Source of the DNA: Deltaproteobacteria bacterium
GTDB lineage: Bacteria > Desulfobacterota > Desulfovibrionia > Desulfovibrionales > Desulfomicrobiaceae
NCBI GenBank assembly: GCA_009930495.1
Contig: RZYB01000007.1
Coordinates: forward strand, 1-40,696
Direction: 5' to 3'
Length of the DNA stretch: 40,696 nt
The notes under the pieces are model-generated. The model did not search any database, was not told the DNA's origin, and was given only the letters and a program-made list of their open reading frames with translations. The translations under genes and the position numbers were made by a program. Positions 1 through 40,696 of the stretch are shown piece by piece (position 1 is the first letter of the stretch; each line of letters opens with the position of its first letter).

Positions 1-1420
1 CGGCCCGGGCTTCATCAATTTCACGTTCAAATCCGCGTTCTGGCAATCCGTGGCCCTGGACGCCCTGGCCCTGGGCGCCAATTTCGGCCGCGTGGACATT
101 GGTCAGGGGCGCAAGGTCCAGGTCGAATATGTCTCCGCCAACCCGACCGGCCCGCTACACATCGGCCATGGCCGGGGCGCGGCCGTGGGCGACAGCCTGA
201 CCCGGGTGCTGCGCTTCAGCGGCCACGAGGTGCAGACCGAATACTACCTGAACGACGCCGGCCGCCAGATGCGCCTCCTGGGCCTGGCCGTGTGGGTCCG
301 CTATCAGCAGGCCTGCGGTCTCGACATCGAATTTCCGGAAGACTGCTACCGGGGCGAATACATCAAGGACATCTCCAACCAGCTGTTGTCCGAACACGGC
401 CGCGCCCTGCTCGATCTGCCCGAGGCCGAGGCCCTGGACCTCTGTTACGAGCGAGGCATGAAGGACATCCTGGACGGCATCAAGCAAGACCTGATCGACT
501 TTCGGGTCGAGCACCAGCACTGGTTCTCGGAAAAGAGCCTGGTCGATGGCGGTCAGGTCGAGGCCACCCTGAACCGGCTTCTGGCCGAGGGTCTGGCCTA
601 CGAAAAGGACGGCGCCCTGTGGTTCAAATCCACGGATTTTGGCGACGACAAGGACCGGGTGCTCAAAAAATCCGACGGTCTGCTGACCTATTTCGCCTCG
701 GACATCGCCTACCACGATCACAAGATCGGACGCGGCTTCGACATGATGGTCGACATCTGGGGGGCGGACCACCACGGCTACGTGCCGCGCATGAAGGCGG
801 CCATCGAGGCCATGGGCAAGGACCGCGAGGCATTGCAGGTCATTCTCGTGCAATTGGTCAATCTCATCCAGGGCGGCGAACAGATCGCCATGTCCACCAG
901 GGCCGGCAAGTTCGAAACCCTGGCCGATGTCTGCGCCGAAGTCGGGGTGGACGCGGCCCGCTTCATCTTTCTGTCCCGCAAAAGCGACTCGCACCTGGAT
1001 TTCGATCTGGACGTGGTCAAACAGCAGTCCATGGACAACCCGGTCTATTACGTGCAGTACGCCCACGCCCGCGTCTGCTCGCTGATGCGCAAGGCCGAGG
1101 AACAGGACGTCAGTCTGCCCGCGCCGTCCATGGAACTCATGTCCCTGCTGACCACGCCCGAGGACAAAGCCCTGTTCAAGAGCCTGGACGCCTTCGCCGA
1201 TACCGTGGAACTGGCCGCGCGCACGCTTTCGCCCCACCACGTCAGCTATTATCTGATGGAACTAGCCGGACTGCTCCACCGCTACTATACCGTGCATCAC
1301 ATTCTGTCCGGCGAAGACCAAAACCTGCTCCGGGCCAGGCTGCTTCTGTTCGGGGCCGTGGCCACGGTCATCAAGACGGGTCTCGACCTGCTCGGCGTGC
1401 ACGCGCCGGAACGCATGTAG
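1..1420 (+). CDS. argS: Arginyl-tRNA synthetase, 3' part (5' end outside window)
   Basis: Class I aminoacyl-tRNA synthetase that charges tRNA-Arg with arginine in the cytoplasm. The frame is open from base 2 to the window edge and reads GPGFINFTF before the first in-frame GTG at 50, so the gene is truncated by the window and that GTG is not its start. The HIGH nucleotide-binding signature ([14 protein letters not shown]) lies at about bases 140-180. The usual KMSKS loop is replaced by AMSTRAGKF, as is common in ArgS. The C-terminus ends in the family's anticodon-binding domain with [10 protein letters not shown]. About 472 residues are visible, so roughly 80-100 N-terminal residues are missing compared with a typical 550-residue enzyme. 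A SPOR-protein gene follows 21 bases downstream and may be cotranscribed. Confidence 0.97.
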
Positions 1421-1441
1421 ACGAGGTGGACCGGACTCATC

Positions 1442-2128
1442 ATGATCACGCGCAAGCCACGCACCACCAAAAAAGAAAACAAAAAATTCATTTTCCAGCT
1501 TGGTCTCTCGGGATTTTTGTCCCTGGCCGTGCTGGTCGTCATCGGCATGGCCTGGTCCTTTATTCTTGGGGTCATTGTCGGACGCGGCTATCAGCCCGAG
1601 ATAATGGCCCTGGAAGCGGCGCAACAAATCCTGCCCGAAGACTTCCCCCTCTTGACCGAACGCAACGAGGAAGTCCTCAAGGCCGAGGAACTGGAGTTTT
1701 TCGACAAGCTGAAGCAGGAGCCGAATCAGGTCGCGACGGCCTCGGCGCCGGCCAAGGCCGCACCCGCTCCGGCCCCGAAAGCCGTGCCCAAGGCGGCCAA
1801 GCCTGCCGCGCCCAAGCCCACGGACAAGGCCTCCGAAAAATCGGCGCCGACCGTGCCCGCCGATCTGGCCGCCGGCAAGGAAGAAGTGTTTGTTTTCAAT
1901 TACCAGATCGCGGCCCTGGCTTCCATGGATCAGGCCCAGACATTCCTGAAACAGATCGCGCCCGGCGGATTCAAGACCTCGGTTGTCACGGCCACCCATG
2001 AAGGCAAGACGTGGTACCGCATTTACGTCCACCATCAGGGCACGGTCGACTCGGCCAAGACCTTGAAGGACAAACTCAAGGCGAGCGGCATCAACAGCAT
2101 TCTGCTGCGCTCCCGCACTCCGCTCTAA
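1442..2128 (+). CDS. Membrane-anchored SPOR-domain protein
   Basis: A 228-residue inner-membrane protein with three visible parts. A short basic cytoplasmic tail (residues 1-17, rich in Lys and Arg) is followed by one hydrophobic segment at about 18-42, ending IILGVIVGRG-like (VIVGRGY). A Pro/Ala/Lys-rich linker runs from about 95 to 138, and a C-terminal SPOR fold covers about 148-226 (begins VFVFNYQIA, ends ILLRSRTPL). SPOR domains bind denuded peptidoglycan glycan strands, often at division sites, so a role in septal wall remodelling is likely but inferred. The ATG at 1442 is the only start that keeps the basic tail, and a GAGG-type ribosome-binding site lies upstream. Placement directly after argS is known in related Deltaproteobacteria from general memory, not checked. 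Confidence 0.85.
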   Translation: MITRKPRTTKKENKKFIFQLGLSGFLSLAVLVVIGMAWSFILGVIVGRGYQPEIMALEAAQQILPEDFPLLTERNEEVLKAEELEFFDKLKQEPNQVATASAPAKAAPAPAPKAVPKAAKPAAPKPTDKASEKSAPTVPADLAAGKEEVFVFNYQIAALASMDQAQTFLKQIAPGGFKTSVVTATHEGKTWYRIYVHHQGTVDSAKTLKDKLKASGINSILLRSRTPL

Positions 2129-2171
2129 TCCCCACCAGGGGCGGTCCGGCCGCCCCGTGACGGAGAGTTTC

Positions 2172-3053
2172 ATGCCCCATGATTTTTTTGACCTCGGCCC
2201 CCAGCAGGGCCGGAATATTTTTATCTTGTCCGTGCCCTTCGAGGGCACGGTCAGTTTTGGCACCGGCACGCGTCTGGGTCCCGAAGCCCTGTTCCGGGCC
2301 AGTGTGCAGATCGAATCCCTGGACGCGGAACTGGATCTGGACCTGGCCGACCTAGCCCACTTCACCCCCCTGGCCGAGCTGCATCTTCCGGTCAGCGGAC
2401 CCGAGGGCGTGCACCACGCCATGCGGCAGCGGCTGCGGGAATTCAACGCCCGCACGGATTTCATCCTGACCCTGGGCGGCGAGCATTCCGTGCCCCTGCC
2501 CCTCTTCGAGTTCTACCACGCGGCATATCCGGACTTGGCCATCCTGCACATCGACGCCCACGCCGACCTGCGCCCCGAATACGAGGGCAGTTCTTTGTCC
2601 CACGCCTGCATCATGGCCAGGGCCCGGCAGATGGGCATTCCCCTGGCGCAAATCGGCATCCGCTCCATCTGCGCCGACCAGCGGGATTTCATGCGCGCCC
2701 AGGCACCGGAAGACCTGCTGACCCTGTTCGCCTGGGACCTGCCCGCCCCGGACGAAGCGGCCCGCCGCGTCCGCGCCTTCATTGGGGTCCGACCGCTCTA
2801 CATTTCCTTTGACGTCGATGGCATGGACCCCGGCGTCATTCCCGGCACGGGCACGCCGGAACCCGGCGGCATCGCCTATGCCTGGATGACGCGCTTTTGG
2901 ACGGAGCTGTGGCGGGACGGACGCGGCCCGGAGCTGGTGGGCATGGACATGTGCGAACTGGCTCCCATCCACGGCTCCCAGGTTTCGGAGACCGCCGCCG
3001 TCAAGCTTCTCCAGCGCATTTTCACGGCCTGGCTCGGATTTCGTCCGGCATGA
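2172..3053 (+). CDS. speB: Agmatinase-type ureohydrolase
   Basis: A 293-residue arginase/agmatinase-superfamily enzyme, probably hydrolysing agmatine to putrescine and urea with a binuclear Mn2+ centre. The metal-binding signatures are GGEHS at about residues 102-106, DAHADLR at 128-134 and DVDGMDP at 214-220, followed by PGTGTPEPGG, which is characteristic of agmatinases. The ATG at 2172 is preferred over the in-frame GTG at 2157 because CGGAGAG sits 6-9 bases before the ATG. The stop overlaps the next start (ATGA at 3050-3053), so it is translationally coupled to the RNA methyltransferase. Substrate is uncertain: formiminoglutamase and guanidinobutyrase share the fold, and no other polyamine gene is adjacent. 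The hairpin at 2138-2156 just upstream has no T-tract. Confidence 0.85.
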   Translation: MPHDFFDLGPQQGRNIFILSVPFEGTVSFGTGTRLGPEALFRASVQIESLDAELDLDLADLAHFTPLAELHLPVSGPEGVHHAMRQRLREFNARTDFILTLGGEHSVPLPLFEFYHAAYPDLAILHIDAHADLRPEYEGSSLSHACIMARARQMGIPLAQIGIRSICADQRDFMRAQAPEDLLTLFAWDLPAPDEAARRVRAFIGVRPLYISFDVDGMDPGVIPGTGTPEPGGIAYAWMTRFWTELWRDGRGPELVGMDMCELAPIHGSQVSETAAVKLLQRIFTAWLGFRPA

Positions 3054-4210
3054 ACGAAGCCTTGACCGTCCATATCGAAAAGCTGCTCTGGCGCGGCCGG
3101 GGCCTGGCCCGTCTTGATTCCGGCCAGGTGGTCATGGTGGAACCCGGCGTTCTGCCCGGCGAGGATGTCCGTGTGCGCGTCGTCAAGACTGCCAAGGACT
3201 ACATATTGGCCGAGGCCGAGGAAATTCTCGCGCCATCACCGCTGCGGCAAACCCATCCCTGTCCGCATGCCGACCGTTGCGGCGGGTCGCGCTTCGGCAT
3301 TGTCTCCCCGGATCATGGTCTCCAGCTCAAGGAAGCCATGCTCCGCGACGCGGTCGGGCGGGCGTTGGGACGGGAACGCGGACCGCGCGCGCTGGAGAAT
3401 CTGGAGGTGATCCCCAGTCCCCAGGGTTGGCGCTACCGCTGGCGCGGCCAGATCCACGTCCGAAACGGCCGCCCCCATGCCATGGCCCACGCCAGCAACG
3501 AACTGGTGACCTTGACGGACTGCCATCTCCTGGCGGCCCCCCTGGCCCGCTCCATGCCGGACCTGGCGGCGGATCTGCCCGACGGCCGGTTCACCATCGC
3601 GGCCAGTCCCGTGACCGGCGAAGCGGTCCACGAACGCTCGGCCAGGGAGCTTGAATTTTCCTTTCCCGACTTCGGCCTGTCCGTGCATCTGCCGGCCGCG
3701 ACTTTTTTCCAGGCCAACTGGTCCCTCAATCAGGAACTGGTCCGCAGAACCGTGCGGGCCGTGGACGGAGCCACCCGCGTGGCCGACCTGTTTGCCGGGG
3801 CCGGCAATTTTGCCCTGCCCCTGGCCAGCCAGGGCAAGACGATCCTGGCCGTGGAAGGCTGCGCGGCCGCGACCCGGACCGGAGCGCGCAACGCCGCCCG
3901 GCTCGGACTGCGGAGCGTCCGCTTCCGCGACGCGGATCTGGGCAAACCCAAAGCATGGAAGATGGTCCACGACTTCGATCCAGAGGTGGTCATCCTGGAC
4001 CCGCCGCGCACCGGCGCCAAAAACATCGCGCGGACCCTGCTGGCCCTGCCCGGCCCGCGCCGACTGATCTGGATCTCCTGCGACGTGGTCAACACCATCC
4101 GCGACGCCAAGCCGCTTCTGGAGGCGGGCTGGCAAATCTCGACCATGGCCCTGCTCGACATGTTTCCAGGCACCTGGCACATGGAAGTGCTCATGGTGCT
4201 GGACCGATAG
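3050..4210 (+). CDS. RlmD/TrmA-type RNA (uracil-5-)-methyltransferase, Fe-S motif altered
   Basis: A 386-residue SAM-dependent RNA m5U methyltransferase. Residues 1-60 form a TRAM-like RNA-binding domain. The SAM-binding loop is DLFAGAGNF at 246-254. Further family motifs are FFQANW at 219-224, DPPRTG at 317-322, the catalytic nucleophile Cys344 in WISCD, and the general-base motif FPGTWHME at 372-379. In RlmD (RumA) a [4Fe-4S] cluster is held by CxxxxxCxxC plus a distant Cys. Here the first two are Cys71 and Cys77, but the third position is Ser80 (CGGS); Cys158 may be the fourth. The catalytic residues are intact, so the enzyme is probably active, with a three-Cys or absent cluster. The start ATG overlaps the agmatinase stop. 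The target, 23S rRNA or tRNA, cannot be told from sequence. Confidence 0.85.
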   Translation: MNEALTVHIEKLLWRGRGLARLDSGQVVMVEPGVLPGEDVRVRVVKTAKDYILAEAEEILAPSPLRQTHPCPHADRCGGSRFGIVSPDHGLQLKEAMLRDAVGRALGRERGPRALENLEVIPSPQGWRYRWRGQIHVRNGRPHAMAHASNELVTLTDCHLLAAPLARSMPDLAADLPDGRFTIAASPVTGEAVHERSARELEFSFPDFGLSVHLPAATFFQANWSLNQELVRRTVRAVDGATRVADLFAGAGNFALPLASQGKTILAVEGCAAATRTGARNAARLGLRSVRFRDADLGKPKAWKMVHDFDPEVVILDPPRTGAKNIARTLLALPGPRRLIWISCDVVNTIRDAKPLLEAGWQISTMALLDMFPGTWHMEVLMVLDR

Positions 4211-4251
4211 CGCACGCCAAATCCCATTCATTTCTAGCCGACGAGGACGCG

Positions 4252-5979
4252 ATGATCGCCGAGGGGATCAACAAAATCTGGCTCAAGCATTACGATCAGG
4301 AAGTCAGCCCGAATCTGGACTACGAAACCCTGCCGCTCCACCAGATCCTGGAACGCGCCGCGGCCAACTTTCCAAACCGCCCGGCCATCGTCTTCAACAA
4401 CTGGACGGTCAGCTACAAAAAGCTCCAACGCCTAGTGGAACTGGCCAGCAGCAATCTGTACAGGGCTGGCGTGCGTCCCGGCGACCGCGTGGCCATCATG
4501 CTCCCCAACTGCCCGCAAACGATCATCTCCTACTGGGCCTGCCACCGCCTGGGCGCGGTTGTCGTCATGACCAACCCGCTCTACATGGAAAAAGAGATCG
4601 TCCATCATTTCAACGATTCCGGCGCCAAAACCCTGATCACCATCAATCTGCTCTGGAAGCGCATCCACGCCCTGCGCCCCAAGCTGAACCTGGATCGGAT
4701 CTTCGTCACGTCCATGGCCGATTGTCTCGGTTTTCCGCTGAACATCCTCTACACCATCAAATCCCGCCGCGAATACAAGCTCGGCGCCATCCCCCACGAC
4801 GGGCGGACCGTGATCCCCTGGAAAACGCTGCTGGCGCGCACGACCATTCGCGGGGCGCATCCCGTCGACCCGGTGAACGATCTGGCCATGCTCCAATACA
4901 CCGGCGGCACGACGGGCGTGTCCAAGGGGGTCATGCTCACCCACGCCAACCTGACGGCAAACGCCCAGCAATGCCAGGCCGTGCTCTACTCCATCCGCGA
5001 AAACGGCGAGATCATGCTTGGCCTGCTGCCCTTTTTTCACATTTATGGTCTGACCGTGTGCGTCAATTTCGGGACCCTCATCGGCGCGACCCTGGTTCCG
5101 CTGCCCAAATTCGAGCCCCTGAACGTGCTCAAGACCATCGACAAACACCGTCCGACCATTTTCCCGTGCGCGCCGTCCATCTTCATCGCGCTGTTGCAAC
5201 AAAAAAATCTGGAAAAATACGACCTGTCCTCGGTCCGCTACTGTATTTCCGGCTCCGCGCCCATGCCCGTGCCGGTCATGGAAAAATTCAACCGCCTGAC
5301 CGGCGCGCATATCGTCGAGGGCTATGGCCTGAGCGAGGCCTCGCCCATCACGCACCTCAACCCGCTGCGCGGTAACAGCAAAAACGGCTCCATCGGCCTG
5401 CCCTTTCCGGATACCGAGGCGGCCATCGTGGACATGGAAGTGGGTTCCCTGCCCCTGCCCGTGGGCAAAATCGGCGAACTGGTCATCCGTGGTCCCCAGG
5501 TCATGCGCGGCTACTGGAACCGCCCGGACGAAACGGCCTCGGTCCTCAGAAACGGCTGGCTCTACACCGGCGACATCGCCTACATGGACGAGGAAGGCTA
5601 TTTCTTCATCGTGGACCGCAAGAAGGACCTCATCCTGACCGGCGGCTACAACGTCTACCCGCGCGAAATCGATGAAGTTCTTCACGAGCATCCGGCCATC
5701 AAGGAGGCGGTCACCGTCGGCATCAAGCACAAGACCAGGGGAGAGATCATCAAGGCCTACATTGTCGTGCGTGAAGGGCACAACCTGACAAAAACCGAAA
5801 TCCTGTCCTTTTGCCGGGAAAAACTGGCCAACTACAAGGTGCCCAAGCAGGTGGAATTCCGCGACGATCTGCCCAAGTCCATCGTCGGCAAGGTGCTGCG
5901 CCGCGTCATCCGCGAGGAAGAGGAGCGCAAAGGCCCCAATGAGGACGCCGTGGAGAACGGCGACAATGGCGCGGCCTGA
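4252..5979 (+). CDS. fadD: Long-chain acyl-CoA synthetase (AMP-forming)
   Basis: A 575-residue ANL-superfamily enzyme that activates a carboxylic acid, most likely a fatty acid, to its CoA thioester through an acyl-AMP. The P-loop signature YTGGTTGVSKG lies at 216-226. It is followed by the adenylate-binding motif GYGLSEASP near 373, the hinge and ribose-binding stretch YTGDIAYMDEEGYFFIVDRKKD, then GGYNVYPREID and the catalytic-lysine motif KSIVGKVLRR near the C-terminus. ATG 4252 follows an ACGAGGA ribosome-binding site 5 bases upstream; the longer open frame upstream is the shadow of the methyltransferase gene. The gene begins 41 bases after the methyltransferase and ends just before a new promoter at 5989. 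No beta-oxidation genes are nearby, so its role may be recycling of exogenous fatty acids. Chain-length preference is not visible. Confidence 0.92.
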   Translation: MIAEGINKIWLKHYDQEVSPNLDYETLPLHQILERAAANFPNRPAIVFNNWTVSYKKLQRLVELASSNLYRAGVRPGDRVAIMLPNCPQTIISYWACHRLGAVVVMTNPLYMEKEIVHHFNDSGAKTLITINLLWKRIHALRPKLNLDRIFVTSMADCLGFPLNILYTIKSRREYKLGAIPHDGRTVIPWKTLLARTTIRGAHPVDPVNDLAMLQYTGGTTGVSKGVMLTHANLTANAQQCQAVLYSIRENGEIMLGLLPFFHIYGLTVCVNFGTLIGATLVPLPKFEPLNVLKTIDKHRPTIFPCAPSIFIALLQQKNLEKYDLSSVRYCISGSAPMPVPVMEKFNRLTGAHIVEGYGLSEASPITHLNPLRGNSKNGSIGLPFPDTEAAIVDMEVGSLPLPVGKIGELVIRGPQVMRGYWNRPDETASVLRNGWLYTGDIAYMDEEGYFFIVDRKKDLILTGGYNVYPREIDEVLHEHPAIKEAVTVGIKHKTRGEIIKAYIVVREGHNLTKTEILSFCREKLANYKVPKQVEFRDDLPKSIVGKVLRRVIREEEERKGPNEDAVENGDNGAA

Positions 5980-5988
5980 GGGCCGCCC

Positions 5989-6017
5989 TTGACACGCCAA
6001 TTTCCGGTACCTATTTG
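5989..6017 (+). promoter_or_regulatory. Sigma-70 promoter of the riboswitch-htpX transcript
   Basis: A perfect TTGACA (5989-5994), a 17-base spacer and TATTTG (6012-6017). Predicted transcription start is near 6024, a few bases before the conserved riboswitch 5' segment, which supports the assignment. It begins 10 bases after the fadD stop. Confidence 0.7.
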
Positions 6018-6024
6018 GTAACTC

Positions 6025-6140
6025 TCAAAGGGGAGTAGCTATCGGCCCGGACGCACGGTTCGGCCGACCCAGGGTCCGCCAATCCGGCCGCCCGCCCGGA
6101 CCCGGGAATCCGACTTCAGTCGTGATCAGCCAGACCTTTA
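6025..6140 (+). promoter_or_regulatory. yybP-ykoY (Mn2+) riboswitch aptamer
   Basis: The 5' segment AAAGGGGAGTAGC (6027-6039) and 3' segment CAGCCAGACCTTT (6127-6139) match the two most conserved strands of the yybP-ykoY aptamer. Their ends pair as P1 (AAAGG with CCTTT). Helices between them are TCGGCC/GGCCGA (6042-6047 with 6062-6067), GGGTCCG/CGGACCC (6072-6078 with 6097-6103) and CGAC/GTCG (6111-6114 with 6119-6122). Members of this class sense Mn2+, the metal sitting between the two conserved internal loops. The call comes from remembered consensus and hand folding; no covariance search was run. The controlled gene is htpX, rather than the usual Mn exporter or TerC-type gene. Confidence 0.85.
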
Positions 6141-6169
6141 TCCACAGCCATGCGGGTAAAGGTCTTTTT
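6132..6169 (+). terminator. Riboswitch expression platform: intrinsic terminator
   Basis: AGACCTTTATCC (6132-6143) pairs over 12 bp, with one G-U pair, with GGGTAAAGGTCT (6154-6165); a T-tract follows (6165-6169, then CTTTAT). The left arm contains the aptamer's P1 3' strand (GACCTTT, 6133-6139), so P1 and the terminator are mutually exclusive. The expected logic is ON with Mn2+: ligand stabilises P1, prevents the terminator and lets transcription reach htpX. The mutual exclusion is read from sequence; the direction of control is inferred from the family. Confidence 0.8.
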
Positions 6170-6198
6170 CTTTATCCGCGCACAACCCGGAGGAATCC

Positions 6199-7044
6199 AT
6201 GAACACCATCAAAACCACGTTTCTCTTGACCCTCCTGACCCTGCTTTTGGTCGCCATGGGTGGCGCCATCGGCGGCAGGAGCGGCATGGTCATCGCTTTC
6301 ATCATCGCCGGCGGCATGAACTTCTTCTCCTACTGGTATTCGGACAAAATCGTGCTCAAGATGTACGGGGCGCGGGAGGTGAGCCGCGCCGACAGTCCGG
6401 ACTTTTACGGCATCGTGGAAAATCTGGCCCGCAAGGCGAACCTGCCCATGCCCAAGGTTTATGTCATTCCGTCGGACAGTCCCAACGCCTTCGCCACGGG
6501 CCGCAACCCCCAACACGCCGCCGTGGCCGCGACCCAGGGCATCATGCGCATCCTGTCCCGCGACGAACTGGAAGGCGTCATGGCCCACGAATTGTCCCAT
6601 GTCCTGCACCGCGACACCCTCATCTCGACCATCGCCGCGACCATTGCCGGCGCCATCTCCATGCTGGGCAACATGCTGCAGTGGGCGGCCATTTTCGGCA
6701 TGGGCAGAAGTGACGACGAAGAAGGCGGCGGCAGCGTGATCGGCGGCCTGGCCATGGCCATCATCGCGCCCATCGCGGCCATGCTGATCCAGATGGCCGT
6801 GTCCCGCTCGCGCGAGTTCATGGCCGATGAAATGGGCGCGAAAATCAGCGGCAACCCCCGCGCCCTGGCCAGCGCCCTGAACAAGCTGCAGCAGGCCTCG
6901 ACCATGATCCCCATGCAGGAGGCCACCCCGGCCACCTCGCACATGTTCATCGTCAACCCGCTCACGGCCTCTCGTCTGGCCAGTCTGTTCTCGACCCATC
7001 CGCCCATGGAAGAGCGCATCGCCCGTCTGATGGCCATGGCCTGA
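6199..7044 (+). CDS. htpX: Inner-membrane zinc metalloprotease HtpX (M48)
   Basis: A 281-residue membrane protease of peptidase family M48B that degrades damaged or misfolded inner-membrane proteins, usually alongside FtsH. The zinc motif HELSH is at 130-134 and the third ligand is probably Glu206 in [10 protein letters not shown]. Hydrophobic segments lie at about 5-25, 28-46, 143-165 and 180-202, the standard four-pass topology with the active site on the cytoplasmic side. Length fits the family (280-295). A GGAGG ribosome-binding site (ACCCGGAGGAATCC) precedes ATG 6199. The transcript leader is a Mn2+ riboswitch, which is unexpected: HtpX in enterobacteria is controlled by the Cpx envelope stress response. 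It is probably monocistronic, with a hairpin at 7058-7085 after it. Confidence 0.95.
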
Positions 7045-7057
7045 ACCTTCCGCACCG

Positions 7058-7085
7058 ATGGCGCGCGGCATGTGCCACGCGCCAT
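7058..7085 (+). terminator. Hairpin after htpX, probable terminator
   Basis: ATGGCGCG (7058-7065) pairs perfectly with CGCGCCAT (7078-7085), and an inner GGC/GCC extends the stem. The following TTTCGT is only a weak T-tract, so termination may be partial. It separates htpX from the sigma-54 promoter of flgE. Confidence 0.5.
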
Positions 7086-7114
7086 TTCGTGAACCAGCCA
7101 CACTGCCATCCTGA

Positions 7115-7132
7115 CTGGCACCAATCCTGCTT
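7115..7132 (+). promoter_or_regulatory. Sigma-54 (RpoN) promoter of flgE
   Basis: CTGGCACCAATCCTGCTT has the -24 GG (7117-7118) and -12 GC (7129-7130) separated by the required 10 bases, and a near-consensus TGGCAC. Predicted start is about 7142, giving a leader of about 54 bases before flgE. Hook genes are commonly RpoN-dependent, which supports the call. Confidence 0.75.
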
Positions 7133-7195
7133 ATCCCCTTCCGAGCGGCATTTCCCGCCGCCTGATTTGTCCACGTCACTCAGGAGACCACGAGC

Positions 7196-8734
7196 ATGAG
7201 CATCTCCTCATCCATCTATATCGGCACCAGCGGGGTCATGGCCCAGCAAGAGAGCATGTCGGTCATTTCCGACAATATCGCCAACATGAGCACCGTTGGA
7301 TTCAAGTCCTCGCGGCTTCTGTTCAGTAATTTGCTCAGCCAGGAACTCACTGGCGCCAGTGTTGGCAACCAGATCGGGCAAGGCGTTGGCGTGAGTTCGG
7401 TGTGGCGGGACATGGACGCGGGTCCCCTTGAAACCACCAACAATTCCATGGATATGGCTATTTCCGGGAATGGCTTTTTCATGGTTTCGCCGCCGGAATC
7501 CGAAGACGTGTATTACACCAAGGCGGGTAATTTCACCTTCGACAAGGATGGCTACCTGCTCGACCCCAACAAGAACGTCGTGCAAGGATACCAGCTCACG
7601 CCCGAGGAAATGAAGAACGGCCTGACCGCGATCCCGGCCGAGGATGCTCCTCTTCAGGATGTGAAACTGAGCACCGAAAACGGTGATCCCATTGTGTCCA
7701 CTCCGGAAATGACCTCCAAGGTCCAGATGATGGTCAACCTGGATTCGGGGTCCCAGGATCTTTCCGTCAACGAGGACAGCCCGTTCACCGCCCTTTTCAC
7801 CAACTGGGACGCCACAGCCGAGGAGCCCCTGGGCGCCGGCTCCTATACCTACACCTCGGCCCTGAAAATTTACGACGCCAACGGGGACGCCCATGTCGTC
7901 ACCGCCTATTTCGATCCGGCCTCGGAGAGCACCGAGAGCCCCAGCGGGCACACCACCTGGGAATACCTGCTGACCGTGCCCCCGGAGGAAGACGGCTCCG
8001 CCCTGAACACCAAGGCCGGCATCCTCATGGCCGGCACACTCACCTTTTCTCCGGCGGGCGAGCTCGACAACCTCAGCGCGTTTCAGGGCACGACAGACGA
8101 CGCGACCACGTGGACACCGGTGCCCCTGTCCGAGGATGGTTTCCCAACCTTCACCATGACCCTGGCCGACGGAACCGCCATCACCAGTTCCCTGGATTTT
8201 GGCGTCAACGCCACCGGGGAGTGGGATCTCAAGGGCGGCGCGGCGACCATGGCGGAACTGGGCAACGACCCCACGGCACTTCCCAAGCTCGCGGACCCAC
8301 AAAAGAATCCGTTGAGCACCACGGCCTACGCCACGGGCTCCAGCACCATCCATCAATCCCAGAATGGGTATGCGGAGGGGGCATTGCAATCGACCCATGT
8401 CGACGGCAACGGGATTATCGTGGGCAAGTTTTCCAATGGGCAAGAGCAAGAACTTTACAAAATCGCGCTGGCGGACTTCATCAATCCCCAGGGGTTATTC
8501 CGGGAAGGCGGCAATTTGTTCTCGGCCACCAAGGATTCCGGGGCCGCCACCAGCGGCTGGGCCGGCGAGGGCAAACTGGGATCCATCGTGGGCAGCACGC
8601 TGGAAAACTCCAATGTCGATCTGGCCACGGAATTCGTGCACATGATCACCACGCAAAAGGCCTTCGACGCCAACAGCAAGGTCATCACCACGTCCGACCA
8701 GGTCGTGCAGACCGCCCTGGGCATGAAGAAGTAA
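7196..8734 (+). CDS. flgE: Flagellar hook protein FlgE
   Basis: A 512-residue structural protein that polymerises into the flagellar hook after export by the flagellar type III system. The N-terminal rod/hook signature (SVISDNIANMSTVGFKSSR) is at about 22-40, followed by the FlgE-typical GNGFFMVS and DKDGYLLDPNKNVVQGYQL region. The variable acidic middle is the surface domain, and the C-terminal helix (NVDLATEFVHMITTQKAFDAN, then QTALGMKK) is the family's conserved end. AGGAG at 7182-7186 precedes ATG 7196, and a sigma-54 promoter lies at 7115-7132. No other flagellar gene is in the window: flgD and fliK, which often flank flgE, are absent, so this hook gene is isolated. Its stop abuts the convergent epimerase gene with no intervening bases. 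Confidence 0.95.
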   Translation: MSISSSIYIGTSGVMAQQESMSVISDNIANMSTVGFKSSRLLFSNLLSQELTGASVGNQIGQGVGVSSVWRDMDAGPLETTNNSMDMAISGNGFFMVSPPESEDVYYTKAGNFTFDKDGYLLDPNKNVVQGYQLTPEEMKNGLTAIPAEDAPLQDVKLSTENGDPIVSTPEMTSKVQMMVNLDSGSQDLSVNEDSPFTALFTNWDATAEEPLGAGSYTYTSALKIYDANGDAHVVTAYFDPASESTESPSGHTTWEYLLTVPPEEDGSALNTKAGILMAGTLTFSPAGELDNLSAFQGTTDDATTWTPVPLSEDGFPTFTMTLADGTAITSSLDFGVNATGEWDLKGGAATMAELGNDPTALPKLADPQKNPLSTTAYATGSSTIHQSQNGYAEGALQSTHVDGNGIIVGKFSNGQEQELYKIALADFINPQGLFREGGNLFSATKDSGAATSGWAGEGKLGSIVGSTLENSNVDLATEFVHMITTQKAFDANSKVITTSDQVVQTALGMKK

Positions 8735-9541
8735 TCAGACCCAGGTTTCGCCCCGGGCGATCACGGTCACGGGGCCGAAAATCCAGGGGGCCTCGCCTGG
8801 TTCCCGGCGCACGCCGATCTCGCCGCCACTGGGCTGCAAAACGTGCAGGCTGGTGGGAAAATTTTGCCGCCTGCCCAGCCACAGGGCCAGGGCCAGACTG
8901 CCGGACCCGCAACCCGTCTCGAAGCAGATCGAATCCGTGAACCGGACCCAGACCACGGGCCGAATGGCCTGGACGCCGTGTTCCTGCCGATGCCAGACAC
9001 ACCCCACGGCATCTTCCGCCGTCAAACCGAAACGCTGCCGCAACTCCGCCGCGACCCGGCCATAATCGGCCGGAAACGGATGCGCGCGTTCATCCAGGCA
9101 GAGATGCACAATGCCCGGTAGCCGGACCAAACCGATCCCCGGCCCGACCTCGCTGACGGCATCCACCGCCGGCATGGGCATTTCCACCCCGCACTCCAGT
9201 TCATTTCCCATGGGCACGACGCGCACGGCCAAAGGACGATCCGCACCGGAAACGCGCAACACGCCACGCCACGACCCGTTCTCGTCGGCCAATCCCCGTC
9301 CTTCCCGATACATGACTGCGGCCGCGGCCCGGCAGGCATTGCCGCAAAACTCGCCGCCCATCATGTCCAGGCGCACCGGCGTGGACGAAAGATCCAGATA
9401 GCCGACCTGTTCGGCCTGCAGGTGGTTCGCGTCCAGAAGAGTCCGGGCCAAGGGCGCGCGGTCTTCCGGAGCCACGGGATCGAGAACGAGGATCGTGGCG
9501 TTGCCTCCAGGGCTGATCTTATAGAAACGCAACGTGCGCAT
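8735..9541 (-). CDS. DapF-fold amino-acid racemase/epimerase, substrate unknown
   Basis: A 268-residue cofactor-independent two-cysteine racemase/epimerase of the diaminopimelate epimerase fold. The first catalytic region reads GGEFCGNACRAAA (Cys66, with Cys70 following) and the second reads FETGCGSGSLAL (Cys211). In true DapF these are CGNGARC and ACGTGA, and the N-terminus normally carries GNDF; here it is SPGGNATILVLD. The departures suggest a paralogue, possibly of the histidine-racemase (CntK-like) group, rather than the lysine-pathway enzyme, but no opine-metallophore genes are nearby. ATG 9541 is chosen for its strong AAGGAGG ribosome-binding site 6 bases upstream; an upstream in-frame extension lacks one. 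The gene is a single unit, divergent from uppP and convergent with flgE. Confidence 0.75.
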   Translation of the reverse strand: MRTLRFYKISPGGNATILVLDPVAPEDRAPLARTLLDANHLQAEQVGYLDLSSTPVRLDMMGGEFCGNACRAAAAVMYREGRGLADENGSWRGVLRVSGADRPLAVRVVPMGNELECGVEMPMPAVDAVSEVGPGIGLVRLPGIVHLCLDERAHPFPADYGRVAAELRQRFGLTAEDAVGCVWHRQEHGVQAIRPVVWVRFTDSICFETGCGSGSLALALWLGRRQNFPTSLHVLQPSGGEIGVRREPGEAPWIFGPVTVIARGETWV

Positions 9542-9661
9542 TGGAACCTCCTTGTGCGAAAAGCCGTGCCTAGCCCATGCCGCGCGCCTCGGCAACACCG
9601 GCTTGACCCTCCCCTATCCCCCGGTTAGGACGAACTTTTTCGACCCCAAGGCGGCACATCC

Positions 9662-10456
9662 ATGACCTCGTATCTCAATGCCATTATCCTCGGCATTGTC
9701 GAAGGACTGACCGAATTTCTGCCCGTGTCCTCCACCGGGCACCTGATCATCACCGGCCACCTACTCGGCTTCACCGGCCCCAAGGCCGAAACCTTTGAAA
9801 TCGTCATCCAGCTCGGGGCCATCCTGGCCGTGGTCGCGCTCTACTGGCCGACTTTCTGGGGTCTGATACGCCCCACAACGCGCACCTTCAGCGGCGTGCG
9901 CGGCATGTACCTTCTTTTCCTGACTTCGCTGCCAGCGGCCCTGCTCGGACTCTTCGCCCATTCCTTCATCAAGGACCATTTGTTCTCGCCCGTCACCGTG
10001 GCCGTGGCCCTGGCCGTGGGCGCCGTGGCCATCCTCATGGTGGAAAACCGAGCCAGCCGAAGCACGGTGCGCGATCTGGACGCCATCACGCCGGGCCTGG
10101 CCCTGGGCATCGGCTGCTTTCAGTGCCTGTCCCTCTGGCCGGGATTCTCGCGCTCGGCGGCAACCATCATGGGCGGCATGATTTTGGGGAGCGAACGCAA
10201 GGTGGCCGCCGAATACTCCTTCATCGCGGCCGTGCCCCTCATGTTCGCGGCCACGGGCTACGACCTGCTCAAAAGCTGGACCCTGTTCAGCCCGGACGAT
10301 TTGACAGTCCTGGCCGTGGGCTTTCTGGTGTCTTTCGTGTCGGCCTGGGCGGCGGTCAAAATTTTCATCCAGCTCCTGGGCCGTCTGACCCTGCGTTCCT
10401 TTGCCTGGTACCGGTTGGCCCTGGCACCCATCGTTCTGGCGGTGTTCTGGCCGTGA
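9662..10456 (+). CDS. uppP: Undecaprenyl-diphosphate phosphatase UppP (BacA)
   Basis: A 264-residue polytopic membrane enzyme that dephosphorylates undecaprenyl pyrophosphate on the periplasmic face, recycling the lipid carrier for peptidoglycan and O-antigen synthesis. Excess gives bacitracin resistance. The first family signature, EGLTEFLPVSSTGHL, is at about 14-28 and contains the catalytic Glu residues. The second, PGFSRSAATI, is at about 160-170 and holds the catalytic Arg/Ser cluster. About seven to eight hydrophobic segments are visible, and length matches the family. The ribosome-binding site is weak (AAGGCGG). The stop overlaps the GTG start of the CYTH gene (GTGA at 10453-10456), so the two are translationally coupled. 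Confidence 0.95.
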   Translation: MTSYLNAIILGIVEGLTEFLPVSSTGHLIITGHLLGFTGPKAETFEIVIQLGAILAVVALYWPTFWGLIRPTTRTFSGVRGMYLLFLTSLPAALLGLFAHSFIKDHLFSPVTVAVALAVGAVAILMVENRASRSTVRDLDAITPGLALGIGCFQCLSLWPGFSRSAATIMGGMILGSERKVAAEYSFIAAVPLMFAATGYDLLKSWTLFSPDDLTVLAVGFLVSFVSAWAAVKIFIQLLGRLTLRSFAWYRLALAPIVLAVFWP

Positions 10457-11067
10457 GCACGGAAACGGAGTCCAAATTCCGCCTGGACGACTGCCCGGCC
10501 CTGGAGCCTCGCCTCGCGGCCATGGGAAAACTCCGCACGCCCTGGCACTTCGAGGCCAACACGGTCTACGACCGCGACGGCGAACTCCTTGGCGCGCGCA
10601 AGCTGCTGCGCCTCAGGCAGGCTGGCGACGAGGCCCTGCTGACCTTCAAGGAACCGCTGGCCGAACCCTCGCCGGCCGGCGTCAAGGCCCTGCGCGAAGT
10701 CGAATGCGCGGTGGCGTCCTTCACCCAAATGGACCTTGTCCTGCGCGGTCTGGGCTACGTGGCGCGCCTGCGCTACGAAAAATTCCGGGCCGTGTGGGAT
10801 ATGGCCGCAGCCCGCGTTTTTCTCGACATCCTGCCCTTTGGCCATTTTCTGGAAATCGAGGGCACGCCCCAAGCCATCGCGACCACGGCCCAGGCGCTTA
10901 CGCTCGATCCGGGCCTGGCCCTCGGCGCCAATTACCACGAGCTGCACCAGGCGTGGCGGGCGGACAACGCCCTGCCGCCCATGGACGACATCCTTTTCAC
11001 CGAACCGGAAAAAACACGGCTGGCCGGCCTGCTGGGCCGCGCCGCCATCCAAGGAGAATCATGCTGA
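10453..11067 (+). CDS. CYTH-domain protein (triphosphate-tunnel / class IV cyclase-like)
   Basis: A 204-residue CYTH-superfamily protein. The ExExK signature that binds the triphosphate of the substrate sits at the extreme N-terminus (Glu4, Glu6, Lys8, in TETESKFRL). Alternating acidic and basic beta strands follow (KLLRLRQAG, LLTFKEP, REVECAV, RLRYEKFRAVW, FLDILPFGHFLEIEG), as expected for the tunnel fold. Relatives include class IV adenylate cyclase CyaB, thiamine triphosphatase and inorganic triphosphatase; this length and FLEIEG fit the CyaB-like group, but the product is not predictable. The GTG start at 10453 is supported by overlap with the uppP stop and by placing ExExK at residue 4. 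The 3' end overlaps the aminopeptidase start by 7 bases. Confidence 0.8.
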   Translation: MSTETESKFRLDDCPALEPRLAAMGKLRTPWHFEANTVYDRDGELLGARKLLRLRQAGDEALLTFKEPLAEPSPAGVKALREVECAVASFTQMDLVLRGLGYVARLRYEKFRAVWDMAAARVFLDILPFGHFLEIEGTPQAIATTAQALTLDPGLALGANYHELHQAWRADNALPPMDDILFTEPEKTRLAGLLGRAAIQGESC

Positions 11068-12275
11068 CCGAAATCCAGCTCGAAAAATATGCCCAGGTTC
11101 TTTTCTGGGGCATGCAAAAAGCCCGCGTCACCCCCTTTGTCCCCGGCGATATCGTGCTCGTACGCACGGATCTGGCCGCCCTTCCCCTGGCCGAAAAGGT
11201 CCAGATCCTACTCCTGACCAAGGGGCTCAATCCCGTGGTGCGCATCAATCCGACAAGCGGCCTCGAAAAAGGCTATTACACCGCGGCCGGAGCCGACCAG
11301 CTGTCCTTCGTCGTCCCCGGGGACCGGGAATTGTACGAACGTCTGGATGGCCTAATCTCGCTTTTGGCCCCGGATTCCATCACTCACCTGAAGGATACAC
11401 CGCCAACCAAAATCGCCACCGCCGCCCTGGCCCGCAAATACCTGCGCGACATCCTGGACCAGCGCGAGGCCGAACGCCACTTCGGCTGGACCCTGTGCCT
11501 CATGCCCACGCCCGCCCTGGCCGAAAACGCGGGCCTGAGCGAAGCCGACTATACGGCCCAAATCGTGCGCGCGGCCTATCTGGATGACGTGGACCCGGCC
11601 ACGACCTGGGAGAACATTTTCCGCGAGGCCGAAGCAGTTAAAACATGGCTCAACGCCATGGACGTGGACCATTACCATGTGCGCTCCGCCGGCACGGACC
11701 TGCGCGTGTATCCCGGCCAGTCCCGACGCTGGATCGGCGTATCCGGTCACAACATCCCGAGTTTCGAACTCTTCCTCTCACCGGACTACCGTCGGACCGA
11801 AGGCGTCTACCACGCGGATCAGCCATCTTATCGCAACGGCAACCTGGTCAGCGGCGTGACCCTTGAATTCCGCGAGGGCAGGGCCACGGTGCTCAAAGCC
11901 GACCAGGGTGCTGATTTCGTCCGCTCCCAGTTGGAAATGGATCCCGGCGCCTGCCAGTTGGGCGAATTTTCCCTGACCGACAAACGCTTTTCGCGCATCG
12001 ACGCCTTCATGGCCCACACCCTGTTCGACGAAAACTTCGGCGGCGCGAACGGCAACTGCCACGTGGCCGTGGGCGCATCCTACGCCGACACCTATGCCGG
12101 CGACCCGGCCGATCTGACACCGCAACGCAAGCAGGAACTGGGTTTTAACGACTCGGCCCTGCACTGGGATCTGGTCAACACCGAGTCCAAAACGGTCACG
12201 GCCGTGCTCACAAACGGCCAAAGCGTGGTCGTCTACGCCGACGGCATGTTCCAATTCGACGCGGCCCAAAAATAA
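11061..12275 (+). CDS. M29-family metallo-aminopeptidase
   Basis: A 404-residue aminopeptidase of peptidase family M29 (AmpS/PepS/thermophilic aminopeptidase T type), which removes N-terminal residues from peptides in the cytoplasm using a two-metal centre. Candidate metal ligands and catalytic residues are Glu236 (IPSFELFLSP, matching the family's GEVFTSP position), Glu302 (QLGEF), His334 and Tyr341 (GNCHVAVGASY), and His368/Asp370 (HWDLVN). Assignment is by pattern, not alignment. ATG 11061 has AAGGAG 5 bases upstream, inside the CYTH gene. It is the third gene of the uppP-CYTH-M29 unit; no transcription terminator in its own direction is visible after it. Confidence 0.88.
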   Translation: MLTEIQLEKYAQVLFWGMQKARVTPFVPGDIVLVRTDLAALPLAEKVQILLLTKGLNPVVRINPTSGLEKGYYTAAGADQLSFVVPGDRELYERLDGLISLLAPDSITHLKDTPPTKIATAALARKYLRDILDQREAERHFGWTLCLMPTPALAENAGLSEADYTAQIVRAAYLDDVDPATTWENIFREAEAVKTWLNAMDVDHYHVRSAGTDLRVYPGQSRRWIGVSGHNIPSFELFLSPDYRRTEGVYHADQPSYRNGNLVSGVTLEFREGRATVLKADQGADFVRSQLEMDPGACQLGEFSLTDKRFSRIDAFMAHTLFDENFGGANGNCHVAVGASYADTYAGDPADLTPQRKQELGFNDSALHWDLVNTESKTVTAVLTNGQSVVVYADGMFQFDAAQK

Positions 12276-12292
12276 CCCCGGACCCGGCGCAC

Positions 12293-12327
12293 AAAAAAGG
12301 GTCCGCCAGCACCATGCCGGCGGACCC
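12293..12327 (-). terminator. Intrinsic terminator of the minus-strand ACT/UPF0210 operon
   Basis: A perfect 9-bp stem, GGGTCCGCC (12299-12307) with GGCGGACCC (12319-12327). On the minus strand it is followed by six T (12293-12298). It lies 25 bases after the stop of the small coiled-coil gene. On the plus strand there is no T-tract, so it is mainly a minus-strand terminator. Confidence 0.85.
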
Positions 12328-12351
12328 TCGTGCATTCAAACAGGGCAACGT

Positions 12352-12729
12352 CTATTTGCCGTGGTGCAAATCCTCGCCGATTTCCTGGAGCAAGGTCTGG
12401 ATCACGGCCAGTTTATCACGGTGCTTGCCGTCCAGGCGTTGGTCCAGATCCTGGGTGGCATGGGCCATTTCCCGGACTTGATTTTCCATGGTCATGCTGG
12501 TTGTCCTACGCGGCAGGGAATTGAGTTCCGTGACCTTGCCGTCCAAAACAGTGTGTCGATTGTCCAGGTCGAGCACGGCCTGGTTCAGGCTTTTGAGCTC
12601 CTCGATTTCGCGGCCCAGGCCGGTCACGTTTTGCTGCAGGGCATAGAAAAAGACAAAAAGCAGCAGCAGCGCGGCCATGGCAATACCCACGGCGATCCGA
12701 TCCGTTCCAACCTTTTCCTTCAAATCCAT
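12352..12729 (-). CDS. Small membrane-anchored coiled-coil protein, function unknown
   Basis: A 125-residue protein not recognised as a named family. A short charged N-terminus (MDLKEKVGTDR) is followed by one transmembrane helix at about 12-31 (IAVGIAMAALLLLFVFFYAL). A long hydrophilic helical region with heptad-like Leu/Val spacing runs from about 36 to 115, rich in Glu, Asp, Arg and Gln, and the protein ends in HHGK. It looks like a single-pass protein with a coiled coil. ATG 12729 follows GCAGGAGGG, a strong ribosome-binding site; upstream in-frame codons lack one. It is last of the ACT-UPF0210-coiled-coil gene string, 47 bases after the UPF0210 stop, and is followed by a terminator. Confidence 0.7.
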   Translation of the reverse strand: MDLKEKVGTDRIAVGIAMAALLLLFVFFYALQQNVTGLGREIEELKSLNQAVLDLDNRHTVLDGKVTELNSLPRRTTSMTMENQVREMAHATQDLDQRLDGKHRDKLAVIQTLLQEIGEDLHHGK

Positions 12730-12776
12730 AATCCCTCCTGCGTGACAAAATCCGCACACCATGACCGGGCGCCCAA

Positions 12777-14150
12777 TTAATTGATAAGCGCCTGCAAGGG
12801 CGCGGGAATGGCTCCACCCCGGCCGATAAATCCGCCGGACACGTTATTGCAGCGCACCGGCATGATTTCGGCCTCGCCCAACAGACCTCCGAAAAAGACC
12901 TTGTCTCCGGCTTTTTTACCCAACACCGGGATAAGGCGGGCGGCCGTGGTTTTTTTGTTGATCATGCCGATGGCCATTTCGTCGGCAATAATCCCGGACA
13001 AGGTTTCAGCTGTTGTGTCCCCGGGCAGGGCGACCATGTCCAGACCCACGGAGCAGACAGCGGTCATGGCTTCGAGCTTCTCCAGGCAAAGCTGTCCACT
13101 GGAGGCGGCCGCCGCGATATTGAGATCCTCGCTGACCGGAATAAACGCGCCGCTGAGGCCCCCGACACGGGAGCTGGCAAAGGCCCCGCCTTTCTTCACG
13201 GCGTCGTTGAGCATGGCCAGGGCGGCCGTGGAGCCGGGGACACCAATGGCACCCAGACCCAGGGACTGGAAGATCTCGCCGACGCTGTCACCGACATTGG
13301 GGGTCGGAGCCAGGGACAGATCGACGATGCCGAACTCCACACCCAGAAGCCGGGCCACTTCGCGGCCAATGATCTCGCCGACGCGGGTCACTTTGTAGGC
13401 CGTACGTTTGATGACATCGGCCAGCTGCCCCAAATGGGCGCCAGGGTTGTCGGCCACGGCCCGGTCAATGGCCTTCCTGACCACGCCAGGGCCACTGACC
13501 CCGACGTTGATGACCGAGCTGGCCTCGCCCACGCCGAGATAGGCTCCGGCCATGAAGGGCACATCCTCCGGGATGTTGGCAAAGACGACCAGCTTGGCGC
13601 AACCCAATGCGTCGCGGTCCTTGGTACGCTCGGCCGTGGCCTTGATGGTCCGCCCCATGAGGGCCACGGCGTCCATGTTGATGCCGGCACGGGTCGTGGC
13701 CACATTAACGGACGAACACATGCGGTCGGTCACGTCCAAGGCCTCGGGGATGGCTTCGATCAGGGCCAGGTCACCCTTGGCCATGCCTTTCTCGACCAGG
13801 GCTCCGAAGCCGCCGATGAAATCGACGTTCACATCCTTGGCGGCCCTGTCCAAAGTCTTGGCGACCTCGATCATGCCCCGGCTGTCGAACGGCGCGGCGG
13901 CCACGGCGATGGGGCTGACCGAAATGCGCTTGTTGACCACCGGGATGCCGTAGCGGTCTCCAACCTCGTCGCACACGGTGACCAGATCCTTGGCCAAGGT
14001 GGTGATGCGGGTATAAATGGTGTCGGTGAACCGGGACAGGTCGTGCGAGGCGCAGTCCAGAAGGCTGATGCCCAGGGTTACGGTGCGCACATCCAGGTTC
14101 TCGTTCTTGATCATGGACAATGTAGACAGAACTTCGCGGTCATTAAGCAT
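12777..14150 (-). CDS. UPF0210 (PFL-like, DUF711) protein
   Basis: A 457-residue cytoplasmic protein of the UPF0210 family, which shares the glycyl-radical-enzyme-like barrel but has no established reaction. Visible conserved stretches include [17 protein letters not shown] near the N-terminus, [52 protein letters not shown] and [17 protein letters not shown] at the end. I see no canonical glycyl-radical RVxGY-type motif. ATG 14150 is chosen because AGGAG lies 7 bases upstream and the family begins with a short M-x-x-x-E/D-V-L-x-T segment. It follows the ACT-domain gene by 10 bases; this pairing (UPF0237-UPF0210) recurs in many genomes and suggests that the ACT protein regulates or partners it. 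Confidence 0.88.
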
Positions 14151-14160
14151 GCCGGATCTC

Positions 14161-14718
14161 CTAAATGCGGTGAATCGTTTCAAAAATATCGCGGTGCTGA
14201 ACGGATACGTCCAGCCCGAATCCGGAGCAGGCATCCTGCATGACGTGACGCAAACGGCGGTGGTCGACGCCCTGGGGCATGTCCACCTCGAAAATCATGA
14301 TCATTTCATCCACGCCCGCCTCCTGGGTGATGATGGCCCGAAAGTTGGTCACATTGCAGGACAGGGACGCGATGGCCGCGGTCACGCCGGAAATGGTGCC
14401 AGGCTTGTCCGCGCCCCTGGTGGTGATGACAAAAGGCTGGGCCGCGTCGCTCTTGGGCGCGGGCACAGTGGTCATGGGCCGCAGATGGGCGCTTAAATCC
14501 ATGGAGTCCAAGGACCGGTTCAACGCCTGTCCGATTTCTTCCAGGGGATGATTATCCGGATTGAGCACGATGAAAATGGACGCGAACTCGGTTTGCAGAA
14601 TGGTCTGACTGACGTCCTCGATATTGCAGCCATGTTCGAATAAAATTGTCGATATATTAGCCAGAATGCCCGGCTTATCCTTACCGATGACAGAGAGCAC
14701 GAATTTTTGCATAGACAT
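14161..14718 (-). CDS. Tandem ACT-domain regulatory protein (UPF0237/GcvR-like)
   Basis: A 185-residue protein made of two ACT domains, ligand-binding folds that usually sense amino acids. The first covers about 5-75 ([18 protein letters not shown] is its opening strand and helix) and the second about 95-172 ([20 protein letters not shown]). Each has the diagnostic DKPG turn. No DNA-binding or enzymatic domain is present, so it probably works through a partner, most likely the UPF0210 protein encoded 10 bases downstream. Resemblance to GcvR of the glycine cleavage system is only architectural. ATG 14718 has GGAGG 6 bases upstream. The gene is divergent from purT, 131 bases away; no clear promoter was found in that gap. 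Confidence 0.85.
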
Positions 14719-14849
14719 GTAGACCTCCAAAAAAGTCCTGTTCTTTTGCGCGGGGCCGCCAGGAGCGTCAAGCCTTTTACGGTCCTGGCCAAGCGACGAC
14801 GGATAAGCTAGGGAGCCCGCACCGCACACCAATCACGCACGAGGTAGAC

Positions 14850-16031
14850 ATGACACGCATTGGAACCCCCCTCTCCCCCACGGCCACCAAGGTTCTCATG
14901 CTCGGCTCCGGCGAGCTGGGCAAGGAAGTGGTTATCGAACTCCAACGCCTGGGCGTGGAAGTCATCACCGTGGATCGCTATGCCAACGCCCCGGCCATGC
15001 AGGTCGCCCACCGCGCATACTCCGTGTCCATGCTGGACGGAGCGGCCCTGCGCCGGATCATCGAATCCGAAAAGCCCGAGTACATCGTTCCTGAAATCGA
15101 GGCCATCGCCACGGACACCCTGGTTGAGCTGGAAGCCGAAGGCTTCACCGTCATCCCCACGGCCCGCGCCGCGAAACTGACCATGAACCGCGAAGGCATC
15201 CGCCGTCTGGCCGCCGAGGAACTGGGTCTGGCGACCTCGCCCTACCGATTCGCCGAAACCCATGCCGAATATCTCGCCGCCATCAACGCCGTGGGTATGC
15301 CCTGCGTGGTCAAGCCCATCATGAGCTCCTCAGGCAAGGGACAGTCCGTGGTCGGAACCCCGGACGACATCGAAAACGCCTGGAAATACGCCCAGGAGGG
15401 TGGTCGCACCGGCGCGGGCAAGGTCATTGTCGAGGGCTTCGTGGATTTCGACTACGAAATCACCCTGCTCACGGTCCGCCATAGTGGCGGCACGACTTTT
15501 TGCGCGCCCATCGGGCATTACCAGAAAGACGGGGACTACCAGCAATCCTGGCAGCCCCAGCCCATGAGCGAGACAGCGCTGAACGAGGCACGGCGCATGG
15601 CCGAAGCCGTGACCGGCGCACTCGGGGGGCGCGGTATCTTTGGAGTGGAACTTTTCGTCAAGGGCGACAAGGTCTACTTCAGCGAGGTTTCGCCCCGCCC
15701 CCACGACACCGGGCTTGTCACCCTCATCTCTCAGGATTTGTCCGAATTCGCCCTGCACGCCCGGGCCATTTTGGGCTTGCCCGTGCCAACCATCCGCCAG
15801 CACGGACCATCGGCTTCAAGCGTCATTCTGGTTGAAGGCGCTTCCACGCGGGTCCGTTTTGGAGGCCTCGAAAAGGCTCTTGCCGAGCCGGACACGGACC
15901 TGCGCCTGTTCGGCAAGCCGGAAGTTTCTGGCAAACGACGCATGGGCGTGGTCGTGGCCAGGGACGAAAACGTGGACAAGGCCGTGGCCAAGGCCAAGCG
16001 CGCGGCGGCGGCGATCACGACCGAACTCTGA
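14850..16031 (+). CDS. purT: Formate-dependent GAR transformylase PurT
   Basis: A 393-residue ATP-grasp enzyme that makes formyl-GAR in purine synthesis from free formate and ATP instead of formyl-tetrahydrofolate. The N-terminal nucleotide fold starts with [19 protein letters not shown] at about 14-32. The ATP-grasp region contains [18 protein letters not shown] near 150-167, and the catalytic acidic and metal-binding residues are in [25 protein letters not shown] near 267-291. Length equals that of the Escherichia coli protein. CACGAGGTAGAC supplies the ribosome-binding site before ATG 14850. Using formate directly suits an organism that produces and consumes formate with hydrogen. The DUF2059 gene follows 155 bases downstream; nothing notable was seen in that gap. 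Confidence 0.97.
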
Positions 16032-16186
16032 ACATGGCGGGCCAAGGAATTTCTTGTCTTCCGCCAAGGCCTCCACTAGATAGAGCCATCCCGGCGATAT
16101 CCGCCAACCACCCAGGCAGATCCCGTTACGCATCGGCAGCAATGCGGCGCAACCGGACCGCGTCCGATCGCAGTCAAGGAGACTTC

Positions 16187-16726
16187 ATGTTCAAAAAATT
16201 TGTTCTTGTGTGTTGTTTTGTTTTGACGTGTGCCCCAGCCTACAGCGGCGTCAAGGAACACCGTGCCCTGGCCGAGGAACTCATCAAGATCACCGATGGG
16301 GACACGGTCATGGAAAAAATGAAGGCCCAGGTGGCCATGATCTTCCAGCAGATCACGGCCCAGATGAATGTCCAGGAAGCCGACAAGCCCAAGCTTGAGA
16401 AATATTCCAAGCGGTTCGATGCCATCCTCAAAGAGGATATGTCCTGGAACAAGGTGAAGGACCAGTATCTGGATCTCTACACCAAGGTCTTCACCGAAGA
16501 GGAAACCAAGGGTTTGGTTGATTTTTACAAATCCGACCTGGGCAAGAAGGTCACGGCCAAAATGCCCGAGCTCATGCAGCAGAGCATGACCGTGGCCCGG
16601 TCGTACATGCAGAACGTGGTCCCCAAGCTGGAAGGTCTGACCGAGGAAATGCGCAAGGAATTCGCTCCGGCCGCGCCCGCCGCTCCTGCTCCCGCGCCAG
16701 CCCCCCAGAAAGACGGCAAAAAATAA
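16187..16726 (+). CDS. Secreted DUF2059 protein
   Basis: A 179-residue protein with a cleavable signal peptide (basic MFKK, then a hydrophobic core to about residue 17, with likely cleavage after APAYS at about 22). The mature part, about 25-150, is an all-helical DUF2059 domain, recognisable from EEETKGLVDFYKSDLGKKVTAKMPEL. The C-terminus is an unstructured Ala/Pro tail ending QKDGKK. DUF2059 proteins are periplasmic and of unknown function. AAGGAG at 16176-16181 sets the start at ATG 16187. Two Cys residues (VCCF) lie in the hydrophobic core with no proper lipobox, so lipoprotein processing is unlikely. The gene has its own strong terminator (16750-16786). Confidence 0.85.
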   Translation: MFKKFVLVCCFVLTCAPAYSGVKEHRALAEELIKITDGDTVMEKMKAQVAMIFQQITAQMNVQEADKPKLEKYSKRFDAILKEDMSWNKVKDQYLDLYTKVFTEEETKGLVDFYKSDLGKKVTAKMPELMQQSMTVARSYMQNVVPKLEGLTEEMRKEFAPAAPAAPAPAPAPQKDGKK

Positions 16727-16749
16727 TTCTCCCGGAATCAGGACTCATG

Positions 16750-16786
16750 AAGGCTCCCCGGAATTACCGGCGGAGCCTTTTTTTTT
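16750..16786 (+). terminator. Intrinsic terminator after the DUF2059 gene
   Basis: AAGGCTCC (16750-16757) pairs with GGAGCCTT (16772-16779), with an inner CCGG/CCGG extending the stem, and is followed by nine T (16778-16786). It lies 24 bases after the stop. It also shields the convergent hydrogenase-protease gene from read-through. Confidence 0.93.
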
Positions 16787-16805
16787 GCGCGCGGCCGGGA
16801 TGGGT

Positions 16806-17276
16806 TCAGGACGCCAGCAGGGCGCGGATTTCGCGCCGGGCGGCTTCCTGGAAGGCAGGGTACGCAGCCTTGAGCGGCGCGGACAGTTCCATGGACCATT
16901 CAGTGATGGTCAGCGGCTCGACGCCGATGACGACGAGTTCGGGGCGATGCCCGAGCAGGCTGGCCATTTTCAAGGAATCGAGCAGGTCAATGTCGTGCAG
17001 GGACAGGCTTTGTTCCTCGTTGTCGCGCAGGTTGGCCTCGGTGAACCGATACACCGTGCCCGGCTCCTTGCCACCCTTGACCGCGTCCAGCACGAGCACT
17101 TTTTCGTATTCCTGAAAAATATAAAAAATATCCTGGGTAAAGGTGGCCCCATCCAAAAAATCGACCAGGCTGGAATCCCATTCACTTTCCTTGGCCAGAT
17201 CGTTGACCGCGTGGACGCCCGCGCCTTCATCGGTCAGCAGCAGATTTCCCACCCCAAGCACCAAAAGTCGTTTCAT
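16806..17276 (-). CDS. hysD: Hydrogenase maturation endopeptidase for the [NiFeSe] enzyme
   Basis: A 156-residue protease of the HybD/HyaD/HycI family (peptidase M52). It senses nickel in the immature large subunit and removes the C-terminal extension after the final His. The fold signature GVGNLLLTDEGAGVHAV starts at residue 9. The three nickel-sensing ligands known in HybD (Glu16, Asp62, His93) correspond to Glu17, Asp64 (VLDAV) and His94 (SLHDID). The substrate is probably HysA just upstream, whose tail of 15 residues after His502 would be cut. ATG 17276 follows AGGGAGA; a longer frame runs back through the terminator and is rejected. A strong terminator separates it from hysA, so it is expressed by read-through or from an unseen promoter. 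Confidence 0.92.
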   Translation of the reverse strand: MKRLLVLGVGNLLLTDEGAGVHAVNDLAKESEWDSSLVDFLDGATFTQDIFYIFQEYEKVLVLDAVKGGKEPGTVYRFTEANLRDNEEQSLSLHDIDLLDSLKMASLLGHRPELVVIGVEPLTITEWSMELSAPLKAAYPAFQEAARREIRALLAS

Positions 17277-17299
17277 TGAATCTCCCTTGGCCAAATCTG

Positions 17300-17325
17300 A
17301 AAAAAAAGGGCCGGTTTCCCGGCCC
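17300..17325 (-). terminator. Intrinsic terminator between hysA and the endopeptidase gene
   Basis: On the minus strand GGGCCGG, loop GAAA and CCGGCCC (stem arms 17319-17325 and 17308-17314) are followed by eight T (17300-17307). It starts 23 bases after the hysA stop and ends 23 bases before the protease ATG, the layout expected for limiting maturase expression relative to structural subunits. Confidence 0.9.
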
Positions 17326-17348
17326 TCTCGTGATACCACTAATCCGCG

Positions 17349-18902
17349 TTAGTCAACGGTGACAACGTGTTCTTCACCGGTCTCAGCGTGCAGCACGTGC
17401 ACGGCACAGCCCAGTCACGGGTCAAAGGAGCGTATGAGCCGCCCCACATTGACCGGGTTCTTGATGTCCGGAACCGGCACTCCGATGAGCGCTTCCTCGA
17501 TGGGACCCCGCTGTCCCATGTCGTCCATGGGGTTGGCGTTCCACAGGGTCGCGGACACGATCTGGTAATTGTCGATCTTTTTGTCCTTCACTTTCAGGAA
17601 GTGCAGCAAGGAGCCGCGCGGCGCCTCGGTGAAACCGGTACCTTCGCCAGCATCCGGAATTTCGGACTTGACGTAGGTCTCGGCTCCGGGTTTGCACTCC
17701 TTGAGCCAGCCTTCAATGGCCATGGCCGTGAGGTAGGACTCCTCGGCCCGGGCCACGTGACGTCCCATGATGGAGAAGGCCTTGTCGCCCAGATCGCGGA
17801 ATTTCTTGGCCTCGATCCCATACAGGCTCTTGAGCATCTTCTGGCCGACGGGGCTCAGTTCGGGATTTTCCACCCACATGCGGGCCAACGGACCCACTTC
17901 ACAGGGCTTGTCCTTGTAACGCGGGGACTTGATGAAGCTGTAGGCGTCCTTCTTGTCCGGGTTGGGGTTGGTCTCCCCGACGCTGTAATGCAGGCCGCCG
18001 GGAGTGGACTGATCGAAGAAGGAATGACCAACGTATTCCTTGACGAGCTTGGAATCGAACGCCTCGTCCTTGCCGTCAATGTACACGCCGGGCTTGAGCA
18101 GGAAGGTCTTGTAGTCGTCGTCCTGCGGGAAGACGCCAAAAGCAACGACGTTCTTCCAACCGATGCCCGTTGCGAAGAGATCGGTATAGACCGAGCCCAG
18201 GGTGTAAATAAGGGGCAGGTATTCATCAAGAATGAACTTCTGCACTTCCTTGAAACGGGCCGCGTATTCAGCCAGCTTCTCGGCCGTGGGAATCTCGGTG
18301 GTGCCACCGACGACCAAGCCCTGGACGTGCGGCATGCGGCCACCGAACATGGCGACCATCTCATGACAGATGCGACGGATTTCCAGAGCCTTGAGGTACT
18401 GGTTCAGGCCGTAGGTGTTGGTCGCGTCCGCCTTGGCCGCGTCCTTGATGCGATCGGTCAGGAGGTCGGCATTGGCATAGCGGGGCACGAAGGGGGAAAC
18501 ATCCGGTCCCTTGACGAAATCCAGGGCGGCCAGATGATAGAAATGCAGAATATGGGACTGCAAATAGTTGGCGCCCAAAATCAGATTTCTGGTGATACGG
18601 CCATTACTGGTGACCTTCACGCCAAACGCTTCGTCCTGGGCCATGACCGAGGCCGTGGCGTGGGCCGTGGGGCACACACCACAGATGCGTTGCACGATCT
18701 GGGAGGAATCCCGAGGATCACGACCCTTGAGGATCTGCTCGAAACCGCGGTACATGCCGCCATAACATTTGGCGTCGGCAACCTTGCCGTCCTTGACCTC
18801 GACCTCGATCTTCAGGTGACCCTCGATTCGGGTCACTGGATCGATAGCAATCTTGATTTTCTGCCCTTCAGCGCCAGCTGCGGGGGTAGCTGCTTGTGAC
18901 AC
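17349..18902 (-). CDS. hysA: [NiFeSe] hydrogenase large subunit, selenoprotein (UGA = Sec496)
   Basis: The 517-residue catalytic subunit that oxidises H2 at a Ni-Fe centre. The N-terminal ligand motif is RICGVCPTAH (Cys74, Cys77). The C-terminal motif reads DP-UGA-LGCAVH: the in-frame TGA at 17415-17417 occupies the position of the first Cys of DPCxxC, and the frame continues for 21 more residues (LGCAVHVLHAETGEEHVVTVD) to TAA at 17349-17351. So residue 496 is selenocysteine, Cys499 is the other ligand, and cleavage is expected after His502. A bSECIS-like hairpin follows the UGA. Gene callers that treat UGA as stop would end the protein at 495 residues without its active site. The start is GTG at 18902 with AAGGAGGA 6 bases upstream. 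It has no signal peptide and is co-exported with HysB. Close to Desulfomicrobium baculatum HysA, from memory. Confidence 0.97.
17376..17414 (-). promoter_or_regulatory. Bacterial SECIS element in hysA
   Basis: Directly 3' of the UGA on the minus strand, a 6-bp hairpin is formed by CGTGCA (17398-17403) and TGCACG (17387-17392) with loop CGTGC (17393-17397) containing the G-U expected in bSECIS apical loops. The stem begins 12 bases after the UGA, within the usual range for SelB recruitment. Identified by hand folding. Confidence 0.75.
17415..17417 (-). other. Selenocysteine codon (UGA) of hysA
   Basis: TGA on the minus strand, between Pro495 and Leu497 in the active-site motif DPxLGC. It is read as Sec because the open frame continues with the conserved hydrogenase C-terminus and because [NiFe] homologues have Cys here. 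Confidence 0.97.
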
Positions 18903-18917
18903 GTGTGTCCTCCTTAA

Positions 18918-19865
18918 TTATTCCGCTACATAGAAGGGAGACTTGCCATCCGGAAAGTCTGGTTCCACACAACCGATGCACACGGCGTTCTCGACACACC
19001 AGTTGATGCCACCGTTCCAGCGACGCTTGAAACAGTCGGCATAGGTGGACGGGCCCTTGCATCCGAGTTCGGCCTTGCAGCCGGGCTTGGTGAAGGTTTC
19101 CGCGAACTCGGACTTGTCATACAGCCCAACATACGGACAGTTTTCATGAATGTTTTCGCCGAAGAACAGCAACGGACGGCCGTCGTCATCCAATTCGGGC
19201 AGGGGATGTTCCTTGGGATTGAGCACATGGCTCCAGGCCGCGACCAGGGTGCCGACCATCCAGTCCGGATGGGGCGGGCATCCAGGCACGTTGACCAGCA
19301 GTTTCTCGATTTTCTCGTCCGCGAAAAAGTCCCGCACGCTCTTGGACCCGGTGACATTGCCAGCGGCCGCCGGAATGCCGCCAAAGGCGGAGCAGGTGCC
19401 CACGGCCACGGTGGCCAGGGATTTGGGAGCCAAATCACGGACAAGATCCATCATGGTGACTTCCTTGTGATGCCCCATGGCATCCTTGGTTTCACCAACG
19501 ATACAGTAGCGTCCTTCCTTGGCCGTGGGGATGGCGCCCTCGACCAGTAGGAAGAATTTTCCATCGAACTTCTTGGCGACTTCGTACATGTGCTCCAGTG
19601 CCATTTCACCTTCACTGGCCATGACCGTGGGATGGAATTCAAGGCTGATCACGTCCAGCAGAATCTCCTTGATTCTGGGATGGACGGAGTTCAAAAGCGA
19701 CACGGAACAGCCCGTGCAGCCCTGACCCTGAATCCAGATGACCGGAGCCTTCTTGGCGCCCTCGGTCATGGCGTGCAGGATGCCGGGATGGTAGATCTGG
19801 GAAATACCCAGACCAGCCACGCCCGCGGAGCACAGTTTGACAAACTCACGTCTGCTAAGACTCAT
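18918..19865 (-). CDS. hysB: [NiFeSe] hydrogenase small subunit, Tat-exported
   Basis: The 315-residue electron-transfer subunit, carrying three Fe-S clusters from the active site to a periplasmic cytochrome c3. The Tat signal SRREFVK is at residues 4-10, followed by a hydrophobic stretch, with cleavage near residue 32. The proximal cluster begins with GQGCTGC (Cys50, Cys53) and continues through GTCSAFGG and PGCPPHP. The distal cluster uses HENC plus two later Cys. The medial cluster has four Cys (ADC, NWC, AVC, IGC); the NWC Cys replaces the Pro of standard [NiFe] enzymes, so this cluster should be [4Fe-4S] as in [NiFeSe] hydrogenases. AAGGAGGAGGG precedes ATG 19865. hysA starts 15 bases after its stop. 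Missing a C-terminal membrane anchor, the enzyme is soluble or lipid-anchored through another route. Confidence 0.97.
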   Translation of the reverse strand: MSLSRREFVKLCSAGVAGLGISQIYHPGILHAMTEGAKKAPVIWIQGQGCTGCSVSLLNSVHPRIKEILLDVISLEFHPTVMASEGEMALEHMYEVAKKFDGKFFLLVEGAIPTAKEGRYCIVGETKDAMGHHKEVTMMDLVRDLAPKSLATVAVGTCSAFGGIPAAAGNVTGSKSVRDFFADEKIEKLLVNVPGCPPHPDWMVGTLVAAWSHVLNPKEHPLPELDDDGRPLLFFGENIHENCPYVGLYDKSEFAETFTKPGCKAELGCKGPSTYADCFKRRWNGGINWCVENAVCIGCVEPDFPDGKSPFYVAE

Positions 19866-19922
19866 ACCCTCCTCCTTAAGGTAACAGCGTGCAGAGACCT
19901 TGGCCTTTTTTTCACGAAGTCC

Positions 19923-19952
19923 AAGATATCCTTAAATTCTTTTATATGTCAA
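19923..19952 (-). promoter_or_regulatory. Sigma-70 promoter of hysBA
   Basis: On the minus strand a perfect TTGACA (19947-19952), an 18-base spacer and TATCTT (19923-19928). The predicted start is near 19916, giving a leader of about 50 bases that ends in the AAGGAGGAGGG ribosome-binding site of hysB. Confidence 0.65.
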
Positions 19953-20178
19953 CGTAGTTTTGATAGAATTTATCGATACAAAACACAAATACATTCAAAT
20001 TATGAATGCACCGACAATATCAAAACACAGAATACAAAAGCCTCTTCAAAACGTGTTACAAATTATATTTAAATAATACCGAAATTCACCGCGATCCATC
20101 ACGCACGCATTGCCCCAATCCATTTTGGGGACATTATCGCATGGTCATGCCCATCAAATTTTACACGGCATTGATCGC

Positions 20179-20209
20179 GTGTCGCATGGCCCGGGCCCGT
20201 TCGCGACAC
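20179..20209 (-). terminator. Possible weak terminator after ntrX
   Basis: GTGTCGC (20179-20185) pairs perfectly with GCGACAC (20203-20209) around a GC-rich loop. It begins 9 bases after the ntrX stop on the minus strand. There is no T-tract after it, so it may only slow transcription or protect the 3' end. Confidence 0.35.
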
Positions 20210-20217
20210 CGGACACA

Positions 20218-21624
20218 TCATTTTTTAATCCGTTCCTCGTCCACGCCGATGCCGTGCGTCTTGAGCTTGCGATAGAGATACGTGCGTTCCAAACCGATGC
20301 GCTCGGCCAGGCGGGACACGCTGCCATCCACGGCCGCCAAGTGGTGGCGCAAAAAAACTTCCTCGAATCTGGAGCGGGCCTCCTTGAAGTCGGTCACGTC
20401 GCGCGCCTCGTCCGGCAACGGCTGAAGCTGAAGCGGCGGACGCTGGCGGACGGCCTGATACTCCGGGGGCAGCATGGCGCCGGTCACTTCCCGGCCGGGA
20501 TAGAGGATAAACAGGCGCTCCACGAAATTCTTGAGCTCGCGCACGTTTCCCGGCCATGCGTAGCTCTTGAGCAGTCTCATGGCGTCGGGACTGAACCGAA
20601 TGGGCCGCAAGCCCTGCTCCCGGATCATGCGCTCGGAAAAAAAGGCGATCATCTCCGGAATATCCTCGGTCCGCTCCCGCAGGGGCGGCACGGTCAGGGG
20701 AAAAACATTGAGCCGGTAAAACAAATCGGACCGAAAGCGCCCTTCTTCCATTTCCCGGCCCAAGTCCTTGTTGGTGGCCGCGATGACCCGGACATCGACC
20801 TTGATCGGTTTGATGCCACCAACCCGCTCGAAACGCTGTTCCTGCAGAATACGCAGCACCTTGGCCTGGGTCTTGAGGCTCATGTCCGCGATTTCGTCCA
20901 GAAACAGGGTGCTTTTGTCGGCCAGTTCGAATTTTCCCTTCCTGGCCTTGTCCGCGCCGGTGAAGGCGCCCTTTTCGTGGCCAAACAGTTCCGATTCGAT
21001 CAACTCCTCGGGAATGGCCGCGCAGTTGACGCAGATCATTTCCCGATCGGCCCGACGGCTGGCCTGGTGGATGGTCCGGGCGGCGATTTCCTTGCCCGTG
21101 CCGTTTTCACCGGTGATGAGAACCCAGGCGTCGGTGGGGCCGACTTGCTGGATCAACTCGCGCAGACGCGTGATCCGCGCCGAAGCGCCCGAAATCCTGG
21201 GCAGGGGCTCGCTGTCAATGCGCGAGCGCAGGGCGCGGTTCTCCCGCTTCAGGTTGGACAATTCATACGCCCGTTCGGCGACGACAAGCACATTGTCCAG
21301 GGAAAGCGGTTTTTCAATGAAGTCGAAAGCCCCGGTCTTGAGCGCGGTCACGGCGGTTTCGATGTTGCCATGCCCGGAAATCATGATCACCGGCGTGTCC
21401 ACGCCTCGCTCCTTGAGGGTGGACAGCACGGCCATCCCGTCCACGCCCGGCATCCAGATATCGAGAAAAATAATGTCGTGATTTCCGTCCTGGGCCAGGG
21501 TCAGTCCCTCGGCCCCGGACGCGGCCTCGGCCACGGTGCAGCCCTCGTCCTCGAAAATGCCGCGCAGGGAAAAACGGATGTCGTCCTCGTCGTCGATGAT
21601 CAGGATGGACGCGTTGGAAAGCAT
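20218..21624 (-). CDS. ntrX: Sigma-54-dependent response regulator, NtrX type
   Basis: A 468-residue enhancer-binding transcription activator. The receiver domain covers about 5-120, with phospho-acceptor Asp55 (IIFLDIWMPG) and acidic pocket DDEDD at 11-15. The AAA+ ATPase has Walker A GENGTGKE at 172-179, the sigma-54-contacting GAFTGA at 219-224, Walker B LFLDEI at 239-244 and an arginine-finger region (FRSDLFYRLNVFPL). A Fis-type helix-turn-helix closes the protein (about 425-462, ending LYRKLKTHGIGVDEER). It should turn on RpoN promoters when phosphorylated by NtrY. The ATG immediately follows the ntrY stop (TGAATG). Regulon unknown; the downstream neighbour is the hysBA promoter region, and flgE carries the only clear sigma-54 promoter in this window, with no evidence of a link. 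Confidence 0.93.
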   Translation of the reverse strand: MLSNASILIIDDEDDIRFSLRGIFEDEGCTVAEAASGAEGLTLAQDGNHDIIFLDIWMPGVDGMAVLSTLKERGVDTPVIMISGHGNIETAVTALKTGAFDFIEKPLSLDNVLVVAERAYELSNLKRENRALRSRIDSEPLPRISGASARITRLRELIQQVGPTDAWVLITGENGTGKEIAARTIHQASRRADREMICVNCAAIPEELIESELFGHEKGAFTGADKARKGKFELADKSTLFLDEIADMSLKTQAKVLRILQEQRFERVGGIKPIKVDVRVIAATNKDLGREMEEGRFRSDLFYRLNVFPLTVPPLRERTEDIPEMIAFFSERMIREQGLRPIRFSPDAMRLLKSYAWPGNVRELKNFVERLFILYPGREVTGAMLPPEYQAVRQRPPLQLQPLPDEARDVTDFKEARSRFEEVFLRHHLAAVDGSVSRLAERIGLERTYLYRKLKTHGIGVDEERIKK

Positions 21625-23829
21625 TCACACCTCGCTGCGAACCGCCGGCAACTCAATGACGAAAACAGTGCCGGAAGGTTCGTTGGATTTGACCCGGATA
21701 TGGCCGTGATGGTCGGTGACAATGGATTTGACGATGCTCAGGCCCAGGCCGGTGCCACCGCGCTTGGTGGAATAATAGGGCTCGAACATGCGGGCCTGTT
21801 CCTCGGGCTTGATACCCGGCCCGTTGTCGCGAATTTCCACGAAGACCCGGCCCTTTCGGGTCCGGGCATACAGCGCGGCCTCGACCCGGCCGTCCTCCCG
21901 GTCGACCAGCACCTCGGCCGCGTTGAGAAAAAGATTCAGGAACACCCGCTTCATGGCTTCGCGGTCCAGCATGACCAGGGGCACGGAGTCGCACCGCGCC
22001 ACCCACTGGATATGCGTGTGGCTGCCCGAAAAAACGGCCATGGCCTCGCGCAGGATGGACTCCAGAGCGCAGGGAACAAGCGTCACTTCCGGCAACTTGG
22101 CAAAGGCCGAGAACTCGCGGACCATGTTTTGGAGATGCTCCACCTGACGGATGATCAGCTCGGTGCACTGCCCGAAGACCGGATCGGCCGCGGCCGCGCC
22201 AAACTTGCGCTGCAAGCGCTCGGCGGAAAGCTTGATGGGCGTGAGTGGATTCTTGATTTCGTGCGCGATGCGCCGGGCGACTTCCTTCCAGGCATCCAGG
22301 CGCTGCATTTTTTCCAGCTCGGTGATGTTTTCAAAGACCGCGACCATGCCGCTGGAGCCGCCCTCGCTGTCCATCAGGGCCACGGCGTTGACCAACAGTT
22401 TCTGGACCTCGCCGTTGACTTCCAGGTCCATGCGCCGCTGCCAGTGGGAGCCCGGGCTGCCTTGGAGCAGATTGGCCACTTCCTCGACCATGACCCGATG
22501 ATTCGGGCCCAGAATTTCCAGCGCCGACTGCCCCAGCAATTGCCGGGCCTCGACCCCGATGATGGCCTCGGCGGCGCGGTTCATGGTCGTGATGCGTCCC
22601 GCCTTGTCCAGGGAAATCACCCCGGCCGTGATATTTTCCAAAATGGCCTGGACATAGTGATTTTTGGCCTCCAGTACCAGGTACTGGGCCTCCAGCCGGC
22701 GATTGGCCTGGGTCAGGTGGTCCTGGCTCTGTTCCAGATCCGCGGCCATGCTGTTGAAGGAACGCACCAAAAGGCCCAGTTCGTCCTGGGAGTCATCACT
22801 CAGGCGCACGGAAAGATCGCCCTTGGCGATGCGCTGGGTGGCGGCGGCCAGGGCCTGGACCGGAGCGCTGATTTCCCGGGCCAGCCGAAACCCGAACCAG
22901 GTCGCGCCAAGCAGAATCAGCAGGGTGATCAGACCCAGGACCATGTAGAGGGTCATTTTGACGGGATATTTGAGCGTGCGCAGCTGTTTGTATTCACCCA
23001 CGCCCCGCGCCACCTGATCGAGCTTGGCCATGATTCCGCGACCGACCGAGGCGCCGGCCACGAAATATCCGCCTTCGTGCAAGCGCAGCACGCCCACGAC
23101 CAGATCCTCGTTGTCCCCGGCCCAGAGAGTGGCCCAATAGCTGGCGGTCTCGTTCAACTCGGCCCAGGGAATGACCGTGCGCACACGGGGCCAGACGTCG
23201 GTCCACCCGGCCTCGGCCTGCCAGGTGGCGATATCGCGGGAGTTGTTCAGGGTACCGAGCAAGGTCAGGCCGAATTCCGGCCGTTTTCGATTCAACGCCG
23301 CTTCCAACCCCGTGGCGGCGGGCAGCAGGCGCTGGTCGCGCAGCTGACGGACCACGGCCCGGGTGCGCATCTCCAGGGCCTCCTCGGTGGCGGCGTAAAA
23401 ATCCTGGCCCACGCTCAGGGCCTGTTCCATGGACGTCTCGACCTGGGCCTGAAACCAGTAGTCCACGGAGGTCTGCACGAACCAGAGGGAAATGAGAAAC
23501 ATGATCAGGGTCGGGACCAGGGATAAGGTGACGAAAACCACCACCAGCTTGGCCCGCAGGCCAGACCCCAGCACGCGGCGTCGTCGCTCCAGGATGAGCT
23601 TGATGACGTTGCGCAGGACCAGGAACAGAACCAGGAGCAGCAGAATCAGATTGAGATTGAAGAGGGCAAAAAAAAGGTAGGAATTCAGGCCCAGGAGATG
23701 GAGCTCGATCCAGGTCGAAAAAATGATGAGCACAATGCCCGTCACGGCCAGCCAGATCTCCCGCTGCCTCTTCTGGCGTTCCTTGACGGACCGCAGGTGC
23801 ACGGGAATTGGTCGGGAAGGCTTGTCCAT
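21625..23829 (-). CDS. ntrY: Membrane sensor histidine kinase, NtrY type
   Basis: A 734-residue kinase that pairs with NtrX. Transmembrane helices lie at about 26-42, 51-72, 94-117 and 291-313. The last two enclose a periplasmic sensor region of about 170 residues (118-290). HAMP covers about 314-372, a PAS domain about 385-500, the dimerisation/phospho-acceptor region has His523 (RRIAHEIKNPLTP), and the HATPase domain runs to the end (NLFLNAAEVL, DNGPGI, GGTGLGLSIVKSIV). Architecture and length are typical of NtrY, which in other bacteria responds to nitrogen or redox and envelope state; the signal here is unknown. A GAGG ribosome-binding site precedes ATG 23829. It follows the DUF4390 gene by 13 bases and abuts ntrX. 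Confidence 0.93.
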   Translation of the reverse strand: MDKPSRPIPVHLRSVKERQKRQREIWLAVTGIVLIIFSTWIELHLLGLNSYLFFALFNLNLILLLLVLFLVLRNVIKLILERRRRVLGSGLRAKLVVVFVTLSLVPTLIMFLISLWFVQTSVDYWFQAQVETSMEQALSVGQDFYAATEEALEMRTRAVVRQLRDQRLLPAATGLEAALNRKRPEFGLTLLGTLNNSRDIATWQAEAGWTDVWPRVRTVIPWAELNETASYWATLWAGDNEDLVVGVLRLHEGGYFVAGASVGRGIMAKLDQVARGVGEYKQLRTLKYPVKMTLYMVLGLITLLILLGATWFGFRLAREISAPVQALAAATQRIAKGDLSVRLSDDSQDELGLLVRSFNSMAADLEQSQDHLTQANRRLEAQYLVLEAKNHYVQAILENITAGVISLDKAGRITTMNRAAEAIIGVEARQLLGQSALEILGPNHRVMVEEVANLLQGSPGSHWQRRMDLEVNGEVQKLLVNAVALMDSEGGSSGMVAVFENITELEKMQRLDAWKEVARRIAHEIKNPLTPIKLSAERLQRKFGAAAADPVFGQCTELIIRQVEHLQNMVREFSAFAKLPEVTLVPCALESILREAMAVFSGSHTHIQWVARCDSVPLVMLDREAMKRVFLNLFLNAAEVLVDREDGRVEAALYARTRKGRVFVEIRDNGPGIKPEEQARMFEPYYSTKRGGTGLGLSIVKSIVTDHHGHIRVKSNEPSGTVFVIELPAVRSEV

Positions 23830-23842
23830 GACGTGGCCTCGA

Positions 23843-24412
23843 TCAGTATTCGAAAGTCACTTCATACACGGTTTCGGGAACCAAATCCCAATTCACGAAA
23901 AAAAGCGGCGTGCTCACCCACTGGGACATGTTCGTGCGCAGGATTTTGAAGGTCATCCGCACCAGATACAGATTATTCCGCTCGATACGTTCCCATGGGG
24001 CCAGGGGCAGGGACAGGCCGGTCCAAAAGTGGTTCAGGTCGTCGCGGACGGTGTCGAACGCGAACGTGTGCCTGCCGCGCTCGTCGCGGACCACGCATTC
24101 CCTGGCCATGGGATTCCCGGCCACACGGCAGGAATACACGGCCTTGCCCATGGACACGTTCCATAATGCGGGCCGATGGCGGTACAGCTCGGCCTCGCAA
24201 CTGACCTCGAACTCCCCCCCGCTCTGCAGCGCATCGAGAAGCGGCGCCTCGTCGTCAAAGGAGATATTGAACCCGATGGACGCGGATCCGTCGCGGTTGT
24301 CCACGCCCATGTCGGTCAGCATGGCAAAGCCGTCGGCCCGGGCCCCGGAAGCCCATGTCGTCAGCAGCCAGACGGCAATGTAAAAAATGAACGATCTTCT
24401 CTGAAAGAGCAT
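23843..24412 (-). CDS. Secreted DUF4390 protein, NtrY-linked
   Basis: A 189-residue exported protein of unknown function. The signal peptide (MLFQRRSFIFYIAVWLLTTW, then ASGARA) ends near residue 27, and the mature protein is mostly beta-stranded, matching DUF4390 in length and in its placement directly before an NtrY-type kinase. The conserved partnership suggests that it modulates or presents the periplasmic signal to NtrY; this is inference. The start is uncertain: ATG 24412 gives a normal signal peptide but has no ribosome-binding site, and an in-frame TTG at 24430 also lacks one. A perfect TATAAT lies at 24422-24427, so the mRNA may begin within a few bases of ATG 24412 and be translated leaderless. 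It is the first gene of the DUF4390-ntrY-ntrX operon. Confidence 0.8.
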   Translation of the reverse strand: MLFQRRSFIFYIAVWLLTTWASGARADGFAMLTDMGVDNRDGSASIGFNISFDDEAPLLDALQSGGEFEVSCEAELYRHRPALWNVSMGKAVYSCRVAGNPMARECVVRDERGRHTFAFDTVRDDLNHFWTGLSLPLAPWERIERNNLYLVRMTFKILRTNMSQWVSTPLFFVNWDLVPETVYEVTFEY

Positions 24413-24421
24413 AGTTTTTGA

Positions 24422-24427
24422 ATTATA
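24422..24427 (-). promoter_or_regulatory. Candidate -10 element (TATAAT) of the DUF4390-ntrYX operon
   Basis: A perfect TATAAT on the minus strand, 9 bases before ATG 24412, which would place transcription start 2-4 bases before the ATG. No good TTGACA-like -35 is seen at 16-18 bases, so this may need an activator or be fortuitous in AT-rich DNA. Confidence 0.4.
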
Positions 24428-24632
24428 CAAACGTAAGAGGAAACAAATTGTAATTTTCCTTGATTTTCACTTCAAGACGGGTATGCACTGACGGTATTTC
24501 CAGACCCTGATGAATGCCCGGCACGGCGCGCCTGAAACGGACAAGGCAATGGACGCCACGAGCAACGCCACGGCCACCGGCGTTGATAGTCCAAGGGATG
24601 GGGTTTGACAACCGCGGACATGGAGTACGGAC

Positions 24633-26702
24633 ATGAAACTCAATGAACACAACAGCAAACGCCTCTTCCAGGAAGCCGGACTCCCCGTTCCAGACGGCGT
24701 CCTGATTGGCCCGGGTCAAGAGCCAGAGGCGCCCTTCCCACTGCCCTGGGTGCTCAAGTCCCAAGTCCTGAGCGGCGGTCGGGGCAAGGCCGGCGGCATC
24801 GCCATCGTCGCCAGTCTGGACGAGGCCAGCCGCGAACTCGCCCGCCTTTTCAAGCTGCGGATCAAAAACGAAGCGGTCCGCTTGGCACGGATCGAACCCA
24901 AGGCCGGGTACAGCCGGGAATTGTATCTGTCGGTCAGTCTGAACCGAGCCCGGGCCTGCCTGAGCGTCACGGCCGGTCGCGCCGGCGGCGTGAATATCGA
25001 GGACCAGTCCGAGGATAACCTCCTGTCCGAACAGGTCCATCCGGACCAGGGCCTGGCCGCCTACCAGATCCGCAATCTCTTCTACCATCTGGAGCTGCCG
25101 CCCGCCCTGGCCAAGCCTTTCGGCGCCCTGGCCCGGAACCTGTTCGACCTGGGAGTCCGGCACCGCCTGCTCCTGGCCGAGATCAATCCCCTGGTCGTGA
25201 CCGTTGCCGGCGAATTTCTCGTGCTCGATGGCAAGGTCGAGATCGACGACCACCACGTCGGTATCGACCCCAGTCTGAACCGTTTTTTCGAGCCCGCCCA
25301 CCTGAGCCCGGAGGAAATCCGGTCCAGGGCGGCCGGTCTGAGCTACCATGAATTGGACGGCTTCGTGGGGTTGATGGTCAACGGCGCCGGACTGGCCATG
25401 GCCACCATGGACGTCCTGAACCATGAAGGCCTGGAAGCCGCCAATTTTCTGGATCTGGGCGGCGGCGCCGACGAGGCCGCCATGCGCACGGCCTTCGACA
25501 TCCTGTTCGACACGCCCCGGGTCCGCGCTATTTTCATCAACATCTTCGGAGGCATCCTCTCGTGCGCAAAGGTCGCGACCGCCATGCTCGCCGCCCTTGA
25601 CGGCACGCCGCCGCGCAAGCCCGTGGTGGTCCGGTTCGCCGGCAACAGCGCCGACCGTGGCCTGGAACTGCTGCGCGCGGCCCGGCTCGACGGGCTGCAT
25701 ATCCGTCCGAGTCTGGGCGAGGCCCTGACCGTTTTGGCCGCCCAGATCGGAGACAATGTCCCGACCCGGCATCATGCCCGCGTCCGCGTGCCCTCGCCCC
25801 AGGCCAAACCGGTCCGCTCCCGCCCCGCGCGCGCCGCCTTTCCCCTGCCCGAGGACTGCCGAGTGTTGGTCCAGGGCCTGACCGGAAAGCAGGGCCGGTT
25901 GCACTGCCAACTGATGCGGGACTACGGCACCCGGATCGTGGCCGGCGTCACGCCGGGCAAGGGCGGCACCGAGGTTCTTGGCGTGCCGGTCTTCGACACC
26001 GTGCGCGAGGCGGCGCGGGCCATGCGCATCGATGCCTCGATCGTTTTCGTGCCCGGAGCCCTGGCTCCGGACGCGGTCCTGGAAGCGGCCGCCGCCGGTA
26101 TCGACTGGGTGGTTTGCATCACCGACGGCATCCCGCAGCAGAACATGCTCCGTGCCCTGGATCGTCTGCGCGCCCACCGGACCAGGGTCATTGGCCCCAA
26201 CTGTCCAGGGCTGATCATTCCCGGCCAAACCAAGATCGGCATCATGCCCGGCGATATCTTCCTGCCCGGCCCGGTGGCGGTCTTTTCCCGCAGCGGCACC
26301 CTGACCTACGAATGCGTGGACCAGCTGACCCGGGCCGGCATCGGGCAATCCGTGTGCGTCGGCATCGGCGGCGACCCATTCATCGGCACCGGTTTCACCG
26401 ACCTGTGCCGTCTCGTCCGCCATGATCCGCGCACCAAGGCCGTGGTCATCCTGGGTGAAATCGGCGGCACGGCCGAGGAGGAACTGGGCGAATACATCAA
26501 ATCCAGCGGATTTGAACTCCCGGTCCTTGGCTTCATCGCCGGTCAGACCGCGCCTCCGGGCAAACGTCTGGGACATGCCGGAGCCATTCTTGAAAAGGGT
26601 TCCGGCGGCGTCGAGGCCAAGCTCCGGGCCATGGCCGCCTCGGGCTTCCAGCTTCTGCCCCGCCTGGATCAGGTCGCCGAAGCCGTGAGCGGGGTGCTCT
26701 GA
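24633..26702 (+). CDS. Fused succinyl-CoA-synthetase-like ligase (SucC-SucD in one chain)
   Basis: A 689-residue NDP-forming acyl-CoA ligase in which the beta subunit (residues 1 to about 385) is joined by a charged linker (about 386-410) to the alpha subunit (about 411-689). The beta half starts with the ATP-grasp motif KLNEHNSKRLFQEAGLPVP and contains KSQVLSGGRGKAGG, LLLAEINPLVV and FLDLGGGADEAAM with NIFGGI. The alpha half has the CoA-binding start VLVQGLTGKQG, TPGKGG, GPNCPG and the phospho-His loop GHAGAI with His648. All catalytic elements appear present, so it should convert an acyl-CoA, ADP and phosphate to the acid, CoA and ATP. Succinate is the default substrate, but acetyl-CoA-type ligases share the parts. 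GGAG (ACATGGAGTACGGAC) precedes ATG 24633. The divergent 220-base gap holds no clear plus-strand promoter. A terminator follows at 26710. Confidence 0.88.
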   Translation: MKLNEHNSKRLFQEAGLPVPDGVLIGPGQEPEAPFPLPWVLKSQVLSGGRGKAGGIAIVASLDEASRELARLFKLRIKNEAVRLARIEPKAGYSRELYLSVSLNRARACLSVTAGRAGGVNIEDQSEDNLLSEQVHPDQGLAAYQIRNLFYHLELPPALAKPFGALARNLFDLGVRHRLLLAEINPLVVTVAGEFLVLDGKVEIDDHHVGIDPSLNRFFEPAHLSPEEIRSRAAGLSYHELDGFVGLMVNGAGLAMATMDVLNHEGLEAANFLDLGGGADEAAMRTAFDILFDTPRVRAIFINIFGGILSCAKVATAMLAALDGTPPRKPVVVRFAGNSADRGLELLRAARLDGLHIRPSLGEALTVLAAQIGDNVPTRHHARVRVPSPQAKPVRSRPARAAFPLPEDCRVLVQGLTGKQGRLHCQLMRDYGTRIVAGVTPGKGGTEVLGVPVFDTVREAARAMRIDASIVFVPGALAPDAVLEAAAAGIDWVVCITDGIPQQNMLRALDRLRAHRTRVIGPNCPGLIIPGQTKIGIMPGDIFLPGPVAVFSRSGTLTYECVDQLTRAGIGQSVCVGIGGDPFIGTGFTDLCRLVRHDPRTKAVVILGEIGGTAEEELGEYIKSSGFELPVLGFIAGQTAPPGKRLGHAGAILEKGSGGVEAKLRAMAASGFQLLPRLDQVAEAVSGVL

Positions 26703-26709
26703 CCTCGCC

Positions 26710-26734
26710 GACCGGCCCCGGTCACGTTTTTTTT
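26710..26734 (+). terminator. Intrinsic terminator after the fused CoA ligase
   Basis: GACCGG (26710-26715), a two-base centre and CCGGTC (26718-26723) form a short GC-rich hairpin, followed after ACG by eight T (26727-26734). It sits 8 bases after the stop. Confidence 0.75.
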
Positions 26735-26815
26735 GTGTGGGTCGCAAGCCTGGATTTGTCTGCTTCTTTCCCGTAGACACTGCCCAATCCGCACCACGGT
26801 ACACGCGAGGTTGCC

Positions 26816-27649
26816 ATGAGCAGAAATGTCATCGACATCTACCCGGACGAATTGGAAGAATTCCGGACGAAAACCAGGGAACGCGATTATCAGCTCGTCG
26901 ACGTGCGCCAGCCGCGCGAATACGACGAAACCCATATTCCAGGCGCCTTGCTCGTTCCCCTGCCGGAAATCGAGGACCGCCTGGACGAACTCGACCCCAC
27001 GGCGCATCTGGTGCTTTATTGCCGCACCGGCGGACGCTCCGCCGTGGCCGCGACCCTGGTCAAGGACGCCGGCCCCAGGCGGGGACACATTTACAACCTG
27101 GTCGGCGGCATCACGGGTTGGCAGGGCAAGGACCTCAAGGACATCCCGCACCTGGAACTCTTCCCCCGGGACATGCCCCTGGCGCAAACCTTGTTCCGGG
27201 CCATGAACATGGAAAAAGGAGCCTGCCTGTTTTACCGCTCCCTGTCCCAGGAGTACGCCGGCACGGAATTGGGAGCCATGGCCGAGGACCTGATCGAGCA
27301 GGAGGAGCGCCACGCCCGGAGCATTTTCGAATACTGGCGTCAGCACGCCACGGCACCCACCGAGGACGGTTTCGAGGAAATGTTCGAGCGTCTGGACGGA
27401 CGCATCATGGAGGGCGGCAAGCCCATTTCCGCCTGGATGGCCCGTCTGGGCACGGATCCCCAGGACCGCATGCTGCGCATGCTGGAGCTGGCCTGCGAAA
27501 TCGAATACTACAGCTATGATCTGTACCGGGGGCTGGCCAACCGCGACCGGCTGGCGGCGGCCGGGCAAACCTACCTGACCCTGGCCGAGCAGGAAAAAAG
27601 CCATGCCCGCATCATCTCCAAGGCCCTGGGCAAGGTCATGCGTGCTTGA
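26816..27649 (+). CDS. Rhodanese-ferritin-like (rubrerythrin-type) fusion protein
   Basis: A 277-residue cytoplasmic two-domain protein. The rhodanese domain (about 8-112) has the active-site loop LYCRTGGRS with persulfide-forming Cys69, plus the usual DVRQPREYDETHIPGA and GGITGW motifs. The ferritin-like domain (about 120-275) has two ExxH pairs, Glu163/His166 and Glu260/His263, with extra candidate ligands Glu133 and Glu228/Glu230, matching a rubrerythrin-like di-iron four-helix bundle. No rubredoxin CxxC module is present. The combination suggests handling of sulfane sulfur together with peroxide or oxygen reduction, useful to an anaerobe living with sulfide; the actual reaction is unknown. 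ATG 26816 has GCGAGG upstream. It overlaps the DUF362 gene by 8 bases, so the two are probably coupled. Confidence 0.87.
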   Translation: MSRNVIDIYPDELEEFRTKTRERDYQLVDVRQPREYDETHIPGALLVPLPEIEDRLDELDPTAHLVLYCRTGGRSAVAATLVKDAGPRRGHIYNLVGGITGWQGKDLKDIPHLELFPRDMPLAQTLFRAMNMEKGACLFYRSLSQEYAGTELGAMAEDLIEQEERHARSIFEYWRQHATAPTEDGFEEMFERLDGRIMEGGKPISAWMARLGTDPQDRMLRMLELACEIEYYSYDLYRGLANRDRLAAAGQTYLTLAEQEKSHARIISKALGKVMRA

Positions 27650-28556
27650 TGTTTTTCTGGACCGGCCGGCCTCGTACAGCGACGCGGCGGCGCGTCTGCC
27701 CGACCTTCTCGATCGTGTCCTGCCGGATATTCATGGCCGCTCGATCCTGCTCAAACCCAATTTCGTCTCGCCGCGCAACGCCCGCCTGTCCTGCACCCAT
27801 CCCCTGATCATCGCCACGGCCGCCCGCCACTGCCGCGACCTGGGCGCCCGCGTCATCATCGGAGATTCACCGGCTTTTGGCACGGCCCAGGCCGTAGCCC
27901 GGGTTTCGGGCCTGACCAGGGCGTTGCGCGGCCTGGATATCCCCATCATCACCCTTGACCGGAGCGTGCCCCGGTCAAGCAACGGTTTTATGGTACGGAT
28001 TTCCGCCCATGCCCTGGACGCGGATCTGATCGTGAACTTGGGCAAATTCAAGGCCCATTCCCAGATGCGTCTGACCGGCGCGGTCAAAAACCTGTTCGGC
28101 TGCGTCAGCGGCGTGCGCAAGGCCTGGCTCCACGCCCGCCACGGCGACCGGGAGCACGAATTCACGTCCCTGATTTGCGGACTGGGAGCGGTTCTGCCGC
28201 CAACGGTCAGCGTTCTGGACGGAGTCGAGGCCATGCACCGTACCGGCCCCATCGCCGGCGACGGCTTTCGGCTCCATTTTCTGGGCGCGAGCGTCTCGGC
28301 CGTGGCCCTGGACGCGGCCGCCGGCATGACCTTGGGCCTGACGGCCAGGGAGCTGCCCATCTGGGCGCAATGCGTCCGCGACGCGCTCCCCGGCGCGAAT
28401 CCGGACGCATTGCGCTTTCCCGCGCTCGCCCCCTCGGCCTTTGACGCCAGCGGCTTTGTCCTGCCAGACCAGCTCAAGCCGGAGTCCTTCCGCCCCTGGA
28501 CCTTGACACGCAGCTTTATCAAGCGGTTGTGGATGGCCAGAACGCGCTCGGTCTGA
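27642..28556 (+). CDS. DUF362 family protein
   Basis: A 304-residue cytoplasmic protein of the DUF362 family, whose members are of uncertain function and are often joined to ferredoxin domains; none is present here. Conserved stretches are SILLKPNFVSP near the N-terminus, ARVIIGDSPAFG, DADLIVNLGKFKAHSQMRLTGAVKNLFGCVSG in the middle (the KxH and KNLFG motifs are family hallmarks), VSVLDGVEAMHRTGP, and SVSAVALDAAAGMTLGL. GTG 27642 is the chosen start, 8 bases inside the end of the rhodanese-ferritin gene and preceded by AAGG; the frame is open further upstream but only as a shadow of that gene. The coupling implies a shared process, perhaps redox or sulfur metabolism. After it, 197 bases to the convergent kinase gene hold no clear terminator. 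Confidence 0.8.
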   Translation: MLDVFLDRPASYSDAAARLPDLLDRVLPDIHGRSILLKPNFVSPRNARLSCTHPLIIATAARHCRDLGARVIIGDSPAFGTAQAVARVSGLTRALRGLDIPIITLDRSVPRSSNGFMVRISAHALDADLIVNLGKFKAHSQMRLTGAVKNLFGCVSGVRKAWLHARHGDREHEFTSLICGLGAVLPPTVSVLDGVEAMHRTGPIAGDGFRLHFLGASVSAVALDAAAGMTLGLTARELPIWAQCVRDALPGANPDALRFPALAPSAFDASGFVLPDQLKPESFRPWTLTRSFIKRLWMARTRSV

Positions 28557-28753
28557 CCATGCCATCGCACGCGATCATCCAATAAACGACACGGCCGACA
28601 CCTCCGGCACGCCCGCCCCGGCGATAACGTCGAAACGATGCGTGGGACGGCATTATGTCCATGGCCAAGGCCGAAATGCCACTCCAAGGACAAAAAGAAG
28701 TCTGAAAACAAGGCAACGAAGGGACATGGCCGCCGCGGGCCGAAGGCTTTGGC

Positions 28754-29869
28754 TCAGGCCTGGGGTCGGGGTGAGCAGCCGCTGGGAATAACGACATGAA
28801 AAGTGGTGCCGTCCGTCTCGGTCGATTCAAACCAGACCCGGCCGCCCAGATAATTGGCGCACAGCAATTGCACGCTGTAGGTGCCCAGACCCCGTCCCTG
28901 ACCCTTGGTCGAAAAGGAACGGTGGAAAAGCTGATGCTGGACCTCGTCGGGCATGCGACCGGGGTTGTGCACGGAAATATGAAAATCATTGCCGTCCCGA
29001 ACTGCTTCCAGGCGCACGGTCTGGCCCGGGTGCGTGGCCTCCAGGGCGTTTTTAAGCAGATTCATGCAGATTCGGTGCACGACGACCCGATCGCCAAGCA
29101 TCTCGGCATCGCCGCAGCGCGAATCGAGCTCGATGGTCCGATCACTGCCCAGGGCGTGCTGCCGATAGACATGCACCAGCCCCCGCAACAATTCCGACAC
29201 GGAAAACCGCTCGCACGACAGAACCAGGTCATCGGTCTCGGCCGCCAGAAGTTTTTTCTGGGCCGCGATTTCGTCGACGCAGATATCGAAATGCGGCAAC
29301 ACGGAGCTGATCAATTCCTGGTGCTCGCCCGACAGATCGCTTTTCAGAAACGTCAAAATTCCCTTGATGGCGCCAACGCTGTTCAAAATGTCGTGCAAAA
29401 AGACCCGCTCCAGGGCGCGGCGCCGTTTTTCGTGCCCGACATCCTCGAACAGGAGAACCACATACGGCTGACCCTCAAGGACAAACGGCAGGGCCTGCAC
29501 GCGAAAATCGCGGACTTCCAGGCGATTGCCGACCTGGAAGGTCAGAGAGCAGGACTCCTCGGACTCCTTTCCGGCCAGACCGGCCCTGATGCCGAGCAAG
29601 ACACCGCATTCGCAGCAGTTCGGACCATTGCCGCAGCCTGCGGCTTCGGCGTTGACGCAGCGGAAAAAATCCCCCGGAGCACGGCCGAGAAGCGCGTTCA
29701 TATCCGTGACGCCTGCCAGATCCAGGGCGCTTTTGGTCCCGTAGACCATGCGCCGGTCCGCATCGACCGCGACGATCACAATCCGTGAACGATCGAGTAT
29801 CCGGGCCAGACCCGGTCCGCTGGTGAGCACGTCCCGCAGCCGTTCGTAGTACGCCGTGTCTTTGTTCAT
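28754..29869 (-). CDS. Soluble histidine kinase with Cys-rich PAS-like sensor
   Basis: A 371-residue cytoplasmic sensor kinase with no transmembrane segment. The N-terminal PAS-like domain (about 20-145) contains a cysteine cluster, Cys71-x7-Cys79-x5-Cys85-Cys86-x-Cys88, which could hold a metal or Fe-S centre or act as a thiol switch. A further Cys107 is nearby. The phospho-acceptor region has His159 (FLHDILNSVGAIKGIL), and the ATPase domain shows NLLKNALEA (N box) and GRGLGTYSVQLL (G box). The output partner is not adjacent, so this is an orphan kinase. ATG 29869 follows GGGAGAGG. The gene is convergent with the DUF362 gene and divergent from hypF, 164 bases away; a role in hydrogenase or redox control is possible but unsupported beyond proximity. 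Confidence 0.87.
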   Translation of the reverse strand: MNKDTAYYERLRDVLTSGPGLARILDRSRIVIVAVDADRRMVYGTKSALDLAGVTDMNALLGRAPGDFFRCVNAEAAGCGNGPNCCECGVLLGIRAGLAGKESEESCSLTFQVGNRLEVRDFRVQALPFVLEGQPYVVLLFEDVGHEKRRRALERVFLHDILNSVGAIKGILTFLKSDLSGEHQELISSVLPHFDICVDEIAAQKKLLAAETDDLVLSCERFSVSELLRGLVHVYRQHALGSDRTIELDSRCGDAEMLGDRVVVHRICMNLLKNALEATHPGQTVRLEAVRDGNDFHISVHNPGRMPDEVQHQLFHRSFSTKGQGRGLGTYSVQLLCANYLGGRVWFESTETDGTTFHVVIPSGCSPRPQA

Positions 29870-30033
29870 GCCTCTCCCGCCGAAACGCGAATAAGGTTCC
29901 AAGGATGGCGTGTCATACGAACAGCTCCAGCTAAGGTCAACATTGCGGCCGATCCCCGCAGCGGCTACAGCAGGACGGCGCGGCGCGTTCCCGTGCCGCC
30001 ACGCATCATCACCGCAACCGCGAAAGAGTGAAC

Positions 30034-32340
30034 ATGAAACGCTGGAAATGGATCATCACAGGCGGCGTCCAAGGCGTTGGATTCCGTCCGTTTGTCTATA
30101 AATCCGCCCTTGGCGCGGCCGTTAGCGGCCATGTCGGCAACACGTCCGAGGGCGTGGTCATCGAGGTGCAGGGCGAGGCCGGACAATTGGCCGCCTTCGA
30201 GGATCTGTTCGCGGCCAACCTGCCCCCGCTAGCCCGCATCGCGGACTGGAAACGCCAGGAGATCGCGCCCGTGGCCGGCGAAGCCGGATTTCGCATCAAA
30301 AAAAGCACGGGCGGCGCCGGCCATCAGGTGCTGATCAGCCCGGACGTGGCCACCTGCGCCGACTGCCTGCGCGACACCCTGGAACCGGGTGGCCGCCGCC
30401 ATCATTACCCGTTCACCAACTGCACCAACTGCGGCCCGCGCTACACCATCACCCGGTCCATCCCCTACGACCGGGCGACAACGTCCATGGCCTGTTTTCC
30501 CATGTGCCCCGACTGTCGGACCGAGTACACGGATCCCCTGGATCGGCGTTTTCACGCCCAGCCCAATGCCTGCCCGGTCTGCGGCCCCCAGGTCTGGCTG
30601 ACGGACCGCCAGGGAACGCGGCTGGCCGAAAAGGACGCGGCCCTGGCCCAAACGGCCAGACTCCTGCTTGAGGGCCGCATTCTGGCCATGAAGGGCCTGG
30701 GCGGATTCCATCTGGTCTGCGACGCCCGTAACGCCGAGGCCGTGGCCGCCTTGCGCCAGCGCAAGAACCGCAAGGACAAACCTCTGGCAATCATGGTCCG
30801 CGACCTGGACGCGGCCCGATGCCTGACCCGGATCACCGAGGACGAGGCGCGGCTGCTTTCGGGCCCGGAGCGCCCCATCGTGCTGCTTCCGGCCGCACCG
30901 GACCGAGGGCTGGCGCCGGGACTGTCCCCGGACACCGCGTATCTGGGCCTGATGCTGCCCTACACCCCGCTTCATCACGTGCTCTTCGCCCTGCTCAATG
31001 ACGCCTCTCCGGCCCCGCCCGCCGCCCTGGTCATGACTTCCGGGAATATCAGCGCCGACCCCATCTGCCTGGGCAACCGCGAGGCCCTGGCCCGTCTGGC
31101 CGGTATCGCGGACTTTTTCCTGCTCCATGACCGCGACATCCTCATCCGCTGCGACGATTCGGTGCTGCGCTGGACGGACGCGGCGCCCCAGTTCATCCGC
31201 CGGGCGCGCGGCTTCACGCCCTCGCCCATCGACTTGGCCACGGACGGCCCCACGGTTTTGGGCGTGGGGCCGCTGCTCAAGAACACCCTGTGTCTGACCA
31301 AGGGCCGACAGGCCTTTGTTTCCCAACATATCGGGGATCTGGAAAACCTGGACACCTTCACCTTTTTCCGCGAGATCGCGGCCCATCTGGCCGACATTCT
31401 ACAAGTCCGGCCCCAGGCGGTGGTCCACGACCTGCATCCGGACTACATGAGCACCGGCTTTGCCCGCGAAGCCGGCCTGCCCTGTCTGCCCCTGCAGCAT
31501 CATTTCGCCCACATCCATGCCGTGCTGGCCGAAAACCGCCATCAGGGCCCGGCCCTGGGGCTGGCCCTGGACGGCACCGGCCTGGGCGACGACGGCACTA
31601 TCTGGGGCGGCGAGGGCCTTTTCGTGGACACGACGACATTGGAGCAGCGCCGTCTGGCCCGGTTTTCCCAGGTCCGCCTGCCCGGCGGCGACAGCGCGGC
31701 CCGGCAGCCCTGGCGCATGGCCAGGGCGTTTCTGCATGCCCTGGGCATCGTCGCTCCGGGCGACAAACCCTGGCCCTGGCTGGAACGCTTCGGGAATGCG
31801 GACAACATTGTCGGCCAGATGCTCGACAAGGGCCTCAACAGCCCGCTGTCCTCGAGTTGCGGCCGGCTGTTCGACGCCGTGGCCGGCATGCTCGGATTGT
31901 GTCCGGAAATATCCTACGAGGGACAGGCGGCCATCATTTTGGAATCCAGCCAGGACATGGCCGAAAATCGCGCCTATGCCTGCCCCATCGTGAGTCGCGA
32001 AAGTTTGCTCGAGGTGGACACCGCCACTCTTTTCGCGCAAGTCCATGCCGACTGGCGGGCCGGGGAATCCGTCGGACGTATCAGCCGCCGCTTCCACCTT
32101 GGCCTCCTCGATGGCCTGACCGCGCTCTGCGCCACCCTGGCCGGACAAACGGGCTGTTCCCGCGTGGGCTTGAGCGGCGGGGTCATGCACAATCTGACCC
32201 TGACCACGGAGTTGCCCCGCCGTCTGCGCGCCATGGGACTCGTGCCGTTGACCCATCGCCATCTGCCACCCAATGACGCCTGTATCTCCCTCGGACAGGC
32301 CGCCTACGGGCAGACGGCCCTGCACAGACAACAGGAGTAA
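30034..32340 (+). CDS. hypF: Hydrogenase maturation carbamoyltransferase HypF
   Basis: A 768-residue enzyme that makes carbamoyl-AMP from carbamoyl phosphate and ATP and hands the carbamoyl group to HypE, starting synthesis of the two cyanide ligands of the NiFe centre. Domains in order: acylphosphatase-like (GGVQGVGFRPFVYKSA, about 10-25); two zinc fingers of CxxC-x18-CxxC type, from CADC near residue 110 to CPVC near 180; a YrdC-like nucleotide-binding domain (GLGGFHLVCDA, RKNRKDKPLAIMV); and a Kae1-like C-terminal domain with HHFAHIHAV and LALDGTGLGDDGTIWGGE. Length fits the family. ATG 30034 is preferred; an in-frame GTG at 30028 is possible, with only a weak GAAAGAG site upstream. Required for the [NiFeSe] enzyme encoded at 17349-19865. 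No other hyp gene is in the window. sppA follows 5 bases after the stop. Confidence 0.96.
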   Translation: MKRWKWIITGGVQGVGFRPFVYKSALGAAVSGHVGNTSEGVVIEVQGEAGQLAAFEDLFAANLPPLARIADWKRQEIAPVAGEAGFRIKKSTGGAGHQVLISPDVATCADCLRDTLEPGGRRHHYPFTNCTNCGPRYTITRSIPYDRATTSMACFPMCPDCRTEYTDPLDRRFHAQPNACPVCGPQVWLTDRQGTRLAEKDAALAQTARLLLEGRILAMKGLGGFHLVCDARNAEAVAALRQRKNRKDKPLAIMVRDLDAARCLTRITEDEARLLSGPERPIVLLPAAPDRGLAPGLSPDTAYLGLMLPYTPLHHVLFALLNDASPAPPAALVMTSGNISADPICLGNREALARLAGIADFFLLHDRDILIRCDDSVLRWTDAAPQFIRRARGFTPSPIDLATDGPTVLGVGPLLKNTLCLTKGRQAFVSQHIGDLENLDTFTFFREIAAHLADILQVRPQAVVHDLHPDYMSTGFAREAGLPCLPLQHHFAHIHAVLAENRHQGPALGLALDGTGLGDDGTIWGGEGLFVDTTTLEQRRLARFSQVRLPGGDSAARQPWRMARAFLHALGIVAPGDKPWPWLERFGNADNIVGQMLDKGLNSPLSSSCGRLFDAVAGMLGLCPEISYEGQAAIILESSQDMAENRAYACPIVSRESLLEVDTATLFAQVHADWRAGESVGRISRRFHLGLLDGLTALCATLAGQTGCSRVGLSGGVMHNLTLTTELPRRLRAMGLVPLTHRHLPPNDACISLGQAAYGQTALHRQQE

Positions 32341-32345
32341 ACACC

Positions 32346-34181
32346 ATGCGTATTTTGACCGATATTGGCGCGTTGCTGTCCAGTCTGTGGAAAATCGTGG
32401 ACTGGCTGCGCCGGGCCGTGCTGAACACGCTTTTTCTTGTTCTTCTGACCGTCATCGTGGTGGCCATTTTCGTGCGGCCACGCGCCGACCTGGAACCCAA
32501 TTCGGTTCTCGTGCTCGATCCCTCGGGCGTTCTGGTCGAGGAGATCCAGCCACCCGATCCAGCCGAGGCCCTGCTGCGCGAGATGGACCCCGAAAACGGT
32601 CTGACCGGGGAGAGCCGCGTCCAGGACATCGTGGACGCCGTGACCAGGGCCGCCGACGATCCAAACATTCAGGCCATGCTCATCGAGCCCGAGAACCTGA
32701 AGGGCTGCGACACGACCAAGCTGCTGACCATCGGCAAGGCCATCAAAACCTTCAAGGAACGCGGCAAGCCCGTGTTCAGCCACGCCACGACATACACCCA
32801 GGGTCAGTACCTGTTGGCCTCCAACGCGGATCAGATTTCCGTCACGTCCCTGGGCGGCGTGGCCCTGACCGGTTTTGGCACGTACCCGACCTTTTTCAAG
32901 GGATTGCTGGACAAGGCCAGGGTCAACTTTCATGTCTTTCGCGTCGGCGACTACAAAAGCGCCGTCGAACCCTTCACCCGGGATTCCATGTCCGAGGAAG
33001 CCAAGTCCATGAACCGGGTCTGGCTGGACGAGCTGTGGGCAACCTATCAGGCCGAAATCGCCGCCAACCGCCACCTTCCCCCCGACAGCCCGAGTCGGTA
33101 CGTGGAAACCATCGACACGGCCCTGGCCGCAATGTCCGGCAACGCGGCCAAGCTGGCCGTGAGCGCCAAGCTGGTCGATCTGATCCAGGCTCCGGATCAA
33201 TTCCGACGCCATGTGACCGAAAAACTGGGCAACCCGCCCGACGATCCGCGCCAAATCGGCTGGCGCGACTATCTGCGGGCCAATCCGGGATCACCGGTCC
33301 GGGACGAGGAAGTCATCGCCATCATCCGCGCCCGGGGAGCCATCATGCCCGGACAGCAGCCCGCGAGCAGGATCGGCAGCGAAACCATGGCCGATCTTTT
33401 TGAACAGGCCCGCGAGGACCCCGCCATCGTGGCCGTGGTGCTGCGCATCGACAGCCCCGGCGGCAGCGCCACTGCGTCCGAGGAAATCCACCGTGAAATC
33501 ATCCGCACCCAGGACGCGGGCAAGCCCGTGGTCGTGTCCATGGGCAGTCTGGCCGCCTCCGGCGCGTATTGGATCGCCTCGGCCGCCAACCGCATCGTGG
33601 CCGAACCGACCACTCTGACCGGTTCCATCGGCATTTTCGCCGCGTTTCCGACCTTCGAAAACACCGCCCTCGAATGGGGCGTGACCACCGACGGCGTCGG
33701 CACCACCACGCTGGCCGACCTCGGCCACCCCCTGCGCCCGCTGGCCGGCAAGACCGAGGCCGCCATCGGGCATCTGCTGCGCTTCGGCTACGACACCTTT
33801 CTCGACCGGGTTGCCCAGGGCCGACGCATTCCGATCGACAAGGTCGAGGATTCGGCCGGGGGCCGGGTTTTCAGCGGCCGCGAGGCCCTTGGCCGCAAGC
33901 TCGTGGACCAACTGGGCGGCCTGGACGAGGCCATTCTCGTGGCCAGCGATCTGGCCGGGCTGAAATCCGCCGCGACCAAGGAACTCCGCCGGGAACTGTC
34001 CCCACGGGAAACCCTGATGCAAAGCCTGTTCTCCGGCGTCGCGGCCCTTCTCCCCGCCCCCGACCCACACCTCGCGGCGGTGCTCTTCGCCGTGGACGAA
34101 CACGCCCGCGTCCTGTCCAGCTTCACCGATCCGCGACACCTGTATGCCCGCAGCCTGGAATGCGAGGTCAGTCTCCGGTGA
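32346..34181 (+). CDS. sppA: Signal peptide peptidase SppA, long (67K) form
   Basis: A 611-residue inner-membrane serine protease of family S49 that degrades cleaved signal peptides. An N-terminal membrane anchor is at about 24-43 (AVLNTLFLVLLTVIVVAIFV). Two tandem S49 domains follow, as in Escherichia coli SppA. The catalytic Lys204 (GDYKSAVEPF) is in the first and the nucleophile Ser405 (GSLAASGAYWIAS) in the second, so the dyad spans both halves. The positions match Lys209 and Ser409 of the E. coli enzyme. The start is fixed by the 5-base gap after hypF, whose last codons (CAGGAG) provide the ribosome-binding site. Probably cotranscribed with hypF, an odd pairing. A very strong terminator follows. 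Confidence 0.95.
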   Translation: MRILTDIGALLSSLWKIVDWLRRAVLNTLFLVLLTVIVVAIFVRPRADLEPNSVLVLDPSGVLVEEIQPPDPAEALLREMDPENGLTGESRVQDIVDAVTRAADDPNIQAMLIEPENLKGCDTTKLLTIGKAIKTFKERGKPVFSHATTYTQGQYLLASNADQISVTSLGGVALTGFGTYPTFFKGLLDKARVNFHVFRVGDYKSAVEPFTRDSMSEEAKSMNRVWLDELWATYQAEIAANRHLPPDSPSRYVETIDTALAAMSGNAAKLAVSAKLVDLIQAPDQFRRHVTEKLGNPPDDPRQIGWRDYLRANPGSPVRDEEVIAIIRARGAIMPGQQPASRIGSETMADLFEQAREDPAIVAVVLRIDSPGGSATASEEIHREIIRTQDAGKPVVVSMGSLAASGAYWIASAANRIVAEPTTLTGSIGIFAAFPTFENTALEWGVTTDGVGTTTLADLGHPLRPLAGKTEAAIGHLLRFGYDTFLDRVAQGRRIPIDKVEDSAGGRVFSGREALGRKLVDQLGGLDEAILVASDLAGLKSAATKELRRELSPRETLMQSLFSGVAALLPAPDPHLAAVLFAVDEHARVLSSFTDPRHLYARSLECEVSLR

Positions 34182-34187
34182 TCATTC

Positions 34188-34222
34188 CCGTTCCGCCCGG
34201 CTGGCCGGGCGGAACGGTTTTT
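34188..34222 (+). terminator. Strong intrinsic terminator after sppA
   Basis: A perfect 13-bp stem, CCGTTCCGCCCGG (34188-34200) and CCGGGCGGAACGG (34205-34217), with loop CTGG, followed by TTTTT (34218-34222). It starts 7 bases after the sppA stop. Confidence 0.95.
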
Positions 34223-34227
34223 GCGCC

Positions 34228-34256
34228 TTGCCAAGCCAGAATCGAGCGTTTAGAAA
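34228..34256 (+). promoter_or_regulatory. Candidate sigma-70 promoter for the oxidase-ruvX-mltG operon
   Basis: TTGCCA (34228-34233), a 17-base spacer and TAGAAA (34251-34256), immediately after the sppA terminator and about 97 bases before the oxidase ATG. The hexamers match consensus at 5/6 and 4/6. Confidence 0.5.
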
Positions 34257-34353
34257 TTTCCCCTTTCCGTTTTCTCCCCAGACGCGCGCCTTTCGCCGCG
34301 CCGGACAAACCGCAACTGCCGTTCTCTCCGGCATTATTCATAATGGTGTCATC

Positions 34354-37300
34354 ATGCCCCAAAAAGGACCACATATCTCCCTTGCTCCCGAACGCCTGGT
34401 CAAACGCGTCCTGGGTCTGCCCCTGGAAGAGTTCCAGACCTGGCCGGAATATCTCCAGCAGCTGGCGTTGGGTCTGGCCGAGGAACTGTTCATCATCCGC
34501 TACAACCCGTTCATTCCGGCCAAGGACGTGCGCCAGAGCGTGGCCGCCCGGCTCCAGGCCGAACGCGCGGCCCTGTCGCCGGAATATTACCGTGAACTGT
34601 CCGGCTGTCTGGACCGCTTCTGGCAAAGTTTCGAAGCGGACCAAAAATTCAAGACCACGCTCATCGGGCGCTTGTCGGCCATCATGGACAGGGAGCAAAT
34701 CGTCTCCACCGCCAACAACCTTATTGAGTGTTCCACGGACGCCACGGACCTGCGCATGGAGCTGCCGGCTCTGGTCGTATTTCCGGAAAACACGGCCCAA
34801 ATTCAGGGCGTGATCCGTCTGGCCAACGAAATGGGCTTTCCCATCGTGCCGCGTGGCGGCGGCTCCGGCCTGACCGGCGGCGCGGTGCCGGCCAAGCCGC
34901 GCACGGTCATCCTGAGCCTGAGCCGGCTCAAGGAGATCATCGACATCGATCTCGAGACCCAGACCATCAGCCTGCAATCCGGTGTCATCACCCTGAACGC
35001 CATCCAGGCCGCCGCCGCCAAGGGGCTGCTTTTGACCGTGGACCCGGCCTCCAAGGCGGCCTCGTCCATCGGCGGCAATGTCTCGGAAAACGCCGGCGGT
35101 CCCTTTGCCTTTGAATACGGCACAACGCTGGACAATCTTTTTGCCTACAAAATGGTTCTGCCCACGGGCGAGGTCATCCAGGTCCGGCGCGTCAATCACC
35201 CCCGGCACAAGATCATGCCCGAGGAAACGGCGGTCTTTGAAATTGTGGATGAATTCGGCGGCCGCAAGGAAACCATCGCCCTCAAGGGCGACGAAATCCG
35301 GGGCGCGGCCCTGGGCAAGGACGTGACCAACAAATACCTGGGCGGTCTGCCCGGCGTACAGAAGGAAGGCGTGGACGGAATCATCACCGAAGCCACGTTC
35401 ACCCTGCATCCCATCCTGCCCCTCTCGCGGGTCATGTGCCTGGAGTTCTATGGAAATTCCATGCGCAACGCCATGTATGTGATCAAAAGCATCATCGCCC
35501 TGCGCGACGAAATCCGCACCCAGGGCGATCTGGTCAAACTCTCGGCCCTGGAAGAATTCAACATCAAATATGTCCAGGCCATTGATTACGCCAAAAAATC
35601 CGAAAAATTCGACGGCATTCCCATCTCGGTCCTGATCATCCAGCTCGACTCCACGGATGAAACGGCCCTGGCAGAGGCCACGCGCGGCATCGTCGAAATC
35701 TGCGCGGCCTTTGACAACGTCGACAGCTTCGTGGCCAGCGACGCCCGCGAGGCCGAGGTGTTCTGGCACGACCGTCACCAGCTTTCGGCCATTTCCAAGC
35801 GCACCAGCGGATTCAAGCTCAACGAGGACATCGTCATCCCCACCGATGTCATCCCGGAATTCTCGGACTTCCTGGAGGAACAGAACCTGTACTATCTGGC
35901 CATCGCCTACCGCGAGGCCCTGCAACAGGTTCAGGCCCTGGATGGCATCGAGGTCGACGACGCATTCATCCGCATGGAAATGGACGTGGCCACGGCCATC
36001 ATCCGGGGCAAGACCAGCAAGAACGAACTGCCCGAACAGGAATTGGAACTCCAGACGTCCTTCTTTTTCCAGCATCTCAAGGGCAAGTACCCCAAACTGC
36101 ACGAGGAACTGTCCAAGATTTTCGAACACATGCAGAACACGCGCGTGGTCATCGCCAATCACATGCACGCTGGCGACGGCAACTGCCACGTCAACCTGCC
36201 GGTCAACTCCAACGACGCCCGCATGCTCGCCCTGGCCGAGGAGGCCGTGGGCAAACTCTTCCACAAGGTCCTTGAACTCAAGGGCCAGGTTTCCGGCGAA
36301 CACGGCATCGGCATCACCAAGATCGGCTTTCTGGCCGAGGAAAAAATCGCGGCTCTGCGCGGCTACAAAAAAAAGGTCGATCCCAACAACATCTTCAACC
36401 CGGGCAAACTGACCCAGCGCGATCTGGTCGTTGTGCCCTACACCTTCTCCTTCAACCGGCTGATCAAGGACATCAACAAGACCGCGCTGCCGGGCAAGGA
36501 AAACCTGATCAACCTGCTTTTGAACGTCCAGACCTGTACCCGCTGCGGCAAGTGCAAGCAGGTCTGCCCCATGTACCTGCCCCAAAAAGGCCTGCTCTTT
36601 CACCCGCGCAACAAAAACATCACGCTGGGCGCATTGGTGGAGGCCCTCTACTATTCCCAGCTGCAAAACGGCGAGCCCGATCCGCGCCTGCTTGGTGAGC
36701 TGCAAAAAATCCTGGACCACTGCACGGCCTGCGGCAAATGCTTCGCCATTTGTCCGGTCAAAATCAGGACCCAGGACGTGACCCTGCAGATGCGGGCCTA
36801 TCTGGAGGAAAAAGGCGCGGGCGGACACCCGTTCAAAAACCGCGTTTTGAACCTCCTCAGCCAGGACCCGCAAACCATGCTGCCCAAGGTGGCCAAGCTG
36901 GCTGGTCTGGGCCAGGAACTGGGCAATCGAACCGTGACCCTGCTGCCAAAATCCTGGCGCGATCACCTGGACAATCCGCTGCTCCATGGCAAGGGGCCGA
37001 CAACCCAGTTCAAAAATCTCAAGCAATCCTTGAATTTGAGCAAGGGCAACATCATCACCCAGGACGGCATGCCCCACAAACGGGCCGTGCTCTACTTTCC
37101 GGGATGCGGCGCGAGTCTGTTCTACCGCTCCATCGGCGTGGCCGCCGTGCGTCTGCTCCTGGACGCGGGCGTGACCGTGGTGCTGCCGCCGAACCATCTG
37201 TGCTGCGGCTATCCGCTCCTGGCCTCGGGCTGCAAGGATCAGTACGACCGCGTCGGCGCGGAAAACCAGAAGCTGCTGGACGCGACCATCCGCAACGCCG

Positions 37301-37899
37301 AGGCCGCGGGCTTTACCATCAAGGCCGTGCTGACCTCATGCGGCACCTGCCGCGAGGGCATCAGTGGATACAGGCTGAAATCCCTGGACACACGCCAGAT
37401 CGAATTTTTCGACGTGGTTCAGTACATCGTCCAGAATACCAAAAGCAGCTTCGGACAGGGCCCCGAGCAGCTTCTGTACCACGCTGCCTGCCACCACGAA
37501 TGGACAGGGGTCGCGCCCCTCAAGGCGCCCGATATCTATGCCGACGAGCTGGGCAAGCTGGTCCGGTCCAAGGTCGCGATCTCGCCCTTTTGTTGCGGCG
37601 AATCCGGCCTGGGCGCCCTGACCTCCCCCAAGATTTACAACCGGCTGCGGGCCCGCAAAAAAGAACAACTGGGCAAGGACCTGACCGGCTATCCGGTCGA
37701 AAACCCCATCGTGGTCGGCTGCCCGTCGTGCAAGATCGGCATCAGCCGTTCGCTGCTGGAAATGAACGTGAACCGGGAGGTGTTGCACACCCTGGAATTT
37801 CTGGCAGCCATCGGGCACGGTCCGACATGGCGCAAGGACTTCATCAAACGCCTGAACAAAGCCTTGGTCGCTGGCGCGGTCCAGACCATCACCGTATGA
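34354..37899 (+). CDS. FAD/Fe-S oxidoreductase, D-lactate-dehydrogenase type (GlcD-GlcF-like fusion)
   Basis: An 1181-residue fusion. After an N-terminal region of about 140 residues comes an FAD-binding PCMH domain (VPRGGGSGLTGGAVP and GGNVSENAGGP), the FAD-oxidase C-terminal domain (NHMHAGDGNCHVNLPV, SGEHGIGITKIG), two [4Fe-4S] ferredoxin motifs starting at Cys728 (CTRCGKCKQVCP) and Cys790 (CTACGKCFAICP), and two CCG domains (FPGCG with LCCGYPL; HAACHH with PFCCGESG). This joins in one chain what GlcD and GlcF do as two subunits. A D-2-hydroxyacid, most likely D-lactate, would be oxidised, with electrons leaving through the Fe-S/CCG part to menaquinone or a heterodisulfide-like partner. Lactate is the standard growth substrate of this group. 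No transmembrane helix is visible. The ribosome-binding site before ATG 34354 is poor. The stop overlaps ruvX. Confidence 0.9.
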   Translation: MPQKGPHISLAPERLVKRVLGLPLEEFQTWPEYLQQLALGLAEELFIIRYNPFIPAKDVRQSVAARLQAERAALSPEYYRELSGCLDRFWQSFEADQKFKTTLIGRLSAIMDREQIVSTANNLIECSTDATDLRMELPALVVFPENTAQIQGVIRLANEMGFPIVPRGGGSGLTGGAVPAKPRTVILSLSRLKEIIDIDLETQTISLQSGVITLNAIQAAAAKGLLLTVDPASKAASSIGGNVSENAGGPFAFEYGTTLDNLFAYKMVLPTGEVIQVRRVNHPRHKIMPEETAVFEIVDEFGGRKETIALKGDEIRGAALGKDVTNKYLGGLPGVQKEGVDGIITEATFTLHPILPLSRVMCLEFYGNSMRNAMYVIKSIIALRDEIRTQGDLVKLSALEEFNIKYVQAIDYAKKSEKFDGIPISVLIIQLDSTDETALAEATRGIVEICAAFDNVDSFVASDAREAEVFWHDRHQLSAISKRTSGFKLNEDIVIPTDVIPEFSDFLEEQNLYYLAIAYREALQQVQALDGIEVDDAFIRMEMDVATAIIRGKTSKNELPEQELELQTSFFFQHLKGKYPKLHEELSKIFEHMQNTRVVIANHMHAGDGNCHVNLPVNSNDARMLALAEEAVGKLFHKVLELKGQVSGEHGIGITKIGFLAEEKIAALRGYKKKVDPNNIFNPGKLTQRDLVVVPYTFSFNRLIKDINKTALPGKENLINLLLNVQTCTRCGKCKQVCPMYLPQKGLLFHPRNKNITLGALVEALYYSQLQNGEPDPRLLGELQKILDHCTACGKCFAICPVKIRTQDVTLQMRAYLEEKGAGGHPFKNRVLNLLSQDPQTMLPKVAKLAGLGQELGNRTVTLLPKSWRDHLDNPLLHGKGPTTQFKNLKQSLNLSKGNIITQDGMPHKRAVLYFPGCGASLFYRSIGVAAVRLLLDAGVTVVLPPNHLCCGYPLLASGCKDQYDRVGAENQKLLDATIRNAEAAGFTIKAVLTSCGTCREGISGYRLKSLDTRQIEFFDVVQYIVQNTKSSFGQGPEQLLYHAACHHEWTGVAPLKAPDIYADELGKLVRSKVAISPFCCGESGLGALTSPKIYNRLRARKKEQLGKDLTGYPVENPIVVGCPSCKIGISRSLLEMNVNREVLHTLEFLAAIGHGPTWRKDFIKRLNKALVAGAVQTITV

Positions 37900-38300
37900 A
37901 ACTCCTGGGCATCGACTACGGGCAAAAACGCATCGGACTGGCCATCTCCCAAGGGGGGATGGCCTTTCCGTTCAAAACACTGGTCAAAAGCACCAAGGAC
38001 CGCCTTTTCGCCGATCTGCTGGACATCATCGAACGGGAAGGCATCGAGGCGGTCGTTCTGGGCCTGCCCCTTGATCTGGACGGCCAGGAAACGCTGACCA
38101 CGCGCCAGGTGAAAAATTTCCAGGCCAGTCTGGCCCGGCGCGTGGCCCAGCCCATCCACATGGTCAATGAGGCCCTGACGTCCTTCGAGGCGGCCGAACG
38201 GCTGCGCCAGGCCGGAGTGCCCGAACGCAAGCAGGCGGCCATGCTCGACCAGATGGCCGCGGTCTGCATTCTGGAGATTTTTTTGGGAGCACAGCGATGA
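37896..38300 (+). CDS. ruvX: RuvX/YqgF family nuclease (pre-16S rRNA processing)
   Basis: A 134-residue RNase H-fold protein. In Escherichia coli YqgF is needed for 5' maturation of pre-16S rRNA; relatives are annotated as putative Holliday-junction resolvases. The opening LGIDYGQKRIGLAIS contains the first catalytic Asp, VVLGLPLDLDG the family's second motif, and the last acidic residue is probably Asp in AAMLDQMAA. Start and stop each overlap a neighbour by 4 bases (ATGA at 37896-37899 and 38297-38300), so oxidase, ruvX and mltG are translationally coupled. The ruvX-mltG pairing is common across bacteria; attachment to a lactate-type oxidase is unusual. Confidence 0.93.
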   Translation: MKLLGIDYGQKRIGLAISQGGMAFPFKTLVKSTKDRLFADLLDIIEREGIEAVVLGLPLDLDGQETLTTRQVKNFQASLARRVAQPIHMVNEALTSFEAAERLRQAGVPERKQAAMLDQMAAVCILEIFLGAQR

Positions 38301-39331
38301 AACGACGGCTGATCATATTCGGACTGAGCCTGGTGGCATGTATGATTCTCGCGGCGGGCGGACTGTTCCTGGCCGGCCGCTATTTTCTGGAAACGCCCTT
38401 GGACACCACGACGAACAGCACCCGCGTTTTTACCATCGAATCCGGGGAATCCCCGCGGGTCGTTGCCAAGCGCCTGGAACAGGAAGGGCTGGTGCGCTGG
38501 GCCGAGGGTTTTCGGCTTTGGGGGCGCTACACGAAGGAAACCCTGCAGGCCGGCGAGTTTGAATTGTCGGCGGCCATGAGCCCACGCCAGATTCTGGATG
38601 TCCTGGCCCATGGCCAGCCCATGCTGCACCGTCTCCAGTTCGCCGAGGGGCTGACCATGCGCGAAGTGGCCCAGGCCGTGAACGCCACCGGACTGACCAC
38701 GAGCGAACGCTTCCTGGCCGCCTGCCGCGACCAGGATTTTTTGCGCAAGAACGGCATCAACGCCACCGACGCCGAGGGCTACCTGTTTCCGGAAACCTAT
38801 TTTTTTCCGCGTATTCCCAAACAGGACCCCTACCCCATTCTCCAGGCCCTGCTGGACCGCTTCGCGGCCACGGTCCGCGATCTGCCCCAGGCACGCGATC
38901 CAAAAATCCTGCACGACACCGTTATCCTGGCCTCCCTTGTGGAAAAGGAAACCGCCGTGCCCGCCGAACGCGGTACCGTGGCCGGGGTTTACGCCAACCG
39001 CCTGGAGCGGGGCATGTTGCTCCAGTGTGATCCGACCATCATCTATGGATTGGGCGCAAGCTTTGACGGCAACCTGAAAAAATTCCACCTGACCGACGCC
39101 GCCAACCGTTACAACACCTATGTCCATCCCGGTCTGCCCCCCGGGCCCATCTGCTCGCCGGGCAAGGCCGCCCTGGACGCGGCCGCCCATCCGGACCGGC
39201 ACGAATTCCTCTATTTCGTGGCCCGCCAGGATGGCACCCATCATTTCAGCCGGACCCTGAACGAGCACACCAACGCGGTCATCAAATATCAACGCCGAGG
39301 CCGCCCCATGCCGTCCTCGTCCGCCAACTGA
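38297..39331 (+). CDS. mltG: Endolytic murein transglycosylase MltG
   Basis: A 344-residue inner-membrane lytic transglycosylase that cleaves nascent peptidoglycan strands and is thought to act as a chain-length terminator. One N-terminal transmembrane helix is at about 5-27 (LIIFGLSLVACMILAAGGLF). A LysM-like region follows (FTIESGESPRVVAKRLEQEGLV), and the YceG catalytic domain has the motif ASLVEKET, whose Glu216/Glu218 include the catalytic acid, then YANRL, LQCDPTIIYGLG, YNTYVHPGLPPGPICSPG and the FVARQDGTHHFS end. Length and motif order match the family. ATGA overlap with ruvX fixes the start. It is the last gene of its operon; only the reverse-strand terminator hairpin follows. Confidence 0.95.
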   Translation: MKRRLIIFGLSLVACMILAAGGLFLAGRYFLETPLDTTTNSTRVFTIESGESPRVVAKRLEQEGLVRWAEGFRLWGRYTKETLQAGEFELSAAMSPRQILDVLAHGQPMLHRLQFAEGLTMREVAQAVNATGLTTSERFLAACRDQDFLRKNGINATDAEGYLFPETYFFPRIPKQDPYPILQALLDRFAATVRDLPQARDPKILHDTVILASLVEKETAVPAERGTVAGVYANRLERGMLLQCDPTIIYGLGASFDGNLKKFHLTDAANRYNTYVHPGLPPGPICSPGKAALDAAAHPDRHEFLYFVARQDGTHHFSRTLNEHTNAVIKYQRRGRPMPSSSAN

Positions 39332-39337
39332 CGCCCC

Positions 39338-39366
39338 AAAAAAGGTGGAAGAGCCTGTCTTCCACC
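39338..39366 (-). terminator. Intrinsic terminator between convergent mltG and HD-GYP genes
   Basis: GGTGGAAG (39344-39351) pairs with CTTCCACC (39359-39366), extendable by AA/TT. On the minus strand six T follow (39338-39343), so it ends the HD-GYP transcript. On the plus strand only TTCTG follows, giving weaker termination for mltG. Confidence 0.85.
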
Positions 39367-39393
39367 TTCTGCTGATTCCAACCCGTTTTTTTC

Positions 39394-40506
39394 TCACCGC
39401 CCCAAGGCTTCCCGCTGTTCCTCGGATTCGGCGTTGTCCAGGGCGATATGCCGGAATTCCTCGTGATGGGCGGCAAAAATATCGGTCAGATCCGGATCGA
39501 AATGAACGCCCCGACCCTCAATGATGATCTCCACGGCCCGGCCATGAGTAAACGGCGGCTTGTAGACCCGGCGGCTGATCAGGGCGTCATAGACGTCGGC
39601 CAGGGCCATGATCCGGCCGCACAGGGGGATCTCCTCTCCCTTGAGACCGCGCGGATAGCCGGTGCCGTCCCATTTTTCATGGTGCGTGTGGGCGATTTTG
39701 GCGGCTAGGCGCAAAAAAGGCATCACGCCAAGCCGCTTTTGCACGGCTTCAATGGCGCCAAAACCGTATTCGGCGTGGCGCTTCATGATCTCGAATTCCT
39801 CGTCCGTCAGCTTGCCCGGTTTGAGCAGGATATGGTCCGGCACCCCGACCTTGCCGATGTCGTGCAGCGGGCAGGAATTGACCAATAAATCGATATAGTT
39901 CTTGTCGAGCAGCCCCCGATACACGGGATGGTCCTCCATTTCGCGGGCCAGCAGGGCCACGTACCCCTTGACGCGGTGGATGTGCTCGCCGGTCTCCGGA
40001 TCGCGGAATTCGGCCAGGATGGCCATGCTCTCGATGGTCGCCTGCTGGGTCAGCAGGACCTCGCGGGTCCGCTCGCGGACCCGCCGCTCCAGAAGATCAT
40101 TGTGCTGGCGCAGCTCTTCCCTGGTCCGGGCCAGGGTCAGATGCGTCTTCACCCGGGCCAACAGCTCCTCCAGCTCGAAAGGCTTGGTCAGATAGTCCAC
40201 GGCGCCAAGCTGAAACCCCTTGGATTTGCTCTCCAATTCCGACAAGGCCGAAAGCATGATGACCGGCACCTCGGCCGTGCGCGGCGAGGCCTTGAGGCGG
40301 CGCAGCACCTCGTAGCCGTCCAATCCCGGCATCATGATGTCCAGCAGGATCAGATCCGGGGGCTCGCGTTCGGCCATTTCCAGGGCCGTTTCTCCATCGA
40401 GGGCCACGGACAGGTCGTAAAGCTCCCCCAGGGTGCCGACCAGAATATCCAAATTCAATGTGGTGTCATCGACAGCCAAAATGCTACTTCCAGACAGATG
40501 CGTCAT
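39394..40506 (-). CDS. Response regulator with HD-GYP domain (RpfG-like c-di-GMP phosphodiesterase)
   Basis: A 370-residue two-domain signalling protein. The receiver domain (about 8-122) has acidic pocket DD at 13-14, phospho-acceptor Asp56 (LILLDIMMPG) and Lys108 (TKPF). A coiled linker (about 125-155) leads to the HD-GYP domain, with His215/Asp216 (CPLHDIGKVGVPD) and the HHEKWDGTGYP signature near 278-290. HD-GYP enzymes hydrolyse cyclic di-GMP, so phosphorylation probably tunes motility or surface behaviour. ATG 40506 overlaps the stop of the upstream gene (TGATG), implying coupled translation with a kinase-like partner. An in-frame GTG three bases earlier is also possible. Confidence 0.92.
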   Translation of the reverse strand: MTHLSGSSILAVDDTTLNLDILVGTLGELYDLSVALDGETALEMAEREPPDLILLDIMMPGLDGYEVLRRLKASPRTAEVPVIMLSALSELESKSKGFQLGAVDYLTKPFELEELLARVKTHLTLARTREELRQHNDLLERRVRERTREVLLTQQATIESMAILAEFRDPETGEHIHRVKGYVALLAREMEDHPVYRGLLDKNYIDLLVNSCPLHDIGKVGVPDHILLKPGKLTDEEFEIMKRHAEYGFGAIEAVQKRLGVMPFLRLAAKIAHTHHEKWDGTGYPRGLKGEEIPLCGRIMALADVYDALISRRVYKPPFTHGRAVEIIIEGRGVHFDPDLTDIFAAHHEEFRHIALDNAESEEQREALGR

Positions 40507-40696
40507 CACGAACAGTCCTTTTGCAAACGCGTGCACAGTTCCTCGGCCAGGGCCCTGGCTTCCGGGAATTCATAGGTGTCCACCAGACGCCCCAGGCGAG
40601 TGATGCCCGCGCGCAAACCGGGCGTCAGGGCGCGGGAACGCAGGGCCTTGAGCGCGATCTGGCATCCCTTGGGCTTGCGCGAATCCAAAAGCGGCA
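40506..40696 (-). CDS. C-terminal tail of an upstream signalling protein (cut by window edge)
   Basis: Only the last 62 or so residues are visible, and the frame is open to the window edge, so the start lies outside. The tail is helical and basic (LLDSRKPKGCQIALKAL, ARALAEELCTRLQKDCS). It resembles the short helical segment found after the last receiver domain of hybrid histidine kinases in this group; that assignment rests on memory of such tails and on the overlap with an HD-GYP response regulator. No catalytic motif is visible. Confidence 0.6.
   Translation of the reverse strand, partial: PLLDSRKPKGCQIALKALRSRALTPGLRAGITRLGRLVDTYEFPEARALAEELCTRLQKDCS

What the first reader, a model, noticed from the sequence alone, without database searches (positions are those of the whole stretch)
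26816..28556. Rhodanese-ferritin-like fusion coupled to a DUF362 gene
One protein combines a persulfide-forming Cys69 with a di-iron bundle (two ExxH motifs) but no rubredoxin module, and its gene overlaps a DUF362 gene by 8 bases. This looks like a small module handling sulfane sulfur and oxidants in an anaerobe, with no described function known to me.
Basis: partly seen in the sequence, partly recalled or inferred. Interest (0 to 1): 0.58.

Follow-up and report, generated by a model that had tools for sequence, protein, structure and literature searches.

The report
Rhodanese-diiron fusion with a DUF362 partner
An anaerobic sulfate-reducer-type bacterium carries a sulfur-carrying enzyme fused to an iron-binding bundle, encoded next to a partner protein of unknown role; close relatives of the fusion seem to replace the sulfur-carrying cysteine by selenocysteine, which suggests that this residue does redox chemistry, but what the pair does has not been measured here.

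Summary
P1 (26816-27649 +, 277 aa) is a rhodanese domain with active-site Cys69 fused to a ferritin-like domain with the ligand set E133, E163xxH166, E230, E260xxH263 (kept in 61-62 of 62 homologues of the order). It has no rubredoxin module. P2 (27642-28556 +, GTG start) is DUF362 and overlaps P1 by 8 bases. The pair is not random: it is adjacent in 26 of 70 genomes of the order that hold both genes (3 families, 5 genera). It is also not universal: P2's commoner neighbour is hypF (50 of 106 P2 genomes), and P1-P2-hypF lie in a row in the window's genus. Outside the order no P2 pairing was found. Two results go further. First, 24 of 71 full-length fusions in a phylum sample have one in-frame TGA, always the Cys69 codon: very probably selenoproteins. 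Second, P2 folds like lactate racemase LarA and keeps three LarA-like residues, yet two paired genomes lack larB/C/E, so the known nickel-pincer cofactor cannot be required. Best guess: persulfide-linked redox chemistry at a diiron site (0.4). The physiological role is unproven.

The parts
26816..27649 (+). P1: rhodanese / ferritin-like (rubrerythrin-type) fusion, 277 aa
26828..27130 (+). P1 rhodanese domain (residues 5-105)
   Evidence: PF00581; model aligned to solved rhodanese domains, Z about 15-17
27020..27022 (+). codon of active-site Cys69 (TGC here; TGA, probable Sec, in part of the family)
27152..27646 (+). P1 ferritin-like diiron domain (residues 113-277; ligands E133, E163, H166, E230, E260, H263)
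   Evidence: PF02915; conservation; fold
27642..27649 (+). 8-base overlap of P1 stop and P2 GTG start
   Evidence: the same 8-base overlap in 8 of 10 other same-genus loci where both genes were called, the other two overlapping by 4 and 11
27642..28556 (+). P2: DUF362 protein, 304 aa, LarA-like fold, no ferredoxin domain found
28056..28133 (+). stretch with P2 residues H139, K149, H164 (68 of 68 rows), LarA-like spacing
30028..32340 (+). hypF, third gene of the conserved row P1-P2-hypF (here with a histidine kinase gene on the - strand, 28754-29869, in between)
   Evidence: TIGR00143 766 bits; order
26710..26723 (+). terminator-like hairpin with T run between the upstream sucC-sucD fusion gene and P1 (weak: no more such sites in the region than in shuffles)

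Best explanation
P1 is a soluble diiron protein in which a rhodanese domain takes the place of the rubredoxin electron donor of rubrerythrins. Cys69 takes up sulfane sulfur (thiosulfate, polysulfide or persulfide) as Cys-S-SH. That persulfide, or a thiol or reductase that discharges it, supplies electrons or sulfur for chemistry at the ferritin-like diiron site, most likely reduction of peroxide or O2 coupled to persulfide turnover. Shown here: the domains, the fold, the complete six-ligand diiron set, the invariant Cys, its replacement by an in-frame TGA (probable Sec) in relatives, and the overlapping arrangement with P2. Inferred: that the two sites work together, the substrates, the direction of electron flow, and that P1 and P2 are co-transcribed. 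P2 is a LarA-fold DUF362 protein. Its role is most likely to bind a small ligand or cofactor, not the nickel-pincer nucleotide, in the same sulfur/metal housekeeping context, which in the window's genus includes hypF.
For: Both active sites are under tight selection in one chain (C69 62/62, E133 62/62, E163 61/62, H166 61/62, E230 62/62, E260 62/62, H263 61/62). In the phylum sample 24 of 71 full-length fusions have an in-frame TGA, always at the Cys69 codon. Sec typically replaces catalytic redox Cys (established knowledge; also the title and abstract start of PMC1794560, listing). The nearest solved rhodanese domains include those of NADH-dependent persulfide reductase, CoA-disulfide reductase and a persulfide-dioxygenase/rhodanese fusion (BpPRF identified as such from recall). 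Neighbours of fusions elsewhere: a pyridine nucleotide-disulfide oxidoreductase (TIGR03169-like, below its cut-off) in 8 of 20 Sec loci, a DsbH/thioredoxin-like DUF255 protein immediately upstream in 11 of the 100 loci scanned, a Blh-like sulfur transferase/dioxygenase domain beside one fusion, and peroxiredoxins near a few. P1-P2 overlap and recurrence.
Against: No activity, metal content or redox partner was measured. Neighbours of the fusion differ between lineages, and none is universal. Most fusions lack P2 (142 of 169). P2's commonest partner is hypF, which points to metallocentre maturation rather than oxidants.
Confidence: 0.4

Rival explanations
1. P1 is an iron-and-sulfur donor for metallocofactor maturation: the ferritin-like domain holds Fe, the rhodanese holds S0, and P1-P2-hypF serve [NiFe(Se)] hydrogenase or other metal-centre assembly.
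For: P2-hypF adjacency in 50 of 106 P2 genomes, plus 3 with a larger gap of about 1.4-1.5 kb; P1-P2-hypF in the window's genus; P1 next to hypF even where P2 is missing (G064, G067, G009). IscA/HesB-like genes near a few fusions. The window also holds a NiFeSe hydrogenase and, by recall of its sequence, a protease-type maturation gene.
Against: In the neighbourhoods read, no hyp gene recurs among the neighbours of fusions outside the order. hypF is present in nearly all genomes of the order (146 of 150), so co-occurrence says nothing. In g7, g20, g24 and g27 the pair is not near hypF.
Confidence: 0.25
2. P1 and P2 have no functional link; their order is inherited neutral synteny, with translational coupling as a by-product. 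This concerns the pair and can hold together with any reading of P1 alone.
For: Only 26 of 70 genomes with both genes keep them together. P2 also neighbours hypF or, in g12, thiE-like genes (the thiE label rests on recall of the sequence).
Against: The pair persists in three families with different flanking genes and repeated 4- or 8-base overlaps; neutral order seldom survives that far.
Confidence: 0.3
3. P1 is only a sulfurtransferase; the ferritin-like domain is an oligomerisation scaffold or iron sensor without catalysis.
For: The rhodanese domain scores far higher than the ferritin-like domain in Pfam.
Against: All six diiron ligands are conserved in 61-62 of 62 homologues, which a scaffold does not need.
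Confidence: 0.12
4. P2 is a nickel-pincer-nucleotide (LarA-type) enzyme.
For: LarA-family chains at Z 14.1-15.8 and the next fold at 6.5. H139 and K149 align with two LarA residues (weakly, E 0.016). H139, K149 and H164 are invariant in 68 of 68 rows. LarC is commoner in P2 genomes (101 of 106) than in the others (28 of 44), Fisher 2e-6, not corrected for kinship or genome quality.
Against: G048 (single contig, 99% complete) and G034 have P1-P2-hypF but no larB, larC or larE over the cut-off. G000 lacks larC and larE and has larB. No sequence match to LarA in the PDB sequence search.
Confidence: 0.05

Closest known systems
Rubrerythrin / nigerythrin (PF02915)
   Same: Four-helix diiron bundle with E, ExxH, E, ExxH ligands; anaerobe; the fold aligns with nigerythrin, Z 15.5, rmsd 2.2, 134 aligned
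   Different: No rubredoxin FeS4 domain; a rhodanese domain at the N-terminus instead; the extra rubrerythrin Glu ligand (recalled, three residues after the third-helix Glu) is Ser/Ala here
Bacterioferritin / TM1526-type ferritin-like proteins (1vjx, 2fzf)
   Same: Six-ligand diiron site of the bacterioferritin kind (ligand set recalled); among the best structural matches of the C-terminal half
   Different: Fused to rhodanese; no evidence of a cage
NADH-dependent persulfide reductase (Npsr) and CoA-disulfide reductase with rhodanese domain; persulfide dioxygenase-rhodanese fusions (BpPRF, Blh)
   Same: Single rhodanese domain fused to a redox enzyme; among the closest rhodanese domains
   Different: Partner domain is FAD/NADH or a mononuclear-iron MBL fold (recalled), not a diiron bundle
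Selenoprotein rhodaneses, forms 1-5 (listed in PMC13188914, passages seen)
   Same: Sec at a rhodanese active site; forms 2 and 4 share the UxxG motif
   Different: No ferritin or rubrerythrin fusion is named there (0 occurrences of either word in that text); the window's own copy has Cys
LarA (lactate racemase) superfamily, Pfam clan CL0471 with DUF362
   Same: P2 fold and a Lys/His pair; the clan membership is stated in PMC11770544 (passage seen)
   Different: Shorter, no equivalent of the other catalytic His was aligned, and found in genomes without the NPN pathway

Membership tests
Rubrerythrin (P1) | diiron four-helix bundle with the six core ligands | tested here: met
   (sequence and predicted fold; metal not measured)
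Rubrerythrin (P1) | rubredoxin-like FeS4 domain | tested here: not met
   three cysteines only, no CxxC; no rubredoxin hit
Rubrerythrin (P1) | extra carboxylate ligand of rubrerythrin (position recalled) | tested here: not met
   position 233 is Ala 58, Ser 2, Thr 2 of 62
Rhodanese (P1) | rhodanese fold and CxxGxRS-type active-site loop | tested here: met
   PF00581 69.9 bits; Cys69, Gly72, Arg74 62/62; fold
Rhodanese (P1) | thiosulfate or persulfide sulfurtransferase activity | not testable with these tools
   needs purified protein
Selenoprotein (homologues of P1, not the window copy) | in-frame TGA at the catalytic Cys codon in an otherwise intact gene | tested here: met
   24 of 24 phylum-sample full-length genes with a TGA, plus L208, L219, L293; G047 of the order also shows one TGA and was not checked
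Selenoprotein (homologues of P1, not the window copy) | Sec machinery (SelB) in the host | tested here: met
   best SelB E-values about 1e-97 or lower in all 24 hosts of the phylum sample; the hosts of L208, L219 and L293 were not tested; SelB is near universal in the sample, so this does not discriminate
Selenoprotein (homologues of P1, not the window copy) | SECIS hairpin after the TGA | tested here: inconclusive
   motif in 25 of 27 Sec against 7 of 152 Cys genes, but the kinship-aware test is not significant, RNAalifold gives no pairs and Rfam no SECIS in the 7 loci searched
DUF362 (P2) | PF04015 over cut-off | tested here: met
   156.8 bits, cut-off 24
Npun_F2552 family, NF052623 (P2) | score over curated cut-off | tested here: not met
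   169.8 bits, cut-off 500
LarA-type NPN enzyme (P2) | LarA fold | tested here: met
   Z 15.8, rmsd 3.1, 209 aligned (model pLDDT 79, residues 140-167 under 50)
LarA-type NPN enzyme (P2) | cofactor Lys and His residues | tested here: inconclusive
   H139 and K149 align with LarA H168 and K178 of L295 at E 0.016; H164 by spacing only; the model is poor exactly there
LarA-type NPN enzyme (P2) | larB, larC and larE in the genome | tested here: not met
   absent over cut-off in G048 and G034, which hold P1-P2

The most novel reading that the evidence does not exclude
A new kind of diiron oxidoreductase in which sulfane sulfur on a rhodanese Cys, or Sec in many relatives, replaces rubredoxin as the reductant. 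Persulfide would be consumed to reduce peroxide or O2, and the co-translated DUF362 partner would use LarA's cofactor site with a cofactor other than nickel-pincer nucleotide.
Probability: 0.18. Interest if true: 0.8.

Novelty: new variant of a known kind. Interest (0 to 1): 0.52.

Why it matters
Rubrerythrins need a rubredoxin-type donor. A family that swaps it for a Cys/Sec rhodanese would link sulfane-sulfur metabolism directly to oxidant defence in sulfate-reducing bacteria, where both polysulfide and O2 are threats. The Sec replacements make the catalytic role of the residue testable, and a simple gene caller splits these genes at the TGA, so they are easy to miss. P2 gives a closed-genome case of a LarA-fold DUF362 protein with the Lys/His residues kept but no known pincer-cofactor pathway, which bears on what the large uncharacterised DUF362 family does.

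Tried and rejected
Tried and rejected or inconclusive. (1) Nickel-pincer cofactor for P2: attractive from the fold, rejected by the absence of larB/C/E in G048 and G034. (2) SECIS proof: the strong raw contrast is mostly kinship. The Ser codon AGC is clade-wide and shows no independent association with Sec; the hairpin motif goes the same way in 1.9 of 5 supported pairs and the other way in 0. RNAalifold found no consensus pairs, pair counting gave 81.5% paired cells with weak covariation, and Rfam gave no SECIS hit. (3) Profile search of P2 in PDB sequences: nothing useful. (4) Plasmid search with P1: 0 of 170 records cover 80% of the query. (5) Literature: searches 'rhodanese rubrerythrin fusion', 'rhodanese ferritin-like Desulfovibrio' (0 papers), 'rubrerythrin + rhodanese domain', 'rhodanese rubrerythrin persulfide', 'rhodanese ferritin-like', with passages read in PMC8346489, PMC5317093 and PMC10599522; none of these passages describes this fusion. 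The other papers listed in these calls, and those, were seen as listings only. The DUF362 search also matched DUF3623, so two of its papers (PMC12423673, PMC10892978) are off topic; PMC5742341 mentions DUF362 fused to CBM9 (passages). No paper on the function of DUF362 was seen among these. (6) Distance from Cys69 to the diiron site could not be measured because model coordinates were not found in the box. (7) mixed two query proteins in one file and crashed; it was replaced. TGA contexts include ordinary stop codons and are superseded. Protein 5 was a wrong range and is ignored.

Full report
1. What is there. The window lies in a draft genome of 493 contigs. Named relatives with the closest P1 are Desulfomicrobium (75-76% identity), so a Desulfomicrobium-like sulfate reducer is inferred. 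P1 (26816-27649) combines PF00581 and PF02915; P2 (27642-28556) is PF04015. They overlap by 8 bases. The AlphaFold2 model of P1 (66 sequences, pLDDT 91.4, pTM 0.89) aligns residues 4-106 with rhodanese domains of 3tp9 (Z 17.1, rmsd 1.8, 98 aligned) and of NADH-dependent persulfide reductase 3ntd (Z 16.4, rmsd 1.9, 95 aligned), and residues 113-277 with ferritin-like proteins 2fzf (Z 17.2, rmsd 2.7, 146 aligned), 1vjx (16.4, 2.4, 135) and nigerythrin (15.5, 2.2, 134).

2. Conservation of the two sites. Among 62 full-length fusions in fetched loci of the order, Cys69 is 62/62, E133 62/62, E163 61/62, H166 61/62, E230 62/62, E260 62/62, H263 61/62; a further E199-G200-G201 motif is 61-62/62. In 66 aligned sequences (the window and 65 named genomes, chosen without stops) the same seven residues are invariant.

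3. Probable selenocysteine forms. In a sample of 297 genomes of the phylum, one search lists 71 full-length fusion rows (my count of its table). 24 carry one in-frame TGA, 1 a TAG. In all 24 the TGA falls on the Cys69 codon; L208, L219 and L293 add three more. No codon other than TGC, TGT or TGA occurs at that place in 180 unique sequences (27 TGA, 153 Cys; the set was enriched for TGA loci). All 24 sample hosts have SelB at E of about 1e-97 or lower, but so does most of the phylum (263 of 297 over cut-off). The Cys/Sec state changes at least 9 times on a quick tree of 179 rows. SECIS evidence is suggestive only. Two selenoproteome reviews list rhodanese selenoproteins without any ferritin or rubrerythrin fusion (passages). 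Whether one of the listed accessions is such a fusion could not be checked.

4. The gene pair. Of 150 genomes of the order, 91 hold a full-length or nearly full-length fusion (my reading) and 106 hold a P2-type DUF362 (159 bits or more). 70 hold both, and in 26 they are adjacent on one strand: genus g1 14, g7 4, g20 2, g24 5, g27 1, in three families. Where both genes were called, the overlap is mostly 8 or 4 bases; three g7 loci have gaps of 2, 50 and 62 bases. Over all fetched fusion loci with at least 900 bases downstream or a partner, 27 of 169 are paired, all in the order, all with Cys. P2 is followed by hypF within 400 bases in 50 of 106 genomes, and with a larger gap in 3 more, including the window. 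In g1, P1-P2-hypF follow each other. Where P2 is missing, in G064, G067 and G009, P1 is followed directly by hypF. In f2 a different DUF362 gene lies upstream of the fusion in a few genomes (G001, G037). So the pair is real and lineage-restricted, probably old, and P2 has two recurrent partners.

5. P2. The model (10 sequences, pLDDT 79, pTM 0.83, residues 140-167 under 50) aligns with LarA-family chains at Z 14.1-15.8 (rows 1-11; best 7s91, rmsd 3.1, 209 aligned), the next fold being 6.5. Profile alignment pairs P2 H139 and K149 with LarA H168 and K178 of L295, E 0.016, which I equate from recall with the catalytic His174 and the cofactor-tethering Lys184 of Lactiplantibacillus LarA. H139, K149 and H164 are in 68 of 68 P2-type and paralogous rows. 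The known NPN pathway is absent in two paired genomes, one of them a single contig, so P2 cannot depend on it there. That DUF362 and DUF2088 share Pfam clan CL0471 is stated in PMC11770544 (passage).

6. Neighbours elsewhere. Of the 20 loci L274-L293 chosen for their TGA, 8 have a pyridine nucleotide-disulfide oxidoreductase of the TIGR03169 kind (259-280 bits for the two tested, cut-off 310) within two called genes on the same strand. Among the 100 loci L164-L243 and L274-L293, 11 have a DUF255 (DsbH-like) gene immediately upstream of the fusion and 3 a peroxiredoxin-cluster gene within two genes. In L182 a Blh-like sulfur transferase/dioxygenase domain follows the fusion. This is thin but points to thiol, persulfide and oxidant chemistry.

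7. Mechanism and verdict. The best reading is persulfide-linked redox chemistry at a diiron centre, 0.4. A metallocentre-maturation role (0.25) is the main functional rival because of hypF. An absent functional link between P1 and P2 (0.3) overlaps with these, since it concerns the pair and not P1. The architecture itself follows from ordinary Pfam annotation and is not new as a domain list. What seems undescribed, within the searches named under Tried and rejected, is the Sec form of the fusion and the P1-P2-hypF row.

Noticed in passing
window 17349-18902, - strand: The NiFeSe hydrogenase large-subunit ORF ends at an in-frame TGA (17415-17417) that reads as Sec in DPULGCAVH; the next stop is at about 17349. 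Mechanical ORF ends there are misleading.
   Followed up: yes
window 24633-26702 +: One 689-aa protein carries both succinyl-CoA ligase halves (beta then alpha), a sucC-sucD fusion directly upstream of P1.
   Followed up: no
window 28754-29869 -: A histidine kinase gene on the other strand interrupts the P2-hypF row in the window genome; G014 and G052 have gaps of similar size whose content was not read.
   Followed up: partly
L274-L293: A simple gene caller splits Sec-type fusion genes into an N-terminal piece of about 75 aa ending at the TGA and a C-terminal ferritin-like piece.
   Followed up: yes
G075 (genus g1), contig C200: The P1 orthologue is broken into two pieces and P2 is absent, a possible decaying or misassembled copy.
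   Followed up: no
several g1 genomes, e.g. G073:C149, G061:C391, G029:C9: A second, about 30% identical rhodanese-ferritin fusion exists beside P1 in the same genome.
   Followed up: no
G000, G034: G000 has larB but no larC or larE over the cut-off, and G034 has a LarA-like gene (7.5e-49) without larB, larC or larE: orphan parts of the pincer pathway, or assembly gaps.
   Followed up: no
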